Positions 1 to 64,000 of a DNA stretch of 64,000 bases are shown here, in pieces. The position numbers and the translations under genes are program-made. Under the pieces are notes generated by a model. The model had not been told where the DNA came from. It did no database searches and saw only the letters and a list, made by a program, of their open reading frames with translations. This stretch comes from Pseudoclavibacter sp. AY1F1 (lineage in GTDB: Bacteria > Actinomycetota > Actinomycetes > Actinomycetales > Microbacteriaceae): the NCBI RefSeq assembly GCF_002931075.1, contig NZ_PSTQ01000015.1, positions 1-64,000 of the forward strand. Reading direction: 5' to 3'. Within the stretch, counting starts at the first letter, position 1. Each line of letters starts with the position of its first letter.

Positions 1-177
1 CGCCGGGTCGTTGGGATCAAGCCCCAACACCTTCAGCGGCTCACCGTCGTAGAAGTCGTCCATGACCACAGCCTGGACCGGACCACCGACAAACCACGCA
101 CCAGCACCCGCACGCGAACAAAAGTGCAGATCAAACGGCGTGTCTCGCACACCCAACGCGGCCCCTGGCCGGCCCAT
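1..177 (-). CDS. Partial hypothetical protein running off the left edge
   Basis: An open frame on the minus strand starts at an ATG at 177 and stays open to base 1 (59 residues). It includes the stretches FDLHFCSRAGAGAWFVGG and VVMDDFYDGEPLKVLGLDPN. I do not recognise the family. A TACCAT hexamer ends exactly 6 nt before the ATG, the same arrangement seen before many genes in this window, which suggests a leaderless promoter and supports reality. It would be divergent from the reductase at 221. Third codon positions are less GC-rich than in the neighbours, so confidence is modest. Confidence 0.4.
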   Translation of the reverse strand, partial: MGRPGAALGVRDTPFDLHFCSRAGAGAWFVGGPVQAVVMDDFYDGEPLKVLGLDPNDPA

Positions 178-220
178 TCGACGATGGTACGTTCGAACCC
201 ACGAACAAGGAGGTTCGCTC

Positions 221-784
221 ATGCGCAAGGTCACCTATTCGCTCGCCCTCACGCTCGACGGCTACATCAAGGATGAGGACGGCAGCTTCGACTGGGGCGA
301 CCCGAGCGAGGAAGTGTTCCGAATGGCGACCGACGAAGTCCGCGGCGCAGACGTGCACCTCATGGGGCGGCGCCTCTACGAGACGATGGTGTATTGGGAG
401 CCGGGCGCCGAAGAAGAGCACTGGAGTGAGCTCGAGCTGGAGTTCGCCGGGCTCTGGCGGGCTCTTCCGAAGGTCGTCTTCTCACATACGATCTCGGAGG
501 TCGTGGGCACTACCCGACTCGCCGGGGCCAGCCTCGCCGACGAGATCGCGCTCCTCAAGGACGAATCCGGCGACGGCACGATCGCGATAGGCGGCGCCGA
601 GCTGGCCCATCAGGTGGCGGATCTCGACCTGATCGACGAGTACCTGCTTCGCATCTGCCCCGTGCTCGTCGGCGGCGGCACTCCATTCTTCTCCCGGAAC
701 AGCCGCCGAACCAAGCTCAAGCTGCTCGACTCCCGCACGTTCGAGTCTGGGGTCGTGCATCTCCGCTACGGCGTCATCCGGTAG
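221..784 (+). CDS. RibD C-terminal/DHFR-like reductase
   Basis: A 187-residue protein of the dihydrofolate-reductase-fold family (RibD_C). It opens with MRKVTYSLALTLDGYI, the usual first strand and 'S..G' turn of these small NADPH-dependent reductases, and later has the nucleotide-binding GGAELAHQ and the closing FESGVVHLRYGVIR strand. The substrate is unknown; family members act on pterin- or pyrimidine-like compounds or only look like DHFR. The frame is open further upstream, but a strong AAGGAGG at 207-213 fixes the start at 221. It points towards the flavin monooxygenase at 804-1847. A second paralogue lies at 1942. Confidence 0.85.
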   Translation: MRKVTYSLALTLDGYIKDEDGSFDWGDPSEEVFRMATDEVRGADVHLMGRRLYETMVYWEPGAEEEHWSELELEFAGLWRALPKVVFSHTISEVVGTTRLAGASLADEIALLKDESGDGTIAIGGAELAHQVADLDLIDEYLLRICPVLVGGGTPFFSRNSRRTKLKLLDSRTFESGVVHLRYGVIR

Positions 785-803
785 CCGAGCCAAGCGGCGA
801 CTG

Positions 804-1847
804 CTATGCCTCCCGCGACCACCCGATCGCCGGCGCCACGTGCTCGGCGATGGTCGCGAGCATCCGGGTGTTGTAGGCAACGCCGAGCTGATTGGGGACG
901 GTGAGCAGCAGCGTGTCGGCAGACTGGACGGCCGCGTCGGCCGCGAGTTCCTCCGCGATGCGGTCGGGCGCGCCCTGGTACGTGCGCCCGAACCTGGAGC
1001 GCATGCCATCCAGCATCCCGACCTGGTCGCCCTCGCTTCCGCCCCGCCCGCCGAAGTAGGTGACGTCCTCGTCGGTCGTGATGGGGATGACGCTTCGACT
1101 CACTGACACACGCGGCTCGCGCGTGTGTCCGGCCGCAGCCCAGGCGTCTCGGAAGCCCTGAATCTGTTCAGCCTGCAGCTCATCGAATGGCACTCCGGTA
1201 TCTTCCGTGAGCAGCGTGGAGCTCATGAGGTTCATACCCTGCTCGGCCACCCAGACCGCGCTGGCCCGACTCCCGGAACCCCACCAGATACGGTCATCGA
1301 GACCCGGAGACTGCGGCTGGATGGGCAGCGGCGCGGTCGAACCCGTCATCTGCGGGTTGCCGGCGACGAGTCCTGCACCATTGATGGCCGCCCGGAACAG
1401 TTCCGTCTTGGCGCGCGCCAGTTCGTCGTCCGTTTTGCCCTCCGGAGGGGTGAATCCGAACGCGTGAGCGCCGTCCTGGGCTGGCTCGGGCGACCCCCGG
1501 CTCAGGCCGAGCTGCAGTCGCCCCTCACCGCCGGAGTGCGCGCTGATGAGGTCAGCCGAGGCCGCCTCCTCCGCCATGTACAGCGGGTTCTCGTAGCGCA
1601 TGTCGATGACGCCTGTGCCGATCTCGATGCGGCTCGTCCGAGCCCCGACAGCGGCCAGCAGCGGGAACGGGGCGGCGAGTTGCCGCGCGAAGTGGTGGAC
1701 CCGGTAGTAGGCGCCGTCGATGCCGAGCTCCTCCGCAGCGACCGCCAGTTCGATCGACTGCACAAGCGCATCACCCCCGGTTCGTGTGCCCGACTGCGGG
1801 GACGGGTGCCAGTGACCAAACGAGAGGAAGCCGATTTTCTTGCGCAT
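804..1847 (-). CDS. LLM-class flavin-dependent oxidoreductase (luciferase-like)
   Basis: A bacterial-luciferase-like monooxygenase of about 347 residues. It begins MRKKIGFLSFGHW (TIM-barrel strand 1) and contains the typical LAVAAEELGIDGAYYRVHHF helix and the segments IEIGTGVIDMRYENPLYMAEEAA and GRLQLGLSRGSP, which bind reduced FMN in this family. The substrate cannot be told from sequence. The frame is open upstream; I prefer the ATG at 1847, with an ATG at 1856 as an alternative, because the extra upstream residues look non-coding and neither start has a good Shine-Dalgarno. It sits convergently between two RibD_C-like reductases that could provide related redox chemistry, but no shared operon is visible. 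Confidence 0.85.
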   Translation of the reverse strand: MRKKIGFLSFGHWHPSPQSGTRTGGDALVQSIELAVAAEELGIDGAYYRVHHFARQLAAPFPLLAAVGARTSRIEIGTGVIDMRYENPLYMAEEAASADLISAHSGGEGRLQLGLSRGSPEPAQDGAHAFGFTPPEGKTDDELARAKTELFRAAINGAGLVAGNPQMTGSTAPLPIQPQSPGLDDRIWWGSGSRASAVWVAEQGMNLMSSTLLTEDTGVPFDELQAEQIQGFRDAWAAAGHTREPRVSVSRSVIPITTDEDVTYFGGRGGSEGDQVGMLDGMRSRFGRTYQGAPDRIAEELAADAAVQSADTLLLTVPNQLGVAYNTRMLATIAEHVAPAIGWSREA

Positions 1848-1941
1848 GCTCGGCATAGCGTTTGGGATGCGCCTCGCATTCCCAGACCGATCGCGTGTCG
1901 CCTTCACCCGCTTTGTCGGTCGTCGGAGTTAGCGTGCTCGC

Positions 1942-2505
1942 ATGACTCACGTGATCTACAACACCGCCACCACGCTCTCCGGGTACATCGCCGACGCCGA
2001 CAACTCACTCGACTGGCTGTTCGTTGTCGACCAGCCGGAAGACAACAGCTTTGGCGAGTTCCTCGAGGGCATCGGCGCCCTCGTGATGGGCGCAACGACG
2101 TACGAGTGGGTCTACGCCCACGAGGGCCTCGGCGAGCATCCGGAGAAGTGGCATGCCTCGTACGCCGACCGCCCCACCTTCGTCTTCACGACAAGAGACC
2201 TGCCCGTCCCCGACGGTCTCAACATCACATTGGTTCGGGGTCCTGTCGACGACCACTTCGGCGATGTGGCCGCTGCCGCAGGCACGGGCAGCGTATGGGT
2301 CGTTGGCGGCGGCGACCTCGCAGGGCAGTTCTACGATGCTGGGCGACTCAACGAGATCCGACTATCGATCGCGCCGGTCACCCTTGAGTCAGGGGCTCCG
2401 GTGCTTCCGAGGCGCATCGAGGCGGATGCACTCCACCTGACCTCGGCGCACGCTGAGGGACAGTTCGTGGAAGCGCACTACGAGGTTCGCTACCCGCGAC
2501 TCTGA
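1942..2505 (+). CDS. RibD C-terminal/DHFR-like reductase (second copy)
   Basis: A 187-residue RibD_C/dihydrofolate-reductase-like protein, paralogous in fold to the one at 221. It begins MTHVIYNTATTLSGYIAD and has LVMGATTYEWV and a WVVGGGDLAGQFYDAGRLNEI nucleotide-binding segment. Translation probably starts at the first base of the transcript: TAGCGT at 1930-1935 is followed by 6 nt and the ATG at 1942. The 3' end overlaps by 16 nt with the convergent ABC permease gene (stop at 2490). The physiological substrate is unknown. Confidence 0.85.
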   Translation: MTHVIYNTATTLSGYIADADNSLDWLFVVDQPEDNSFGEFLEGIGALVMGATTYEWVYAHEGLGEHPEKWHASYADRPTFVFTTRDLPVPDGLNITLVRGPVDDHFGDVAAAAGTGSVWVVGGGDLAGQFYDAGRLNEIRLSIAPVTLESGAPVLPRRIEADALHLTSAHAEGQFVEAHYEVRYPRL

Positions 2506-3956
2506 CGGAGGCGGAACCGCGTCGCGAGGGCAAGCGAGAGGGCCCCCGCGACGAACGCCGCAAAAGAGAGGACAGGAAGCCCAGCAGTCCAGAGCAACGT
2601 GGTCCCGGCGCCGAGCGCCGCCGCGATGAGCACCGAGTCGAACTGCCAGAAGAGGCGTGCCACTGCTGAGAGGTCGCCGATCTCACTCGGCATGGGCGTC
2701 AGGAGCAGCGGGGGCAGCGGCCCGCGTGCAGCCTCGAACGCGCGCACAGCGACCACACTGAGGCCACCGAGGAGCGGCGCGAAGCTTCCGCCCGAGATGA
2801 GCATCGTGGTGCCGATCACAGCAAGGACGACCGCCACGGGGAACGCTGCGTGCAGCAGGAACTCCTCCCCGACAGGCGCGCCGAAGATGGGTGGGCCGGC
2901 CGCCGCCTCGGCGGCATGCCTGAACCCTTCGGCGAAGGCCCCAAGGGAGGAATAGATGACAACGGATCCGAGGGCGGCCGTGACCGCGGCAAACGCGCCG
3001 AGGCCACCGGGGCCCACCACGAGACCGAGGAGCAGCGCCGCGCCAGCCAGCCCGGCGACCCCAAGCACCGTGCGCTGCGGCGTCCGCAGCGCCCCGACGG
3101 CGTCGCGCACGAGCATCGCAGCAGCGCGGGGGCCGCCGACAACCGCCGACAACCGACGCCCGACCGTCGGCGCCTCACGATACGGCGTTGTCGCTTCGGA
3201 GAGCTCGCCCGTGGCCACGGCCATCTGGGCCGCCTCGCGATGCCGCGCCTGGAGCAGCAGAACGTCACCTCGAAGGCGGTCGAGCAGCGCAGGAACACAC
3301 GCCAGCGCGAGGCCAGCGGCCCCCGTGAGGCAGAGCACACCAGCAGCTGACTCTGCAGCGAGACCAGCCAACGCGGCGCCGCCCGCGGGAGCGCCCACCG
3401 TCAGGCCTGCCCACGCCGAAGACATCCAGGCCCCGATGCCGATCGGCGAGAGAGCGAAGGCAACGACCAGGACCGCTGCGCCCCACGCCCTCGCGCTGCC
3501 GATCAGTTGCCCAACGAGAGCCCCGACAGTCCCGAGGCAGGCGAGCGCCGAAGCCGCGGTGACGAAGCTCAGCGCTCCAATCGGCGATGCGCCAGCACCA
3601 ACAACAAGCGCGCTCCCGACGAGCGCAGCGAGCCCCGCAGCCCCAGCCGACGCCGTCAGCAGGCTCCGCACGAACGGGCGACGGAGAGTCGCCCGCCTGG
3701 GGAGATGGTTCGAGCCGAGCGTCACGGTGGCGAACGGGGTGAGGAGCGCCGGCCCACGGACCGCGCCGGCAAGCAGGCTGAAAGGAACCACAGCGGCCGC
3801 GATCACCTGCAGCTGCCCCGCGAAGGCCCCCGACGAGAGCCACGCAAGCGAGGCGGGTTCCAGGAGAGCGAGGAAAAGCATCCGCACGAATGGTGCCACG
3901 GCAACGAGCCCGACGGCAGCAACCAGGTAGGCGCGATACGCGCCTTCACGCCGCAT
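2490..3956 (-). CDS. ABC exporter membrane subunit (permease-like)
   Basis: A 488-residue, very hydrophobic, Ala/Gly/Leu-rich protein with roughly ten to twelve predicted membrane spans and a short basic N-terminus (MRREGAYRAYL). It starts at 3956, overlapping the stop of the upstream ATPase gene by 11 nt, so the two are surely co-translated and form one transporter. I do not recognise a specific permease family. The topology and lack of a binding protein suggest an exporter of the ABC-2 general kind. The longer open frame to 4268 is only the antisense shadow of the ATPase gene. The cargo is unknown. Confidence 0.75.
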   Translation of the reverse strand: MRREGAYRAYLVAAVGLVAVAPFVRMLFLALLEPASLAWLSSGAFAGQLQVIAAAVVPFSLLAGAVRGPALLTPFATVTLGSNHLPRRATLRRPFVRSLLTASAGAAGLAALVGSALVVGAGASPIGALSFVTAASALACLGTVGALVGQLIGSARAWGAAVLVVAFALSPIGIGAWMSSAWAGLTVGAPAGGAALAGLAAESAAGVLCLTGAAGLALACVPALLDRLRGDVLLLQARHREAAQMAVATGELSEATTPYREAPTVGRRLSAVVGGPRAAAMLVRDAVGALRTPQRTVLGVAGLAGAALLLGLVVGPGGLGAFAAVTAALGSVVIYSSLGAFAEGFRHAAEAAAGPPIFGAPVGEEFLLHAAFPVAVVLAVIGTTMLISGGSFAPLLGGLSVVAVRAFEAARGPLPPLLLTPMPSEIGDLSAVARLFWQFDSVLIAAALGAGTTLLWTAGLPVLSFAAFVAGALSLALATRFRLRQSRG

Positions 3957-4665
3957 GCTGACTCCCCTCGCTGTCTTCCCGCTCGCCATCCCGCCCCTCG
4001 CCGCCCTGCTCCTCGCCGCCCTGCTCCTCGCCACCCTGAGCACCGAGTCGGAACTCCGACGCCTGCAGTGCGTCACGAAGCGCCCGGCTGTGCGTCGCGA
4101 TGACAACTGCCGCGCCGCGGTCGCGTTCCTCGCCGAGGACGCGAGCAAGCAGCTCGCGTCGGTCGGCGTCGAGGCGCTGCTCGGGCTCGTCGAGAACGAG
4201 GACGTCGAAGGGACGCGCGAGGACACTGGCCAGCGAGAGCATCTGAAACTGCCCAGAGGAGAGCTCATGCGGGAAGCGTCCCGTCAGCTCTTCCAAGCCA
4301 AGACGACGCAGCACCGCGTCTGCAACACTTTCGGCGTCACGCCGTCGTGCACCCCAGGATGCGGAGACTGCAGTCAGGTGCTCCCGCGCGGTCATGGTCA
4401 GCGAGAACGGCACCGAGCCGACCACCGCGGCAAGCCTCCGCCGGAAGGCTGGGCTTCGCTCATCCACGAGCTCCCCGCCGACGAGGATGCGCCCAGCCGT
4501 CGGCCTCACAACCCCAGCAATGGCCCGCAGCACGGTGGTCTTGCCGGAGCCATTTGCGCCCGTGAGGCACAGCACCGCCCCTCCGGCCACGACGAAGTCG
4601 ACGTTCGACAGCACCGGCGTGCCTCCGCGGCTGAACGAGGCATCTTCGACGAGGACGGCTGACAT
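3946..4665 (-). CDS. ABC transporter ATP-binding protein
   Basis: A 239-residue ABC ATPase with a complete set of motifs: Walker A GANGSGKTT, signature LSSGQ, Walker B VLVLDEP and the switch histidine in ATHS. It would power the membrane protein encoded immediately downstream. The start at 4665 (MSAVLVEDASF) is favoured over 4713 because GGAGG lies 8 nt upstream on the minus strand. The C-terminus ends in a low-complexity acidic tail with the unit GGEEQ repeated (about 3955-4050 in DNA), absent from typical family members. It may be a length-variable region. Confidence 0.9.
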   Translation of the reverse strand: MSAVLVEDASFSRGGTPVLSNVDFVVAGGAVLCLTGANGSGKTTVLRAIAGVVRPTAGRILVGGELVDERSPAFRRRLAAVVGSVPFSLTMTAREHLTAVSASWGARRRDAESVADAVLRRLGLEELTGRFPHELSSGQFQMLSLASVLARPFDVLVLDEPEQRLDADRRELLARVLGEERDRGAAVVIATHSRALRDALQASEFRLGAQGGEEQGGEEQGGEGRDGEREDSEGSQHAA

Positions 4666-4800
4666 GCGGCTATCCTCCCCGTCGGTGCCGCGACGAGCAA
4701 GTCGCACCTGCAAGGGCAGGCCACAGGCGGCCCTCGCCGGTCAGAGCTCGACCCAAGCTCACCCCTAGAGCTCGCCCCTGGTTCGGCCCAACGACTCTGG

Positions 4801-4832
4801 GCGAGGCTCGGCTCCGGCGAGGCTCGGCTCCG
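4801..4832. repeat. Perfect 16-bp tandem duplication
   Basis: GCGAGGCTCGGCTCCG occurs twice head to tail (4801-4816 and 4817-4832) in the short gap between the aminotransferase stop (4840) and the ABC operon start (4665). It could be a recent slippage event. No function is evident. Confidence 0.8.
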
Positions 4833-4839
4833 TCGGGGG

Positions 4840-6018
4840 TCAGCCGGCCAGCTCACGCACGAACGCGCCGAGTCTGCTCAGCCCATCGATGAGTTCGCTC
4901 CGGGACGCCGCGTAGGAGAGCCGCACGTGCGTCTCGCCGGTGTGAGAGCCGAAATCGCGCCCTGGCGTGAGGGCGACAAGCTTCTCCTCGAGGGCGCGAC
5001 GGCAGAACTCCCATGCAGAGAGCCCTGTGCCCGCCACGTCGAAGTACACGTAGAAGGCACCGTCTGGCACGACGGGCACCGGGAGGCCGATGGCTTCGAG
5101 CCGATCCAGCACGAGCGTGCGCCTGGCGGCGAGCTCGAGTCGGCGTTCTTCGCAGATCGCCAGAGACTCAGGAGTGAACGCTGCGAGCGCCGCTATCTGA
5201 GCTGGTGCCGAGGCCGAGAGGAAGTAGTTGGTCGCGAGCTTCTCCGCTGCCGGCACGAGCGCCTCCGGCAGCACGGCCCAGCCGAGTCGCCACCCGGTCA
5301 TCGCGAAGTACTTCGAGAAGCTGTTGATGACGATGGCGTCAGGGTCAACGCTCAGGACGCTCCGTGCGGGACTTCCGTCCGGCGCAGGATCGGAGAGATT
5401 GAGGTAAATCTCGTCGACGATGCGCCAGGCGCCACGAGCTCGGGCGAACTCGCACATCGCGGTCAACTCGTCGAACGGAACTGACGTGCCCGTCGGGTTC
5501 GATGGCGTGGCCACCATGAGCGCCGAGGTGTGCTCGGTCCACGCCTGTGCGACGCTGCCCGCGTCGATCTGGTAGCGCGATGCGACGGTTGTCGGCACGC
5601 TGACGACGCGACCGCCGAAGCTCTGCACGAGTTGACGGTTGCAGGGGTATGAAGGGTCGGCCATGATCACGTCGTCACCCGTGTCGGTCGTCGCTGCCAC
5701 CACGAGCAGCAGGGCCGCGGATGCGCCCGAGGTCACCACGATCCGAGCGGGATCGACATCGACTCCGTGACGAAGCCGGTAGAACCCGCTGATCGCTTCG
5801 CGGAGCGCCGGCAAGCCAAACGCGACCGTGTACGGGAGGGGCCGCCCGTCCATGGCATCGCGCATCGAAGCGCGCACAGCCGGGGGTGCGCCGAAGTCGG
5901 GCTCCCCCAGGGAGAGCTTCACGACTGGGTGCCCCGCAGCCTCGAGCTCGGCGGCTCGCTGCCCGAAGGCCATGGCATGGAACGGCTCGACGGTCTGGGC
6001 GCGGCGCGAGAGCTTCAT
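4840..6018 (-). CDS. Class I/II pyridoxal-phosphate aminotransferase
   Basis: A 392-residue fold-type I aminotransferase of the AspC/alanine-aminotransferase type. Visible landmarks are GEPDF (residues 38-42), the substrate-binding NPTG (174-177), DEIY (202-205), and SFSKYFAMTGWRLGW, with the PLP-binding lysine at about residue 236. The C-terminal carboxylate-binding arginine is in HVRLSYA. It would transfer an amino group between an amino acid and a 2-oxoacid in the cytosol; the exact substrate is open. The N-terminus MKLSRRAQTVEPFHAMAF matches the normal start of this group. It is divergent from the epimerase at 6113. Confidence 0.9.
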   Translation of the reverse strand: MKLSRRAQTVEPFHAMAFGQRAAELEAAGHPVVKLSLGEPDFGAPPAVRASMRDAMDGRPLPYTVAFGLPALREAISGFYRLRHGVDVDPARIVVTSGASAALLLVVAATTDTGDDVIMADPSYPCNRQLVQSFGGRVVSVPTTVASRYQIDAGSVAQAWTEHTSALMVATPSNPTGTSVPFDELTAMCEFARARGAWRIVDEIYLNLSDPAPDGSPARSVLSVDPDAIVINSFSKYFAMTGWRLGWAVLPEALVPAAEKLATNYFLSASAPAQIAALAAFTPESLAICEERRLELAARRTLVLDRLEAIGLPVPVVPDGAFYVYFDVAGTGLSAWEFCRRALEEKLVALTPGRDFGSHTGETHVRLSYAASRSELIDGLSRLGAFVRELAG

Positions 6019-6112
6019 GCGTCAAGGATGACAGGGGCAAGCGACATCGCGCTCCTATGCGCCGGGATCCCTGCCGGTACGCTGATCGGAACGGTACAGA
6101 GCTGGGGGCGAC

Positions 6113-7021
6113 ATGAGGGTACTTCTGACTGGTGCAACGGGGTTTGTCGGCGCGGCGGTGCACGAGCGTCTGCGATTGATGCCCGAAGTCTCGAGCATCC
6201 GCCTGCTGGTACGTGAGGACCGGCCCGCGGTGGCGGGCAGCGCAGGCGACTACTTCCGCGGGGATTTAACGGACGAACCCAGCCTCGCAGGCATTACCGC
6301 TGGAATGGATGTGGTTGTACACGCCGCCAGCTACGTTGGGGCAGACGAGGTAGTCGCCACCGCCGTGAACGATTTCGGCACGGCGGCCCTTGTCGGCGAG
6401 TGCCAGAGAACGGCTACGCGAATCGTGGACGTGAGCACAACTGCCATCTACGGGCCAGGACCGCACCGCCTCTCCCGGGAGGGTGAGCTCGCGGCGCATC
6501 CGGTGTCTGTGGCAAGTGCTTCGCGGAGTGCCGGCGAGTCGCGCACCTTGGGCGCCGGCGGCAAAGTGGTGAGGGCAGCCCTGACGTACGGCGCGGGAGA
6601 TCGCTGGTTCGTCCCGCTGGCGCTCGCCGGCGTGCGGACATCTCGTGGCTGGGTGGGCGGCGGCGGGGCACGGCTGTCGACGATCCACGTCTCCTCGCTC
6701 GCGGCACAGGTCGCCGCACTCGCGCTGAGATTCGACGAGATCGAGGAGTCCGTCTTCCACGCGGCCGACCCGGCCCCCGCGACCTTTCGAGAGATCATGA
6801 CGCACGTCGGTGACGCGCTCGGAGTCGCGCTCTCTGACCGGGACATCCCCGTCGATGACCCACTCCTGGCACACCTACCCCCGCAACTGCTCCAGCGCGC
6901 CTACGTTGACCACAGTTACAGCGGCGAGCTACTCAGCGCGCGGACGGGCGTGCAGGCCCAGGGTGGGGTCCGACTGACGCAGGCGGACTTGGATTGGTAC
7001 GCCACCACTTTGCAGGCCTGA
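6113..7021 (+). CDS. NAD-dependent epimerase/dehydratase, possible butyrolactone biosynthesis enzyme
   Basis: A 302-residue short-chain (extended SDR) protein with an N-terminal Rossmann motif GATGFVGAA and an active-site-like STTAIYGPG segment (YxxxK not intact: the expected lysine is not visible after the tyrosine, so catalysis may differ). Related epimerases sit next to AfsA-type synthases in other actinobacteria (for example the gblE-like gene of rhodococci, as I recall), where they are thought to finish the butyrolactone ring. Here it precedes an AfsA homologue at 7889 and a TetR receptor at 8793 on the same strand. A purine-rich GGGGGCGAC precedes the ATG. The link to butyrolactone synthesis is inference from context. 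Confidence 0.7.
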   Translation: MRVLLTGATGFVGAAVHERLRLMPEVSSIRLLVREDRPAVAGSAGDYFRGDLTDEPSLAGITAGMDVVVHAASYVGADEVVATAVNDFGTAALVGECQRTATRIVDVSTTAIYGPGPHRLSREGELAAHPVSVASASRSAGESRTLGAGGKVVRAALTYGAGDRWFVPLALAGVRTSRGWVGGGGARLSTIHVSSLAAQVAALALRFDEIEESVFHAADPAPATFREIMTHVGDALGVALSDRDIPVDDPLLAHLPPQLLQRAYVDHSYSGELLSARTGVQAQGGVRLTQADLDWYATTLQA

Positions 7022-7688
7022 CACGAAGGACGTCACCGCTGGGCCCCACCGCGACAACGGCTCGCACGCGAGGCATGACACCCGTGATCGTGTGCAGCCA
7101 CATTCCTGTCGGGACCGTTCGAAGAGGCGCGCAGCCGACCTGCTTCCTGGAGTCGCGGCGCTCACTGTCACGGCACTGATTGTCGTGGAACCGAATGTCA
7201 TGGCCCTCATCGTCACTGCGCGGAGCGCCACGGTCCTGATGGGGGCTTCCCTCGCGGACTGCACCCGGCGCGAAGATGTCGACGAGAAGCGCACGGTCGT
7301 CGCTCACGAACACCGCAGACTCCTCCTCGAGCCAGACGGCCCGCTTCGACCCGGCAAGTGGCCCCTCGACACGGATCTCGCCCGCTCCGTCCTTCGCGAT
7401 CACTATGGCGGCCCCCTGGAGCAGCATGGGCAGGTCGTCCAGCTCTTCGAGCGCTCGCTTCCCCTGCGCCAGCAGCAGAACCGCTGTGGCCGTCTCGCCG
7501 TCGAGGTGACTCAGGATGACGATGTCGAGGTACTTGGTGCGAATCTCGGTGAGTGCGCGCTCCCAGTGGCGGGCAAGGAGCCAGGGATTGCCCGAACGAT
7601 GGTTCGAGACGATACGCAGTCGACCGTCATCAAGTGCACGCAACACAGCGGGATGCACTGGCTTGTCCGGATGAACGAGCACTCCCAT
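6933..7688 (-). pseudogene. Truncated lasso-cyclase (asparagine-synthetase-like) N-terminal domain
   Basis: The first ~140 residues (7268-7688) resemble the N-terminal glutaminase-like domain of actinobacterial lasso-peptide cyclases: an opening VLVHPDKPVHP, then SGNPWLLARHW, a middle RALEELDDLPMLLQGAAIV, and IRVEGPLAGSKRAVWL, in the order and spacing of that family. The ATP-pyrophosphatase (Asn synthase) half that carries catalysis is missing; the remaining ~110 residues are Arg/Ser-rich and run antisense into the epimerase gene. The start at 7688 has GGGGGAG just upstream, so the fragment may still be translated. I infer a decayed biosynthetic gene; the family match is by eye. Confidence 0.5.
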
Positions 7689-7744
7689 GTCTCCCCCGTC
7701 GATTCACGACCACTGATGTTCAGCTGGCGCCTCCGGGCAAGCTA

Positions 7745-7766
7745 ACATACAGGACGCTCTGTTTGT
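7745..7766. promoter_or_regulatory. Candidate autoregulatory element (ARE) for the butyrolactone receptor
   Basis: A 22-bp imperfect palindrome reads ACATACAG, six bases, CTGTTTGT; 8 of 11 bases pair between arms. Length and ends (ACATAC ... GTTTGT) fit the operators bound by ArpA/ScbR-type receptors. It lies between the divergent ORF starting at 7688 and the AfsA gene starting at 7889, where a receptor could repress both. Confidence 0.6.
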
Positions 7767-7888
7767 GGCATTCGGGAGCGAAGCCCTCTTCACATCCGGC
7801 ACGACCTCGTCCAAGTCGTCTAGCCGGCGAGCGGCCTCTCCGATGAGCGCCGCGCATGTGTCCGAAGAGCGAATCCGAAGGGGCAATG

Positions 7889-8725
7889 ATGCGTGTAGGT
7901 CGAGAACTTGTGCATAAGGACAGCGAGGAGACGATGCTCGTCGCAACCCTGGAAGAGGTGCGGCCAGACAACTACCTCGCGCGGCTTCGTGCAGTTGGCG
8001 AGCCGATACTGGCACCGGAAGTCGGAGTCGGCGCGGCAAGCGGGCCTCGAGCGGTAACCTCGCCGACTCTGCTCGGTCTCGAGGTCACGCGCCAGCTCGG
8101 TCTGCTCATGGGTCACCGCGCAGGAGGAATCCCACTCGACTGGGCCTTCCTCCTCAACGAAATCAGCTTCCAGGGCTCAGACGCCTTTGCACTTGGAATC
8201 GCCACACGTGCCGCTGACATGTCCGCTGCCGTGCACATCAGCGATGCACGCGTGCACGCTGGGCGGTGCGATCAGATGACCGCCAACGCAGTGTTCGAGC
8301 TCGACGGCGAACTCGTAGCTACAGGCTCGGGTTCGTTCCGGTGCATCCCTCGACGCACTTACGAGGCCCTCCGTCGACAGCAGCTGAGGGCCCCTCGACG
8401 TGCTGACGCGACAACGGGCGGCGCGCTCAACGAGGTGTCCGTGATTGGCACCGACCTCCAGGCGAATCTCGGCTGGCCGTCGGCAAACCGTCTCATCTTC
8501 GATCATGACGTCGACCACGTGCCCGGCATGCTGTTCGCCCAGGCTGGCATCGAAGCGCATGAGCACCTCACCGGGGAGCCGCCCCATGACGTGTCGCTTG
8601 TGTGCCCGCGTTTCGCGGAGATCGGCGAGGTGGTGTCGATCAGCGCCAGACGCTTCGGGAAGCAGGTTGCGACCGCAGCCGCGCAGGCTGACGAGAGTGT
8701 CGCCGAAGTCAAGTGCGCTTCGTGA
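7889..8725 (+). CDS. AfsA-type gamma-butyrolactone synthase (A-factor biosynthesis hotdog protein)
   Basis: A 278-residue protein with two AfsA hotdog repeats. Repeat one starts RELVHKDSEETMLV and repeat two carries FDHDVDHVPGMLFAQAGIEA near residue 204, the diagnostic A-factor synthase motif (DHVPGM). AfsA condenses a beta-ketoacyl chain from ACP with dihydroxyacetone phosphate, the committed step to gamma-butyrolactone signals. The start at 7889 is chosen because GAAGGGG at 7877-7883 gives good spacing; ATG 7886 is possible. A candidate receptor operator lies 123 nt upstream, and the receptor gene follows 67 nt downstream. The signal structure cannot be deduced. Confidence 0.85.
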   Translation: MRVGRELVHKDSEETMLVATLEEVRPDNYLARLRAVGEPILAPEVGVGAASGPRAVTSPTLLGLEVTRQLGLLMGHRAGGIPLDWAFLLNEISFQGSDAFALGIATRAADMSAAVHISDARVHAGRCDQMTANAVFELDGELVATGSGSFRCIPRRTYEALRRQQLRAPRRADATTGGALNEVSVIGTDLQANLGWPSANRLIFDHDVDHVPGMLFAQAGIEAHEHLTGEPPHDVSLVCPRFAEIGEVVSISARRFGKQVATAAAQADESVAEVKCAS

Positions 8726-8792
8726 GGATGCACCGCCACTCGCCGCTCGGCTGCACGAGGAGCGGAGCTTATCGTCACTACACTCACTGGCT

Positions 8793-9467
8793 ATGAGTGC
8801 CCTCCCACGTTCGGCCAACGCGCCGCAACAGCAGCGCAGTGTCGCAACCCGGAGCCGTCTGGTTCAGGCCGCCGCCACGACGTTCGTGGAGCACGGTTTC
8901 GCCGGCTCGACCCTGGCTCGCATCCGCGCGAACTCTGGCGTGACGAACGGCGCGTTCTACCACCATTTCGCCACGCGTGAAGCGGTTGCCGAGGCCGTGC
9001 TCGCGGAATACGCGGTGCGTGCGACGCAGACGGTGACGGATGCAACAGGAACTGCGACAAGCGGCATGGAAGCGCTCCTGAGAGTGTCGGTGGCCTTCGC
9101 GGAGCTCCTGCGCACGGACGTTGTCGTCCTCGCGGGAGTGTTGGTGACGACGGAGATCGGCTCGAGCTTCCTCGCCCACGGGCCCTACCTGGACTGGCTA
9201 GCCCGCCTCAAGCCGCTGATCGAGATCTGCCAGCGCGAGGGAAACCTGCGCCGGGACTTCAAGGCAGCCGACCTCAGCTCACTCCTCGTGTCGACGTTTA
9301 CGGGCACGCAGCTCCTCTCGGGAGCGGTGAGCAAGCGCCAGGACATCGTTGACCGGATCGCCTTGCACTGGCGGATCATCCTGCCTAGCCTCGCTCCACC
9401 CGAGAACGCTGAGCGCGTCGAGGCCCTGCTCGACACCGTCTTCAGCGAGTATGTGGTGAACAACTAG
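8793..9467 (+). CDS. TetR-family gamma-butyrolactone receptor (ArpA/ScbR-like)
   Basis: A 224-residue TetR-family regulator. The N-terminal helix-turn-helix includes FAGSTLARIRANSGVTNGAFYHHFATREAVAEAV. The C-terminal half matches butyrolactone receptors: LKPLIEICQREGNLRRD, LLVSTFTGTQLLSGAVS and ALHWRIILPSLAPP correspond to the ligand-domain helices of ArpA (SFTGIQL ... WRHILPSIA). It should bind DNA without signal and release it when the AfsA product is present. A TACACT hexamer 8 nt before the ATG suggests a near-leaderless transcript of its own. Probable target: the palindrome at 7745-7766. Confidence 0.8.
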   Translation: MSALPRSANAPQQQRSVATRSRLVQAAATTFVEHGFAGSTLARIRANSGVTNGAFYHHFATREAVAEAVLAEYAVRATQTVTDATGTATSGMEALLRVSVAFAELLRTDVVVLAGVLVTTEIGSSFLAHGPYLDWLARLKPLIEICQREGNLRRDFKAADLSSLLVSTFTGTQLLSGAVSKRQDIVDRIALHWRIILPSLAPPENAERVEALLDTVFSEYVVNN

Positions 9468-9553
9468 TTATTGCCGCTCCAGGCCGCCGCCGTGGCAACG
9501 GTGCCGGGGCGAGCCGGACGCACGGGTATTCTCGCGCCAGGAAGAGACGGCAC

Positions 9554-10651
9554 ATGCCTTTCGCAGACGAACTGCTGGGACGCCCACAGGCAACGCAAAT
9601 GACCGACCTGCTCGAGTCCGCGGCCGGCGGGCGCGTGCTTGCGGCGACGCGCGAGGCGACCGATGAGCTCACCGACCTGGCCCTCGGAGCTCGGAGTTCA
9701 CATCTCGCGGCTTCTCTCCTGGCCGATCTGCCGGTGCCGTATGGAGAGTTCGCAGCGATCATTCGGAGGGGGCTGGAATCTCCCGCTCTCACCGGGTGGA
9801 TGGTCTGGCCGGTCTCGAATGCGGTCTCGGCCGCATCCATTGCAGATGGCAGTGACAGCGCGTTCGACGACGGCATGCAGCTGCTCGCCGAGCTGACCCC
9901 TCGGCTCACCTGCGAGTGGGCGGTGCGGGCAATGCTCCGGTCGCGCCTCGAGCGATCGCTGGAGATCATGCTCGCGTGGACCAAGTGCCACGATGAGCAC
10001 GTGCGCCGCCTTGCGTCGGAGGGCAGCCGCCCCTACCTGCCGTGGGGTGTTCGTGTGGCGGGGATCACCAGCGACGCTCGACTGGCGGCACCGATCCTGG
10101 ATGCGCTGTACCGCGACGAGAGCGAGTACGTCCGACGGTCCGTCGCCAACCACCTCAACGACATCAGCAGGCACGACTCGGCGCTTGTGTGCGAGCTGGC
10201 AGGCGCTTGGCTTGCGGACGGCGACGAGAACACGCCGAAGCTCGTGCGCCACGCGCTCAGGACGCTCGTGAAGCGCGGCGACCCTGCGGCGCTTGGCCTC
10301 CTCGGTTTCGGCTCCGCCGACGTTGCTGTGGACGGCCCGACGCTCGACCGCACGAGCATCGCGCTCGGCGAGGAACTGCTCATCTCCGCGCTCATCCGCA
10401 ACCACGGGGAGGTGCCCGTGAAACTGGTTGTCGACTACGTGGTGCACCACGTGAAGGCCGACGGGAGCCGGACCCCGAAGACCTTCAAGATCTCGACGAC
10501 AACGCTCGATGCCGGGGCTTCCCTGACCATCGCGAAGCGGCACTCGATCCGACCGATCACAACGCGTCGCTACCATCCCGGCATGCACGCGGTCGAGCTG
10601 CAGGTCAACGGCGCCCGCCACGGTTTCGCGGAGTTCGAGCTGCTTCCCTGA
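9554..10651 (+). CDS. AlkC-like DNA alkylation repair protein
   Basis: A 365-residue HEAT-like repeat protein of the AlkC/AlkD DNA glycosylase superfamily. The middle contains RLASEGSRPYLPWG and VRRSVANHLNDISRHDSA, strongly characteristic of AlkC-type proteins, which remove 3-methyladenine and similar lesions. The last ~90 residues (ELLISALIRNHGEVPVKLVVDYVVHHV onward) form an all-beta Ig-like domain, as in AlkC. The start at 9554 follows GGAAGAGA. It stands upstream of an SRPBCC gene on the same strand with a 21-nt gap, so they may be co-transcribed. Confidence 0.85.
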   Translation: MPFADELLGRPQATQMTDLLESAAGGRVLAATREATDELTDLALGARSSHLAASLLADLPVPYGEFAAIIRRGLESPALTGWMVWPVSNAVSAASIADGSDSAFDDGMQLLAELTPRLTCEWAVRAMLRSRLERSLEIMLAWTKCHDEHVRRLASEGSRPYLPWGVRVAGITSDARLAAPILDALYRDESEYVRRSVANHLNDISRHDSALVCELAGAWLADGDENTPKLVRHALRTLVKRGDPAALGLLGFGSADVAVDGPTLDRTSIALGEELLISALIRNHGEVPVKLVVDYVVHHVKADGSRTPKTFKISTTTLDAGASLTIAKRHSIRPITTRRYHPGMHAVELQVNGARHGFAEFELLP

Positions 10652-10672
10652 GACGTGTGCTGAGATACCCCC

Positions 10673-11248
10673 ATGCCTGAAGAAGCCGCCGCCGCCACCG
10701 ACACCGACACTGTTGCCGGCACCGCTGCCGGCACCGACACCGCTGCCGACACCGCCGCTACTGACACCGAGTCGATTCGCATCGAGCGCACCGTAGCTGT
10801 TGCCAGGGAGGAGCTGTGGCTGTGGCTGACCGAGAGTGCCAAGACCGCCCAGTGGATCGGCCCCTGGCACTACGTCGACGAGAGCGCGGGACAGATTGGC
10901 CTGCAACTCGTCGCCGAAGAGGGGGCCCCGGCAAGCGGCGCGACGATCCGACGATGCGAAGCACCAGGCTTGCTTGAGGTCCTGACCGAGGACTCTGCGG
11001 GCTCATGGCACCTGCGCATCTCGCTGGAGAGCGCGGTGGCAGGCACGGAACCGGGCACGGAAGCGGGAACGGGGACGACGCGCGATTCCACCCTGCTGGT
11101 GTTCGAGCACTTCGACGTTCCCAAGGCGATGCTGACCGACATCCGTGCGGGCTGGAACTTCTACCTCGACCTGATGCTCGCCGCGAAGGACGGCCTCGAG
11201 AAGCCAAGGTTCGAGGACTACCTCGAGTCCCCGATGCCGGAAGCCTGA
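10673..11248 (+). CDS. SRPBCC/AHSA1-like protein with repetitive N-terminus
   Basis: A 191-residue START-like (AHSA1 family) protein: SIRIERTVAVAREELWLWLTE begins the fold, TAQWIGPW is the conserved 'W-IG/P' segment, and FEHFDVPKAMLTDIRAGWNFYLDLM forms the long C-terminal helix. These proteins bind hydrophobic ligands in a helix-grip cavity; no specific role is known. Unusual is the first ~30 residues, a run of Ala/Thr/Asp repeats (TDTDTVAGTAAGTDTAADT), and a second GTEPGTEAGTGTT insert around residue 125, both encoded by slippage-prone GC-rich repeats. Confidence 0.8.
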   Translation: MPEEAAAATDTDTVAGTAAGTDTAADTAATDTESIRIERTVAVAREELWLWLTESAKTAQWIGPWHYVDESAGQIGLQLVAEEGAPASGATIRRCEAPGLLEVLTEDSAGSWHLRISLESAVAGTEPGTEAGTGTTRDSTLLVFEHFDVPKAMLTDIRAGWNFYLDLMLAAKDGLEKPRFEDYLESPMPEA

Positions 11249-11278
11249 TTCGCGGCGACCGGGGAGGGGCGCATCCGT

Positions 11279-12271
11279 CTACCCGACGACCAGGACAACT
11301 TTGCCGCCGGCGCGGCCGCTCGCCACGAGAGTGAGCGCTTCGGCCGCTTGCTCGAAGGGGAACGTCGCAGCGATCGGGAAGGAGAGCTCGCCTGTCGCGA
11401 GTGCCCGCAGGAGCCCTGGCCGTGAGGCGACTCGTACCTCGGCGGCGGGCTGATCTGGCCTGCCGTCGAGGGGAACGATGCCGGTGTCGAGGCGCGAGAA
11501 GCCGGCGATCGTGAAGACCCGTTGGGGGTCGCCGACGATGGCGAGCGACACGTCGATGGCCTCGTCGTTGCCCACGGTGTCGAGGGCGGCGGCGACGCCA
11601 TCTGGCGTCACGTCGCGCACACGCTGCTCGAGGCCCTCACCGTAGGCAACGGGCTCGACTCCGAGTTCGCGCAGTCTTTCGTGATGCTTGGCCGAGGCGG
11701 TGCCGATGACTCGCGCTCCCTCGGCGATCGCGAGCTGCGCAGCGAGGCGACCAACCGCACCGGATGCTCCGTGGATGAGGATCGTCTGCCCCTCGGTCGG
11801 CGCAGCTGCTGCGACGAGCTGGGCCGCCGTTCCACCGACGACAACAAGCCCAGCGGCCTGCTCGAAGGTCAAGTCGCCCGGTTTACGGAGGAGCCCAGTC
11901 GTGTCACGGTTCACTGACGTTGCGTAGGCACCGCTTGACGTGGCGGACACGACTTCGTCGCCGATCTTGTAGCTTCCGTCGGCGGCGATACGGTCGCCGA
12001 CCGCGGTGATGACGCCGGCGAGTTCAAGTCCCGGCACGAGCGGGAGGGCGGATTCGTCCCGCCCGAATACCCCGGAGAGCATTTTTGCGTCGAAGCCGTT
12101 GACGCCGATCGCCCGCGTCTCGATCGTCACTTCGTTGGCGGCCGGTGCCGCAAGGGAGCCTTCGACGACCCTGAGTTCCTCCGGGCTCCCGTACCGAGCG
12201 GCCTGGGCGGCGAGGATTCTGCGGGCACCTCGTGGTGCCGGGTCTGCTGGTGCCGATGCTGCGGAACTCAT
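11279..12271 (-). CDS. Zinc-independent NADP-dependent quinone oxidoreductase-like MDR protein
   Basis: A medium-chain dehydrogenase/reductase of about 330 residues with the GroES-like N-terminal domain (VEGSLAAPAANEVTIETRAIGVNGFDAKM, PGLELAGVITAVG) and the Rossmann half with the nucleotide-binding IHGASGAVGRLAAQLA. There is no structural-zinc cysteine cluster, which places it with quinone oxidoreductases/alkenal reductases. The frame is open to 12343; I start at MSSAASAPADP (12271), but no start has a clear ribosome site, and ATG 12313 or the GTG/ATG near 12343 cannot be excluded. Divergent from ppc. Confidence 0.8.
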   Translation of the reverse strand: MSSAASAPADPAPRGARRILAAQAARYGSPEELRVVEGSLAAPAANEVTIETRAIGVNGFDAKMLSGVFGRDESALPLVPGLELAGVITAVGDRIAADGSYKIGDEVVSATSSGAYATSVNRDTTGLLRKPGDLTFEQAAGLVVVGGTAAQLVAAAAPTEGQTILIHGASGAVGRLAAQLAIAEGARVIGTASAKHHERLRELGVEPVAYGEGLEQRVRDVTPDGVAAALDTVGNDEAIDVSLAIVGDPQRVFTIAGFSRLDTGIVPLDGRPDQPAAEVRVASRPGLLRALATGELSFPIAATFPFEQAAEALTLVASGRAGGKVVLVVG

Positions 12272-12363
12272 GCGGAGGGAAACTTCACTCGCGCAGATGT
12301 CATTCCCGGTCATGATCGATGGAGTGTCACATTGTCGATACACAGCGTCGGTAGCCTGTGTTC

Positions 12364-15066
12364 ATGCTCGAAGCCCCCACGAACTCCCCCGCCAGCCGCA
12401 CAGAAGCTGGCGCTGAACTGCCGGATGAGCTGCGCTCTGACGTACACCTCCTCGGCACCCTGCTCGGCCAGGTCCTGACTGAGACAGGAGGCGCAGACCT
12501 CCTCGATGACGTCGAGCGACTCCGTCGCCTCACGATCTCAGCCTACGAGCATGGCGGCATATCCGCGGACGACGACTTCGCGTCCGCCGAGGACCTCGTC
12601 GAAACGCTGTCGCCGGCTCGGGCCGACGAGGTCGCGAGGGCGTTCACCTGCTACTTCCACCTCGTGAACCTCGCCGAGGAGCACCACCGGGTCCGCGTGC
12701 TTCGCACCCGCGGGGCATCGCCTGCGAAGGAGCAGGAGGACACGATCTCGCAAGCCTTCGCTCGGCTCAGCTCGGAGATCGGCGCAGACAGCGCGGCCGA
12801 GCGCGTGCGCGCGCTCCGCTTCCACCCGGTGTTCACGGCACACCCGACGGAGGCCCGCCGTCGCGCGGTGTCGTCGGCGATCAGGCGCATCAGCGACCTG
12901 CTCGAGGAACGGGATGAGCAGCGTCTCCTCGGGGGCGCATCCGAGGGCAGCCCGGCCGCCCAGGAGCTCACGCGCCGCCTGCTCGAGGAGATCGATCTGC
13001 TCTGGCGCACCTCCCCGTTGCGGAGCGACAAGCCCACTCCCGTCGACGAGGTTCGCACCGTCATGGCCGTCTTCGACGAAACGCTCTTCACGACCGTGCC
13101 TCGCGTGTACCGCCGCGTCGACGAGGCACTGCAGGGAGCCCTCTCGGGCACCACTGCGCCCGTCGCGGAACCCTTCGTGCGAGTCGGCTCCTGGATCGGC
13201 GGAGACCGCGATGGCAACCCGTTCGTGACGGCGAAGGTCAGCAGGCAGGCGGCGGTCATCGCTTCCGAGCACGTCCTGCTGGGCCTCGAGCGCGCCTCTG
13301 CCCGCATCGGCCGCACGCTCACGCTCGGCTCGGACACGACTCCCCTCGACGCAGCGGCGGCAACTCTGCTCGCCCGCCTCGGCAGCGCCGATGAGGCCGC
13401 CGCAGCCGAGATCGCGCAGCGCTCTCCCGGGGAGCCGCACCGCCGCGTGCTGCTGCTCATCGCGCGACGCATCGAGGCCACCCGACGCCGCAACGCGGAC
13501 CTCGCGTACAAGGTGCCGGACGAGCTGCTGCGCGAGCTGCGCATCCTGCAGGCGTCCCTCGTGTCGGCCGGCGCGGGTCGCCACGCTTACGGCGAGCTCC
13601 AGCACCTCATCTGGCAGGTGGAGACGTTCGGCTTCCATCTCACGGAGCTCGAGGTGCGCCAGCACTCCCAGGTGCACCGCAAGGTGCTTGCCGAGCTCGC
13701 AGACCAAGCCACTGGCGGGGAGCCGAGCGAGCTGGCCGCCGAGGTGCTCGACGTGTTCCGTTCCATCGCGTTCATCCAGGAGCGCCACGGGCCGCGCGCC
13801 GCCGGACGCTACATCGTGTCCTTCACGCAGTCCTCCGAGGACATCGCGAACGTGTACAAGCTCGCTGTGGCAGCGACGGGGCCGGGCGCGACGCCACCAT
13901 CCCTCAACGTGATCCCCCTCTTTGAGACGTTCGCCGACTTGCAAGCCGCGCCGCGCATCCTCGCCGAGATGCTCGAGCAACCCGAAGTCGGAGAACTCCT
14001 TGCCGCCAATGGACGCAAGCTCGAGGTCATGCTCGGCTACTCCGACTCGTCGAAGGACGTCGGCCCGGTCGCCGCGACGCTCGCGCTCTACGAGGCGCAG
14101 AGTCAGATCGCTGCCTGGGCACGTGAGAACGACATCGAGCTGACGCTCTTCCATGGGCGCGGAGGAGCCCTGGGCCGCGGTGGCGGTCCAGCGAATGTGG
14201 CGATTCTCGCTCAGCCGCCGCACTCGGTCGACGGCCGCTTCAAGTTGACCGAGCAGGGCGAGGTCATCTTCGCCAGGTACGGCGACCCCGACATCGCAGC
14301 GCGCCACATCGATCAGGTCATCTCGGCGACGCTTCTGGCCTCAGCTCCCTCGACGGAGGCGCGCAACGCGGATGCCGCCGAGAAGTACTCCGGCGTCGCT
14401 GCCACGATGGATTCGGCCTCACGTGAGCGATTCTTCGCGCTGGTGAAGGCGCCAGGGTTCGCCCCCTGGTTCGCTCGAGTCACCCCGATGGAAGAGGTCG
14501 GGATGCTCGCGCTCGGCTCGAGGCCGGCACGCCGCGGCCTGTCGGTCGAGTCGCTCGAGGACCTGCGCGCCATCCCGTGGGTGTTCGCGTGGACGCAGGC
14601 GCGCATCAACCTCACCGGCTGGTTCGGGCTGGGAACCGCCCTGGAGGCCGTCGGCGACCTCGACCAGCTGCAGGCCGCCTACGCGGAGTGGCCGCTGTTC
14701 CGTTCGATGATCGACAACGTCGCGATGAGCCTCGCCAAGACGGATGCGCGCATCGCGCGCCGCTACCTCGAACTGGGCGACCGGCCCGAGCTCGCAGAGC
14801 TGGTGACCGGCGAGCTGGACCTCACGGCAAGCTGGGTCACCCGCATCACGGGCGGTGCGGAGCTGCTCGAGCGCAAGCCCGTGCTCCAGAGGGCCGTCAA
14901 GATGCGCAGCCCCTACGTGGACGCGCTCTCACTGCTGCAGCTTCGTGCACTGCGTCGGCTTCGCGACGACGATAGGAAGCCCGACGCCGCTGAGGCGGCC
15001 GAGCTCCAGAGGCTCCTGCTGCTTTCCGTCAACGGCGTCGCTGCTGGTTTGCAGAACACGGGCTGA
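12364..15066 (+). CDS. ppc: Phosphoenolpyruvate carboxylase
   Basis: A 900-residue PEP carboxylase, the anaplerotic enzyme making oxaloacetate from PEP and bicarbonate. The catalytic-histidine motif (HPTEARRRAV, His near residue 160), GSWIGGDRDGNPFVT, the glycine-rich loop GRGGALGRGGGPAN near residue 598, and the terminal QNTG, which is invariant in the family, are all present. The start is ATG 12364: TAGCCT at 12352-12357 ends exactly 6 nt before it, indicating a leaderless mRNA; the frame's GTG at 12358 would lie upstream of transcription. A strong bidirectional hairpin follows the stop. Confidence 0.97.
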   Translation: MLEAPTNSPASRTEAGAELPDELRSDVHLLGTLLGQVLTETGGADLLDDVERLRRLTISAYEHGGISADDDFASAEDLVETLSPARADEVARAFTCYFHLVNLAEEHHRVRVLRTRGASPAKEQEDTISQAFARLSSEIGADSAAERVRALRFHPVFTAHPTEARRRAVSSAIRRISDLLEERDEQRLLGGASEGSPAAQELTRRLLEEIDLLWRTSPLRSDKPTPVDEVRTVMAVFDETLFTTVPRVYRRVDEALQGALSGTTAPVAEPFVRVGSWIGGDRDGNPFVTAKVSRQAAVIASEHVLLGLERASARIGRTLTLGSDTTPLDAAAATLLARLGSADEAAAAEIAQRSPGEPHRRVLLLIARRIEATRRRNADLAYKVPDELLRELRILQASLVSAGAGRHAYGELQHLIWQVETFGFHLTELEVRQHSQVHRKVLAELADQATGGEPSELAAEVLDVFRSIAFIQERHGPRAAGRYIVSFTQSSEDIANVYKLAVAATGPGATPPSLNVIPLFETFADLQAAPRILAEMLEQPEVGELLAANGRKLEVMLGYSDSSKDVGPVAATLALYEAQSQIAAWARENDIELTLFHGRGGALGRGGGPANVAILAQPPHSVDGRFKLTEQGEVIFARYGDPDIAARHIDQVISATLLASAPSTEARNADAAEKYSGVAATMDSASRERFFALVKAPGFAPWFARVTPMEEVGMLALGSRPARRGLSVESLEDLRAIPWVFAWTQARINLTGWFGLGTALEAVGDLDQLQAAYAEWPLFRSMIDNVAMSLAKTDARIARRYLELGDRPELAELVTGELDLTASWVTRITGGAELLERKPVLQRAVKMRSPYVDALSLLQLRALRRLRDDDRKPDAAEAAELQRLLLLSVNGVAAGLQNTG

Positions 15067-15086
15067 CGCGAACAATCCACGACGAA

Positions 15087-15126
15087 GCGGGCATTCGCAC
15101 ACACGTGCGGATGCCCGCTCGGTTTT
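15087..15126. terminator. Intrinsic terminator shared by ppc and the convergent tetR gene
   Basis: A 14-bp stem (GCGGGCATTCGCAC pairing with GTGCGGATGCCCGC, one G-T pair) with a 4-nt ACAC loop is followed by TCGGTTTT. It lies directly between the ppc stop and the TAA of the opposing TetR gene, so it can terminate both. Confidence 0.9.
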
Positions 15127-15694
15127 AGGATGCTGGCGAGCTGGCGAAGGCGACGAGGCTGAGGAGTTGCTGCGCGACGGCATCGAAGTCGTCGATATCG
15201 CGAGTCGCGCGGCTGACAAGCACGGCGCCCTCTGCGCCGGCGATGAGCGTTGTTGCCAGGGCCTTGGCCGCCTCGTGCGGGACTCCACCCGTAACCAATA
15301 GGCCTGCGAGCTCATGAGTCCACCCACGGAAGACACGACCCGCGGCGTCAACGAGGTCTGCGTTGTCGGTTGCAACTGTCACTGCCACCACCGAGCACCC
15401 GGTGGAGAAGTCGAGCTGCACCAGGAGTGAGCGCCAGAGGTCGAGGAACGCGGCGGTGACGCCGGCGGCCGGCTCCCCATCGAGCTCCTTCATCCGCATC
15501 AGCGTGCGATGGCCGGCGAGTTCGACTGCTTCGCCGACCAACTGGTCTTTGCCCCGCGGGAAGTGGTGGTAGATCGAGCCCCGCGGAGCCTTCGTCAGTG
15601 CGATGACCTCGCTGAACGACGTCGCTTGAATCCCCCTCTGCGCGAGGAGCTGGATCGCGCCCTCGACCATTCGGTCACGCACAACTGCGGTCAT
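15125..15694 (-). CDS. TetR/AcrR family repressor (YxaF/LmrA-like)
   Basis: A 189-residue TetR-family repressor. Its HTH is FSEVIALTKAPRGSIYHHFPRGKDQLV, and the C-terminal ligand domain has the FSTGCSVVAVTVATD segment typical of the LmrA/YxaF branch. A GGGAGG precedes the ATG at 15694. It is divergent from the tautomerase gene at 15831, and a perfect palindrome between them is its likely operator, so it probably represses that gene and perhaps itself. The inducer is unknown. Confidence 0.88.
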   Translation of the reverse strand: MTAVVRDRMVEGAIQLLAQRGIQATSFSEVIALTKAPRGSIYHHFPRGKDQLVGEAVELAGHRTLMRMKELDGEPAAGVTAAFLDLWRSLLVQLDFSTGCSVVAVTVATDNADLVDAAGRVFRGWTHELAGLLVTGGVPHEAAKALATTLIAGAEGAVLVSRATRDIDDFDAVAQQLLSLVAFASSPAS

Positions 15695-15758
15695 CTGGAC
15701 CTCCCGTTTTCTATGGTCTCATTGTCGCGCCAGCCGCCTGATTTGTGAATTCGCATTG

Positions 15759-15778
15759 ACTATGACGACCATCATAGT
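15759..15778. promoter_or_regulatory. Probable TetR operator
   Basis: A perfect inverted repeat: ACTATGA, six bases, TCATAGT. It overlaps a TTGACT -35-like hexamer (15756-15761) in the 136-bp divergent gap between the TetR gene and the tautomerase. A third CATAG half-site lies near 15710 next to the repressor's own start. Confidence 0.7.
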
Positions 15779-15830
15779 TCAGAGTCTTCTTTACACGGCG
15801 AGAGACGCCGCGCACTGAAGGAGCACCACC

Positions 15831-16265
15831 ATGCCGATGATCGACGTCTACGCCACCCAGGGAACGTTCACCGACCCGCACGCGCTTGCCACTCGTCTCG
15901 CGACGGCCGTCATGACGATCGAACAGGTCCCGAACATCCCGATGTTCCGCAAGAACACCGCAGCGTTTGTGCACGACCTACCCGAGGGGTCGATCTCCAA
16001 CGTCGACGGCGACAGCAACTACGTGCGCGTCCAGGTGCTGACCAACGCCGGCGCCCTCGACCGTGAGAAGCAGCTCGCCGTCGTGAGCGAGCTCACTGCA
16101 ATCGTCGCCGACGCAGCGGGCGACCCCGCCCTCATCGACCGCACGTGGGTCATGCTCACGGAGGCCGTGGCAGGCGGATGGGGCCTCCACGGCGTCGCGC
16201 ACACGAATGACGAGCTCGTGACTGCCGCTCGCGCCGAGATAGCGCAGCTGCAGGCTCGCGCCTAG
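15831..16265 (+). CDS. Tautomerase-superfamily protein
   Basis: A 144-residue protein beginning Met-Pro (MPMIDVYATQGTF). Removal of Met would expose the N-terminal proline that acts as general base in the 4-oxalocrotonate tautomerase/MIF superfamily. Length is about twice a 4-OT monomer, as expected for fused-repeat members, and TWVMLTEAVAGGWGLHG is the second-repeat core. A GAAGGAG lies 7-13 nt upstream of the ATG. Likely controlled by the divergent TetR repressor. The substrate is unknown; such pairs often respond to quinones or unsaturated carbonyl compounds. Confidence 0.8.
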   Translation: MPMIDVYATQGTFTDPHALATRLATAVMTIEQVPNIPMFRKNTAAFVHDLPEGSISNVDGDSNYVRVQVLTNAGALDREKQLAVVSELTAIVADAAGDPALIDRTWVMLTEAVAGGWGLHGVAHTNDELVTAARAEIAQLQARA

Positions 16266-16270
16266 GCTGC

Positions 16271-16329
16271 GCGAGAACGAGGATCTGGTCTCCACCCCGC
16301 CCGCGTGGCGACCAGATCCTCGTTCTCGC
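16271..16329. terminator. Perfect 20-bp inverted repeat between convergent genes
   Basis: GCGAGAACGAGGATCTGGTC (16271-16290) is repeated in perfect reverse complement at 16310-16329 around a 19-nt loop. It begins 6 nt after the tautomerase stop and lies before the convergent YchJ stop at 16378. There is no T-run, so it is either a U-less terminator or an RNA-stabilising hairpin. Two similar elements occur elsewhere in the window. Confidence 0.7.
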
Positions 16330-16377
16330 ACCGAGGGGTCCAGGGCTCTAGACCAGCCACTGCCACTGAGAGATTCC

Positions 16378-16845
16378 TTAGCCGAGGATCTCGCCGTCGA
16401 CATAAACCCAGCGGCCACCCTCACGAACGAAGCGGCTGCGCTCGTGGAGCAGACCGGTACCGTCGGAGTCGCGATAGGACGCGCGGAACTCGACGATGCC
16501 AGTCTTCGCCCCCGCACCGCCGTCAAGAGTGTCGACGATCTGCAGGCGCCGCCAGACCGTGCCGTCGTTGAGGTCGATCTCGTCGGGCCGCGTCTCGTCT
16601 GCCCACGTCTCGGCCAGGTAGCCGGGCAGACCGAGCGCAAACGCCGAATAGCGGGAGCGCATGAGGGCCTCAGCCGTCGGGGCAGGGAGGCCGTCGTGGA
16701 AGGCTCCGCAGCACTCGGAGTACTCACTCCGGCTGCCGCACGGGCAGGGCCTAGTTGGCGGCGTGGCGGCGTCCGGCCCGGCGGCCGCACCGGCTTCGAC
16801 CGCACCGGCTTCGGCCGCCCCTTCTGCCCCTGCCGTCGCGGTCAC
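16378..16845 (-). CDS. YchJ-family protein with SEC-C zinc motif
   Basis: A 155-residue protein with an N-terminal SEC-C zinc-binding motif, CPCGSRSEYSECCG (Cys-x-Cys ... Cys-Cys), followed by the YchJ/UPF0225 fold (ALMRSRYSAFALGLPGYLAETW and FRASYRDSDGTGLLHERSRFVREGGRWVYVDGE). The role of YchJ is unknown. Translation starts at GTG 16845, overlapping the stop of the upstream DUF4287 gene as GTGA, so the two are coupled. An Ala/Gly-rich leader of about 25 residues precedes the metal motif. Confidence 0.85.
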   Translation of the reverse strand: MTATAGAEGAAEAGAVEAGAAAGPDAATPPTRPCPCGSRSEYSECCGAFHDGLPAPTAEALMRSRYSAFALGLPGYLAETWADETRPDEIDLNDGTVWRRLQIVDTLDGGAGAKTGIVEFRASYRDSDGTGLLHERSRFVREGGRWVYVDGEILG

Positions 16846-17144
16846 TCCCCGGCCGTCGCTGGTTTCGTGGCCACCCCGTCGAGCCAGAGTGTGTCGGATT
16901 CGTCGCCGTGGGCTCCGGGCTTGCCGACGTGTCTGTCGCTGATCTGCGGTCCGTTCTTGATGACGTGCACAAGCGCCATACCGTGCCCGCGGCCCAGGTC
17001 GTAGTCCTCCTTCAGCCAGGCGAGGATGACACCGGCTTTGGTGTCGGGTGCGTCGAAGCCCTTCTCCTGCGCGATGGCGATGAACTGCCGCGGAGTGAGG
17101 CCCGTCTTGCCCTCGATGTTGTCGAGATACGACTGGAATGACAT
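16842..17144 (-). CDS. DUF4287 domain protein
   Basis: A 100-residue protein: MSFQSYLDNIEGKTGLTPRQFIAIAQEKGF is the typical start of DUF4287, followed by TKAGVILAWLKEDYDLGRGHGMALVHVIKNG. These small proteins are common in actinobacteria and sometimes fused to DUF5655; their function is not known. GGGAGG at 8-14 nt upstream fixes the start at 17144; the longer frame to 17495 is antisense to the hydrolase. It is the first gene of a two-gene operon with the YchJ gene. Confidence 0.85.
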   Translation of the reverse strand: MSFQSYLDNIEGKTGLTPRQFIAIAQEKGFDAPDTKAGVILAWLKEDYDLGRGHGMALVHVIKNGPQISDRHVGKPGAHGDESDTLWLDGVATKPATAGE

Positions 17145-17259
17145 GGATGTTCCCTCCCTCGGTTCGCCGCCGATCGGCGACCGTGCTGGCATCCTAGCGA
17201 GCGCTCTACCTCCCAACTCCCTGCGGATCGGGCACCGGGCACGACAACGGGAGGAAGAT

Positions 17260-18534
17260 GTGGCTATGTCGCACCATCCAGCATTGTCGCGGCCGCTGTT
17301 CCACGACGCAGACCAGAATTTCGAAGCCAAGATCGTCCTCGGCTCTGTCGGCGCGGGTGCCGGCGACCTTGGGGAGATCTTCGCGACGCTCGCCGCCATC
17401 GAGGATGGCAAGCGGGAGTCGTGGATTAGGGCCTGGTTCGCGAGGGCCCAGGCCACGCAGCGGCTCGCGGAGGTCTCGACGAGCAGTGGGCGCAACGCGA
17501 CCGCGTCCGCTCAGTGGCTGCGCGCATCCGCCTACTACGGCCATGCCCTCAACTCGATCGCGTCGATCGGCGATGCCGACGGGTATGCCAACGCGTTCGC
17601 CATGCACCGCGCGGCCTGGGATCGCTTCGCGGGGCTTCGGCGTGTACCGCTCGAGCGCCTCTCGATCAGGTACGGCAAGGGCAGTCTGCCCGGCTACCTG
17701 CAGCGGCCGGATGCGCCGGCCGCTGCGGATGACGGTAGCCGTGACGCCCCTCTGCTGGTGCTCGTCAACGGCAGCGACGGGACGCTCACTGATCTGTACG
17801 CGACCATTGGCGCTTCAGCCGCGGCCCGCGGCTACGCGGTCCTCTCCTTCGACGGGCCGGGCCAGCAGAGTCAGCTGATTGCGGGTTCGCACTTCAGGCC
17901 TGACTTCGAGGCCGTGCTGACGCCGGTTCTCGATCACGCCATGTCCCTGCCCGGCATCGACGCATCGCGCATCGCTGTCTACGGCGTGAGCCAGGCCGGG
18001 TACTGGGTGCCGCGGGCGCTGGCCTTCGAGCACCGCGTGGCCGCGGCGATCGTCGACCCCGGCGTGACGGACGTGTCGACCTCCTGGGTCAAGCACCTGC
18101 CGTCGACGTTGCGCCACGAGCTCGAGAAGGGCGATTCGAAGCACTTCGACCAGTACATGAAGCTTGGCCTGGGCCACAGCGCAGCAGAGCGTGCCGTGTG
18201 GAGCTTCCGCGCGAAGCCCTACTCGAGCACCGGCTACTTTGCGGTCTACCGCGAGGTCGAGAAGTACCGTCTGACACCGGATCTGGTGGGGTCGATCACG
18301 ACTCCGCTGCTCGTCACAGCGCCGGAGAACGAGCAGTTCTGGCCCGGCCAGTCGGAGCAGCTCGCGGCGTGGGTTTCCGACTCCGAGCTTGTCCAGTTCA
18401 CGGCCGTCAACGGCGCCGACTCGCACTGCGAGCCGCTCGCCCGCACCGCGGTCAACGAGGTGTTGCTCGATTGGCTCGATGCACGCCTCTCGCGCGCGGA
18501 AGCTCCGACGCTAGCCGTTGCGGCGACTGCCTAG
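17260..18534 (+). CDS. Alpha/beta hydrolase, FrsA/DHPON-hydrolase-like
   Basis: A ~424-residue serine hydrolase with a helical N-terminal region and a C-terminal alpha/beta fold. The oxyanion segment is LLVLVNGSDGTLTDLY, the nucleophile elbow is YGVSQAGYW (Ser in GVSQA), and the final histidine is in GADSHCEP. It resembles the DUF1100/FrsA-like and 2,6-dihydroxypseudooxynicotine-hydrolase group (C-C bond or ester hydrolysis). GGGAGGAAGAT favours GTG 17260 over ATG 17266. The longer upstream frame is antisense to DUF4287. Substrate unknown. Confidence 0.8.
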   Translation: MAMSHHPALSRPLFHDADQNFEAKIVLGSVGAGAGDLGEIFATLAAIEDGKRESWIRAWFARAQATQRLAEVSTSSGRNATASAQWLRASAYYGHALNSIASIGDADGYANAFAMHRAAWDRFAGLRRVPLERLSIRYGKGSLPGYLQRPDAPAAADDGSRDAPLLVLVNGSDGTLTDLYATIGASAAARGYAVLSFDGPGQQSQLIAGSHFRPDFEAVLTPVLDHAMSLPGIDASRIAVYGVSQAGYWVPRALAFEHRVAAAIVDPGVTDVSTSWVKHLPSTLRHELEKGDSKHFDQYMKLGLGHSAAERAVWSFRAKPYSSTGYFAVYREVEKYRLTPDLVGSITTPLLVTAPENEQFWPGQSEQLAAWVSDSELVQFTAVNGADSHCEPLARTAVNEVLLDWLDARLSRAEAPTLAVAATA

Positions 18535-18535
18535 A

Positions 18536-18587
18536 CGTCAGCGGCGGGCGGCGGCGGGCTGCCCGGCCGCCGCCTACTCACCTGACG
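18536..18587. terminator. GC-rich nested hairpin between convergent genes
   Basis: Outer arms CGTCAG and CTGACG enclose an inner GGCGGCGGGC / GCCGCCGCC pairing. It fills the gap between the hydrolase stop (18534) and the acyl-CoA ligase stop (18589). No T-run is present; a terminator role is inferred from position. Confidence 0.45.
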
Positions 18588-18588
18588 G

Positions 18589-20316
18589 CTACTCGCTGCG
18601 CTTCGCCACGAGCGCTTCGCGAACCTGTCGGCGCAGCACCTTGCCGATGAGCGACTTCGGTAGCTCGTCGACCCGCACGACTCGCTTCGGCACCTTGTAG
18701 GAAGCGAGGCGCGACCGACAGAAGTCTCGGAGGGCGTCGGCGTCGAAGGTCGCGCCGTCGCGCAGGACGACGGCGGCGGTCACGTCCTCGCCGCCGGAAG
18801 AGCGAGGGAGGCCGACGACGGCGGCTCCCTCGACGTCAGGGTGAGCCGTGAGCGCTTCCTCGACCTCGGAGGGCGAAACGTTGAACCCTCCCGTGATGAT
18901 GAGCTCCTTCTTGCGGTCGACGACCGTGACGAAGCCGTCTTCCGAGACGGTGACGATGTCGCCGGTGCGGAGCCACCCTCCGGCGAGCAGCACCTCGCGT
19001 GTCTCGTCGGGCCGCTTCCAGTAGCCCTGGAAGACCTGGGGTCCGCGGATGAGCAGCTCGCCCGATTCTCCGGCGGCACGGTCGACGCTCGGATCGTCCG
19101 GGTCGACGACGCGGATGTGCGTGCTCGGGAACGGCACACCAACAGTGCCGGGGCGGCGGGTCGGGCCGACGGGGTTGCCGAGCGCGACGGGCGACGTCTC
19201 GGTCATGCCGTATCCCTCGACGAGCAGCCCACCGGTGACCTCTTCCCAGCGCTCCACGGTTTTCACGGGAAGGCTCATGGCGCCGGAGATGGCGAAGCGG
19301 ATGCTCGTGAAGCTGACGCCCTTGCGGGAGGCGGCCCGCGACAGGGCGTCGTAGATGGGCGGCACGGCGGGCAGGAACGTGGGAGGTGACGTCTTGGCTG
19401 CCGCGACCACGAGTTCGACGTCGAACTTCGGGAAGAGCACGAGCCTCGCACCGATGCTCATCGCGAAGGTCAGGCAGAGCGTCATCCCGTAAGCGTGGAA
19501 GAGCGGGAGAACGCCGTAGAAGATCTCACGCCCCTCGGTGAGGCCGGGGACCCAGGCCCGGCCCTGCGCAGCATTGGCGCGCAGGTTGCGGTGGGTGAGA
19601 ATTGCGCCCTTGGGGCTGCCCGTCGTCCCGCTCGTGTACTGCAGGAGCGCGACGTCGTCGAGGGCGGGGCTTGGCACCCGCTTCGAGATGCGCTTGGCGT
19701 TCGAGATGCGCTCCCACTTCAGCACGCGGCGGTCCGACGGGCTCGCCGTCAGGGCGTCGCGGGACTCCCTCGCTTTGGCGATGGGCAAACGCAGTGCGAG
19801 CCGCTTGCCGAAGGGAAGCGCCGTGGTCATGTCGACGGCGATGACCGTCTCGGGGACGACGTCGCTTGGCAGCTCGGAGATGAGGTCGGCGACTTTGTCC
19901 CACACGATTGCGATCTTCGCGCCGTGGTCTTCGAACTGGTGCCGCAGCTCGCGGGCCGTGTAGAGCGGGTTGTGCTCGATCACGATGGCGCCGAGTCGGA
20001 GGGAAGCATAGAAGGCGATGACGTGCTGGGGGCAGTTGGGGAGCACAAGTGCCACGCGGTCCCCCGCGCCGACGCCCAGCTTTCGGAGCCCCTCAGCAGC
20101 CCTGGCGACCTGCTCCCCGAGCTCGCCGTAGCTCGTCTCGGCACCGAAGAATTCGAGGGCCGGGCGCGAGCCGAAGCGCTTCACGGCGTTGTCGAGCAGG
20201 TCGACAAGCGACTCCTTGACCTCCGGGATGTCGTGCGGCACGTCGTCCGCGTACGCGGCTAGCCAGGGCCGGGCCGCGAGGGCGGAGCTGTTGCTGGTCT
20301 CGTTGGCGTCGTTCAC
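18589..20316 (-). CDS. Long-chain fatty-acid-CoA ligase (AMP-forming)
   Basis: A 575-residue adenylate-forming enzyme. Motifs: P-loop-like YTSGTTGSPKGAILTHRN, EGYGMTETSPV, the hinge/ATP motif GWLRTGDIVTVSEDGFVTVVDRKKELIITGGFNVSPSEVEE (cited in part), and the catalytic lysine region LPKSLIGKVLRRQVRE. It activates fatty acids to acyl-AMP and then acyl-CoA at the inner membrane face. GTG 20316 (VNDANETS) is the best start, with GAAGGGA upstream; the frame extends to 20433 without support. Divergent from the YceI gene. Confidence 0.93.
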   Translation of the reverse strand: MNDANETSNSSALAARPWLAAYADDVPHDIPEVKESLVDLLDNAVKRFGSRPALEFFGAETSYGELGEQVARAAEGLRKLGVGAGDRVALVLPNCPQHVIAFYASLRLGAIVIEHNPLYTARELRHQFEDHGAKIAIVWDKVADLISELPSDVVPETVIAVDMTTALPFGKRLALRLPIAKARESRDALTASPSDRRVLKWERISNAKRISKRVPSPALDDVALLQYTSGTTGSPKGAILTHRNLRANAAQGRAWVPGLTEGREIFYGVLPLFHAYGMTLCLTFAMSIGARLVLFPKFDVELVVAAAKTSPPTFLPAVPPIYDALSRAASRKGVSFTSIRFAISGAMSLPVKTVERWEEVTGGLLVEGYGMTETSPVALGNPVGPTRRPGTVGVPFPSTHIRVVDPDDPSVDRAAGESGELLIRGPQVFQGYWKRPDETREVLLAGGWLRTGDIVTVSEDGFVTVVDRKKELIITGGFNVSPSEVEEALTAHPDVEGAAVVGLPRSSGGEDVTAAVVLRDGATFDADALRDFCRSRLASYKVPKRVVRVDELPKSLIGKVLRRQVREALVAKRSE

Positions 20317-20500
20317 CAGGGTCCCTTCGAAGATCACGGCTGCGCGCACAGCGGTGCGCTCGAAGCCTAAGACGAGCCACTTGTGCTGGAGCCGTGCGTG
20401 TCGCCGCGGCACTGCACGGGCCCGGGTGCGCATCCGCTCCCAAACGAGGTCGAGGCCAAACGCATAGCCTCTCCATAGAAAAGTGCTTCAAGCTACAACT

Positions 20501-21202
20501 ATGAAGAAGCCATCGAAGAAAGCCACCATCGGCATCGTCATCGCGGCTGTCGTCGTGGTGATCGGCATCGCCGCCGCAGTGTTCGGCCCCATGATCTACC
20601 GCGATGTCATCGCCGAGCCCGCTGCCGAGGCCCCCGCCCTCGAAATCGAGTCGACGACACCAAGCTCGGCTGACGCCAGCACCCTCGCCGGTTCGTGGAC
20701 CGTCGCCGCGGGCTCCTACGCCGGCTACCGCGTCGACGAAGTCCTCAACGGCACCGACGTGACCGTGACGGGCCGCACCGAGACGGTCTCTGGCGCCCTC
20801 ACGACCACCGAGACCGAGCTGACGGCGGCGGACATCACGGTCGACGTCGCATCCATCGCAACCGACGAGGAGCGCCGCGACGAGTACTTCCGCAGCTCAG
20901 CGCTCGACACCGCCACGAACCCCGAGGCCACCTTCACGCTCGACGAGCCGGTCGCCGCGCTCGAAGGGCTCGCCGAGGGCGCACAGGAGACGATCCCCGC
21001 CACCGGAACGCTGACCCTCAACGGCGTCAGCCAAGAGGTGACCATCGACATCACGGCCGGCATCGACGGCGACAACGTGCAGGTCGCCGGCAGTATCCCC
21101 GTGACCTTCGCCGACTACGGCGTCGAAGCCCCGAACCTTGGCTTCGTCTCGGTGGAGCCAACCGGCGATGTCGAGTTCCTCCTGGTGCTCGAGCGCGCCT
21201 AG
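20501..21202 (+). CDS. Membrane-anchored YceI-family protein
   Basis: A 233-residue protein with a lysine-rich start and one N-terminal membrane anchor (IGIVIAAVVVVIGIAAAVFG), then a YceI lipocalin-like domain: GSWTVAAGSYAGYRVDEVLNG at the start and TEIDVTADVSSI-like core segments (ADITVDVASIATDEERRDEYF), ending with FADYGVEAPNLGFVSVEPTGDVEFLL. YceI proteins bind polyisoprenoids or related lipids; this form is anchored outside the membrane. ATG 20501 is preferred to the upstream in-frame codon at 20483. Confidence 0.88.
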   Translation: MKKPSKKATIGIVIAAVVVVIGIAAAVFGPMIYRDVIAEPAAEAPALEIESTTPSSADASTLAGSWTVAAGSYAGYRVDEVLNGTDVTVTGRTETVSGALTTTETELTAADITVDVASIATDEERRDEYFRSSALDTATNPEATFTLDEPVAALEGLAEGAQETIPATGTLTLNGVSQEVTIDITAGIDGDNVQVAGSIPVTFADYGVEAPNLGFVSVEPTGDVEFLLVLERA

Positions 21203-21280
21203 GAGCTAGTCTCCGCGGCTCAGCCACCCCTCTTCAGTCCGCCCGGCTGCATCCTCCCCGCTGCATCCTCCCCGCGCGCC

Positions 21281-21359
21281 TGACCAACTTGCGTGACGCA
21301 ACCGGCTGGTCCAGCCGAAAACTCGGTGAAGATCATCCGCCCGTCACGCAAGTTGGTCA
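21281..21359. terminator. Perfect 18-bp inverted repeat between convergent genes
   Basis: TGACCAACTTGCGTGACG (21281-21298) pairs perfectly with 21342-21359 around a 43-nt loop that contains its own CGGCTGG-T-CCAGCCG hairpin. It lies between the YceI gene and the convergent sigma-factor gene. A short direct repeat (GCATCCTCCCCGC) precedes it. Probably a bidirectional terminator or RNA-end structure. Confidence 0.65.
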
Positions 21360-21401
21360 GCGGCGCTTCGGTGAGGGAGCCCGTCGACCTGTCTGCGGGG
21401 C

Positions 21402-22862
21402 TCAGGTTGAGGAATCGAGCGCGTCGATCTTCCCTTGGAGCACGCGGCGCTGCTGCTCGTTGCCCGTGAGCTCGACGGCGACGCGCAGCTCCGAGCGTGC
21501 CTCGTCGGTCCTTCCCAACTGCAGAAGCAGTTCGCCGCGGATGCTCGCCAGCAGCGGGCCGCGACCGAGGGCACCGGATGCGCCCGGCCGGTCGACGATC
21601 GAGAGGGCCGTCGCGGGTCCGGTCGCCATGGAGACGGCGACGGCGCGGTTGAGTTCGACGATGGGACTGGGGGCCAGCCGCCCAAGAACCTCGTAGAGCA
21701 GGACGATCTGAGGCCAGTCGGTGTCCTGTACGGATACGGCCACCGCGTGGCGTTCGGCGATGGCGGCTTGCAGACAGTAGCTGCCTCGGCCTTTGCCGAG
21801 CGCATCCGCCTTGGCCAGCAGGGCTCTGCCGCGGAGGATCGCGGAGCGGTCCCAGCGACGCCTGTCTTGGTCCGCGAGGAGGATCGGAGTGCCGTCCGGG
21901 GCTTCCCGGGCCGCGAAGCGCGAGCTCTGGAGTTCCATGAGCGCGACGAGTCCGAGCACCTCCGGCTCGCGCGGGATCATGCTGCTGAGGGTTCGGCCGA
22001 GGCGCAGGGCCTCCGCGGCGAGATCGGACCTCAGCCAGCGGTCACCCGAGCTGGCGGCGTAGCCCTCTGTAAAGATCAAGTAGATGACGGCGAGCACGCC
22101 GCTGAGGCGCGCCGACCACTCGCTCGGGTCGGGCGTCTCGAAGGGCACTCTTGCCGCGGCGAGGCTCTTCTTGGCGCGCACGATGCGCTGTTGCACGGTC
22201 GCGACGGGGATCAGGAAGAGGCGCGCAATCTCGTCGGTGGTGAGGCCGGCGACGATCCGCAGCGTAAGGGCCACTTGCGCCTCGCGCGAGAGGGCAGGGT
22301 GGCAGGCGACAAAGACCAGGCGGAGCACGTCGTCGCTGATCGGCTCCCAAGCGTCGCCGGCAGCCGCATCCATTTCGCTGAGGTCGCGGGCGATGGCGCT
22401 GTATCGGTCGTCGAGCCGCTCGCGGCGGCGCCAACCGTCGATCGCCTTGCGCTTCGCGACGGCCGTGAGCCAGGCGCCCGGGTTGACCGGGACTCCCGAG
22501 AGTGGCCACTGCGTCAGGGCGTCGGCGACGGCCTCCTGCGCGAGGTCCTCGGCCAGGCCGACGTCCCCCACGACCCGAGTGAGAGTTGCAACGATGCGGG
22601 CGCTCTCGATGCGCCAGACGGCCTCGATGGCCGCCGCGGACGCGGGCTGACCTGGCGAATTCGGCCCGCCCGGCTGACCTGGCGCGTTCTGCTGGCCCGG
22701 CTGGTCCTGCTGGCTCGGCGAGTTCGGCTGTCCCTGCTGACGCTGCTGACCATGCTGACCCTTCTGGACGGGCGCATTGCGCGAACCGAGCGAGCCTGTT
22801 GCGGCGGATGAGCGGACGGCCACGTGGTCGTCCGCTTCACCGCCGCCTTCTGAGGCGTTCAT
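21402..22862 (-). CDS. ECF42-type RNA polymerase sigma factor with C-terminal extension
   Basis: A 486-residue ECF sigma factor. Sigma region 2 is IVATLTRVVGDVGLAEDLAQEAVADAL with PVNPGAWLTAVAKRKAIDGWRRRER; region 4 is ALTLRIVAGLTTDEIARLFLIPVATVQQRIVRAKKSL. The long C-terminal extension (VLAVIYLIFTEGYAASSGD, YCLQAAIAERHA, LLYEVLGRLAPSPIVELNRAVAV) is the mark of group ECF42. These sigmas are encoded beside DGPF/YciI proteins, as here (22898-23326). Unusual: a ~60-residue N-terminal tail rich in Gln, Pro and Gly (QKGQHGQQRQQGQPNSPSQQ). Start 22862 is uncertain; GTG 22874 is an alternative. The longer frame to 23513 is antisense. Confidence 0.9.
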   Translation of the reverse strand: MNASEGGGEADDHVAVRSSAATGSLGSRNAPVQKGQHGQQRQQGQPNSPSQQDQPGQQNAPGQPGGPNSPGQPASAAAIEAVWRIESARIVATLTRVVGDVGLAEDLAQEAVADALTQWPLSGVPVNPGAWLTAVAKRKAIDGWRRRERLDDRYSAIARDLSEMDAAAGDAWEPISDDVLRLVFVACHPALSREAQVALTLRIVAGLTTDEIARLFLIPVATVQQRIVRAKKSLAAARVPFETPDPSEWSARLSGVLAVIYLIFTEGYAASSGDRWLRSDLAAEALRLGRTLSSMIPREPEVLGLVALMELQSSRFAAREAPDGTPILLADQDRRRWDRSAILRGRALLAKADALGKGRGSYCLQAAIAERHAVAVSVQDTDWPQIVLLYEVLGRLAPSPIVELNRAVAVSMATGPATALSIVDRPGASGALGRGPLLASIRGELLLQLGRTDEARSELRVAVELTGNEQQRRVLQGKIDALDSST

Positions 22863-22897
22863 GGCCGTGGCCACCGCTCTAGGTTTGGGCTCGGGGC

Positions 22898-23326
22898 TCA
22901 GGCGCCTGCCTGCTCCTCGCGCCAGCCTTCTTCCTTGCGGAGGAACTCGTTGTCTTCGTGGCCCGCGAAGTCGCTCATATCGGTGACGCGGCGCACTTCG
23001 AGCTTGGAGCCCGGTCCCTGCAGCGGGGCTCGTGATGCCCACTGGATGGCTTCGTCGCGGGTGGCGGTCTCGATGATCCAGAAGCCGTTGAAGAGCTCGT
23101 GGGTCTCGCCGTACGGCCCGTCGGTGACGACGGGCTGCTCGCCCGTGAAGTCCACGACGAACGCGGTGCTGAGGTCGTCCGCGAGGCCTTCGCCCGCGAG
23201 CAGGACGCCGGCTTCCATCATCGACTCGTTGTACTTGCCCATGGCGTTGATGATCTCGGTGAAGTCGACGTTTTCGTAGGCGGCCTTGGCTTCGTCGGTG
23301 GCGCGCATGATGAGCATGAACTTCAT
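22898..23326 (-). CDS. YciI-like DGPF-domain protein
   Basis: A 142-residue protein of the DGPF/YciI family. MKFMLIMRATDEAKAAY starts the ferredoxin-like fold, and VTDGPYGETHELFNGFWII contains the DGP(F/Y) motif that names the family. Such proteins accompany ECF42 sigma factors and are their usual regulatory targets. AAGGAGAATCACC precedes the ATG at 23326. The sigma gene starts 35 nt downstream, so the two form one operon, and an ECF42-like promoter lies upstream at 23393-23422. Confidence 0.92.
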   Translation of the reverse strand: MKFMLIMRATDEAKAAYENVDFTEIINAMGKYNESMMEAGVLLAGEGLADDLSTAFVVDFTGEQPVVTDGPYGETHELFNGFWIIETATRDEAIQWASRAPLQGPGSKLEVRRVTDMSDFAGHEDNEFLRKEEGWREEQAGA

Positions 23327-23364
23327 GGTGATTCTCCTTGTTAGCGACCCTCGGGGCCGATTCC

Positions 23365-23384
23365 CGGGTGCCGATCAGCACCCG
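23365..23384. promoter_or_regulatory. Short inverted repeat in the YciI gene 5' leader
   Basis: CGGGTGC, six bases (CGATCA), GCACCCG, a perfect 7-bp palindrome. It lies between the predicted ECF42 promoter and the YciI start, so it may be an mRNA hairpin or an operator. Confidence 0.45.
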
Positions 23385-23392
23385 TCTACTAT

Positions 23393-23422
23393 GGCGTCGA
23401 ACGGCGGGTCGCGAAATCGACA
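23393..23422 (-). promoter_or_regulatory. Predicted ECF42 promoter of the YciI-sigma operon
   Basis: Read on the minus strand: TGTCGA (23422-23417), 17 bases, CGACGCC (23399-23393). As I recall, ECF42 promoters have TGTCGA at -35 and a CGA-containing -10, which this fits. Transcription would start about 60 nt before the YciI ATG, giving autoregulation. Confidence 0.5.
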
Positions 23423-23511
23423 CGCGCCGTGAATTTTCTTGAGAATCTTTTCTGGAGGCTCTTCTGGGCGACGGTGGGCGCATCCCCAAGTCGGCTTGAT
23501 AGCTTCCGGGC

Positions 23512-23991
23512 ATGACGAGCGATTTCGAACCACGCGTCGACCGGGTCTCGAGGGTGCTGCCGGCGAGCGCATCCAGGATCTTTGGGGCTCTGCTCGATCA
23601 GGCTGCGCTCGAGTCGTGGTTGCCGCCGGCTGGGATGACCGGCTCGTATCGGCGCTTCGAGCCCTGGGTTGGCGGGCGCAGCGTGCTCGAGCTCACGTAT
23701 TCGGAGGCTCCGGCGGGCGGCGGGAAGACGTCCGAGTCGCTGGATGTGTCGGAATCCGTGCTCGTGGAGTTGGTGGATGGCGAACGCATTGCCCAGCAGG
23801 TGGTGTTCGAGTCGGATGATCCGCGATTCTCGGGCACGATGACGATGGTTTGGGAGCTGGCGGAGTTCCCGGGCGGGACGCTGGTGACGGTGTCGGCGTA
23901 CGACGTGCCGAGCGGAATCAGCCAGTCGGATCATGTCGACGGGATCTCCTCGTCGCTCGAGAACCTGTCGACGTTTGTGGGGCGCTCGTGA
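23512..23991 (+). CDS. SRPBCC/AHSA1-like protein
   Basis: A 159-residue START-like protein: VDRVSRVLPASASRIFGALLD, LESWLPPAGMTG (the 'W-PP-GMTG' segment of AHSA1-type proteins), and a C-terminal helix DHVDGISSSLENLSTFVG. The cavity probably binds a small hydrophobic molecule. TAGCTT at 23500-23505 followed by 6 nt and the ATG suggests a leaderless transcript. It overlaps the next gene (VOC protein) as GTGA, so the two are translationally coupled. It is divergent from the ECF42 operon and might be part of its regulon. Confidence 0.85.
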   Translation: MTSDFEPRVDRVSRVLPASASRIFGALLDQAALESWLPPAGMTGSYRRFEPWVGGRSVLELTYSEAPAGGGKTSESLDVSESVLVELVDGERIAQQVVFESDDPRFSGTMTMVWELAEFPGGTLVTVSAYDVPSGISQSDHVDGISSSLENLSTFVGRS

Positions 23992-24428
23992 AGCAGCAGG
24001 TGAATTTCGTGACGTTCGCGACGCGGGATCTTGACGCGGCGCGGCGCTTCTACGTGGAGGCGCTCGGCTGGGAGCCGCTGCTGGATGTGGCGGGTGAGAT
24101 CGTGTTCTTCCAGCTCGGGGCCGGGCAGGTGCTCGGATTCTTCGACGCGGACAAGTTCAACCGTGACCTTGGAACTGGGGAGGACCGCTCGCAGGTTTCC
24201 GGGGTGACGTTGGCGCACAACGTGGGCAGCCGCGAGGAGGTTGTGTCCGTGGTCTCGGCGATGGCGGCGGGTGGCGGCGTGACGCTGAAGGTGCCGCAGG
24301 AGGGCGACTTCGGCGGGGTCTTCCATGGTCTGGTCGAGGACCCGAACGGAGTGGTTTGGGAGGTCGCGCACAACCCGGGGTGGGGTGTGCTCGCCGACGG
24401 CACCGTCGTGTTCGGTCAGGACGAGTAG
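23988..24428 (+). CDS. VOC-family (glyoxalase-like) protein
   Basis: A 146-residue vicinal-oxygen-chelate protein with two beta-alpha-beta-beta-beta halves: VNFVTFATRDLDAARRFYVEALGWEPL, then LAHNVGSREEVVSVVSAMAAGG and HGLVEDPNGVVWEVAHNPGW. The closing D-P-x-G-x-x-W-E is typical of glyoxalase/dioxygenase-like members. GTG 23988 overlaps the stop of the SRPBCC gene, so both proteins are made together and may act on the same compound. The longer frame from 23850 is not real. Confidence 0.88.
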   Translation: MKQQVNFVTFATRDLDAARRFYVEALGWEPLLDVAGEIVFFQLGAGQVLGFFDADKFNRDLGTGEDRSQVSGVTLAHNVGSREEVVSVVSAMAAGGGVTLKVPQEGDFGGVFHGLVEDPNGVVWEVAHNPGWGVLADGTVVFGQDE

Positions 24429-24462
24429 CGAAGCAACTCCTAGGCGTCAGGACGGGGCAGCT

Positions 24463-25386
24463 TCAGCAGCGTGGCTGCTCGGGGTGCTCGTTGCAGTCGC
24501 CGACGGTGATGACGGTGTCGGCGTTGAAGAGCTCAAGGGCAACGGTGGTGGATGCGCGGTTGAGTGTGCCGGTCACCGGGATGCTCGAGCCGCTCGCGAG
24601 GGTCACGACGGCCGTGTAGACGACGGTGACGGATGCCTCGACTGTGGCTTTCTCGGCGTAGACGTGGCTTGTTGCGGTGGCGCTGAAGTCGTCCTGGCCG
24701 AGGGTGGCCCAGGATGCGCCGGGCGTTGTTGTCTCCTGCGTGGTTCCGTCGCCGTAGTCCCACCGGTAGGTGACCGGGGTGAAGGTCACGGTGACGGGGT
24801 GCCCGAGGACGCTTCCGGCGGCGCTGTGCTTGGTGGCGGCCGTGTAGAAGTTCGTGTGGGAGCCGACGATGCTCCACGTCGAGGGTTCCGCGGTGAGGGT
24901 CACTGATGCCGGCGCGAGCGTGAGGACGTCGCTGATCGTGAAGCTCGTCGGTGGGCGCGGAGGTGTTGTCGTGGGGCCTCCCCCGCCTCCCCCGCCAGCG
25001 TCGCAGGCGCGACAGAGAACGGGAGTGAGGAGTGAGCTCATGGGAGAGGCGAGGGCGCTGGCGCTCGGCGTGAACGGCGGCGGGCCGCCGCTCGCGCCAC
25101 CGCCCGATCCGCCGCTGTCTCCGCCACCGCCGTCATAAGCCCAGGTGTCGTCGGACGAGTAGCCGTCGCCGGATCCCCCACCGTCATACGAGTCCGAGGG
25201 ACCGGGGTCACCCACGTAGGTCTCTTCCACGTTCACGCTGACGCTGTCACCGTCGGTAGACGCGCCACCGCAGGCACCTGTCTGAATCTCAAAGTCTGCG
25301 CATGTCAACACGATGGCTGTCGGGGAAGCTGGAGCGAGACCACCGGTCGCCAGCGCCAGCGCTAGCAGGAACTCGGGCCAGACCAC
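24463..25386 (-). CDS. Secreted Gly-rich protein with PKD-like domain
   Basis: A 307-residue exported protein. A hydrophobic leader (MVWPEFLLALALATGGLAPASPTA) is followed by a Gly/Asp/Ser-rich, disordered-looking stretch (residues ~65-105 and a run of seven Gly near 130), and then a beta-rich region with YRWDYGDGTTQETTTPGASW, the signature of a PKD domain. This kind of design is found in surface or cell-wall-associated proteins. Its start overlaps the end of the upstream lipoprotein gene by 25 nt, so they form an operon. The function is unknown. Confidence 0.75.
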   Translation of the reverse strand: MVWPEFLLALALATGGLAPASPTAIVLTCADFEIQTGACGGASTDGDSVSVNVEETYVGDPGPSDSYDGGGSGDGYSSDDTWAYDGGGGDSGGSGGGASGGPPPFTPSASALASPMSSLLTPVLCRACDAGGGGGGGPTTTPPRPPTSFTISDVLTLAPASVTLTAEPSTWSIVGSHTNFYTAATKHSAAGSVLGHPVTVTFTPVTYRWDYGDGTTQETTTPGASWATLGQDDFSATATSHVYAEKATVEASVTVVYTAVVTLASGSSIPVTGTLNRASTTVALELFNADTVITVGDCNEHPEQPRC

Positions 25387-25940
25387 GGCAGGGTCTCCAT
25401 GAGGCGAAAGTTCGGGCTGATGCCCTCCACTCTAAAAACAACTGGAACCCGCATGGGCACATCCGGGCTCCGAGCATTCTCACCAGCAGAGTTCGTGAGC
25501 TGAGTCCCGGAGATGTCGTAGCACCCATATGACTGGATGCTAGCTAGCCCATCGGCCGCCACGACACTCTGGATCTGCAGAGAATCAACCTCCTTGTTGC
25601 CGGTCACCACGAGTCCCTCAGCAGCGAGTTCTTCGTTGCTCGTTCGGACCTGCGAAACATACTGACTGCTGGCAATCGCTTCCAGCTCTGCGTAACTACC
25701 CGAGGTCCGCGCATCTGATTCCGCCGTTGAGGCTTTCCGCACCAGCTCTTCCACGATCGCGAGGGCTTCTTCGTTGCTCGGGAGCACTGGCGCGGCGCTT
25801 GCTGCGGCGGCAGTGCTGGGGGTCGGGGGCGACGGGGTCTCTTGGGGCGTGCATCCGCTTGCCCCTATGGCCGCGCCGAAGCTGAGCATGGCTAGCAGCA
25901 CGGTACATATCGACCGTCTGCGCTTCTCCCCTGAGTGCAT
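25362..25940 (-). CDS. Lipoprotein of unknown function
   Basis: A 192-residue predicted lipoprotein: basic start (MHSGEKRRRS), a hydrophobic segment and the lipobox GASGC with the lipidated Cys near residue 30. After a Pro/Thr/Ala-rich linker follows a helical part (EEALAIVEELVRKAS) and a beta-rich end. No family recognised. The in-frame TTG at 25949 is less likely than the ATG at 25940. It is co-oriented with and overlaps the PKD protein gene, so both are likely exported partners. Confidence 0.75.
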   Translation of the reverse strand: MHSGEKRRRSICTVLLAMLSFGAAIGASGCTPQETPSPPTPSTAAAASAAPVLPSNEEALAIVEELVRKASTAESDARTSGSYAELEAIASSQYVSQVRTSNEELAAEGLVVTGNKEVDSLQIQSVVAADGLASIQSYGCYDISGTQLTNSAGENARSPDVPMRVPVVFRVEGISPNFRLMETLPWSGPSSC

Positions 25941-26027
25941 GGGCGTCAAGCTAGCGTCTTCGTGAAGTCGGCGCAGAAGTTATCCACAGCTCAACCTCAG
26001 TGGGTTTGTTCTGGCTAGCATCGGGGC

Positions 26028-26384
26028 GTGACTACTCGCAGCGAATGGATCGAGCACCGCCGCGGCGACGGCGAGCTTCTCGGTTGGATGCGCCCGGCCG
26101 GCGAGGCTTTCGTCGTGATCGACCTGCTCGGGCGTGCAATTTCCGAGCCGCTTGATTGGTTCGACGCGGAGTCCCTTCTGGAGGCGACGGGCATGAGTTA
26201 CCTCGCTGACGCCTATGAGCTGCGCCTCGAGGATGGCGAGTGGACTCGCGTGCGAATCACGGAGGTGTCGGCGAGCCGCGTTCGTGTGAAGCTCGAGGAC
26301 TGGGGCGACATGAAGGCGCCGACTCGCGAATACATCCTCCCGTTCCCACCGATGGGTGACCTTCGGCTCTTCGAGGGCAGCTGA
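26028..26384 (+). CDS. Conserved hypothetical protein
   Basis: A 118-residue, single-domain, soluble protein starting at GTG 26028 (MTTRSEWIEHRRGDGELLGWMRP). It looks beta-rich, with Trp/Glu-rich strands (DGEWTRVRITEVSASRVRVKLEDWG). I do not recognise the family. TAGCAT at 26016-26021, then 6 nt, then GTG suggests a leaderless mRNA, and codon use matches the chromosome, so it is very likely real. Confidence 0.75.
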   Translation: MTTRSEWIEHRRGDGELLGWMRPAGEAFVVIDLLGRAISEPLDWFDAESLLEATGMSYLADAYELRLEDGEWTRVRITEVSASRVRVKLEDWGDMKAPTREYILPFPPMGDLRLFEGS

Positions 26385-27573
<1,189 letters not shown>

Positions 27574-27881
27574 AGGGCGGGTCGTTCCGGGCCGGGTGCG
27601 CAGTTCAGTTGCGAGTTGCGCTCCCGACCCTCCGTCGGTTCTGCCGAGCCCGCCTGTCGCCCTGAAGGGGCGAACGGCGAGCGCACTGTGCCGTTGCCGT
27701 ATTGGGTGGCGTCTCCAGTGACCGGCCCAACTCAACGGTGCAGGTTCTGAGTTCGTCGGCTCTGCTCGACTTCCGCGGTTCCGAGTCCGGCGGCTCCACT
27801 CGCGTTCCGCGGTTCTGAGTTCGTCAGCCCACTCGCGTTCCGCGGTACCGAGTCCGGTGGCTTTACTCGCGTTCTGCGGTT
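27574..27881. other. Gap between convergent genes, mostly tandem repeat
   Basis: No gene is supported in these ~310 nt. The left half is unremarkable; the right half is the 33-34-bp tandem array described separately. Reverse-strand open frames here are repeat translations. Confidence 0.6.
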
Positions 27882-27898
27882 TCAGGTTCTGCGGTTCC
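27743..27898. repeat. 33-34-bp tandem repeat array
   Basis: Four adjacent units at 27764-27797, 27798-27830, 27831-27864 and 27865-27898, with a partial unit before them. Each begins ACTCGCGTTCCGCGGTTC or a variant and ends CGGCTCC-like. The last unit contains the final codons of the HNH gene on the minus strand. Confidence 0.8.
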
Positions 27899-29447
27899 AC
27901 TCTGGGCGAGGGGCATCGATGCGCTCAGGCATGCGGCGGCGCGGGGTCCGGCGTCGGACGTGGTGGGCGACGCTCGCCACGACTCTCCACCTGCCATCGG
28001 GACGGAGGATGAGGGTGAGTCTGCCGCGGTGGACTTCGTGGTGGTGGAAGGAGCACAGCAGGATGCCGTCTTTCACGTCGGTTGGTCCGCCTTCGCTCCA
28101 GGGCACGGCGTGGTGTGTTTCGCACCAGCGTGCTGGCGCTCGGCAGCCGGGAGCTCGGCAGTGTCGGTCTCTGACGAAGATCGCCCGCCGCTGGCCCGTC
28201 GTGAAGAGTCGTCGGCGCCTGCCGAGGTCGAGGATCTCCCCATTCGAGCCCCGGACTGCGACGCGGATGAACCCGTCGCACATGACTTTCGCGGCGAATG
28301 ACGCCGGGACGGGTTCGCCGGTGTGCTCGAAGTGGGACACGTCCTCGGGACGCGCAGGGTTTCCCTCGAGCCCAGCCTCGGTGGTCACGACGACGAGCGT
28401 GGGCGCTTCCCCGCCGATGCGGGGCGCGTCGGTCGATTCGGCGTAGGACGTCAGAATCGAGGCGAGCGCGTCCATGCGCCGCTGCGGCTGCGTGCGCAGA
28501 TCCTCCAATGGGGCCTCGGCGTCACCGTGCTCGTGGTTGTCGTCGTCGCTGCGAGGGTCGTCGCCGTCGCCGTCGTTGGCGGCGGCGGAGTCAGCGCCCG
28601 CGTCAGCGCCGGCGTCGTCGCTGTCGAGGGGCGCGCCGTCCGTGCCGAGGGCCGCGGCGTGCGGCTCCCCGCAACTCGTCGCCGCGGGGAACTCCACCGC
28701 CCGGCGAGGCGAGAGGAGCGCGTCAATATCCAAGATCAGCTGCTCACCCTGCTCCGGCGTCGCGACGAACTTGCCCGTGATCGCCCCATCAGCGCGCCGC
28801 GACCACCACAAACCCCGCTCCGCCGCGATCTTCTCCGACCGCGGCTCGTCACCATCCGGATCCAGGTACGACACCCACATCGCGGCCTGCACCTCCAGCA
28901 CCTTCGGCACCGCCGGCTGCTCATCCTCCGGGTTCACCCCACACGCCGACGCCACCAGCTCCGCCTCGGCCAGCGCGAGATCATCGACGTCGACGCGGTC
29001 ACGCGTGTGCTCAAGACCCTTCGTGATCGCGGCCGCCTGCGCCACCGACATCACCCCCGACGAAACCGCCCGGGACACCGCTGCGAACTTCGCGGGGATC
29101 GGCTCCCCCGTCATCCCCATCCGCTCCCGCGTCACGGAAGCCACCTTGACGAGCGTGTTCGCCTCGAACAGCTTCACGCCGAGCACCTGCTCAACCATGC
29201 CGGCCAAATCCCGAAACCCCGCCTTGCGTGCGACCGTCTCCGACCGCGGCGACTCATCCTCCCGCCGGAGCATCTCGGCAGCCACTTCCACCAACGCCGC
29301 ATCCAACACCCGCCGACGAGCCGCCAACTCGTGCAGCACGACCACGATCTCCGCGTCAGGAACTCCGGAAAGTTGGGTTCGAGCCTCGAGGAGCGCATCC
29401 ACAACAGCCGTCTCACGAGACGAACTTCTGAATGACTCCGATGCCAC
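27882..29447 (-). CDS. DUF222/HNH endonuclease (13E12-type)
   Basis: A 521-residue protein with the N-terminal DUF222 helical region (VVDALLEARTQLSGV, LRREDESPRSETVARKAGFRDLAGMVEQ) and a C-terminal HNH nuclease: RAIFVRDRHCRAPGCRAPARWCETHHAVPWSEGGPTDVKDGILLC (quoted here only for its Cys/His pattern at residues ~440-480) followed by HHHEVHRG. These are multicopy genes in actinobacteria with unknown role. GGGGGAGG 5 nt before GTG 29447 sets the start. A ~40-residue Asp/Ala-rich insertion splits the middle. The 3' end lies in a tandem repeat. Confidence 0.9.
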   Translation of the reverse strand: MASESFRSSSRETAVVDALLEARTQLSGVPDAEIVVVLHELAARRRVLDAALVEVAAEMLRREDESPRSETVARKAGFRDLAGMVEQVLGVKLFEANTLVKVASVTRERMGMTGEPIPAKFAAVSRAVSSGVMSVAQAAAITKGLEHTRDRVDVDDLALAEAELVASACGVNPEDEQPAVPKVLEVQAAMWVSYLDPDGDEPRSEKIAAERGLWWSRRADGAITGKFVATPEQGEQLILDIDALLSPRRAVEFPAATSCGEPHAAALGTDGAPLDSDDAGADAGADSAAANDGDGDDPRSDDDNHEHGDAEAPLEDLRTQPQRRMDALASILTSYAESTDAPRIGGEAPTLVVVTTEAGLEGNPARPEDVSHFEHTGEPVPASFAAKVMCDGFIRVAVRGSNGEILDLGRRRRLFTTGQRRAIFVRDRHCRAPGCRAPARWCETHHAVPWSEGGPTDVKDGILLCSFHHHEVHRGRLTLILRPDGRWRVVASVAHHVRRRTPRRRMPERIDAPRPEWNRRT

Positions 29448-29498
29448 GGTAACCTCCCCCAAGATCACCACCAGCCTAGCACTCGACCGGGTCAACAA

Positions 29499-29734
29499 CT
29501 AGTCCTAGACCAGGCTTTTTCCGCGCATTTAGTATTTAAATTCGACCCAGCTGCGATACGCGTGAAACCCCAGATGGGCAGAGTAAATCCGCTCCGCCAC
29601 ACCCAGGCCCGCACACCAGTCACATATCAAAGATCTAAAGGGACTGAATCGACTTCGGAGCCAATCAGACAGCCGGCCGCCAATCAGCGGTCGACGGCCA
29701 ACCGCCAGTCAGCAGCCAGCGGCCGCCCCACCCC
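29499..29734. other. Gap with AT-richer stretch and GC-rich imperfect repeats
   Basis: The left part (29505-29560) is AT-rich for this genome (TTTTTCC, ATTTAGTATTTAAATT) and is the likely promoter zone of the HNH gene. The right part (29660-29730) has imperfect repeats of CCAATCAG/GCCAGCGGCC. No gene is seen. Confidence 0.5.
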
Positions 29735-30625
29735 TTACACGTACTGCGCGTACGCCGGCAGGTCGAGCACGCCGTTGCCGGAGAGCCCGAGGACGATGAC
29801 TTCTCCGTCGGCCGCCTGGCGCGCGTGCGCGATCGCGCCGGCGACCGCGTGCGTCGACCGCGTGCGTCGACTCGGGTGCCGGAATAATGCCTCCGCTGCG
29901 CGCGAAGAGCAGGCCGGCTTCGAATGCGTCGTCCTGCTCGATCGCGATGGCGTCCATGAGGCCGAGGTTCACGGCGTGCGACACCATGGGAGACGTGCCG
30001 TGGTAGCGGAGGCCTCCGGCGTGGATGGACGGCGGCACGAAGTCCTTGCCGAGGGTGTGCATCTTGAGCAGGGGCGTGAGCCCTGCGACGTCTCCGAAGT
30101 CGTAGCGGTACTCGCCCTGCGTGAGCGACGACGGGCAGGCCGCGGGCTCGCAGGCGACGAGGCGGGTCTTGGTGCCCTCGCGTAGGCGTCCGAGGAATGG
30201 GAAGGTGAGGCCGGCGAGGTTCGATCCGCCGCCGGCGCAGCCGAAGATCACGTCGGGCACGGCGTCGCCGGCTTCCGCGAGTTGCTGCATCGCTTCCTGG
30301 CCGATGACTGACTGGTGCAGCATGACGTGGTTGAGCACGCTGCCGAGCGCGTAGTGCGCGTTCGGGTCCTGGGCGGCGACCTCGACGGCTTCGCTGATGG
30401 CCATGCCAAGTGACCCCGTTGTGTTCGGGTCCTTCGCGAGCATCGCTCGTCCAGCTTCCGTGAGGTCGGAGGGCGACGGATGGCAGACGCCGCCGTACAC
30501 CTCCATCTGCGCCTTGCGGTACGGCTTGGAGTCGTAGGAGGCGCGCACCTGCCACACCTCGACCTCGAGCCCCAGCAGCGCGCCGGCGAATGAGAGGGAG
30601 GCGCCCGCGATAGTAGCGGACGCGG
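29735..30625 (-). pseudogene. trpB2: TrpB2 (tryptophan-synthase-beta-like) pseudogene
   Basis: The minus strand encodes the C-terminal two thirds of a TrpB2 enzyme: SLSFAGALLGLEVEVWQVRASYD, then the phosphate-binding loop FGCAGGGSNLAG and GLRYHGTSPMVSHAVNLG, and GGIIPAPESTHAV. Everything before about the TETGAGQWG position, including the PLP-binding lysine, is missing. At 29846-29871 a 13-bp tandem duplication shifts the frame; past it the expected ending (GEVIVLGLSGNGVLDLPAYAQYV, then TAA at 29735) continues in another frame. So the gene is broken twice and cannot make a working enzyme. Confidence 0.88.
29846..29871. repeat. 13-bp tandem duplication that frameshifts trpB2
   Basis: CGCGTGCGTCGAC is present twice head to tail (29846-29858, 29859-29871). 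Removing one copy restores the normal TrpB2 reading frame, so it is the inactivating mutation or a later one after truncation. Confidence 0.9.
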
Positions 30626-30669
30626 TCAGCCTGCTCCGCGTTGCCCTCCGCGTTCTCTAGGCTGGCCTC

Positions 30670-31161
30670 ATGCCCCGCACTCTGATCCTGCTCCGCCACG
30701 CAAAAGCCGAGCATCCGATGACGATCGATGACCGCCAGCGTTCGCTCGCCGATCGCGGCGTTCGCGAGGCTGCTGAGGCCGGAGACTGGCTGCGCGAGCA
30801 CGCCCCGAAGGTCGACAAAGTGCTCTGCTCCCCCGCTGCGCGCACGCGGCAGACGCTGGAGACCGCCGAGATCCTGGCCCCGGCCGAGTTCCCGAGCGTC
30901 CTCTACATGGGCGGCGAGGACGACTACCTCGAGCAGGTCAAAGAGACCGACGCCGAGGTGCAGACGCTGCTGGTCATCGGCCACGAGCCGACCGTGTCCG
31001 GCACGGCGATCGCACTGGCCTCGGATAAGGACTCCGAGCTGGCTCTCGAGATCCGCCACGGCTACCCGACTTCAGGCATCACGGTGCTGACATTCCACGG
31101 CGAGTGGGATGCGCTGCGCTGGAACTCCGCGAACATCACGGCGTTCCACGCTCCCCGCTAG
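30670..31161 (+). CDS. SixA-like phosphohistidine phosphatase
   Basis: A 163-residue histidine-phosphatase-superfamily protein. The catalytic LRHAKAE motif sits at residues 8-14, a second arginine is in SPAARTRQT, and the second histidine in VIGHEPT. SixA removes phosphate from histidine on phosphotransfer proteins; actinobacterial homologues are not well characterised. TAGGCT at 30658-30663, then 6 nt, then ATG suggests a leaderless transcript. It is divergent from the trpB2 remnant. Confidence 0.88.
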   Translation: MPRTLILLRHAKAEHPMTIDDRQRSLADRGVREAAEAGDWLREHAPKVDKVLCSPAARTRQTLETAEILAPAEFPSVLYMGGEDDYLEQVKETDAEVQTLLVIGHEPTVSGTAIALASDKDSELALEIRHGYPTSGITVLTFHGEWDALRWNSANITAFHAPR

Positions 31162-31182
31162 GAACTCGCTGACGGCGCGCGC

Positions 31183-31246
31183 TCGCATCCACACGAGATA
31201 CGCACCCTCGTTCGTCAATGAAGATGCGTCCGCCGCGTGGATGCGA
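31183..31246. terminator. 13-bp near-perfect inverted repeat between convergent genes
   Basis: TCGCATCCACACG (31183-31195) pairs with CGCGTGGATGCGA (31234-31246) at 12 of 13 positions around a 38-nt loop. It lies between the SixA gene and the convergent antiporter gene. A perfect 12-bp palindrome GGATGCGCATCC follows at 31258-31269. Confidence 0.55.
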
Positions 31247-31284
31247 CTCAGAGCTCAGGATGCGCATCCACTTTGGGCAGCCCG

Positions 31285-32469
31285 CTAGAACTCCGCGGCC
31301 AGGTCCCGCCGTGCATCCGCTGGCCGAAGTGCCATGCCGATGATCGGGAAGAGCAGCACGGAGAGCATCCCGGCCCCGACCAGCGACGAGGCGAGGGCCG
31401 GCTCGAGCACTTTCTCGTCGACGCCGATGGCCGTGACGGCGACGATGATGGGCAGCGCCGTCGAGCTGAGCAGTCCGAGGCTCGCCCGCTCTCGCACCGC
31501 GGCCCCCTTGGGCGCGACGAGCTGCGCGGGTACTCCCCTGATGAGCAGCAGCAGCGCGAGGAACACGGGCAGCAGGATGAGCGCCTGGGTGCTCCCGAGG
31601 AGCGCGTCGAGGTTGAACGTGACCCCGGTGTAGATGAAGAAGAGCGGCACGAGGAACCCGAACGCGATCGCCTCGATCTTGCTCTCGACCTGCTCCCGGT
31701 CTGATTCCGGGGCGCTGCGCATGATGATCTGCCACATGACGCCGGCCGCGAAGGCGCCGAGCAGGATGTCGAGGTCGAGGACCGCGCTGAGCGCGACGAG
31801 GCAGGCGAGCGTGAAGATGACCACCCGCACCGCGAACTGCCCGGACGTGTGGAGGCTCGCGCTGACCAGCCGGTGCAGGTGCCCGTGCTGCATGCGCACG
31901 GCGACGAGGATCGCGACCCCAGTGATGACAACGAACAGCGCGAGCACAAGCGCTGAGACGCCGGGCGAGCGCGTGCCGAGGAAGACGGAGATAGCGACCA
32001 GCGGTCCGAACTCTCCGACGGCCCCCATCGCCGTGGTCGCCCTGCCGAACGGGGAGCCGAGCTCGCCGGCGTCGCGGAGGATGGGGATGAGCGTGCCGAG
32101 GGCCGTCGAGCTGAGGGCGATCGCGATGATAACTGCCGCCTCGCCTGGCGCGATGAGGAACCCGGCGGCGAGCCCCATGGCGAGGCTCACGACCCACGCC
32201 ATCGACGCCCGGCCGAGCACTGTGCCGCCGAGGCTGCGGAAGCGGATCTCGTTGCCTGCCACGAAGAAGAGGGCCGCGAGGCCGAACTCGGAGAGCCAGT
32301 CGAGCAGCTCGGACTTGTCGACCCAGCCGAGCAGGCTGGGCCCGATGGCGATGCCGAGCAGGAGCTCGAACACGACGATGGGCACCTTGACCCAGAGCGA
32401 GATGCTGCGCGCGAAGAGGGGAGCCAGCACTGCGAGGGCCGGGATGAGGAAGATCCCGGGTTCGGACAC
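31285..32469 (-). CDS. CPA2-type cation:proton antiporter
   Basis: A 394-residue membrane protein with about twelve spans, of the Na+/H+ exchanger (Kef/NapA-like) family: FELLLGIAIGPSLLGW, the core FGLAALFFVAGNEI, and LDILLGAFAAGVMWQ, followed by FLVPLFFIYTGVTFNL. It would exchange Na+ or K+ for protons across the cytoplasmic membrane. There is no C-terminal TrkA-N domain. GTG 32469 is preceded by TACTCT and 6 nt, matching the leaderless pattern. Divergent from the hydrolase at 32553. Confidence 0.9.
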   Translation of the reverse strand: MSEPGIFLIPALAVLAPLFARSISLWVKVPIVVFELLLGIAIGPSLLGWVDKSELLDWLSEFGLAALFFVAGNEIRFRSLGGTVLGRASMAWVVSLAMGLAAGFLIAPGEAAVIIAIALSSTALGTLIPILRDAGELGSPFGRATTAMGAVGEFGPLVAISVFLGTRSPGVSALVLALFVVITGVAILVAVRMQHGHLHRLVSASLHTSGQFAVRVVIFTLACLVALSAVLDLDILLGAFAAGVMWQIIMRSAPESDREQVESKIEAIAFGFLVPLFFIYTGVTFNLDALLGSTQALILLPVFLALLLLIRGVPAQLVAPKGAAVRERASLGLLSSTALPIIVAVTAIGVDEKVLEPALASSLVGAGMLSVLLFPIIGMALRPADARRDLAAEF

Positions 32470-32552
32470 GCGCTCAGAGTAACAGCGGGTGCGCGTAGCG
32501 TGAGCGAGTCTGTCCGAGTTGAGAGCTTGGCCACGAGAACTGGAGCGGATGC

Positions 32553-33284
32553 ATGAAGCTGCACACGATCACGATGGGTGACGGTCCGAAGAAGGTCGCG
32601 CTGGTGCATGGCATCGGGGCGAGCGCCGAGCTCTGGGGGTCGCTCGCGGAGCGCATCGCGGAGTCCGGCGAGTACACGGCGATCGCCGTCGATCTGCGGG
32701 GGCACGGCGAGAGTCCGCGGGCGCAGAGCTACCGCCTCGACGAGTTCGTGGACGACCTGTGCGAGACGCTACCGGGCGACCTGCACAGCGCGGTCGGGCA
32801 CTCGCTTGGCGGGGCGCTGCTCGTTCGGGCTGTGCCGCGCCTCCTGCCCGAACGCGCGGTCTACCTCGATCCTGGTTTCAAGCTCGGGCTGCCAAGCGAG
32901 GGTGCCGGGGCGCGCGTCTTCTGGGCCCTCTCCGGTGTCACGCTCCCGCTTGTCATGTTGGCGAGCGCCGCGACGGGCACGGGCGACACGAAGCGCTACT
33001 CGGCCGAGACGCGCATCCTCGACAAGCGGGCGAAGCAGCGCTTCGACAAGAAGATGACCGTCGGCATCTTCGACCAGATCGCGCATGCGCCCTACGCGCC
33101 GACTGCTCCGGTCGTCCAGTCGACGCTGGTCCTCTCGTCGGAGGGCGAGGCCGTCGCCCCGGCACCGATCCCCGCCGAGCTCGAGGCGCTGGGCTGGGAT
33201 GTGCGGCATCTGCCGGAAGTCGGGCATCCGTTCTGGCTGCACGACGCCGATGCGACGTTCGGGGCGATCTGCGACGTGCTCTGA
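32553..33284 (+). CDS. Alpha/beta hydrolase
   Basis: A 243-residue hydrolase: LVHGIGASAELWG (oxyanion), VDLRGHGES, nucleophile elbow VGHSLGGAL, and a C-terminal EVGHPFWLHD with the catalytic histidine. The acid is probably in the STLVLSSEGE segment region, where the usual Asp is not obvious. It resembles general esterase/lipase-like proteins and no substrate can be assigned. Downstream is a membrane protein gene on the same strand about 90 nt away. Confidence 0.85.
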   Translation: MKLHTITMGDGPKKVALVHGIGASAELWGSLAERIAESGEYTAIAVDLRGHGESPRAQSYRLDEFVDDLCETLPGDLHSAVGHSLGGALLVRAVPRLLPERAVYLDPGFKLGLPSEGAGARVFWALSGVTLPLVMLASAATGTGDTKRYSAETRILDKRAKQRFDKKMTVGIFDQIAHAPYAPTAPVVQSTLVLSSEGEAVAPAPIPAELEALGWDVRHLPEVGHPFWLHDADATFGAICDVL

Positions 33285-33377
33285 GCAGGAGAAGCGCGGA
33301 TGCACGCGGGCAGTTCTCCCCCGCGCCGTCACGCGCCGCTCCCCTAGGCTGGGCGGCAAATCGATCGAGGAGTGCGC

Positions 33378-33944
33378 ATGCTGTCCGTCGAATATCCGAG
33401 AGATGTCATCTTCACTGCGTCCTTGTTCGGCTTCGCGACGTTCGTCTGGGCGGGGTGGGCGCAGGAGCGCCCCAGGCACTGGGCGTGGCGCATCGTCTTT
33501 GGCGTGCTGGGCCTCGCGGGGGTCGCCCTCGTCGGCATCACCTTGCCGACCGCGATCAAGAACTGGTCAAGCGCGACGGCCCTGCGGGTCGATTCGGTGC
33601 CGTTCACGATCTACATCGCCATGGTCGCGGTCGAGGTCGTCGGCGGCATCATCGCGGCGATCGTCCTCCTGCGCCGCAAGAAGGGCGAGCTCATGGCGCC
33701 GGTCATGCTCCTCATTGTGGGGTTGCACTGGGTGCCCATGATCTGGGTGTTCGAGCAGCCGTTCCTCGCCCCGGTCTCGATCTGGGCGATCGCCGTCGCG
33801 ATCGTCACGTTCTTCCTTCCCAGTGAGAAGCAGGCGCCGAGCTTCTGGTGCGGAATCCTCGGCGCTCCGGTGTTCCTCGTCACGGGCGTTATCTTCGCGA
33901 TCGTTGGACTCAACGAGTTCGCGAGCATGACCTGCGCGTGCTGA
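33378..33944 (+). CDS. Multi-span membrane protein of unknown function
   Basis: A 188-residue membrane protein with about six predicted spans (for example FTASLFGFATFVWAGW, IVFGVLGLAGVALVGITL, FTIYIAMVAVEVVGGIIAAIVLL, APVFLVTGVIFAIVGL). It ends in a Cys-containing tail (SMTCAC). GAGGA at 33367-33371 favours ATG 33378 over GTG 33372. No family recognised. Confidence 0.75.
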   Translation: MLSVEYPRDVIFTASLFGFATFVWAGWAQERPRHWAWRIVFGVLGLAGVALVGITLPTAIKNWSSATALRVDSVPFTIYIAMVAVEVVGGIIAAIVLLRRKKGELMAPVMLLIVGLHWVPMIWVFEQPFLAPVSIWAIAVAIVTFFLPSEKQAPSFWCGILGAPVFLVTGVIFAIVGLNEFASMTCAC

Positions 33945-34020
33945 TCGCGGCGCGAGCATCCGGTGACTTCCCGTTCACGGCGCCCGGATCTCCTCCGCGC
34001 CTGACCTAGCATCAGCCCTC

Positions 34021-34584
34021 ATGGACTTCCTCCCGATCTTCGCGATGGCACTGGTCTTCGCCGTCCTCGGCGTCTGGCAGGCCGGCTGGCCCGCATCCGC
34101 GGCGTCGACGGGTCAACGGTGGATGTTCCGCGACCGCGAACCCAACTGGAGTGACGCCTACCTCGGCTACTTCAGGTTCGGCGGCGTCGTCTGGTGCCTG
34201 CTGGCGATCGGGGCGACCGTTATGGCCGTCTCGTTCACGTACCGGGCGACGCTCGCCGAGCGGTGCGAGCTGGAGCTCAAGCCTGCACTGGATGCGAACC
34301 GCAGCGCCGAGGGCTGGTCCGGCTCGGCCATGCAGTCGTTCGCGGACGAGCACGAGCTGACCCTGAAGACGGACACCTCGAAGGTCGATCTGCCGGAGCT
34401 GCCCGACTACGGCTCCATCTACGGACTCGACACGGAGGCGCCCGCGAAGCCGACGCCGCTGGTCACGACGACGTACACGTTCTCGACGATGGGCACCCCT
34501 GTGTTGGAGGCATCGGTGCAGACGGGTGGGTACGAGTCGTCGAAGCGCGACTTCGGGCCAGACCCGGCTGTCTGCATGCCCTGA
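34021..34584 (+). CDS. Two-span membrane protein of unknown function
   Basis: A 187-residue protein with two N-terminal membrane segments (FLPIFAMALVFAVLGVW and FGGVVWCLLAIGATVMAVSF) flanking a short loop, and a ~110-residue soluble C-terminal part that would lie outside (two Cys, at ERCELE and VCMP, could form a disulphide). TAGCAT lies 8 nt before the ATG, near-leaderless. The domain order resembles small DUF6199-like proteins, but I am not sure of this. Confidence 0.7.
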   Translation: MDFLPIFAMALVFAVLGVWQAGWPASAASTGQRWMFRDREPNWSDAYLGYFRFGGVVWCLLAIGATVMAVSFTYRATLAERCELELKPALDANRSAEGWSGSAMQSFADEHELTLKTDTSKVDLPELPDYGSIYGLDTEAPAKPTPLVTTTYTFSTMGTPVLEASVQTGGYESSKRDFGPDPAVCMP

Positions 34585-34697
34585 GTGGTGCATCCGCTGC
34601 CCCTTCTCGGCGGCAGAATCCGCGACTTGTTAACCTGGTGGTCAGTAGAGCGTCATACGTAACTCGACCAGACATACAGAACCAGGGAAAACAGAAC

Positions 34698-36092
34698 ATG
34701 AGAATTGCGATCATCGGTGCGGGCCCGAGCGGCATGGCACAGCTTCGAGCGTTCGAGTCGGCGGCCGAGCAGGGGCGGGAGATCCCTGAGATCGTCTGCT
34801 TCGAGAAGCAGGCCGACTGGGGCGGGCAGTGGAACTACTCGTGGATGACGGGCCTCGACGAGCACGGCGAGCCGGTCCACTCGAGCATGTATCGCAACCT
34901 CTGGTCGAACGGGCCGAAGGAGGCTCTCGAGTTCGCTGATTACAGCTTCGATGAGCACTTCGGCCGCCCCATCTCGTCGTATCCCCCGCGCCCCGCGCTG
35001 TGGGACTACATTTCTGGCCGCGTCGAGCGCGCCGGTGTGCGCAAGCACGTGCGCTTCAGCACGGTGGTGCGCTGGGTCGACTTCGACGAGGCGACGCAGC
35101 AGTTCACGCTCGTGAGCGAGGACCTCGAGTCGAAGAAGACAAGCCGTGAGGTGTTCGATCGCATCATCGTCGGGTCGGGGCACTTCTCGTTCCCGAAGAT
35201 GCCGTCGTTCGAGGGCCTCGAGACGTTCCCTGGCCAGGTGAGCCACGCGCACGAGTTCCGTGGTGCGGAGAACCTGCGCGGCAAGGATGTGCTGGTCATC
35301 GGGTCGAGCTACTCGGCGGAGGACATCGGCAGCCAGGCGCACAAGATGGGCGCGCGTTCGGTGACGGCGAGCTACCGGACGGCCCCGATGGGGTACGACT
35401 GGCCGCTCGGCTTCGAGGAGCGCCCGCTCGTGACGAAGTTCGACGGCTCGACGGCGCACTTCGCTGATGGCACGCAGAAGGACTTCGACGCGGTGGTCCT
35501 GTGCACGGGGTACCTGCACAAGTACCCGTTCCTGCCCAGCGAGCTGGCGCTCGACTCGCCAAACAACGTGTACCCGGAGGGCCTCTACAAGGGGGTCGTG
35601 TGGGAGCAGAACCCGCACCTCTTCTACCTGGGCGCGCAGGACCAGTGGTTCACGTTCAACATGTTCGACGCGCAGGCGTGGTTCGTGCGCGACGTCATCC
35701 TGGGCGACGTTGTGCTGCCCGGGGTGGATGCGCGCCAGGCCGACATCGACGCGTGGCTCGAGCGCTTCCACGCGATCGGCGGGGCAGCGGACGAGATCCG
35801 CTTCCAGGCCGACTACACGCGCGACCTCATCGAGGCGACCGATTACCCGATGTTCGATCTCGATGAGGTCGTGGAGATCTTCCTCGCGTGGAAGCACGAC
35901 AAGGCGGAGGACATCATGGGGTACCGCGACCGCGCATACCGGTCCGTGATGACGGGCACGATCGCATCCACGCACCACACGAAGTGGATCGACGAGCTCG
36001 ACGACAGCCTCGCCCGGTACTTGGCGCCGCTTCCGGCCGCCGACCCCGCAGCAGATCCTGCCGCAGACGCTGCTGGCGCACCTGCGCTTTGA
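34698..36092 (+). CDS. tmm: Trimethylamine monooxygenase (Tmm-like flavin monooxygenase)
   Basis: A 464-residue flavin-containing monooxygenase. The FAD motif GAGPSG is at residues 7-12, FMO motif FPGQVSHAHEFR near 180, and the NADPH motif GSSYSAEDIGSQ near 205. Long stretches (EKQADWGGQWNYSW, HSSMYRNLWSNGPKEALEFADY, YKGVVWEQNPHLFYLGAQDQW) closely follow marine bacterial trimethylamine monooxygenases, which oxidise trimethylamine to its N-oxide with NADPH and O2. The frame is open to 34194, but the family start is ATG 34698. No TMA transporter or TMAO demethylase is next to it. Confidence 0.88.
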   Translation: MRIAIIGAGPSGMAQLRAFESAAEQGREIPEIVCFEKQADWGGQWNYSWMTGLDEHGEPVHSSMYRNLWSNGPKEALEFADYSFDEHFGRPISSYPPRPALWDYISGRVERAGVRKHVRFSTVVRWVDFDEATQQFTLVSEDLESKKTSREVFDRIIVGSGHFSFPKMPSFEGLETFPGQVSHAHEFRGAENLRGKDVLVIGSSYSAEDIGSQAHKMGARSVTASYRTAPMGYDWPLGFEERPLVTKFDGSTAHFADGTQKDFDAVVLCTGYLHKYPFLPSELALDSPNNVYPEGLYKGVVWEQNPHLFYLGAQDQWFTFNMFDAQAWFVRDVILGDVVLPGVDARQADIDAWLERFHAIGGAADEIRFQADYTRDLIEATDYPMFDLDEVVEIFLAWKHDKAEDIMGYRDRAYRSVMTGTIASTHHTKWIDELDDSLARYLAPLPAADPAADPAADAAGAPAL

Positions 36093-36112
36093 GCTGGCTC
36101 TAGGCTGTCGGG

Positions 36113-36472
36113 ATGAAGCTCAGCCGACACGACGCCGCGATCCGTCTCGATATTCCGCTCGAGATGGCGAAGCGGAACGGCCTTCCCCCGTACATCGCCG
36201 AGGATGCGTTGGCGGAGCTGGATGCGAACCCGCCGGCTTGGCTGGCCCAGTCGCGGGCCAACCGGACGGGGAAGCGGCCGGTGTGGGCGACGCTGACGTG
36301 CGAGGTGTGCGGGACGGTCGAGAAGGTTCGGCCGAAGAAGTGGTGGCCCGAGTTCACGTATGTGTCGTGCGACAACCACGATCTTGACGAACTGCCGGAG
36401 CCTGCCGCCGGGACAACTCGGGAGTTCTCGTACGGCATCGGGACTCGCTTCACGGGTGTCGTCGACGCGTAG
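36113..36472 (+). CDS. Conserved hypothetical protein
   Basis: A 119-residue protein: a helical start (LSRHDAAIRLDIPLEMAKRNGLPPYIAEDALAEL) with a PPAWLAQSRANR segment reminiscent of actinobacterial DUF5997-type proteins, then a small cysteine-containing part (CEVCG ... SCDNH) that could bind zinc. TAGGCT at 36101-36106, 6 nt, ATG suggests a leaderless gene; it starts 20 nt after the tmm stop. Function unknown. Confidence 0.7.
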   Translation: MKLSRHDAAIRLDIPLEMAKRNGLPPYIAEDALAELDANPPAWLAQSRANRTGKRPVWATLTCEVCGTVEKVRPKKWWPEFTYVSCDNHDLDELPEPAAGTTREFSYGIGTRFTGVVDA

Positions 36473-36475
36473 GTA

Positions 36476-36547
36476 TATCTGGTTTTTCAGATGGGCAACT
36501 CCTATCTGAATATTCAGATACTCGAGTAGTATCTGAATATTCAGATG
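36476..36547. promoter_or_regulatory. Three HipB-type operators spaced exactly 27 bp
   Basis: 18-bp palindromes at 36476-36493 (TATCTGGTTTTTCAGATG), 36503-36520 (TATCTGAATATTCAGATA, perfect) and 36530-36547 (last base G). All share TATCTG-N6-CAGAT, close to the TATC-N10-GATA layout of HipB sites. The third overlaps a TAGTAT -10-like box just before hipB. Confidence 0.88.
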
Positions 36548-36557
36548 GGAGTTCGTC

Positions 36558-36809
36558 ATGACTGCACGCGCACGGCTCAATGCACCCGCCGACTTCGGCC
36601 TGGCCGTGCAGCAGGCGCGCCTCGAGGCCGGCCTCAGCCAGGCTGAGCTCGCCGAGCGCCTGCAGTTGTCGCAGAGCGCGGTGAGCGAGATCGAGAGCGG
36701 GAAGACGACAATCTATCTGCGGCGCCTCTTCGATCTGATGCACGAGTTGGATATCGAGTTGTCTGCAAGCTGGGAGCAGCGGGCCGATGAGTCGGCGGGG
36801 CCGCGCTGA
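36558..36809 (+). CDS. hipB: HipB-like antitoxin, XRE-family DNA-binding protein
   Basis: An 83-residue XRE/HTH_3 protein: LAVQQARLEAGLSQAELAERLQLSQSAVSEIESGKTTIYLRRLFDLMHEL covers the five-helix DNA-binding fold. It should bind the three upstream palindromes and its partner HipA and so repress the operon. GGGAG lies 6 nt before ATG 36558. Its TGA overlaps the hipA ATG (TGATG), giving coupled translation. Confidence 0.9.
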   Translation: MTARARLNAPADFGLAVQQARLEAGLSQAELAERLQLSQSAVSEIESGKTTIYLRRLFDLMHELDIELSASWEQRADESAGPR

Positions 36810-38062
36810 TGCGATTGGCGGTGGAGCTCTACGGCGTCGAGGTCGGACTGCTCGAGGGTGACGATTCCCGATCCTTCGACTTTGTGGCATCCACGGCCGG
36901 CATCGCCGAGTTCGGAACGAACAGCAGCATTTTGGCGGTCGAGCTCCCGCTCGTCGCTCGCCAGACTCGGGCGAAGGCGGGCAGGCGTCGCAACTGGTTC
37001 GCGGAGCTTCTGCCGGAGGGCGATCAGTACGAGTACCTGCGCACTCAGGCAGGGCTCCGACCCGGAGACATCCTGGGGTTTCTTGCTCGCTACGGCCGTG
37101 ACGTGGCGGGTGCGGTGCAGCTCTGGGATGTCGACGATCCGACGGAGCCACGGACGCCCGGCACGAAAGCCGTCGACGACAGTCAGATTCGGGCACTCCT
37201 CGAGAACCCGCTGTCGGCTTCGCTCGGGAATCTCGCTGACGTGGGCAAGTCGTCGCTGGCGGGCGTGCAGCCCAAGATCGTACTTGCAGCGACGGAGTCC
37301 GCGACGGGTCGGACGCTCTGGAGCCAGGCATTTGGTGGCTTCCCGTCGACGCACATCCTGAAGCCGAGGCTGTCGGCGAACCCGACGGTGATCTTCGACG
37401 AGGAGTACGGCGCGCGGCTGGCCCGGCGGCTTGGTCTGGCGTCGTTCTCAACGACTGTCGCCGAGTTCGATGGCCTGCCGGCGCTCGTTGTCGAGAGGTT
37501 CGACCGGATCGATGGCCATCGGATCCACCAGGAGGATTTCAGCCAGGTGCTCGGGGCGTCGGGCAGTCAGAAGTACCAGGAGCTGGGTGGCGTCACGAGC
37601 TTGAAGCGTGTCGCTCAGGCGTTGCGCGGTCAGTCGCGTTCGACAGATCTGATCGTGCTGGCACGGATGCTCGTGCTCGGTATCGCCGTCGGCAACCTGG
37701 ACATGCACACCAAGAACCTTGGGTTATTGCACCCTGTTGACGGTCGCACTCGATTGGCTCCCGCGTATGACGTGGTGCCGCAAGCGCATCAGGCTGGGGT
37801 GGATGGTCGACTCGGGTTGGCCGTGAACGGTCGCTACGAGCATCACCTGGTCGAGCGTTCGGATGTCGTGTCGGAGGTCGCGTCGTGGGGGCTGCGCGGC
37901 GCAGAGCGGCTTGTCAACGAGACGCTCGACGAGGTTCTCGCCGCGGTCGCTACTGAGCAGCCGCTCGTGGGCTCGTACCCGCACCTGGCCGCGCAGATCC
38001 GGACTTTTGCGGAGCGATTGCGGTCGGGCGAAGCGGCCGGGCGCTTTCTGCTCGCGGAGTAA
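36809..38062 (+). CDS. hipA: HipA-like serine/threonine kinase toxin
   Basis: A 417-residue HipA kinase with the N-terminal subdomain (MRLAVELYGVEVGLL, RNWFAELLPEG, FLARYGRDVAGAVQLW), the signature GVQPK, LKPRL, VERFDR, HQEDFSQVLG, and the catalytic GNLDMHTKNLGLL near residue 293, then APAYDVV with the metal-binding Asp. E. coli HipA phosphorylates glutamyl-tRNA synthetase and causes dormancy; the target here is unknown. All key residues are present, so the toxin should be active. Confidence 0.92.
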   Translation: MRLAVELYGVEVGLLEGDDSRSFDFVASTAGIAEFGTNSSILAVELPLVARQTRAKAGRRRNWFAELLPEGDQYEYLRTQAGLRPGDILGFLARYGRDVAGAVQLWDVDDPTEPRTPGTKAVDDSQIRALLENPLSASLGNLADVGKSSLAGVQPKIVLAATESATGRTLWSQAFGGFPSTHILKPRLSANPTVIFDEEYGARLARRLGLASFSTTVAEFDGLPALVVERFDRIDGHRIHQEDFSQVLGASGSQKYQELGGVTSLKRVAQALRGQSRSTDLIVLARMLVLGIAVGNLDMHTKNLGLLHPVDGRTRLAPAYDVVPQAHQAGVDGRLGLAVNGRYEHHLVERSDVVSEVASWGLRGAERLVNETLDEVLAAVATEQPLVGSYPHLAAQIRTFAERLRSGEAAGRFLLAE

Positions 38063-38081
38063 CGCCTAGCGTTCGCGCGCG

Positions 38082-38525
38082 TTACGACTCGCTGTTCGCC
38101 GGCCGCCACCCGCCGTCGGCGGAGAGCAGGTGCAGCTCTCCGCCGATGGAGGCGTACTGCGTGAACTTGGTCGCCGACATGTCGTTCCAGATGGACCCAA
38201 TGATGCGGTCTCCTGCGGTGTAGTTGGCGATGAGCTCCATGAAGAACGTGTCGTGCTGGATGAAGTCGTCGTGGAAGTCGGAGGCGAGCCAGAATCGTTC
38301 GGTGTCTGAGGTCAGGCCGGCGGCCAGGCCGCACGGCACGCCAGTGAACCAGTCACGCTCGGGGAGGTACTCGGCCCACTGGTAGTGCGGGGTGCCGTCC
38401 ACCAGGTTGGGGCCACGGCTTGCAGCCGGGTCCTTCGAGACGACCGCTTGTAGATACTCGGTCACCCAGAGGGGCCGGTCTTTGCGGAGTTGGGTCTGGA
38501 TGGTCATAGAGATCGCGTAGCTCAC
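38082..38525 (-). CDS. Conserved hypothetical protein
   Basis: A 147-residue soluble protein (TIQTQLRKDRPLWVTEYLQAVVS, WAEYLPERDWFTGVPCGL, FFMELIANYTAGDRIIGSIWND). Aromatic-rich; I do not recognise it. GTG 38525 follows TAGGGT and 6 nt, the common leaderless layout here; ATG 38507 is an alternative. It is convergent with hipA with only 19 nt between them. Confidence 0.65.
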   Translation of the reverse strand: MSYAISMTIQTQLRKDRPLWVTEYLQAVVSKDPAASRGPNLVDGTPHYQWAEYLPERDWFTGVPCGLAAGLTSDTERFWLASDFHDDFIQHDTFFMELIANYTAGDRIIGSIWNDMSATKFTQYASIGGELHLLSADGGWRPANSES

Positions 38526-38908
38526 GCGACCACCCTATTCACCGGGCTCGGGCTGGCTCTTCGCTGACGTCCAGGTCGGGTGCCGTCTGCGCGCTGCCGC
38601 GCGGTCGCGCCCGACTGGGCCGGGACCTTTCTCTCGAAACCGCTGCACAGTTTTCACCGGGCATGATCCAGTGGCTCCGAGAGGGCCCGGTTCCTCAGCC
38701 CCGAGTGCTGGCCTTCCGGCTCAGGTGCTCGAGGTTCCGGTCGCGCAGCCTGCCGTCACCTCGTGCTCCTTCGTCGCGGAAGGCGCGATGGTGTCGACCC
38801 GTTCTTCCCCTGGGGCACCCCACGGCATTCCCCACGTCCCCGGGGAGGTTTATCGGCGTTGTCTAGCGGTTCTAGGCTCAAAGCATCCCCAAAAACTCAG
38901 GAGACAGA
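38526..38908. other. Gap without a convincing gene
   Basis: About 380 nt between the hypothetical gene and the excalibur protein gene. Several short open frames overlap on the plus strand but lack ribosome sites, conserved motifs and coding-like base use. It separates the GC-rich hipBA side from the lower-GC block to the right and may be an island boundary. Confidence 0.5.
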
Positions 38909-39583
38909 ATGTCGTTCTACCCTGCCCCCGCACAGCCCCCGCAATCAACCTGGCGCTCTCGTATGACTACGTTTTCCTGGATCGTGGCGGGCGTCATGGT
39001 GGTACTCCTCCTCATCGCGGCAATAAATGGAGGCATAGGGACATTTCTCGCGCTTGCAGGACTGATGGGGTTTTTGACCGGGCTCTACGTTCTGATTACG
39101 CGTAGAAGCAGCTGGGCGGGTCTACCGCGATCGCGCAAGCTGGGTGCCATTGTGCTCGGGGCGGGCCTCGTAGTCGGCATTGTTGGCAGCTCCATCGGTG
39201 GAGCTCAAGCTACTCGTGAAACTCCAGTTGCCGCACCTGCTCCGACCGTTACGGTGACTTCCACCGTTCAAGCCCCCACAGAGACCGTGTTCGTCACTGT
39301 CACCGCCGAGCCGGTTGTTGCTCCCGTCGCCGAAGCAGTCCCTGCTCCCGACCCTGTTTCTGTGGCAGACCCGGAATTGGATGCGGCGCAGCAAGCCCCC
39401 GCTCCGCTTTATGCGGCACCAGAACCTGCGCCCGCCGCTCCTGCACCGGCTCCCCAGCAGAACGTTTCCTTCGCGAACTGCACCGAGGCCAGAGCCGCGG
39501 GAGCTGCCCCTGTTCACATCGGCGATCCAGGGTACGCCTCACATCTTGACCGCGATGGCGACGGCGTCGGCTGCGAGAACTGA
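38909..39583 (+). CDS. Membrane protein with C-terminal excalibur domain
   Basis: A 224-residue protein with three hydrophobic segments (WIVAGVMVVLLLIAAI, TFLALAGLMGFLTGLYVLI, KLGAIVLGAGLVVGIVGSSIG), a long Pro/Ala/Val/Thr linker, and a C-terminal excalibur calcium-binding domain: FANCTEARAAGAAPVHIGDPGY then LDRDGDGVGCE with DxDxDG and two cysteines. The domain likely faces outward. GC content is somewhat lower than in most of the window. It is followed by the NUDIX-helicase pair. Confidence 0.88.
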   Translation: MSFYPAPAQPPQSTWRSRMTTFSWIVAGVMVVLLLIAAINGGIGTFLALAGLMGFLTGLYVLITRRSSWAGLPRSRKLGAIVLGAGLVVGIVGSSIGGAQATRETPVAAPAPTVTVTSTVQAPTETVFVTVTAEPVVAPVAEAVPAPDPVSVADPELDAAQQAPAPLYAAPEPAPAAPAPAPQQNVSFANCTEARAAGAAPVHIGDPGYASHLDRDGDGVGCEN

Positions 39584-39675
39584 GGCGGAAACGTCTACGC
39601 ACTAGCCCGGGAACTCGAATCTTGCTCGCACCATAGACTCGTCGATACGCACGAGCTGTAGGAGAGAATCCCAAA

Positions 39676-40077
39676 GTGAAGAGAATCGATGTCGTCGGCG
39701 CTGTCATAGTCAAGGATGGACGAGTGCTCTGCGCTCAACGGGCTCACAAGGGCACCCTGGGCGGCATGTGGGAGTTCCCGGGAGGCAAAGTCGACACCGG
39801 TGAGACGCGTGAAGCCGCGCTCGTCCGAGAAATCGTCGAGGAACTTGACTGCGATGTGAAGGTGGGCGAGCTGATAGTCACAACCGTTCACGCATACGAT
39901 TTTGCCGAGATTACCCTGACCACGTACTACTGTGATCTGTTGGGCAGCGAGCCACGACTTCTCGAGCACGCAGACAGCAGATGGCTGTTCCCCAAGGAAC
40001 TCCAGGAATTGGATTGGGCACCTGCCGACATTCCAGCCGTTGAGAAAATTGTAGAACAGCTAGGCCCTCGTGGTTGA
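39676..40077 (+). CDS. NUDIX hydrolase, MutT-like (d)NTP pyrophosphohydrolase
   Basis: A 133-residue MutT-type NUDIX enzyme. The Nudix box runs from GGKVDTGETREAALVREIVEEL (residues ~35-56), in the form GX5EX7REVxEExG, and WEFPGG just precedes it. MutT-like enzymes hydrolyse oxidised or modified nucleoside triphosphates. GTG 39676 follows GGAGAG. Its stop overlaps the start of the helicase gene by 8 nt, so the pair is translated together. Function within the pair could be nucleotide signalling or sanitation; this is inference. Confidence 0.88.
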   Translation: MKRIDVVGAVIVKDGRVLCAQRAHKGTLGGMWEFPGGKVDTGETREAALVREIVEELDCDVKVGELIVTTVHAYDFAEITLTTYYCDLLGSEPRLLEHADSRWLFPKELQELDWAPADIPAVEKIVEQLGPRG

Positions 40078-43000
40078 CTACATCGACCCGCCTGGACCTT
40101 TCGAACTTGATCTCCGCTTCGGCTACCTCGACAAGCATCTGACTTCTCCGCGAGTCCGTTCACCTCGCGTTGTCTGGAACGCGCACGAAAACACAATGCT
40201 GAGAGTCCTTAAACATCAGCTCTCCGAGAGCGATGAGTTCACGTTCAGCGTCGCGTTCGTTACGGCTCGAGCGATCGCCATGTTGAAGCAAGCCTTCGTG
40301 GACTTCCGTGGCCGAGGCCTGATTGTCACTTCCGACTATCTCACTTTCAATGCTCCTGACGCGTTTCATGAACTGTTGGGTCTGGCGGAATTTGGCGTGG
40401 AAACTCGCATCCACGGCGCATCAGCATTCCACCCCAAGGGGTACATTTTTCAGCGAGACGACCATGTCACATCGATTTTCGGTAGCTCCAACCTGACCGA
40501 GAAGGCTCTGGTCTCGAACCACGAATGGAACCTGCAGGTTTCCGCCAATCGCGGCAGCAACCTTGCTGAGCAGCTCGACACCCTGGTCGCGGAAGAGGTC
40601 CAGCGATCGGCGCCCCTAACACAGGCTTGGATAGACGAGTACACGGTCGGCTACCAGAGGCGAAAGTCGTTCGAAGTTTTGGCTCGAAAGCTCGCGGCTG
40701 CCGATCTGCGCAACACCACTGCAGGCACGAGCCACGATTCGCCCGCCGCCACGGTCACACCCAACTCAATGCAACTCGAGGCACTTGAGGCGCTTCGGGA
40801 TTTGCGGGTGAGCGGGCAGACCAAGGGGCTCATCGTCTCCGCCACGGGCACTGGGAAGACCATTCTTGCGGCCCTTGACGTGCGTGCCGTGAAACCACAG
40901 ACGATGCTCTTCGTCGCACACCGAGAGCAGATCATCGACAAAGCGATGACCGAGTTCCAGCGCGTCCTCAATGAGCCAAGTCACGAGTTCGGCAAACTCT
41001 CCGGGACGAGCAAAGATCGCTCAACGAAGTACCTTTTCGCCACGGTCCAAACGCTGTCGCGGCCCGATATGCTGAGCTGGTTCACTCCTGAGGCTTTCGA
41101 CTACATAATCCTGGACGAAGCGCATCGCAGCGGCGCTCGGTCGTTCGAGAGAGTTCTAGATCAGTTCTATCCCAAGTTCCTCTTGGGAATGTCGGCCACT
41201 CCCGAACGGACTGACGGTTACGACATTTTCAAGCACTTCGACTACAATGTTCCGTACGAAATTCGGCTCAAGCAAGCGCTCGATGCTGACATTTTGACCC
41301 CGTTCCACTACTACGGAATTGCGGACGTCACGCTCGAAGACGGCACGATCGTCAGCGATCAGACCGATGTCAAGAACCTCGTGTCTTCACTCCGGGTCGA
41401 GCACATCGTCACAACTATCGAAACCTACGGCCAGAAGGCCGAACCACCGCGCGGCCTGATCTTCTGCAGCAGCAAGGACGAAGCGCACGACTTATCTGAG
41501 CGACTCAACTCCCGCAAGGTGCACGGAGAGCTGCTGCGCACGCGTGCGCTTACGGGAGAGGACTCGGTGGCAACGCGCGAACTTGCAGTCTCAGCTCTAG
41601 AACGCGGTGAGCTCAATTACCTACTCACCGTAGACATCTTTAACGAGGGTATCGACATCCCCACGATCAACCAGGTCGTGATGCTCCGTCAAACCCAGTC
41701 AAGCATCGTGTTCATTCAACAGCTGGGTCGCGGCTTACGGAAGGCACCCGGCAAGGAATACGTCGTCGTCCTGGACTTCATCGGGAACTACCAGAACAAC
41801 TTCATGATCCCGATAGCACTCCTCGGAGATGAAAGCCTAAATAAAGAGTCACTGAGGCTCAATCTTTCGCGGGCAACCGAAGCCGACACGCTTCCTGGTC
41901 TTTCCAGTGTGAGTTTCGATCGCATCGCACTGGAGCGGGTACTCCGATCTATCTCGGAAACCAAGCTCAACGGGGCCCGTCTCATTCGACGCGCATTCGA
42001 GGACCTCAAGGCTCGTCTTGGCCACCCACCTCGACTCACTGATTTCCTGCGCTTCGAGTCCACCGATCCCTACGAGATCATCTCGAACTACCAGAACTAC
42101 GAAAGTTTCGTGAGCAAGATGCTCCGTCAGCGAAGCCCGATGAGCCAGGCGGGCCTTGACTTCCTGACGTACGCCTCGATCGAGGTCTTCTCAAGTCGAC
42201 GACCCCACGATGTTCTGGTCTTGGATTCGTTACTGCGACAAGGAGCCGCGTCGAGCGAGCAGCTGACGCGGCGCATCGATGAGATCGTTTCGACCAGGGC
42301 AAACGACATCATAAGTGTCATCCGAAACCTAGATTTGAGCTTTCACACGGAACCGGATCGAGAGAAATACAAACAGGCAATACTGGTCGCGGACGCCAGC
42401 GGAATTGTCGACCTCAACCCCGCGTTCCGTGAACTCTACACAACGGACGAATCATTTCGCCTGGACGTAGACGACCTGCTCCAGGCCGGGATCACGGTGA
42501 ACCTCGATCGCTATGCGGCGGGTACTCCGATGGTACCCGGCAGGCAGTACACACGCAAAGACGCATGTCGAATCTTCGGCTGGACAAAGAATGCCTCATC
42601 AACGCTCTACGGGTACAGAGCGAACTACGCTCAGGGGGTGTGTCCGATCTTTGTGACTTACCACAAATCTGAAGAAGTCTCCGCCAGCACGGCCTACGGG
42701 GACCGGTTCATGGATCAATCAACAATGCTTTGGTACACCCGCAGCAATCGCACTCTCACCCGACGTGAAGAGAATGCCATAGCAACGAACCAGGTACGGC
42801 CGGAGCTTTTCGTCAAGCGAGATGAAACTGACGGCGGTGACTTTTACTACTTGGGTCCGGCAACCGCGAAAGACGCCAAGGACTCGCAAATGGTTGACGG
42901 TGACGGCAACGGAATTCCGGTGGTCACGATGCACCTACAACTGGAAACCCCTGTAGCTACCAGCCTCTACGAGTACCTGTCAGGCACACACGCGGACTGA
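40070..43000 (+). CDS. PLD-nuclease/DEAH-helicase/DUF3427 fusion protein
   Basis: A 976-residue protein. The N-terminal ~200 residues form a phospholipase-D-like nuclease domain with HPKGYIF (His about 121) and GSSNLTEKAL. Then a superfamily-2 helicase: ATGTGKT (about 258-264), DEAH (349-352), MSATPERTDG, and GRGLRKAPGKEYVVVLDFIGN for motif VI. The last ~300 residues match DUF3427. Such helicases are common near defence genes and act on foreign DNA or RNA in proposals. GC content is clearly below the chromosome. Start is GTG 40070, overlapping the NUDIX gene. Confidence 0.9.
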   Translation: MVDYIDPPGPFELDLRFGYLDKHLTSPRVRSPRVVWNAHENTMLRVLKHQLSESDEFTFSVAFVTARAIAMLKQAFVDFRGRGLIVTSDYLTFNAPDAFHELLGLAEFGVETRIHGASAFHPKGYIFQRDDHVTSIFGSSNLTEKALVSNHEWNLQVSANRGSNLAEQLDTLVAEEVQRSAPLTQAWIDEYTVGYQRRKSFEVLARKLAAADLRNTTAGTSHDSPAATVTPNSMQLEALEALRDLRVSGQTKGLIVSATGTGKTILAALDVRAVKPQTMLFVAHREQIIDKAMTEFQRVLNEPSHEFGKLSGTSKDRSTKYLFATVQTLSRPDMLSWFTPEAFDYIILDEAHRSGARSFERVLDQFYPKFLLGMSATPERTDGYDIFKHFDYNVPYEIRLKQALDADILTPFHYYGIADVTLEDGTIVSDQTDVKNLVSSLRVEHIVTTIETYGQKAEPPRGLIFCSSKDEAHDLSERLNSRKVHGELLRTRALTGEDSVATRELAVSALERGELNYLLTVDIFNEGIDIPTINQVVMLRQTQSSIVFIQQLGRGLRKAPGKEYVVVLDFIGNYQNNFMIPIALLGDESLNKESLRLNLSRATEADTLPGLSSVSFDRIALERVLRSISETKLNGARLIRRAFEDLKARLGHPPRLTDFLRFESTDPYEIISNYQNYESFVSKMLRQRSPMSQAGLDFLTYASIEVFSSRRPHDVLVLDSLLRQGAASSEQLTRRIDEIVSTRANDIISVIRNLDLSFHTEPDREKYKQAILVADASGIVDLNPAFRELYTTDESFRLDVDDLLQAGITVNLDRYAAGTPMVPGRQYTRKDACRIFGWTKNASSTLYGYRANYAQGVCPIFVTYHKSEEVSASTAYGDRFMDQSTMLWYTRSNRTLTRREENAIATNQVRPELFVKRDETDGGDFYYLGPATAKDAKDSQMVDGDGNGIPVVTMHLQLETPVATSLYEYLSGTHAD

Positions 43001-43113
43001 AAGTGTCACGTCACACATGCCCATACCCGGGTACCGTCCGTGACCATCCACTGAGTGACGCTCTCACACCCACTCGCCTACTAGCGTCGTCCTCGACGAA
43101 AGGCGTGACGCTC

Positions 43114-44421
43114 ATGGACATCACGATCGACCAGATGGTTCGACAGCTACGGGAAGCACGAAACCCCACGCCCAGGCCACTGACGCGGCTCGAGTGGATC
43201 TTGCTCGCCGTCACGACCGCCGCACTCTTCGCCGTGTCCGTGTCGATACTCGGCGCCGTCTACCACGTGCACGTCGGATTCGCGTTCGGAATCTCCGCTC
43301 TCAGCTCTGCGGGCCTGCTCCTCGCGCCAGTACGACCGCGCCTCGCGATCCTCCTGCATTTCGCCGGAACAGCGCTCTTCCCGTTCCCCTACGCGATCTA
43401 CGCCGAGGCTTGGCCACTCCCGGTGCCCCAGCTCATCTCACTCAGCCTGCTCCTTGCCATCATCGTGTTGCGCGAGACGCTGACCCTCGCGATCGTCACC
43501 TGGCTCCTCAACCTCGTCGCGCCGGCAGTCGCCCTCATCCTCCTAGGGTTCGCGGCCATGCAGGTCGGCGGGAACATCATCCAAGAGTCCTCGAGCCTCA
43601 TCGCCATCTCCATCTACACAGGCCTGATCGTCGCCGCCGGCTACAACCTCAGCCGTCGCAACTGGTCAAAGCACGAACTCGTGCAGGCAAAACGCACCGC
43701 CGAGATCGAGCAGGAACGCCGCATGGGCGCTGAGGAACGCTCGCGCATCGCCCGCGAAATGCACGACGTCGTCGCCCACAGCATGAGCATCGTGCACATG
43801 CAGGCCAGCTCGGCACCCTTCCGCGTCGCGGACCTCAACGACGAAGCCAAGGCTGAGTTCGAGTCCATCGCCGAATCCGCCCGCGACGCCCTCAAGGAGA
43901 TGCGCACCCTTCTCGGAGTTCTCCGACTCGACGAATACTCGGCACTCACCCCACAGCCCCAGCTCACCGACCTCCAAGCCCTCGTCGAAGGCAGCAGAAA
44001 CGGCGGCATCGAAGCCGCCCTCCACCTCGACACCGACCGCGACCCCCGCGAGTTGCCAGACACCGTGCAACTCACCGCCTACCGCGTCGTCCAAGAAGCC
44101 CTCAGCAACGTCATCCGCCACGCCCCAGGCACCAGCGCCGAAGTCTCCGTCATGCTCCTCGGCCCCGAGCTCACCGTTCGGATCACGAACACAGCACCAC
44201 CCGCATCCACCGACCCCCGCGACGGGGAGGAATCAGACTCCACCGGCTCGGGCACCGACCTCGCATCCGGCGGTGTGGGCATACTCGGGATGCGCGAACG
44301 CGTCACCACCCTCGGCGGGCACCTCACCGCGCGGCCCCAATCGTTTGGCGGCTACGTCGTCGAAGCGCGCCTCCCCGTTACCGACTCCGCCCACTCAGCG
44401 CCCGAACCGGAGCACGCATGA
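43114..44421 (+). CDS. NarL-type sensor histidine kinase (HisKA_3)
   Basis: A 435-residue two-component sensor. Four to five membrane spans (residues ~25-185) form the sensing part, followed by a coiled region (AKRTAEIEQERRMGAEERSRIAREMHDVVAHSMS) with the phosphorylated His in EMHDVV near residue 217, and a HATPase with QEALSNVIRHAPG (N box) and GVGILGMRERV (G box). The cue is unknown. ATG 43114 is chosen; GTG 43105 is possible. It overlaps the regulator gene as ATGA. Confidence 0.92.
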   Translation: MDITIDQMVRQLREARNPTPRPLTRLEWILLAVTTAALFAVSVSILGAVYHVHVGFAFGISALSSAGLLLAPVRPRLAILLHFAGTALFPFPYAIYAEAWPLPVPQLISLSLLLAIIVLRETLTLAIVTWLLNLVAPAVALILLGFAAMQVGGNIIQESSSLIAISIYTGLIVAAGYNLSRRNWSKHELVQAKRTAEIEQERRMGAEERSRIAREMHDVVAHSMSIVHMQASSAPFRVADLNDEAKAEFESIAESARDALKEMRTLLGVLRLDEYSALTPQPQLTDLQALVEGSRNGGIEAALHLDTDRDPRELPDTVQLTAYRVVQEALSNVIRHAPGTSAEVSVMLLGPELTVRITNTAPPASTDPRDGEESDSTGSGTDLASGGVGILGMRERVTTLGGHLTARPQSFGGYVVEARLPVTDSAHSAPEPEHA

Positions 44422-45095
44422 CCCGCATCCTGATCGTCGACGACCAGCCCATGTACCGCATCGGGCTCGCCGCGATCCTCGGCGCTCAAGACGACCTCAC
44501 CATCGTCGGAGAAGCCAGCGACGGGCGCGAAGCCATCGCCCGGGCCCGCAGCCTCCAACCCGACGTGGTGCTCATGGACGTGCGCATGCCGAACCTCAAC
44601 GGCATCGAAGCAACCCGCGCCATCGCGGACGCCGCCAACGAAGGTGGCCACCCCACCCGCGTCGTGATGCTCACCACGTTCGACATCGACGACTACGTCT
44701 TCGACGCGCTCCGTGCCGGCGCCAGCGGATTCCTGCTCAAGGACGCGACGCCCCAGGAACTCGTGGATGCGGTGCGCACGGTCGCGGGCGGCGACGCGCT
44801 CCTCGCCCCGAAGGTCACCCGCACCCTCATCGAAGCCTTCGCCCAGGCGCCAGCCAAACGCAGCGTCTCCCCCACCCGCTTCAACGAGCTCACCGAACGC
44901 GAACGCGAGGTGTTCGAGCTCGTCGCCAAGGGACACTCCAACTCGGAGATCTCGAAGACGCTCTTCATCGCCGAGCAGACCACGAAGTCCCACGTCAGCC
45001 GCATCATGGCGAAGTTACACCTCCGCGACCGCGTCCACGCCGTCGTGCTCGGCTACGAGTCCGGGCTCATCACGCCGGGCGAAGCCGTCGACTGA
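44418..45095 (+). CDS. LuxR/NarL-family response regulator
   Basis: A 225-residue response regulator with a receiver domain (ILIVDDQPMYRIGL, phospho-accepting Asp54 in VLMDVRMPN, Lys in LLKDATPQELV) and a C-terminal LuxR-type HTH: LTEREREVFELVAKGHSNSEISKTLFIAEQTTKSHVSRIMAKL. It works with the histidine kinase immediately upstream. The last ~205 bp of the gene (44877-45082) occur again, slightly altered, at 47414-47618, on the other side of a low-GC insert. Confidence 0.95.
   Translation: MTRILIVDDQPMYRIGLAAILGAQDDLTIVGEASDGREAIARARSLQPDVVLMDVRMPNLNGIEATRAIADAANEGGHPTRVVMLTTFDIDDYVFDALRAGASGFLLKDATPQELVDAVRTVAGGDALLAPKVTRTLIEAFAQAPAKRSVSPTRFNELTEREREVFELVAKGHSNSEISKTLFIAEQTTKSHVSRIMAKLHLRDRVHAVVLGYESGLITPGEAVD
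44877..45082 (+). repeat. Left copy of a ~205-bp direct repeat (response-regulator 3' end)
   Basis: This intact segment coding the HTH region is nearly identical to 47414-47618: by eye about eight substitutions and one single-base deletion in the right copy. Identity starts at CGCTTCAA and ends at CCGGG. The two copies bracket 2.3 kb of DNA. Confidence 0.9.
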
Positions 45096-45352
45096 TGAGC
45101 CCCGTGCATCGATGTATCCGAATGAAAACGCGTGTCACGTCCGACTACTTCGCACTTCCCGCTCTTCACCTGGAGGGGAAAAACGATATGCGTCAATAAT
45201 ATACGAGATCCATATGAGCATTTGGAATGCAACCGCCCCGATCTCCCGTTACCAGTTGTCAGCCCGGCGTGCCTGCGTTAAGCTCGGCCAGAATTCCAGT
45301 GGCCTCAGTCGTTTGGGGTGACTACTGCTGGTCGAGAACCTAGGGGGGCGAC

Positions 45353-46669
45353 GTGTCGAATCACGGATTCACAGTGCAGGAAGAAGCGCTGTACTACAAC
45401 GGAAAGCGCATAGGGCACAGCGAGTTACAAGCTGGTTTCAGTCGGTTCTTCTTCGAGAGGGCGCCCCTGGGCGAAGGTGGAAACGGGGTGACATTTCGAG
45501 TTCGTCACCGCATTCTCAACACGCAGCAAGTAGTGAAGGTTTACTTTCCTGGCCGGAACGGAGTCGCAATCAAAGCGCAGCTCGAGGCCATGAAAAATGC
45601 GGATCGACGAGTTAGCGAGGTTCTGGCACTGGTTCACGATGCTGGAACCTACGAATACCCCGAACCAATTTCCTTCTCGGTCATGGAAAGCATTGACAAT
45701 ATCCAAACTTTGAGGGAATGGATAGCTCAAAGGAACGCCATGTGGGAGTTTGCGCTAATCTCAAACGTTGATGAAAACCGCACATCGAGTGATTGGCTAG
45801 AAACGAGACAAAGAATTGTCCAAGCGGAAGCGCTCAACGTCGCAACGGGCTTTATGGCCGCGGTGGTTCGACTGCATTCTCCTTTGATTACCCACGGCGA
45901 CCTTAATCCAGGCAATATCTTGTTACCCAGAGAACAAGAAAACCCAATCTGGGGTGAATGGAAGTCGGCCACAGCGACTTATAACAAACTCGAAGTCGCC
46001 AAACTATTAGAAAAATTCGGATCCGCCAAGAATTGGTACACCGGCGGGAAGCCAAACGAACCGAGGCCCGGTACTCTGCAGCCGGAGAAGGTACGTCTCA
46101 TAGATCTAGGGTCCAGCCAAGTCGAAGGCACCGACGCCACAGTCGGGAGCAGCCGGGAGACCCGGTTCATGATTGATGATCTGAAACGGATCATGAAACC
46201 TTTCTTCCCCGGTGCCGGCAATCTTCTCAACTGGCTCAACATCGAGAAGAAATCAGTCGTGAGAAATGGGGAGAAGATGGATGCGTTCGTAACGCTCGCC
46301 GGCGCACCCGTGGACCACCTGGCATTGTCTGGTGAAATATTCCGCCTACTATGTGCACTGAATGTACTTTTGGGCCATGAACACAACTCACGCGAACCGG
46401 TAACTGGTGCACCTTCCGCGGACCTTACTCTGGCCATGGATGACATCGGCATCCTCCACACACTCATCACTGGCCGCCCTTCCGACATACGAGACGATGT
46501 TTTTAGCTTAGAAGCCCTCACTGCGATGCAGTACGTCCCGATTCAATCTCAGCGATTGATCAACTGGAGTAGAGTTTTTCACGACTGGGGAGAAAGGCAC
46601 GCTGGTTTCAAGAAGTATGAGTTCAGCAGGGGATCTATTCGGATAGCGACCATACAACCATTGATATAG
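45353..46669 (+). CDS. Protein-kinase-like protein on a low-GC insert
   Basis: A 438-residue protein with a Hanks-type kinase core: glycine loop LGEGGNGVTFRV (residues ~39-50), VVKVYF with the ATP-binding Lys, catalytic loop HGDLNPGNILL (His about 181), and IDLGSS (Asp about 251) in place of DFG. The rest is not recognised. GGGGGG lies 5 nt before GTG 45353. Base composition is much lower in GC than the flanking genes, which points to transfer. Lone kinases on such inserts can be antiphage effectors, but this role is only a guess. Confidence 0.82.
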   Translation: MSNHGFTVQEEALYYNGKRIGHSELQAGFSRFFFERAPLGEGGNGVTFRVRHRILNTQQVVKVYFPGRNGVAIKAQLEAMKNADRRVSEVLALVHDAGTYEYPEPISFSVMESIDNIQTLREWIAQRNAMWEFALISNVDENRTSSDWLETRQRIVQAEALNVATGFMAAVVRLHSPLITHGDLNPGNILLPREQENPIWGEWKSATATYNKLEVAKLLEKFGSAKNWYTGGKPNEPRPGTLQPEKVRLIDLGSSQVEGTDATVGSSRETRFMIDDLKRIMKPFFPGAGNLLNWLNIEKKSVVRNGEKMDAFVTLAGAPVDHLALSGEIFRLLCALNVLLGHEHNSREPVTGAPSADLTLAMDDIGILHTLITGRPSDIRDDVFSLEALTAMQYVPIQSQRLINWSRVFHDWGERHAGFKKYEFSRGSIRIATIQPLI

Positions 46670-47413
46670 GCCGCGTCAGACCGAGGAGACAACGGAGTCC
46701 GAGACGAGGAGGTCCTGCATCACTCCTTTCAGCGTGAGGAGTCCAAGCGTTTGGCGTGGGTGGGAGTTGAGCTCGTCTGTGACCATGTTCCGTTAGCCTG
46801 GTACGCCGTAACCTCGACGCTTTGGCGAGGTTCTCGCGGATGAAATTTCTCGTGTTCTCGTGACTCGGCCACTCCCACAGCAAAGAAGATGCGCGTAGCG
46901 CACGCGAGGCTTTCTCGCGAAGGTGACCGGCGCGTGCTTCGTCACCCCGCTGCCCTGATTCAAGGCGAGCGAGACCGACGATGCGCGCCAAGTTCCGTGA
47001 CGTGATCGATTAGCGCGTCCGCGACCACTGTCGATTCTATGAGTTCGGCAGGCTCAGGATCAGCACGTACATGGAATAGCATTTCGTCGTCCTGGGTGCC
47101 TCGGTGTTGCCAGCGCGCCGATTAAATGCTTCCCTTCCCACGTTCCTTGCATCCGACGATCGGATTCCGTTACTGGGTGGTGATCGGTCGAGAGCATGCC
47201 CACGATCGGGCGTTCATTCACGCGCGGACGCACGCCGCTTCTGCGCGCTGTGTTCAGCGCCGCCTCGGAGTACGCGTATTTCCTTCGGGATCGCGCATAC
47301 TCACCGGTAGATCGCTTCGTGCAACACGGGCCTGCGTTGAACGTACGGAGATTGATCCATGTTGCCCTCGCCGTTCTCGTTCGCTTGCAAAGCGAAAGCT
47401 TCAATCGATCTTC
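46670..47413. other. Decayed-looking region right of the kinase gene
   Basis: About 740 nt without a gene I can support. Several short frames exist on both strands with no start signals, and one minus-strand frame (46635-46991) has a faintly helical Leu/Ala/Arg pattern (ARIVGLARLESGQRGDEARAG), but no family fits. Probably remnants from insertion and decay. Confidence 0.5.
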
Positions 47414-47634
47414 CGCTTCAATGAGCTCACCGAACGCGAACGCGAGGTGTTCGAGCTCGCGCCAAGGGACACTCCAACTCGGAGATCTCGAAGACGCTCT
47501 TCATCGCCGAGCAGACCACGAAGTCCCACGTGAGCCGCATCATGGCGAAGCTGCACCTCCGCGACCGCGTCCACGCGGTCGTTCTCGGCTACGAGTCCGG
47601 GCTCATCACGCCGGGTGAGACCCAACAGCAGTAA
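47414..47634 (+). pseudogene. Frameshifted second copy of the response-regulator HTH end
   Basis: The sequence repeats the 3' end of the regulator at 44877-45082. One T is lost (GAGCTCG-CGCC instead of GAGCTCGTCGCC), so FNELTEREREVFEL and the later KTLFIAEQTTKSHVSRIMAKLHLRD lie in different frames. It lacks a receiver domain and ends at its own TAA (47632-47634). It cannot make a regulator. Confidence 0.9.
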
Positions 47635-47724
47635 CCCGCTCGCGGGGCCGTACCGGGAACTCACCCTCTCGTACGGTTTACCTCAACCTGCGGAGTGATG
47701 CCCCGCACGCAGGCCCCTTTCTAC

Positions 47725-47743
47725 GGTTCGGAACATCCGAACC
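47725..47743. promoter_or_regulatory. 19-bp palindrome upstream of the acyltransferase gene
   Basis: GGTTCGGA, ACA, TCCGAACC: perfect 8-bp arms 21 nt before the GTG at 47764. Its size suits a dimeric LuxR-type regulator; the nearby intact response regulator or its lost paralogue is a candidate binder. Confidence 0.55.
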
Positions 47744-49078
47744 AGTAGACAGAAGGCAGCCACGTGACCCAGCTCACTCTCCCCCGCAGCGCAGCATCCC
47801 CAGAGCCCGACGACGCCAACCCACGCGCGTCCCGGCGTGACCCTGCGGTTGACCTCGTCCGCGCGGCCTGCCTCACCACCGTGCTGGTGCTCCACATCGC
47901 GATGGCCGGCATCTCGGTCACCGGCGGCGACATCAGCATCACCAACGCGGTCGAGGATGAGGCCTGGTTCGCTCCCCTCACCTGGCTCCTGCAGGTCATG
48001 CCGCTGTTCTTCATCATCGGCGGCTTCGCGGCCAGAGCCCAGTGGATGCGAATGCGCGCCAGCGGCGGCACGTCGCGCGAGTTCATCGCCACTAGAACAC
48101 GGCGCCTGCTCGTGCCGTCGCTCGCGTTCGCCGCCTTCGTGACCGCCGGGCTGCCCCTCGCCGCACTCGCCGGCGCGGACACCGAGCTCCTCGCCGAAGC
48201 ATCCTTCCGCATGACACAACCCCTCTGGTTCCTCGCCGTCTACCTCGGCGTGACGGCCCTCATCCCGCTCATGCTGCGCGCCCACGAGGCCGCGCCCCAC
48301 GCCACCCTCATCACCCTCATCTCCGGCGCCATCCTCGTCGACGCCTTCCGCGCCCTGACCGGAATGGATGCGGTCGGCATCGTGAACTACGCCTTCGTCT
48401 GGCTGGCGATCCAGCAGCTCGGGTTCTTCTTCGCCGATGTGAAAGGCCGCAAGACGGTTGCCCGGCCGGGCTGGCACCGACTGCCTATCGGGCTCATCGG
48501 CGGCGGCATTCTTGCCCTGGTGCTCCTCGTCACGTTCGCCGGCTACTCCCCCGAGCTACTCCTCGACAACAACAACCCGGCGAGCGTCGCCCTCATCGCC
48601 CTCGGAATCGCCCAGCTAGGGCTGCTCATGCTGATGCATCCCTGGCTCACGAGCGTCGCATCCGGCACACGAGCGGCCGCGTTCTCGCGCTTCGTCAACG
48701 CCCACTCGATGCGGCTCTATCTCTGGCACATGCCGGTGCTGGTCGCAGTCACGGCAGTCCTGCTCCTTGTGGGTAGTTGGATGCCCGAGCCGCTCAGTTT
48801 CGGATGGTTCGCGACGAGGCCCCTCATGCTCGTCGCCGTTCTCGTGGCAACGGCGGCCGTAGTACCCGGGCTCGCGCACCTGGATGGGCCCACGGAACGA
48901 GGCGTCGAGTTCGCGACCTCGCGCATCCGCTACCGAAAGCCGAGCACCCCGGTCTCCGTCTGGACGGGCATCGCTGGTGTCGTCGTGCTGCTGGTGTTCG
49001 GATTCTGGCCGATGTGGGCCGGGGCGCTGGCGTGTGCGCTGATGATCGTGAGCCTGCGAACACCGAATAAGTCGGTGC

Positions 49079-50311
<1,233 letters not shown>

Positions 50312-50358
50312 GGCTCCCCTGGGATCTGGTCCCGAAAGAGCCTAGGCCCAGGGCGCCG

Positions 50359-50925
50359 TCAACCGCCCGTCCCCTGCACGCATCCCGCGGGCAGGGAGTT
50401 CCCGCTGATCGAGAAGTCGTCGCAGGTGAGGAAGTGCGCCTGGTTGAGTCCGAGCAGGTATGCGATGACAACGATGCCCCCGACCACGGCGACGATCAGC
50501 CAGCGGCGGCGCCTCGTGGTGCTGGACGCGAAGTCCGGCCACACGATGCGCAGCAGCACCCACAGCGTGAACGGCACACAGATCAGCACCACCAGCAGCG
50601 CCGCGAAATCGACGAGCGCAGTAGCGACGTCGTCAGAGTCGGCGTCGACGAGGAAGTTCAGAATCAGCCATACCGTCGGCACCAGCAGCACTGCCGCGCG
50701 CCCGACGCGGCCCCACACGGGTCGCCGCTCGAGCAGCACAAACACGAACGCCGCCGTCGACGCCGCCCAGAAGCCGAGGATGTCGTCGAAGAAGACCTCA
50801 CCCCACGCGCCGAGCGTGAACGCCGGCCACCACGCGACCGCCGCCATGCCCACCATGACGACGCCAAGCGGCACGTCGCGCCGACGATCGGCCTGCGGAA
50901 TCGTGATCTTCTCGGGGGTGCTCAC
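50359..50925 (-). CDS. Four-span membrane protein of unknown function
   Basis: A 188-residue membrane protein: VMVGMAAVAWWPAFTLG, ILGFWAASTAAFVFVLL, AAVLLVPTVWLILNFLVDA, ALLVVLICVPFTLWVLLRIVW and a last span WLIVAVVGGIVVIAYLL precede a Cys-containing tail (LTCDDFSIS ... AGCVQG). GTG 50925 follows TACCTT and 6 nt (leaderless layout). The frame is open to 51072 without signals. Divergent from the esterase gene. Confidence 0.75.
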   Translation of the reverse strand: MSTPEKITIPQADRRRDVPLGVVMVGMAAVAWWPAFTLGAWGEVFFDDILGFWAASTAAFVFVLLERRPVWGRVGRAAVLLVPTVWLILNFLVDADSDDVATALVDFAALLVVLICVPFTLWVLLRIVWPDFASSTTRRRRWLIVAVVGGIVVIAYLLGLNQAHFLTCDDFSISGNSLPAGCVQGTGG

Positions 50926-51136
50926 CCTCGAAAGGTAACCGCCCCGAACGCTCCGCGGAAGCCTCCCGCCCATCCCGCGAACCCGGCCGTGCGTGCCCGC
51001 ACGCCCCGCGCCCCGCATCCACCCGAAACCTCGCAGGCAAGCACCCCGCTCGCACGTGTAGCTTTCTCTCACCCCGTGTGAGAAGTTGAGTCAACCAGCG
51101 CCGCGAATCGCCGGAATTCCCCCTCACGCTTCGCCT

Positions 51137-51173
51137 GAAGGAGCACCCGATGTCGTTCCACGCACGCCCATGA
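51137..51173 (+). promoter_or_regulatory. Ribosome site and 7-codon leader ORF coupled to the esterase gene
   Basis: GAAGGAG (51137-51143) sits 6 nt before an ATG at 51150 that opens a 7-codon ORF (MSFHARP). Its TGA overlaps the ATG of the esterase gene at 51170 (ATGA). The esterase start has no ribosome site of its own, so coupled translation through the leader peptide is likely. Confidence 0.6.
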
Positions 51174-52474
51174 GCGCCATCCTCGAGTTGACCATCATTG
51201 ACTCGCCGGCGATGTGGATCATCTACCTCATCGCGGTCGCCTTCACGATCACTCTGCTGGTGCGGGTCCCGGATGCGAAGTGGTTCGTGCGCGCATCCAT
51301 CGGCGTCATCGCCGGGGTACTCCTCGGCGCCCTCGTGTACTTCGCGAGCAACCTCCTCGACCTCTTTGGCGCCGACCTGCCGCCCGCGGCCGGCCTGTGG
51401 GCCGCCGCGACGCTCGGCGGGATCGGCCTCGCCATCGCATCCTTCAAGGAAGCAAAACCCTGGCGCCGCGTCGTCGCGGCCATCGCCATCGTCGTCTATC
51501 TGCTCGCCGGCGCAACCGGCATCAACGCCGCCTACGGGCTCAACCCCACGCTCGGATCGGTCTTCGGCGACGTGGAAGAGAGCAAGGTCGACCTGCCGAA
51601 CTTCAACGCCGACAACCGACAGGCGCCAGCTCAGCCACTCGCGCAGACCTGGCAGCCGCCAGCCAACCTGCCATCGGCTGGCCAGCGCGGATCCCAGCCC
51701 ATCCCCGGCACGACGTCTGGGTTCGTCGCCAGGGATGCCGGCGTCTACCTGCCACCGGCCGCCCTCGTCGAGAACGCCCCGGCGCTCCCCGTGGTCATCA
51801 CGATGATGGGCTACCCGGGCAACCCAGACGGCACCATCATCAGCGACGTGCTCGACGAGTTCGCGGCCAAGAACAACGGCCTCGCGCCGATTGTCATCAC
51901 CGCAGACCAGCTCGGCGCAGCCGGCGTCCAGGACCCGGCCTGCGCCGACTCCGCAAAGTACGGCAACGCAGAGACGTACATCACCACCGACGTCGTTAAC
52001 TGGGCCAACGCCAACCTGAACGTCATCCAGGACCCGAAATACTGGACCATCGCCGGCTACTCCAACGGCGGCGGATGCGCAGCGAAGTACGGCGCGAAAC
52101 ACCCCGACATCTTCAAGAACGTCATCAGTATCTCCGGCGAAGAGTTCCCCGGATCCGAGGGCGTGGATGCCGCGACCGCCGACATCTACGGCGGCGACAC
52201 AAGCGCGTTCGAAGCCTCCAAGCCCATCAACATCATGAAAGCAGCCCCCGCCGGCACCTACGTCGGCATGACCGCGATCTTCACCGCCGGCAGCGAAGAC
52301 CCCACGTTCTCCGCCGCCGCAACCGCCGTGTCGCAAGCCACCGAGGCCGTCGGCATCAGCACCACCCTGTTCCTCGTCCAGGGCGCAGACCACGGCGGCG
52401 ACGCCGTCAGCGGCGGCCTCACCGAGGCGTTCGAAGTGCTCTACCCGGTGCTGGGGTTGTCCTCGGGAAGCTGA
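51170..52474 (+). CDS. Membrane-anchored esterase (Ag85/esterase-D-like fold)
   Basis: A 434-residue protein: four N-terminal membrane spans (residues ~10-125), then an exported esterase domain. PVVITMMGYPGNPDGTIIS, the nucleophile elbow AGYSNGGGCAAKY (Ser in GYSNG), and the final QGADHGGDAVSGG with the likely catalytic His. This order is seen in actinobacterial mycolyltransferase-like esterases that modify envelope lipids or sugars. Translation is probably coupled to a 7-codon leader ORF. Confidence 0.82.
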   Translation: MSAILELTIIDSPAMWIIYLIAVAFTITLLVRVPDAKWFVRASIGVIAGVLLGALVYFASNLLDLFGADLPPAAGLWAAATLGGIGLAIASFKEAKPWRRVVAAIAIVVYLLAGATGINAAYGLNPTLGSVFGDVEESKVDLPNFNADNRQAPAQPLAQTWQPPANLPSAGQRGSQPIPGTTSGFVARDAGVYLPPAALVENAPALPVVITMMGYPGNPDGTIISDVLDEFAAKNNGLAPIVITADQLGAAGVQDPACADSAKYGNAETYITTDVVNWANANLNVIQDPKYWTIAGYSNGGGCAAKYGAKHPDIFKNVISISGEEFPGSEGVDAATADIYGGDTSAFEASKPINIMKAAPAGTYVGMTAIFTAGSEDPTFSAAATAVSQATEAVGISTTLFLVQGADHGGDAVSGGLTEAFEVLYPVLGLSSGS

Positions 52475-52515
52475 GCGAGCAGCTGCTTCGAACTCGAGTC
52501 CGGGAGCAATCCGTG

Positions 52516-52926
52516 ATGCGAGCCCTCATTACACTCGACACCGTGACCTTCTTCGAGTCGATCCGCACCGTCATCCGCAAGTACGCAGACTTCACCGGCA
52601 CCGCGAGCAGGTCAGAGTTCTGGTGGTGGATGCTCTTCGACACCCTCGTGCTCGCCGCCCTCGGCTTTATCGACCCCACAACAGTTGGCGACAACGGAAC
52701 CATCGGCGGCGGCGTGCTCGGAAGCGTGTGGAACGTGGCGACGCTGCTCCCCACGCTCGCCGTCCTCGTCCGACGCCTTCGCGACACGGGGCGCCGCTGG
52801 ACCAACGTCTTCTGGCTCCTCGTGCCAGTCGCCGGGCTGATCATCATCACGCTGTATGCGATCGCGCCCGGACGTCCGGTTCGCGCGGACGCAGTCAGCG
52901 GCCCCGGCGAGCGACTCGCGCCGTAG
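52516..52926 (+). CDS. DUF805 membrane protein
   Basis: A 136-residue DUF805 protein: YADFTGTASRSEFWWWMLFDTLV contains the signature 'R-S-E-(F/Y)-W', and AVLVRRLRDTGRRWTNVFW the 'RR-hD-x-G' motif; three to four membrane spans. Function of the family is unknown. GTG 52513 directly before ATG 52516 is an equal start. A 41-nt gap follows the esterase gene, so they may be co-transcribed. Confidence 0.87.
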   Translation: MRALITLDTVTFFESIRTVIRKYADFTGTASRSEFWWWMLFDTLVLAALGFIDPTTVGDNGTIGGGVLGSVWNVATLLPTLAVLVRRLRDTGRRWTNVFWLLVPVAGLIIITLYAIAPGRPVRADAVSGPGERLAP

Positions 52927-53081
52927 CTCGTCACGCCGCGAGGCTTCGGCGGCGAAGAAGCACCAGAAAGAAGTGGTGGAGGACTCTGGAATCGCACCAG
53001 ACAAGGCGTCTCAAGAACGCGTCCCCCAAGGCTTCTGAGTGTAGGCGCGCGACCACCGGTTGAGCAAGGGAACGACGAGAC

Positions 53082-53682
53082 TCACCTAAAGTGCCCGCGT
53101 GCCGGTTCCGGTGCCTCACCTAAGAATGCCCGCGAAAGCGCGGACACCGTCGGTATGGGAGGCCTACTGTCGAGGACACTCGGCATGCTTCCTCCCGTCT
53201 GGTCCACGACCACAGCAGCAGAGAGCACAGGCTGCTGGAGGGCGAGATCAAGAATTCGCCCAGCAACGGCGTCCGACCGCAGTCCCGAAAGCAACGGCAA
53301 CCATGTCACCTTGATGCCCTGCAGGTCCTCGATCAGACGATTCGAGTTGGCGACAGCAAGCTGCGCGGCTCCGATAAGCGCTTCCACGATCAGCATCGGA
53401 TCGCACACTCTGTACGGGCCGAGTGCGGAGAAATGGGCGTCCCGCCTTCGAAGCAGCCCCGCAGACATAGGGATCACGCTGCGCCGCATGACGCGTTCAT
53501 GGTTGAGCATCGCGTGCAACGAACCTCAGCAGGTCGTCCATCGCTGCCGGCACGCGATCATGGTGTGGCGGCACGAACTCCACCCCGTGAGGATGGAACC
53601 CGTAACGGCCACCGATCCACACCTGCTCAGCCCGATACCGGCCCGTCAAAGCGGGGACGTTTCCCAGGATCGCCGCCTGCAT
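53082..53682 (-). pseudogene. Fic-domain protein pseudogene lacking its catalytic core
   Basis: The minus strand carries two Fic pieces in different frames. The first (53682-53497) reads LTGRYRAEQVWIGG and HPHGVEFVPPHHDRVPAAMDDLLRFVARD, the region just before the catalytic site. The second (from ~53519) reads NHERVMRRSVIPMSAGLL and VCDPMLIVEALIGAAQLAVANSNRL, the region just after it. The HPFxDGNGR AMP-transfer motif between them has been cut out and the frame shifted. The normal N-terminal ~110 residues are also missing. The gene is dead. Confidence 0.8.
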
Positions 53683-53697
53683 TTTGGGCCTATTGAG

Positions 53698-53712
53698 GTT
53701 TAGGCCCTAAAC
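53698..53712. promoter_or_regulatory. 15-bp palindrome at the head of the Fic remnant
   Basis: GTTTAGG, C, CCTAAAC: perfect 7-bp arms, overlapping a second pair GGGCCTA/TAGGCCC (53686-53707). It could be an old operator or the scar of an inserted element between the Fic remnant and the TspO-like gene. Confidence 0.45.
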
Positions 53713-53739
53713 GCAAATAAGGAAGCGGTCTAGAAGCAC

Positions 53740-54564
53740 TTAGGCGATAGCATCCGCACTCCTCGTCGCGCCCACACCCTTCGAAGGGTCAGCGCTGCGC
53801 CAGTCGATGGACTTCGCGAGCAGGCCGGTGACGGCGATGAGCACCGCGACCGCCAGGGCGACAACACCAACAAGCGTCGACTCGGGTGCATCCGAGAGCC
53901 GACCGAAGCCGACCCACGCGACGCCCCAGATGATCGCCGCCGAGACGGCCAAGTTCTTCCAGCGCCACACATAGAACGTCGCGAGACCGAGCACTGCAAC
54001 GAGTGCCGCCACAGTGGAGACCTCGCCGAGCGTGCCCTCCGCCGCCACACCGGTCGAAACGATCGCGGCCCCGAGGTTCGCGAGCGTCGCAACCGACACC
54101 CAGCCGAGGTACAGACCGAACGTGGTGTCGACGGCGAGGCGCTCGCCCCAGTTCTCAGCGGGGTTCGCGGCGATGCGACTCACAAGCATGATGCAGACCG
54201 CAAGCAGCGCGACGATGACCCCGACACTCACCCAGATGAGGCCGAACTGGGTAACCAGCAACCACCCCGCGTTCAGGAGCATCGAAAGCGCAGCCAGCCA
54301 GCCCGTCGCGCGTGCCTTCGCAGAGGTCGCCTGCTTCGGCAGCCACTGCCAGATGACGTAGGCGAACAGGCCGATGTAGATGACCGACCAGATCGAGAAT
54401 GCAGTACCGGCGGGGGCGATGAGCGTCGCATCGGCGGCAAGGTTGCCGCTCGACGACTGATTAACCTCCGTGCCGCCGAAGAGTCCCACTCCGAAGAGGG
54501 TCCCGACGACGCAGAGGATTCCGGAAACGGTCACGAACAGGCGGCGAAGCAGATCGGAGGACAT
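53740..54564 (-). CDS. TspO/MBR-like tryptophan-rich membrane protein
   Basis: A 274-residue membrane protein with about eight spans. APAGTAFSIWSVIYIGLFAYVIWQWLP is typical of the tryptophan-rich sensory protein (TspO/MBR) relatives found in actinobacteria, larger than the five-span ~160-residue classical TspO. ATG 54564 follows TAGCTT and 6 nt, the leaderless layout. The ligand is unknown; TspO proteins bind tetrapyrroles. Confidence 0.75.
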   Translation of the reverse strand: MSSDLLRRLFVTVSGILCVVGTLFGVGLFGGTEVNQSSSGNLAADATLIAPAGTAFSIWSVIYIGLFAYVIWQWLPKQATSAKARATGWLAALSMLLNAGWLLVTQFGLIWVSVGVIVALLAVCIMLVSRIAANPAENWGERLAVDTTFGLYLGWVSVATLANLGAAIVSTGVAAEGTLGEVSTVAALVAVLGLATFYVWRWKNLAVSAAIIWGVAWVGFGRLSDAPESTLVGVVALAVAVLIAVTGLLAKSIDWRSADPSKGVGATRSADAIA

Positions 54565-54745
54565 GGAAAGAAGCTAAACGATCTAACTGAATGGGGCTTG
54601 GGTGTTGACATCCAAGCTCACCAGACTTCGACCTCACGCCCGCTTGCGGACGAACCCCAATTCTGGCGCGCCCCGTGGACAGACGCACGAGCGGCCCGGC
54701 CCCGCACAGACGGAATCGGGCCACTCGAGCTTGCTGGAGTTCGGG

Positions 54746-55270
54746 CTACAGCTCGACCTTGCCGTTGTCGCCCTCGATCGGCTCACCAGACACCTTCGAC
54801 TTGATGAAGCTGAAGACCGTTGCGATGCGACCGCCCGGGGTGTCCCAGTACTCGCCTCCGCTCGCCGTGAACTTAAGCACGCCGACGTTCGGGTCCTCGG
54901 GCCCGTCCGGGAACCATGCCTCAGCCGCCGGGTTCCAGAGCTCGCGCAACTTCTCCGGCGCATCCACGACCCCGGCTGTGCCGGAGAGGGAGACCCACGA
55001 GTCGTTCGAGCTCAACGCCACCCCGGCGCGAGCATCGGCGACCAGGTTGCGGACCGTTGTCGAGTCGTTCTGGATGAGGAACCACAGGTCGCCGTCGAAC
55101 TCCGCCTCTTGAATCGTGAGGGGATGCGCGACCAACGACCCGGAGCCCTCGATCGTCGTGAGCATGCCGAAACGGAACTCCTTCACGAGCTTCGCGATCT
55201 TCGCGACCTCGTCGGCGTGCGTCGCGTTCGAGTGCGTGCCGTGGCCGTCGTGCGTGGTGTGGTCAGTCAT
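54746..55270 (-). CDS. Pyridoxamine-5'-phosphate-oxidase-fold stress protein
   Basis: A 174-residue PNPOx-like (general stress protein 26-type) split-barrel protein: KLVKEFRFGMLTTIEGSGSLVAHPLTIQ, LWFLIQNDSTTVRNL, WVSLSGTAGVV, and AWFPDGPEDPNVGVLKFTASGGEYWD. Members bind FMN or F420. The first ~20 residues are His/Thr-rich (TDHTTHDGHGTHSNATH). CAGGAGCAAC precedes ATG 55270. Alone on the minus strand. Confidence 0.87.
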   Translation of the reverse strand: MTDHTTHDGHGTHSNATHADEVAKIAKLVKEFRFGMLTTIEGSGSLVAHPLTIQEAEFDGDLWFLIQNDSTTVRNLVADARAGVALSSNDSWVSLSGTAGVVDAPEKLRELWNPAAEAWFPDGPEDPNVGVLKFTASGGEYWDTPGGRIATVFSFIKSKVSGEPIEGDNGKVEL

Positions 55271-55486
55271 GTGTTGCTCCTGGGGGTCGGATCCTGCACG
55301 CTGAGGCGCCCTACAACGGGCGCTCCCGTATCCGGGACCCCGCGAACGTACGCACGGCGCATCCGAAACGCCCTCGTGTCGCCCGGGTGCCCGCCGTGCA
55401 CTCCCCGCGCACCACCTGGGAGGATCGCCCGGGCTGACTGCGAGTGCCCGATGACCGCACGTGCTCGATGACTGCGACGGCCTGAA

Positions 55487-56512
55487 CTACCGGCGTGCCC
55501 CGTAGCCGACCAGCTCACGGAGCCAAGCAACACCCCGCACACTCGCCCCAACCTCGGTGACTCGTTCACCGAGTTCTCGGTCGCTCGTAACGACCGTCAC
55601 GGACTCCCCCAGAGCCAGCCGGCGGCGAGCCTCAGCGACGATTGCGTCGTCACCGGAGGCCGGGGCTCTGACGACGCTGACGGAAGCGTGCGCCGCCGAT
55701 TCGCTGGCCGCTGGGCAGCGGGCATCCCGGGCGGCGCCCTCGACGACCACAGCGAACTCAGGGAACCAGCGGTCCCCGGCGAGACCGAGTTCTTCCGCGG
55801 AGATTCCCCCACCGGTCGCACTCGGCGCGGAGCTCGAGGGCGCGTCCGACGAGAAGTTGGAGCTCAAGGCGCGGGATGCGACGTCCGGCGACCCGGCCAG
55901 CGCGAACGCGTGCACCTTGGCCAGCAGCCGCTCGGCGGCCCCCACGCGGTCGCGCCACCAGCCGTCCGGCACCGAGCCGACGACGTTCCCACCGTCGACG
56001 ATGATCGTGGGCCTTACCGCGAGCGCCGAGCGCAGCCCGGGCCAGCTCGCCGCGAAGCCGTGGTGCAGGGGAAGCGCGTCGACTTCGTCGATGGGCACCC
56101 AACGCAGCTCGAGGCTCTCGGCGTCGGCGATGACGGGGTCGAACGGGTCCGTCACGCGGGCCACCAGGGTCGTGTAGCGCCAGAAGCCGAGCTCGAGCAC
56201 ACTCGTGAACAAGGGGGCAACGGCGTCGGCGGGCACGCCTGCCTCCTCGGCCGCCTCGCGCAGCGCGCCGACGGCGGGCAGCTCACCTTCGTGCAGCGCC
56301 CCGCCAGGAATGCCCCAGGTTCCCCCGTGGTGGCTCCATTCCGCGCGGTGCTGCAGGAGGATGCCACGCTGAGGGTCGACGGCAACAAGTCCAGCGGCCC
56401 CGAACCGGCCCCAATAGCGCTGCCCGGTCTCCGAGTAGACCCAGGCGTCCCCCGGATCGCGCGGCCCATGCAGGCGTCGAGACACCTGGCTGCTCACGGG
56501 GGAAGTCGTCAC
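55487..56512 (-). CDS. NUDIX hydrolase fused to a PIN/NYN-like domain
   Basis: A 341-residue fusion. Residues ~30-170 are a NUDIX hydrolase (FGAAGLVAVDPQRGILLQHRAEWSHHGGTWGIPGG, box GALHEGELPAVGALREAAEEAG). The C-terminal half opens with PTIIVDGGNVVGSVPDGWWRDR and ends SVTVVTSDRELGERVTEVGASVRGVAWL, which is the order of acidic residues in PIN/NYN (YacP-like) RNases. Such fusion could join nucleotide cleavage with RNA cleavage. GTG 56512 is the likely start; the frame runs to 56710 without support. Confidence 0.82.
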   Translation of the reverse strand: MTTSPVSSQVSRRLHGPRDPGDAWVYSETGQRYWGRFGAAGLVAVDPQRGILLQHRAEWSHHGGTWGIPGGALHEGELPAVGALREAAEEAGVPADAVAPLFTSVLELGFWRYTTLVARVTDPFDPVIADAESLELRWVPIDEVDALPLHHGFAASWPGLRSALAVRPTIIVDGGNVVGSVPDGWWRDRVGAAERLLAKVHAFALAGSPDVASRALSSNFSSDAPSSSAPSATGGGISAEELGLAGDRWFPEFAVVVEGAARDARCPAASESAAHASVSVVRAPASGDDAIVAEARRRLALGESVTVVTSDRELGERVTEVGASVRGVAWLRELVGYGARR

Positions 56513-56697
56513 CCCGCCAGCTTCACACGACGATGGCACCCTGCCAAGGGCCCGGGCCCATGGACGTAACAGATCGAGGGGTTGCCTCCTGGCGGTACCA
56601 GGCCGACTCTGTATGCACTCGGCCTGTGGATGCGCACCCCTCCACAGGCGTGGAACGTTCGCGTTCCTGCGCCGCTCACCGCGCGCAGACTCGTCGC

Positions 56698-57123
56698 ATG
56701 ACAGCGACACCAGCTCCGATGACCCAGCCCATTTCCACCGACAGCGAGGTCCTGCGCCACGTGACCGCCCTCGTCGGCCAGGCCTACCGACGCCAACTCT
56801 GGCTCATGTTCCTCGACTCGGACGACCACCCCCTCCCGGTGCTCATGCCGATCGAGGCGTACCCGCACCGACCCACCTACCCGCAGCTGGAGAAGATCGC
56901 GGCTGCGATCGCGGACATTATGGAGGATGTCGAGGCGGCGAGTGTCATCCTCACGTGGGAGCGGCCGGGGCCAGGCGATTCGACGCCGGATGAGCGGCTG
57001 TGGGCGGCGGCCCTCGGCATCGCGTGCGAGGTCAGGGAGCTCTCCGTGCGGGCACAGCTCCTCGCATCCCGGGAGGGCGTGCGCCTCTTCGAGAAAGTCG
57101 AGTACTTCGCCGTGGCGGCGTGA
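56698..57123 (+). CDS. Conserved hypothetical protein
   Basis: A 141-residue soluble protein: EVLRHVTALVGQAYRRQLWLMFLDSDDHPLPVLMPIEAYPHRP then helices and the strand AASVILTWERPGPGDSTPDERLWAAAL. It is common in actinobacteria as a small uncharacterised protein, as far as I can tell. CAGACT lies 6 nt before ATG 56698 (leaderless-like); ATG 56719 is an alternative. Divergent from the NUDIX-NYN gene. Confidence 0.7.
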   Translation: MTATPAPMTQPISTDSEVLRHVTALVGQAYRRQLWLMFLDSDDHPLPVLMPIEAYPHRPTYPQLEKIAAAIADIMEDVEAASVILTWERPGPGDSTPDERLWAAALGIACEVRELSVRAQLLASREGVRLFEKVEYFAVAA

Positions 57124-57173
57124 GCCCCGCCCCTGGAGGATCGGCCTGGACAGCGCGTCTGCCGCCCCGACTG

Positions 57174-59348
57174 TCAGTCGGAGGTCAGCACGACGAGCCG
57201 TTGCGTCGCCCTCGTCATGGCGACGTAGCGGTCGACCGCACCCTCGATGCCCGTTCCGAAGCCCTCCGGGTCGATGAGCACCACGAGGTCGAACTCGAGC
57301 CCCTTAGCCGTCTCGGGCGTGAGCGAGCGCACACGACCCCGGTTGTCGAAGCGGACCCCGGTGTTGCTGGTGTCACCGCCCACCGCCGTGATGACACACG
57401 CGATGCCCTCGAGGTTCTCGTCGAGCCAGGCATCCAGCACATCCTGGAGGTCGGCGACGCCGCCGTGCACAACGGGCATGCCGCTGCTGCGCACCGACAC
57501 CGGCACATTCGCATCCGGAAGCGCCTCGAGGATGACGGGCGCCGCCTCGACCATGACCTCTTCGGGTGTGCGGTAGTTGATCGTGAGCTGGGCCACCTCA
57601 ACCTTCGGCAGACCGATGCGTCGCAGCCGCTCCTCCCACGTCTCACGGAACCCGTGGCGCGCCTGCGCCCGGTCGCCGACGATCGTGAAGCTCCTCGAAG
57701 GGCACCTCACGAGCAGCATCGCCCACTCGGCGTCCGTGAGCTCCTGAGCCTCGTCGATGACCACGTGCGCGAACGGCCCAGCGAGCTCGTCAGAATCGAC
57801 GGGCGGGAGGGAGTCCTCGTCGATGAGCGAGCGCTGCGCGTCCTCGACCCGCAGCATCGTGACCACACCCTCGCCATCGTCGTCACCCTCGATGAGGTTG
57901 TCGACCACGTGCGACATGTTCTCCTGCTGCGACGCCAGCGCCTCCGCCCGCCGTGCCCGCTGCCTGAACTCGTTCGGGTCACCCGTGAGTCGCCTCGCCG
58001 CGTCGATGAGCGGGAGGTCGGAGGTGGTCCAGGCGCGAGCATCCGCCCGCTGCAGCTGACGCACCTCGCCCGCACTCAACTCGGGGGCACACCACTGCAG
58101 GTACGCCGGCACCGACCACAGGTCGGCGATCACCGACGCCGGGTCAAGCAGCGGCCAGGCCTTCGCGAACGCCAGTCGCAGCCGCTCGTCTCGCAGCAGC
58201 GACGCGCGCACCGTGGACTCGGCGACCTCCGGCGAACGCTTGTCGACCAGCAGCCGAAGCACCTCCTCCCACACCTGCTCCCGCGCCTCGTTGTGCGTCA
58301 GCCCGGGCTCGTACGCCACGAACGCCTCAGCCCAGTCGGCCGCATCAAGGGTCAACTCCTGCGAGTCGGTGGTCGTCACCGTGAAGGGAGTCCGCGGCGG
58401 ACGCTGGTGGTACCGCACAGCCTTTCCAACGGCGCGCACCAGATCAAGCGACGACTTCAAGCGGGCGACGGATGCATCGGCCTCGTCACGCGCCCTGGCC
58501 CCCTCCGGCAGCAGGTCGCGCAGCGTGCAGAGGTGCACGCTGTCCTCCCCGAGGCTCGGCAGCACGTTCGCAACGTAGTTCAGGTACGGACGACTCGGGC
58601 CCACGAACAGGACCCCGCCGCGCCCCTGCTTGAAGCGCGGGTCCGAGTAGAGCAGGAACGCCGTGCGGTGCAGCGCTACTACCGTCTTGCCGGTTCCCGG
58701 GCCACCGTCCACGACCAGCGCCCCACGCGAACTCGCCCGGATGATCGCATCCTGGTCTGCCTGGATCGTGCCCAGCACGTCACGCATCTCCCCAGAACGG
58801 GCCGTGCCGAGGCTCGCGATGAACGACGACTGATCATCAAGCGCCACCCGGCCGACCATGTCGCCAGGCACGAACACCTCGTCCCAATAGTCGACGACCC
58901 GCTCCACGTTCCAGCGGTAGCGACGCCGGCTCGCGAGGCCATGCGGACTTGCGTGCGTCGCCGCGAAGAACGGCTCAGCCGCCGGGACCCGCCAGTCGAT
59001 CAGCAAACGACGCCCATCCTCGTCGGCAAGCCCGAACCGGCCCACGTACACGTCAGGCGAGCCGTCCGCCGGCGTCATACGACCCAGGCACGCATCAACC
59101 CCGAACCGCTCAAGCCCACGAAGCTGCCGCGAGAGGCGGTGGATGTCCGTATCCCGGTCGAGCGCCTGCTGACCTGCCCCACCGTCCGTGAGCCGCAACT
59201 CGTCGAGCCGCGACGCGAGCTCACGCTTCTGGCGCGACAGCGCGTCGGCGATCGCCGCGAACTGGTCGGCGTCCTCCCCCACAAGAGCGGGGTCCGACTT
59301 GAACGACAGATGCGGCGGCAGGGCAAAGACTTCAGCAGGAGGTGTCAC
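57174..59348 (-). CDS. helR: HelR, RNA polymerase-recycling helicase-like ATPase (rifamycin resistance)
   Basis: A 724-residue UvrD/HelD-like ATPase. The N-terminal coiled coil (LSRQKRELASRLDELR), RFGLADEDGRRLLIDWRVPAAEPFF, LDDQSSFIASLGTARSGEMRDVLGTIQADQDAIIR, Walker A DGGPGTGKTVVALHR (about residues 215-222), Walker B HVVIDEAQELTD and VAMTRATQRLVVL are all HelR-like. HelR removes rifamycin-bound RNA polymerase from promoters, giving tolerance. GTG 59348 is the start. A rifamycin-associated element lies 26-44 nt upstream, so rifamycin induction is expected. The 799-aa plus-strand ORF here is a shadow. Confidence 0.9.
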   Translation of the reverse strand: MTPPAEVFALPPHLSFKSDPALVGEDADQFAAIADALSRQKRELASRLDELRLTDGGAGQQALDRDTDIHRLSRQLRGLERFGVDACLGRMTPADGSPDVYVGRFGLADEDGRRLLIDWRVPAAEPFFAATHASPHGLASRRRYRWNVERVVDYWDEVFVPGDMVGRVALDDQSSFIASLGTARSGEMRDVLGTIQADQDAIIRASSRGALVVDGGPGTGKTVVALHRTAFLLYSDPRFKQGRGGVLFVGPSRPYLNYVANVLPSLGEDSVHLCTLRDLLPEGARARDEADASVARLKSSLDLVRAVGKAVRYHQRPPRTPFTVTTTDSQELTLDAADWAEAFVAYEPGLTHNEAREQVWEEVLRLLVDKRSPEVAESTVRASLLRDERLRLAFAKAWPLLDPASVIADLWSVPAYLQWCAPELSAGEVRQLQRADARAWTTSDLPLIDAARRLTGDPNEFRQRARRAEALASQQENMSHVVDNLIEGDDDGEGVVTMLRVEDAQRSLIDEDSLPPVDSDELAGPFAHVVIDEAQELTDAEWAMLLVRCPSRSFTIVGDRAQARHGFRETWEERLRRIGLPKVEVAQLTINYRTPEEVMVEAAPVILEALPDANVPVSVRSSGMPVVHGGVADLQDVLDAWLDENLEGIACVITAVGGDTSNTGVRFDNRGRVRSLTPETAKGLEFDLVVLIDPEGFGTGIEGAVDRYVAMTRATQRLVVLTSD

Positions 59349-59373
59349 GATCGCTCATTCTGGTCCCTCGACG

Positions 59374-59392
59374 GGGTCTTGCGGCAAGCCCC
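59374..59392. promoter_or_regulatory. Rifamycin-associated element (RAE) upstream of helR
   Basis: GGGTCTTGCGGCAAGCCCC, a 19-bp inverted repeat with centre G that differs from the RAE I recall (GGGGCTTGC-G-GCAAGCCCC) by one base. On the minus strand it lies just downstream of a TATAGA -10-like hexamer (59405-59400), at the expected start of the helR transcript. Confidence 0.82.
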
Positions 59393-59499
59393 CCGGTGAT
59401 CTATACCTTGAAAGAGGCAGGCAACCCCGAACGTGCGCACAATCCGGCGCCTCAACTCGGGCCCTCGCCTCGGCCCCGCGATGCTGGCACGCCCGCACG

Positions 59500-60639
59500 T
59501 CATCTGATTCCGACGCCCGGTTTCCCGGGCATGTCAGGCCCCGACCGCCGCGACCTCCGCGACCATGGGCGCCACTCGAGCACGACGGCGATCCCGATCG
59601 CGACCGCCACCCCGATGGCCGTCTCCACGCCCCGCTCCAGCAGCAGCTGCGCAGCCGAGACATCTCCGGCGAGGCGCCCCATGACAAGTACAAGCGGCGT
59701 CAGGAACAGCAGTCCGATCGTGTAGTTGCGCACGATGAAGAGCTCGACGCCGCCCTGCAGGGCGATCACGAGCAGCACCACAGCAAGCCCACTCGGTTCG
59801 AAGCCAAGCAGCACCGCCGCGACCCCGAGGCCAAGCACCGTGCCGACAAGTCGGTGCGTCGCCCGCAGCACGCGGTGGAACCCCGTCGCCGCCGAGAGCC
59901 CAGCAATCGCCGACACCATCGCCCAGTACGGATGACCGATGCCGATCAGCAGCGGGATCGCGCCAGCGATCAGCGTGCCGACCGCAAACATCGCCCCGCG
60001 ACCCAGCGCCGTCGAACGCACCGGCCGGACCGACCTGATCGAGCCGGTCACGGGCGCAGCGCTCGCCACAGACGCAGCCTTCATACTCTCTCTTCGGGGT
60101 CGCGCCCTGTCGGCGAGCGCCCCGACCGCGCCGAACGCAAGCCCGAGCAGCAGCGACCAGACGGCGGTGAGCACGGCGACGCCGATCCCAGAGAGCAGCA
60201 CCTGGCCATCCACCGCGAGGGCCGCGATGCCGGCGAGGGCGAAGATCTGGAACATCGGCCCAGGAGGCGCCCAGCGCACCAGGTCGCCGAAGAGCGACAT
60301 GAGGAATGCCCACACTGCGGCGACGGGAAGCACAAGCCAGGCGCGATCGGGCGATAAGGCGATGAGCGCGCCCACGCCGACCGAGGCAAGCAGTGAGGCG
60401 GCCGCGATCGACTGCAGGCGGAGCCGACCGAAAGCGCCCAGCCCGCGGCCGTAGACGCTCGTGAATGCGCCGAAGACCGCGAAGATCGCAAGTCCCATGG
60501 AGTCGGTCGACCACAGCAGCACAAGCGGGGCCCCGATGGCGAGCGCCACTCTGAGCGCCACCCAGTGGTCCCGCCGGTATGGGCCCATCGTCGTGAGGTC
60601 GCGCCAACCGGGGATCATCTGGGGACGGGAAGCAGGCAT
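59500..60639 (-). CDS. FUSC-family membrane transporter (aromatic acid exporter-like)
   Basis: A 379-residue protein with two groups of membrane spans separated by a central basic segment (ADRARPRRESMK). SVYGRGLGAFGRLRLQSIAAA and the second half HPYWAMVSAIAGLSAATGFHRVLRATHRLVGTVLGLGVA fit the FUSC (fusaric acid resistance/YccC-like) fold. It probably exports aromatic acids or similar compounds. ATG 60639 has GGAG just upstream. It is divergent from the iron-uptake operon and lies behind the same regulatory gap. Confidence 0.85.
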   Translation of the reverse strand: MPASRPQMIPGWRDLTTMGPYRRDHWVALRVALAIGAPLVLLWSTDSMGLAIFAVFGAFTSVYGRGLGAFGRLRLQSIAAASLLASVGVGALIALSPDRAWLVLPVAAVWAFLMSLFGDLVRWAPPGPMFQIFALAGIAALAVDGQVLLSGIGVAVLTAVWSLLLGLAFGAVGALADRARPRRESMKAASVASAAPVTGSIRSVRPVRSTALGRGAMFAVGTLIAGAIPLLIGIGHPYWAMVSAIAGLSAATGFHRVLRATHRLVGTVLGLGVAAVLLGFEPSGLAVVLLVIALQGGVELFIVRNYTIGLLFLTPLVLVMGRLAGDVSAAQLLLERGVETAIGVAVAIGIAVVLEWRPWSRRSRRSGPDMPGKPGVGIR

Positions 60640-60703
60640 TACTCCATTGTCTCGCGCGCGTCGGGCACTTCTCCCCCAACCGACCCCGGCCACGTCGGCG
60701 AAC

Positions 60704-60722
60704 TTAAGATAGGCTGTCCTTA
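60704..60722. promoter_or_regulatory. DtxR/IdeR iron box
   Basis: TTAAGATAGGCTGTCCTTA matches 14 of 19 bases of the IdeR/DtxR consensus TTAGGTTAGGCTAACCTAA, including the central TAGGCT. It lies 175 bp before the siderophore-binding lipoprotein gene, so the uptake operon should be repressed by Fe(II)-DtxR. Confidence 0.8.
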
Positions 60723-60817
60723 CTCGAAGCCGAGTCATGCTGAGTGTTCAGCACGACCCGCTGGCTTGGCCCGTCCGCCCCCGAAGCGCCCGTGCGGCCC
60801 CTGCAACGGCTCCACAT

Positions 60818-60874
60818 CCGTGCCCGAAAACGCGACCCGTGCCCGAAACACCACCTGTGCGCGAAACACAGCCC
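60818..60874. repeat. Three 19-bp tandem units in the iron operon leader
   Basis: Units at 60818-60836, 60837-60855 and 60856-60874 begin CCGTGCCCGAAA, CCGTGCCCGAAA and TGTGCGCGAAA. A decayed fourth (ATCCCCGAACTGAGG) leads into the gene start. They lie in the probable 5' untranslated region. Function unknown. Confidence 0.75.
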
Positions 60875-60896
60875 ATCCCCGAACTGAGGATCCGCC

Positions 60897-61913
60897 ATGC
60901 CCAAAACGCTCACCACCCCCACCAGGCGCACCGCCGCCCGCATCCAGGGAGCCGGCCTGCTCGCCATCTCGGCGCTCCTGCTCGCTGGATGCGCTCCCGC
61001 CGACTCTGCCCCGGCAGCCGACGCGGAAGCGACGACGGCAGCATCCGGAACCGTGACGATCACCGACAACCACGGCGAGATCGAGGTTCCCGTGAACCCC
61101 GAGCGCGTCGTCGCGCTCGACAACACCACGTTCCAGACGCTCAGCGACTGGGGCATCGAGGTCGTCGCTGCCCCCAAGCCGCTCATGGAGAGCGTCTGGC
61201 CGGACCTTGCGGGCGGCGACGAGGTGCTCGACGTCGGACTCCACCGTGAGCCGAACCTCGAGGCCGTCATCGAAGCTGAGCCCGACCTCATCATCGGCGG
61301 TTACCGATTCCAGGACTACTACGAAGACCTCAAGGCGATCCAGCCGACCACGATCGAGATCAACGCCCGCGACGGCGAAGAGGCGACCAGCGAACTGAAG
61401 CGCCAGGTCGAGATCCTCGGCCAGATCTTCGACAAGGAAGAAGAAGCCGCCGAGACGATCGCCGCCTTCGACACCGCCATCGCCGACGCCAAGAGCGCCT
61501 ACGACGGCACCGACACGGTGGTCGGACTCATCACGTCCGGCGGCGAGATCGCCTACGCGGCACCGGGTGAGGGCCGCGGCGTCGGCCAGCTCTTCCCCAC
61601 AATCGGCCTCACCCCGGCCATTGACCAGGCCGCTGAAGACGCCTCCCACGGCGACGACATCAGCGTCGAGGCCATCGCGCAAGCCAACCCCGAGTGGATG
61701 ATCGTGCTCGACCGCGACGCCGGCACCGGCGAAGAGGGCGCGACGGCAGCCGCCGACCTCATCGCGGGCGCTGAGGCACTCCAGAACGTGCCAGCCGTGC
61801 AGAAGAACCAGATCGTCTACCTCGACCCGACGTTCTACCTCGACGAGGGCATCCAGGCCTACACCGGCCTCTACGCCGACGTCGCCGCCGCGTTCGCCGG
61901 AGCCAACAACTAG
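60897..61913 (+). CDS. Siderophore ABC transporter substrate-binding lipoprotein
   Basis: A 338-residue periplasmic-binding-protein-fold lipoprotein. Signal and lipobox LLAISALLLAGC give a lipidated Cys32. The mature part (VTITDNHGEIEVPVNPERVVALDNTTFQTLSDWGIEV, LIIGGYRFQDYYEDLKAI, YLDPTFYLDEGIQAYTGLY) matches FatB/YclQ-type binders of catecholate or petrobactin-like ferric siderophores. GAACTGAGG precedes ATG 60897. It is the first gene of the operon behind the DtxR box. Confidence 0.9.
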   Translation: MPKTLTTPTRRTAARIQGAGLLAISALLLAGCAPADSAPAADAEATTAASGTVTITDNHGEIEVPVNPERVVALDNTTFQTLSDWGIEVVAAPKPLMESVWPDLAGGDEVLDVGLHREPNLEAVIEAEPDLIIGGYRFQDYYEDLKAIQPTTIEINARDGEEATSELKRQVEILGQIFDKEEEAAETIAAFDTAIADAKSAYDGTDTVVGLITSGGEIAYAAPGEGRGVGQLFPTIGLTPAIDQAAEDASHGDDISVEAIAQANPEWMIVLDRDAGTGEEGATAAADLIAGAEALQNVPAVQKNQIVYLDPTFYLDEGIQAYTGLYADVAAAFAGANN

Positions 61914-61928
61914 GCAGCGCACCCGTTT

Positions 61929-61980
61929 CGTGCCCCGCCGCTCGGAAGGCGCCCCCACGTCGTCCGGGCAGCGGGGCACG
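61929..61980. promoter_or_regulatory. 10-bp inverted repeat between binding protein and permease genes
   Basis: CGTGCCCCGC pairs perfectly with GCGGGGCACG (61971-61980) around 32 nt. Such hairpins inside transporter operons often protect the binding-protein mRNA or lower expression of the permease genes. There is no T-run. Confidence 0.6.
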
Positions 61981-62034
61981 ACGCACTGACGCACTACCCC
62001 CGCATCCAGCCCGCCAGCCCACGACAGCGAGCGA

Positions 62035-63048
62035 ATGACAGCCACAGCCCCACCGCCAGCGACACCGGCGCCCCGCGCGGCGAACGCGCCGCGCGTGCCC
62101 CTCCTCAACCGCAAGGGCGCACTGCCCGTCGGCATCGCCGTCGTCCTCGGCCTCGCCGTGCTCTCGCTCTTCGTGGGCGCCTACGACATCGCAGGCAACG
62201 AGTTCGGTGGCGAGATGATCTGGATCTCCCGCGTCCCCCGCACCGTCTCCCTTGTGCTGGCGGGATGCGCCATGAGCGTCTCGGGGCTCATCCTGCAGCT
62301 CCTCACCCAGAACCGGTTCGTCGAGCCGACCACGACGGGCACCACCGAGTGGTCAGCCCTCGGCCTCCTCGTGAGCTACATCGTCGTCCCGGCAGCCGGC
62401 CTCACGACCCGCATGGTGATGGCCAGCGCCTCCGCCTTCATCGGCACCATGGTCTTCCTCGCCGTGCTGCGCCGAGTCGCTCTCCGCTCGGCCCTCATCG
62501 TGCCCCTCATCGGCATCATGCTCGGCGCCGTCGTCTCCGCCTTCACCACCTGGCTCGCGATCGAGACGAACTACCTGCAGATGCTCGGCACCTGGTTCAT
62601 GGGCAGCTTCACGAGCGTCGTCCGCGGCCGATACGAAGTGCTGTGGATCGTGGCCATCATCGTCGTCATCGCCTACTTCGTCGCCGACCGCTTCACCGTC
62701 GCCGGACTCGGCAAGGACATCGCCACCAACTTCGGCGTCAACTACAACCTCGTCATGTTCGTCGGTACTGCCCTCGTCGCCGTCGCCACCGGCGTCACGA
62801 CCGTCGTCGTCGGATTCCTGCCGTTCCTCGGGCTCATCGTGCCGAACCTCGTCTCCATGGCCCGCGGTGACAACCTCAGGTCGAACCTGCCGTGGGTGTG
62901 CGTGCTGGGCGTCGGCATCATCATCGTGTGCGACATCATCGGCCGCGTCATCCGCATGCCGTTCGAGCTGCCCGTCTCGATGATCCTCGGCATGGTCGGC
63001 GCCGCCGTCTTCATCTCCCTCCTGCTCCGGATGCGGCGCGATGGCTGA
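62035..63048 (+). CDS. FecCD-family iron-siderophore permease (first subunit)
   Basis: A 337-residue permease of the BtuC/FecCD group (YclN-like), about nine spans. RVPRTVSLVLAGCAMSVSGLILQLLTQNRFVEPTTTG includes the typical 'GxxLAxAGxxxQ' type helix start; FLPFLGLIVPNLVSMARGDNLRSNLPWVC is the ATPase-coupling loop region. It imports the ferric siderophore bound by the preceding lipoprotein. Its stop overlaps the next permease gene by 8 nt. Confidence 0.92.
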   Translation: MTATAPPPATPAPRAANAPRVPLLNRKGALPVGIAVVLGLAVLSLFVGAYDIAGNEFGGEMIWISRVPRTVSLVLAGCAMSVSGLILQLLTQNRFVEPTTTGTTEWSALGLLVSYIVVPAAGLTTRMVMASASAFIGTMVFLAVLRRVALRSALIVPLIGIMLGAVVSAFTTWLAIETNYLQMLGTWFMGSFTSVVRGRYEVLWIVAIIVVIAYFVADRFTVAGLGKDIATNFGVNYNLVMFVGTALVAVATGVTTVVVGFLPFLGLIVPNLVSMARGDNLRSNLPWVCVLGVGIIIVCDIIGRVIRMPFELPVSMILGMVGAAVFISLLLRMRRDG

Positions 63049-64000
63049 CACCGTGCCCCGCCTCCCGAGATCCAATGCCCGCCGCGTCGGCGACAAGCTC
63101 AGCGACGCGTCCAAACCCGCTCGGCCGCCCCGCCTCTGGCTGCGCTTCAGCATCCTCGGTGCCCTCGTCGTGCTCTCCGCCGTCGGCGTCCTCACCTACG
63201 ACATCGCCATGGAGCCGGGCAGCCGCGGCTTCTGGCTCGCCGTCAACCTGCGCGTCGTCACGGTCGCGACCGTCATCGTCGTCGCCGCCTGTCAGGCTGT
63301 CGCGACCGTGCTGTTCCACACAGCGACCGGCAACCGCATCCTGACCCCCTCGATCATGGGGTTCGACGCCATCTACGTCGTCTTCCAGACGGCCCTCGTG
63401 TTCTTCCTCGGCGGCGCGGCCCTCGCCTCGACCGACGGCCTCCCCAAGGTGTTCCTGCAGAGCTTCCTCATGGTGGGCTTCGCGACCGTGCTCTACACGT
63501 GGCTCTTCTCGGGCAAGCGCGGCAACCTGCACATCATGCTGCTCATCGGCGTCGTCTTCGGCGTGGGCTTCGGCTCGCTCTCCACGTTCATGCAGCGGCT
63601 TCTCACGCCGAGCGAGTTCGACGTGCTCTCGGCGAAGCTCTTCGGTAATCTCAGCAACTCGAACCCCGAGTATCTGCCGTGGGCGGCGCTCATCATCGCC
63701 GTCGTACTCGCCTTCATCTGGCGAACAAGGAACACCCTCGATGTGCTCGCCCTCGGGCGCGACACCGCCGTCAACCTCGGCGTCGCCTACAAGCGCAAGG
63801 TCACGGTGCTCCTCATCCTGACGGCCGTGCTCATCTCCATCTCGACGACCCTCGTCGGACCCATGACGTTCTTCGGGTTCATCGTCGCGACCCTCGCCTA
63901 CCAGCTGACCGGCTCCTCGCAGCACAAGCACGTCATCCCGTTCGCGATGCTCCTCGGCATGCTCACCCTGCTCGGCGGATACTTCGTGCTGCGCCACGTC
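63041..64000 (+). CDS. FecCD-family iron-siderophore permease (second subunit), truncated by window end
   Basis: The first 320 residues of a second FecCD-like permease (YclO-like) open at the right edge. Long N-terminal basic tail, then LWLRFSILGALVVLSAVGVLTYDI and AACQAVATVLFHTATGNRILTPSIMGFDAIYV; VGPMTFFGFIVATLAYQLTGSSQHKHVIPFAMLLG is the coupling region. It pairs with the preceding permease; an ATPase gene is expected just past the window. Confidence 0.9.
   Translation, partial: MADTVPRLPRSNARRVGDKLSDASKPARPPRLWLRFSILGALVVLSAVGVLTYDIAMEPGSRGFWLAVNLRVVTVATVIVVAACQAVATVLFHTATGNRILTPSIMGFDAIYVVFQTALVFFLGGAALASTDGLPKVFLQSFLMVGFATVLYTWLFSGKRGNLHIMLLIGVVFGVGFGSLSTFMQRLLTPSEFDVLSAKLFGNLSNSNPEYLPWAALIIAVVLAFIWRTRNTLDVLALGRDTAVNLGVAYKRKVTVLLILTAVLISISTTLVGPMTFFGFIVATLAYQLTGSSQHKHVIPFAMLLGMLTLLGGYFVLRHV

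What the first reader, a model, noticed from the sequence alone, without database searches (positions are those of the whole stretch)
6113..9467. Complete gamma-butyrolactone signalling module
An SDR epimerase, an AfsA-type synthase (DHVPGM motif, two hotdog repeats) and an ArpA-type TetR receptor (STFTGTQL ... WRIILPSLAPP) lie together on one strand. This is the set needed to make and sense a butyrolactone hormone, best known from Streptomyces. In this Microbacteriaceae-like background the signal and its regulon would be new to me.
Basis: partly seen in the sequence, partly recalled or inferred. Interest (0 to 1): 0.85.

Follow-up and report, generated by a model that had tools for sequence, protein, structure and literature searches.

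The report
Hormone-like signalling genes in soil Pseudoclavibacter
A non-Streptomyces soil bacterium carries a compact set of genes that looks able to make and sense a butyrolactone-like chemical signal, but the signal-making enzyme belongs to a separate branch that has lost half of its usual active-site residues, so the signal may be a different molecule.

Summary
On the + strand lie an extended SDR (6113-7021), an AfsA-domain protein (7886-8725) and a ScbR/ArpA-type receptor (8793-9467, above NCBIfam's ScbR cut-off). The genus is Pseudoclavibacter; three named relatives keep the gene order. An opposed fourth gene was missed (orfX, 6933-7688). The site at 7745-7766 matches the ArpA/CprB operator sequence at 18 of 22 bases, the best match in the window; a generic form occurs perfectly just twice in the genome, once at each of its two AfsA loci.

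One correction. The window's AfsA lies in a Microbacteriaceae-only clade (12 rows, support 100/99) in which the N-terminal E..RQ motif is kept in 12 of 12 and the C-terminal one in none; 34 of 39 other rows keep it. The protein misses the ScbA/BarX equivalog cut-off, yet is under purifying selection.

Best reading: a self-contained AfsA/ScbR-type signal-receptor circuit with a probably non-standard ligand. Production of a butyrolactone is not shown. Verdict: new variant of a known kind.

The parts
6113..7021 (+). Extended SDR (NAD-dependent epimerase/dehydratase family), probable reductase of the signal pathway (role inferred)
   Evidence: Pfam Epimerase 49.1 bits; 77/61/59% identical orthologues at the same place in three relatives; homologue (39%) beside the second AfsA of the same genome and in four other Microbacteriaceae AfsA loci, and in 4 of 29 short class-level AfsA loci
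6078..6112 (+). Block upstream of SDR, almost identical in four species; possible promoter/leader (inference)
   Evidence: alignment
   Evidence: 50-55% identical in three relatives, 47% in G005; dN/dS 0.17-0.32 over the first 140 codons; hhalign 98.2%, E 5e-14, against the N-terminal parts of six Asn_synthase proteins
7745..7766 (.). ARE-like operator ACATACAGGACGCTCTGTTTGT between divergent orfX and afsA
   Evidence: conserved in four species while flanks diverge; 18 of 22 bases equal the ArpA/CprB-bound sequence of PMC4150764; one of only two perfect generic sites in the genome
7886..8725 (+). AfsA-domain protein (double hotdog); N-terminal E66..R69Q70 kept, C-terminal E..RQ replaced by Q219..I222E223 (ORF can start at 7856)
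   Evidence: Pfam AfsA 63.7; NCBIfam ScbA_BarX 108.9, below 200; motif counts; dN/dS 0.11-0.12
8773..8792 (+). Block just upstream of the receptor ATG, conserved in five genomes including G005 (one substitution, in P. terrae); may be the receptor's own promoter (inference)
8793..9467 (+). ScbR/ArpA-type TetR receptor-repressor
   Evidence: NCBIfam ScbR_bind_reg 158.9 above 150; best solved relatives AvaR1, CprB and a butyrolactone receptor, with W135 aligned to a Trp of AvaR1; dN/dS 0.08-0.11
4840..6018 (-). Flanking PLP aminotransferase (context, not claimed as part)
9554..10651 (+). Flanking HEAT/DNA-alkylation-repair-like protein (context, not claimed as part)

Best explanation
This is a self-contained AfsA/ScbR-type signalling circuit. 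The ScbR-type receptor is expressed from its own promoter (inferred) and sits on the operator at 7745-7766, where it represses both divergent genes, afsA and orfX (operator shown by conservation and by likeness to a published one; repression inferred from the family). AfsA, working through the remaining N-terminal hotdog site, joins an acyl donor and a C3 unit, and the SDR reduces the product (inferred from the families). The ligand releases the receptor, which switches on more afsA (positive feedback) and orfX (output). Because the C-terminal site is changed in the whole clade, the ligand is probably related to, but not identical with, a standard gamma-butyrolactone. The direct regulon looks very small: mainly the module itself.
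For: Family membership of AfsA and receptor. Gene order SDR, orfX, afsA, receptor kept in P. helvolus, sp. RFBB5 and P. terrae. dN/dS below 0.4 for all four genes in three pairs. Operator conserved in four species and 18/22 to the ArpA/CprB sequence, next best in the 64 kb window 15/22. The generic operator is found at up to 2 mismatches in 18 of 29 class-level AfsA loci against 1 of 29 for the reversed control, and perfectly in 3 of 18 Microbacteriaceae AfsA loci (window-type loci not among them) against 0. Exactly two perfect sites in the 4.1 Mb genome, one at each AfsA locus; 7 sites at up to 1 mismatch against 1 for the reversed control; of the five 1-mismatch sites, four lie inside long frames and one in a gap left by a crude ORF caller. 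In G005, SDR and AfsA, on the two sides of orfX, are absent together with the operator, while orfX and receptor remain; its receptor's ligand domain is 64-69% identical to the others against 80% or more among the others, the HTH 80-84% against 87-99%. Precedent for a small regulon: in Ruegeria an afsA mutant changed 21 genes, 10 of them in its own cluster (PMC7426152, passages seen).
Against: AfsA misses the ScbA/BarX equivalog cut-off, and the C-terminal motif that 34 of 39 other rows keep is gone. AlphaFold models of AfsA and orfX are unusable (mean pLDDT 39.6 and 42.4), so the site is not placed in a structure. No sigma-70-type promoter was found by scan. The G005 shift is clear against PEPC and DNAalk (p 0.0001, 0.02) but not against the aminotransferase, orfX or the HTH (p 0.09, 0.18, 0.14; uncorrected), and loss against gain is not settled: receptor tree and PEPC put G005 nearer the window and P. 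helvolus, aminotransferase and DNAalk identities do not. At up to 2 mismatches the generic operator is hardly enriched in the Microbacteriaceae loci (7 of 18 loci against 4 of 18 for the control). The receptor tree does not place this receptor with the receptors of the other members of its AfsA clade.
Confidence: 0.65

Rival explanations
1. The window's AfsA no longer makes a signal; it binds or modifies an acyl compound, and the receptor listens to a ligand made elsewhere: by the second AfsA set of the genome or by neighbours (eavesdropping).
For: C-terminal motif lost in 12 of 12 clade members; the canonical set on C24 passes the ScbA/BarX cut-off (209.3 against 200) with its own receptor and SDR; G005 keeps the receptor without any AfsA match.
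Against: In three relatives the window-type AfsA is the only AfsA match (G004, G006, G008). The N-terminal E..RQ motif is kept in 12 of 12 and dN/dS is 0.11-0.12. SDR and AfsA are absent together in G005.
Confidence: 0.2
2. A pseudo-receptor circuit: the receptor senses an antibiotic or other metabolite, as ScbR2-type proteins do, rather than an AfsA product.
For: A ScbR-type receptor without AfsA beside it occurs in this genus (C1:603602, next to an RND-permease-like gene), and G005's receptor persists without synthase.
Against: Receptor and AfsA are adjacent in 4 of 4 genomes that have the window-type AfsA (window); a Trp aligned with one of AvaR1 is kept (the role of ArpA Trp-119 is known here only from the title of a reference in PMC4150764, and that it is the same Trp is my inference).
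Confidence: 0.1
3. A decaying remnant of a horizontally acquired butyrolactone module.
For: Lost motif; only 5 of 10 genomes of the genus and 17 of 299 family genomes have any AfsA match.
Against: dN/dS 0.11-0.12 for AfsA and 0.08-0.11 for the receptor in three species pairs; open frames in four species.
Confidence: 0.03

Closest known systems
A-factor / SCB systems of Streptomyces (AfsA/ArpA, ScbA/ScbR)
   Same: AfsA-domain synthase next to a ScbR-type TetR; operator close to the sequence bound by ArpA and CprB, in a divergent promoter region; SDR nearby
   Different: AfsA lacks the C-terminal E..RQ motif and misses the equivalog cut-off; an opposed cyclase-N-domain gene shares the operator region; no wider regulon found; family is Microbacteriaceae
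Second AfsA/ScbR/SDR set on contig C24 of the same genome (L005:9480-11981)
   Same: Same three gene families; perfect generic operator at L005:8993
   Different: AfsA there has both E..RQ motifs and passes the ScbA/BarX cut-off; receptor and AfsA are convergent; it borders DpgA-D-like biosynthetic genes; 29% AfsA identity
AfsA-like genes of two other Microbacteriaceae genera (g54, g58; L072-L076, L078)
   Same: Same AfsA clade with the same motif loss; a receptor-like TetR within about 4 kb in 5 of 6 loci, two of them tested and above the ScbR cut-off (L073 179.8, L076 165.9)
   Different: Partner genes there include a histidine kinase (Pfam-checked in L073 and L078) and response regulators (Pfam-checked in L073); no SDR or orfX homologue found in those loci at E 1e-6
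Albusnodin/ikarugamycin-family macrolactam cyclase (NF033561) N-terminal domain
   Same: orfX aligns along residues 1-139 (hhalign 98.2%)
   Different: orfX lacks the Asn_synthase domain; no family matches it
Putative GBL cluster of Ruegeria pomeroyi (PMC7426152, passages seen)
   Same: AfsA-domain gene outside Streptomyces with a regulon of few genes beyond its own cluster
   Different: A proteobacterium; cluster of about 8 kb used for killing; no relation of sequence tested here

Membership tests
ScbR/ArpA autoregulator receptor | Passes NF041196 ScbR_bind_reg cut-off | tested here: met
   158.9 against 150; of 14 control genomes 0 pass the cut-off, though 13 ring at E up to 0.001 as general TetR proteins
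ScbR/ArpA autoregulator receptor | Nearest solved relatives are butyrolactone/butenolide receptors | tested here: met
   Six best sequences: AvaR1 (two), CprB, a gamma-butyrolactone receptor (two) and one TetR without such a name
ScbR/ArpA autoregulator receptor | ArpA/ARE-type operator at the locus | tested here: met
   18/22 to the ArpA/CprB sequence of PMC4150764
ScbR/ArpA autoregulator receptor | Binds a butyrolactone-type ligand and is released from DNA | not testable with these tools
   needs EMSA/ITC
AfsA family (Pfam PF03756) | A-factor biosynthesis hotdog domain, two copies | tested here: met
   63.7 bits, two stretches; hhalign of the clade against canonical rows E 8.8e-42 over both halves
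ScbA/BarX gamma-butyrolactone synthase (equivalog NF041195) | Passes curated cut-off of 200 bits | tested here: not met
   108.9
ScbA/BarX gamma-butyrolactone synthase (equivalog NF041195) | E..RQ motif in both hotdog halves (C-terminal one seen in 34 of 39 rows outside the clade; its need for catalysis is inferred) | tested here: not met
   N-terminal kept, C-terminal Q..IE
ScbA/BarX gamma-butyrolactone synthase (equivalog NF041195) | Makes a gamma-butyrolactone precursor | not testable with these tools
   needs expression and mass spectrometry
Albusnodin/ikarugamycin macrolactam cyclase (orfX) | Asn_synthase domain and NF033561 match | tested here: not met
   no family hit for orfX; only the N-terminal domain is alike

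The most novel reading that the evidence does not exclude
A Microbacteriaceae-specific AfsA subfamily that works with one hotdog site and makes a signal chemically distinct from known butyrolactones and butenolides. In Pseudoclavibacter it is sensed by a ScbR-type receptor with essentially a single operator, and the output is a stand-alone cyclase N-domain protein (orfX); in sister genera the same subfamily is wired to a histidine kinase and response regulators.
Probability: 0.33. Interest if true: 0.75.

Novelty: new variant of a known kind. Interest (0 to 1): 0.47.

Why it matters
Butyrolactone signalling has been worked out mostly in Streptomyces. A 2016 review (PMC4748050, passages seen) lists Clavibacter only for LuxR-type genes and says Microbacterium has no known quorum-sensing evidence; a later comparison predicts butyrolactone clusters in under 10% of Microbacterium genomes (PMC7438953, one passage). 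A compact, conserved AfsA/ScbR circuit in Pseudoclavibacter, with a clear operator, a natural relative lacking the biosynthetic pair, and an AfsA branch with one intact motif, would let one ask directly whether double-hotdog AfsA needs both sites and what molecule the other branch makes.

Tried and rejected
A wider regulon was sought and not found. The palindrome TAATACAG(N6)CTGTATTA, present in all four module-bearing genomes, looked like a second target but lies just upstream of an ArsR-like gene (the ArsR label is my reading of the sequence) and was rejected. At up to 3 mismatches the specific pattern gave 7 palindromic sites in the own genome against 19 for the reversed control, so no excess. 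The perfect generic site elsewhere in P. helvolus is inside a long frame (L156).

The pattern ACAWACAG(N6)CTGTWTGT was derived from the site itself, so its uniqueness is partly circular; the comparison with the published ArpA/CprB sequence is independent. The generic pattern was chosen after seeing this site too.

AlphaFold models of AfsA and orfX had mean pLDDT 39.6 and 42.4 and were not used; no fold search was run. PDB search with AfsA found nothing at E up to 1; with orfX only three matches at E 0.24 or worse.

In one search the C-terminal motif was read one column off, so its 'lost/ER' labels are wrong (all rows labelled lost); its tree, made without the motif columns and without rows L068, L069, L071 and L077, stands. 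The labels were redone: on that 47-row tree 31 rows keep E and R and 16 do not, with at least 5 changes, so loss also occurs singly outside the clade.

Literature: of ten paper searches six looked for reports on this lineage or on AfsA/ScbA active-site residues. The one paper holding both Pseudoclavibacter and butyrolactone (PMC10609225, passages seen) names butyrolactone once, among the predicted clusters of its strain 378, in a passage that does not mention Pseudoclavibacter; Pseudoclavibacter appears there as isolates only. No mutational map of ScbA turned up. The library lacks most subscription journals. The likeness of the AfsA E to the catalytic Glu of FabZ is recalled, from no call.

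No other odds changed.
Full report
Where it is. The window lies on contig C8 of a 4.1 Mb genome. Proteins of the locus are 50-97% identical to those at the same place in Pseudoclavibacter helvolus, Pseudoclavibacter sp. RFBB5 and P. terrae, so the background is Pseudoclavibacter (Microbacteriaceae).

The observation. SDR, AfsA and TetR genes are real and on the + strand. Pfam gives AfsA 63.7 bits (cut-off 24) with two stretches. The receptor passes NCBIfam's ScbR equivalog (158.9 against 150), and its best solved relatives include AvaR1, CprB and a butyrolactone receptor. The AfsA protein does not pass the ScbA/BarX equivalog (108.9 against 200), whereas a second AfsA in the same genome does (209.3).

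Between SDR and AfsA lies orfX on the - strand. It is present at the same place in the three named relatives at 50-55% identity and in G005 at 47%. Over its first 140 codons dN/dS is 0.17, 0.32 and 0.24 in three pairs. No Pfam or NCBIfam family matches it. In a class-wide search (394 genomes, 10 with a match, the own genome among them) six of the nine weak matches outside the own genome are proteins of about 600-680 aa with an Asn_synthase domain. The three of those six that were also scanned against NCBIfam match the albusnodin/ikarugamycin macrolactam cyclase family best, below its cut-off. Profile comparison of orfX with the N-terminal parts of the six gives 98.2% and E 5e-14 over residues 1-139. 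So orfX looks like that N-terminal domain standing alone; its function is unknown to me.

The operator. ACATACAGGACGCTCTGTTTGT at 7745-7766 lies between the divergent starts of orfX and afsA. In the four species the block GGGCAAGSTAACATACAGRACRCTCTGTTT is kept while its surroundings diverge. The published semi-palindrome bound by ArpA and CprB, ACATACGGGACGCCCCGTTTAT (PMC4150764, passages seen), agrees at 18 of 22 positions; the next best place in the 64 kb window, both strands, agrees at 15. The generic form ACAWAC(N10)GTWTGT turns up at up to 2 mismatches in 18 of 29 class-level AfsA loci against 1 of 29 for the reversed pattern, and perfectly in 3 of 18 other Microbacteriaceae AfsA loci against 0; at up to 2 mismatches the latter show little excess (7 of 18 against 4 of 18). 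In the own genome it has exactly two perfect occurrences: this one and one at the second AfsA locus. At up to 1 mismatch there are 7 against 1 for the reversed control; of the five extra sites four are inside long frames and one is in a gap of a crude ORF caller. In G004 one other perfect site exists, inside a long frame; G006 and G008 carry two mismatches in the right arm of the generic form, but match the inner form ACAWACAG(N6)CTGTWT exactly. I infer that the direct regulon is small.

AfsA is a variant. Rows were gathered from the own genome, its genus (10 genomes searched, 5 with AfsA), its family (299 searched, 17 with AfsA) and its class (394 searched with the window protein, 49 with a match, of which only the 29 loci handed out beyond the own one were used), giving 51 AfsA proteins from 51 loci. 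In the tree, 12 Microbacteriaceae rows including the window's form one side of a branch with support 100/99, and again 100/99 when the C-terminal motif columns and four rows are left out. All 12 keep the N-terminal E..RQ and none keeps the C-terminal one (window QIE; others QIE, DNR, DIA, HAR, HAV, HAL, HVE); of the other 39 rows, 34 keep it and five do not. Profile alignment of the 12 with 21 canonical rows, made independently, covers both halves (E 8.8e-42) and puts the window's QAGIE opposite EAIRQ of the C24 AfsA. dN/dS of AfsA is 0.11-0.12, so this is not decay. I read it as an enzyme with one working site; that is inference, since structure prediction failed.

A natural experiment. G005, another genome of the genus, has the same flanks, orfX and receptor, but no SDR between aminotransferase and orfX, no AfsA between orfX and receptor, and no recognisable operator there. 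Two genes on different sides of orfX are thus absent together. Its receptor's ligand-binding part (residues 76-215) is 64-69% identical to the other four, which are 80% or more identical among themselves; the HTH part is 80-84% against 87-99%. Changes private to G005 against changes private to RFBB5+terrae: 25 to 3 in the ligand part, 6 to 3 in the HTH, 16 to 8 in the aminotransferase, 23 to 14 in DNAalk, 13 to 19 in PEPC, 20 to 8 in orfX; uncorrected Fisher p for the ligand part is 0.09 against the aminotransferase, 0.02 against DNAalk, 0.0001 against PEPC, 0.14 against the HTH and 0.18 against orfX. This fits a receptor released from its ligand, but loss against gain is not settled: the receptor tree puts G005 beside the window and P. 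helvolus (95/96) and PEPC identities lean the same way, while aminotransferase and DNAalk identities do not.

Results against a simple story. The receptor tree groups the window's receptor with receptors of canonical AfsA loci (91/93), not with those of the other members of its AfsA clade, so synthase and receptor histories differ. In genera g54 and g58 the same AfsA clade neighbours a histidine kinase (Pfam-checked in L073 and L078; a GAF domain just above cut-off in one) and response regulators (Pfam-checked in L073; others read from ORFs), and a receptor-like TetR within about 4 kb in 5 of 6 loci (L075 gave none). No sigma-70-type promoter was found in 5900-9600.

How it most likely works. 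Shown: families, conserved order, selection, operator conservation and likeness to the published operator. Inferred: repression of afsA and orfX by the receptor at 7745-7766; ligand made by AfsA plus SDR; release and positive feedback; the block at 8773-8792, conserved in five genomes, as the receptor's promoter. A regulon limited to few genes has a precedent in Ruegeria (PMC7426152, passages seen). The ligand's chemistry is open.

Verdict. A genuine AfsA/ScbR-type module and a new variant: the receptor meets the tested features of its family, the AfsA protein those of the domain family but not of the ScbA/BarX equivalog. Novelty in print was checked only in the held library (searches; passages 38, 101, 102, 103), in which I found no such system described for Pseudoclavibacter; predicted butyrolactone clusters in some Microbacterium genomes are reported there.

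Noticed in passing
L005:1725-11981 (own genome, contig C24): A second, canonical AfsA/ScbR/SDR set borders genes for a 3,5-dihydroxyphenylacetate-type pathway: DpgA passes its equivalog cut-off (489.9 against 425), DpgB-, C- and D-like proteins do not; a perfect generic operator lies at L005:8993.
   Followed up: partly
L141:6366-11107 (own genome C1:603602), also L142: A third ScbR-type receptor (151.9 against 150) without AfsA sits directly before an RND-permease-like gene (below family cut-offs); receptors of like score occur in five genomes of the genus, four of them over the cut-off; the permease was seen in the two loci read.
   Followed up: partly
L072-L076, L078: In two other Microbacteriaceae genera the half-motif AfsA follows a histidine kinase (checked in L073, L078), with response regulators and a receptor-like TetR nearby.
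   Followed up: partly
L058:7754, L059:6846, L060:7109, L061:6774: A conserved palindrome TTAATACAG(N6)CTGTATTAA just upstream of an ArsR-like gene in four Pseudoclavibacter genomes, probably its own operator.
   Followed up: partly
window 7050-7268: orfX of this genome carries an in-frame stretch of about 35 residues that the compact relatives lack, and its end overlaps the end of SDR.
   Followed up: no
window 2490-4713: A large membrane protein and an ABC ATPase are less conserved (56-76%) than most flanking genes.
   Followed up: no
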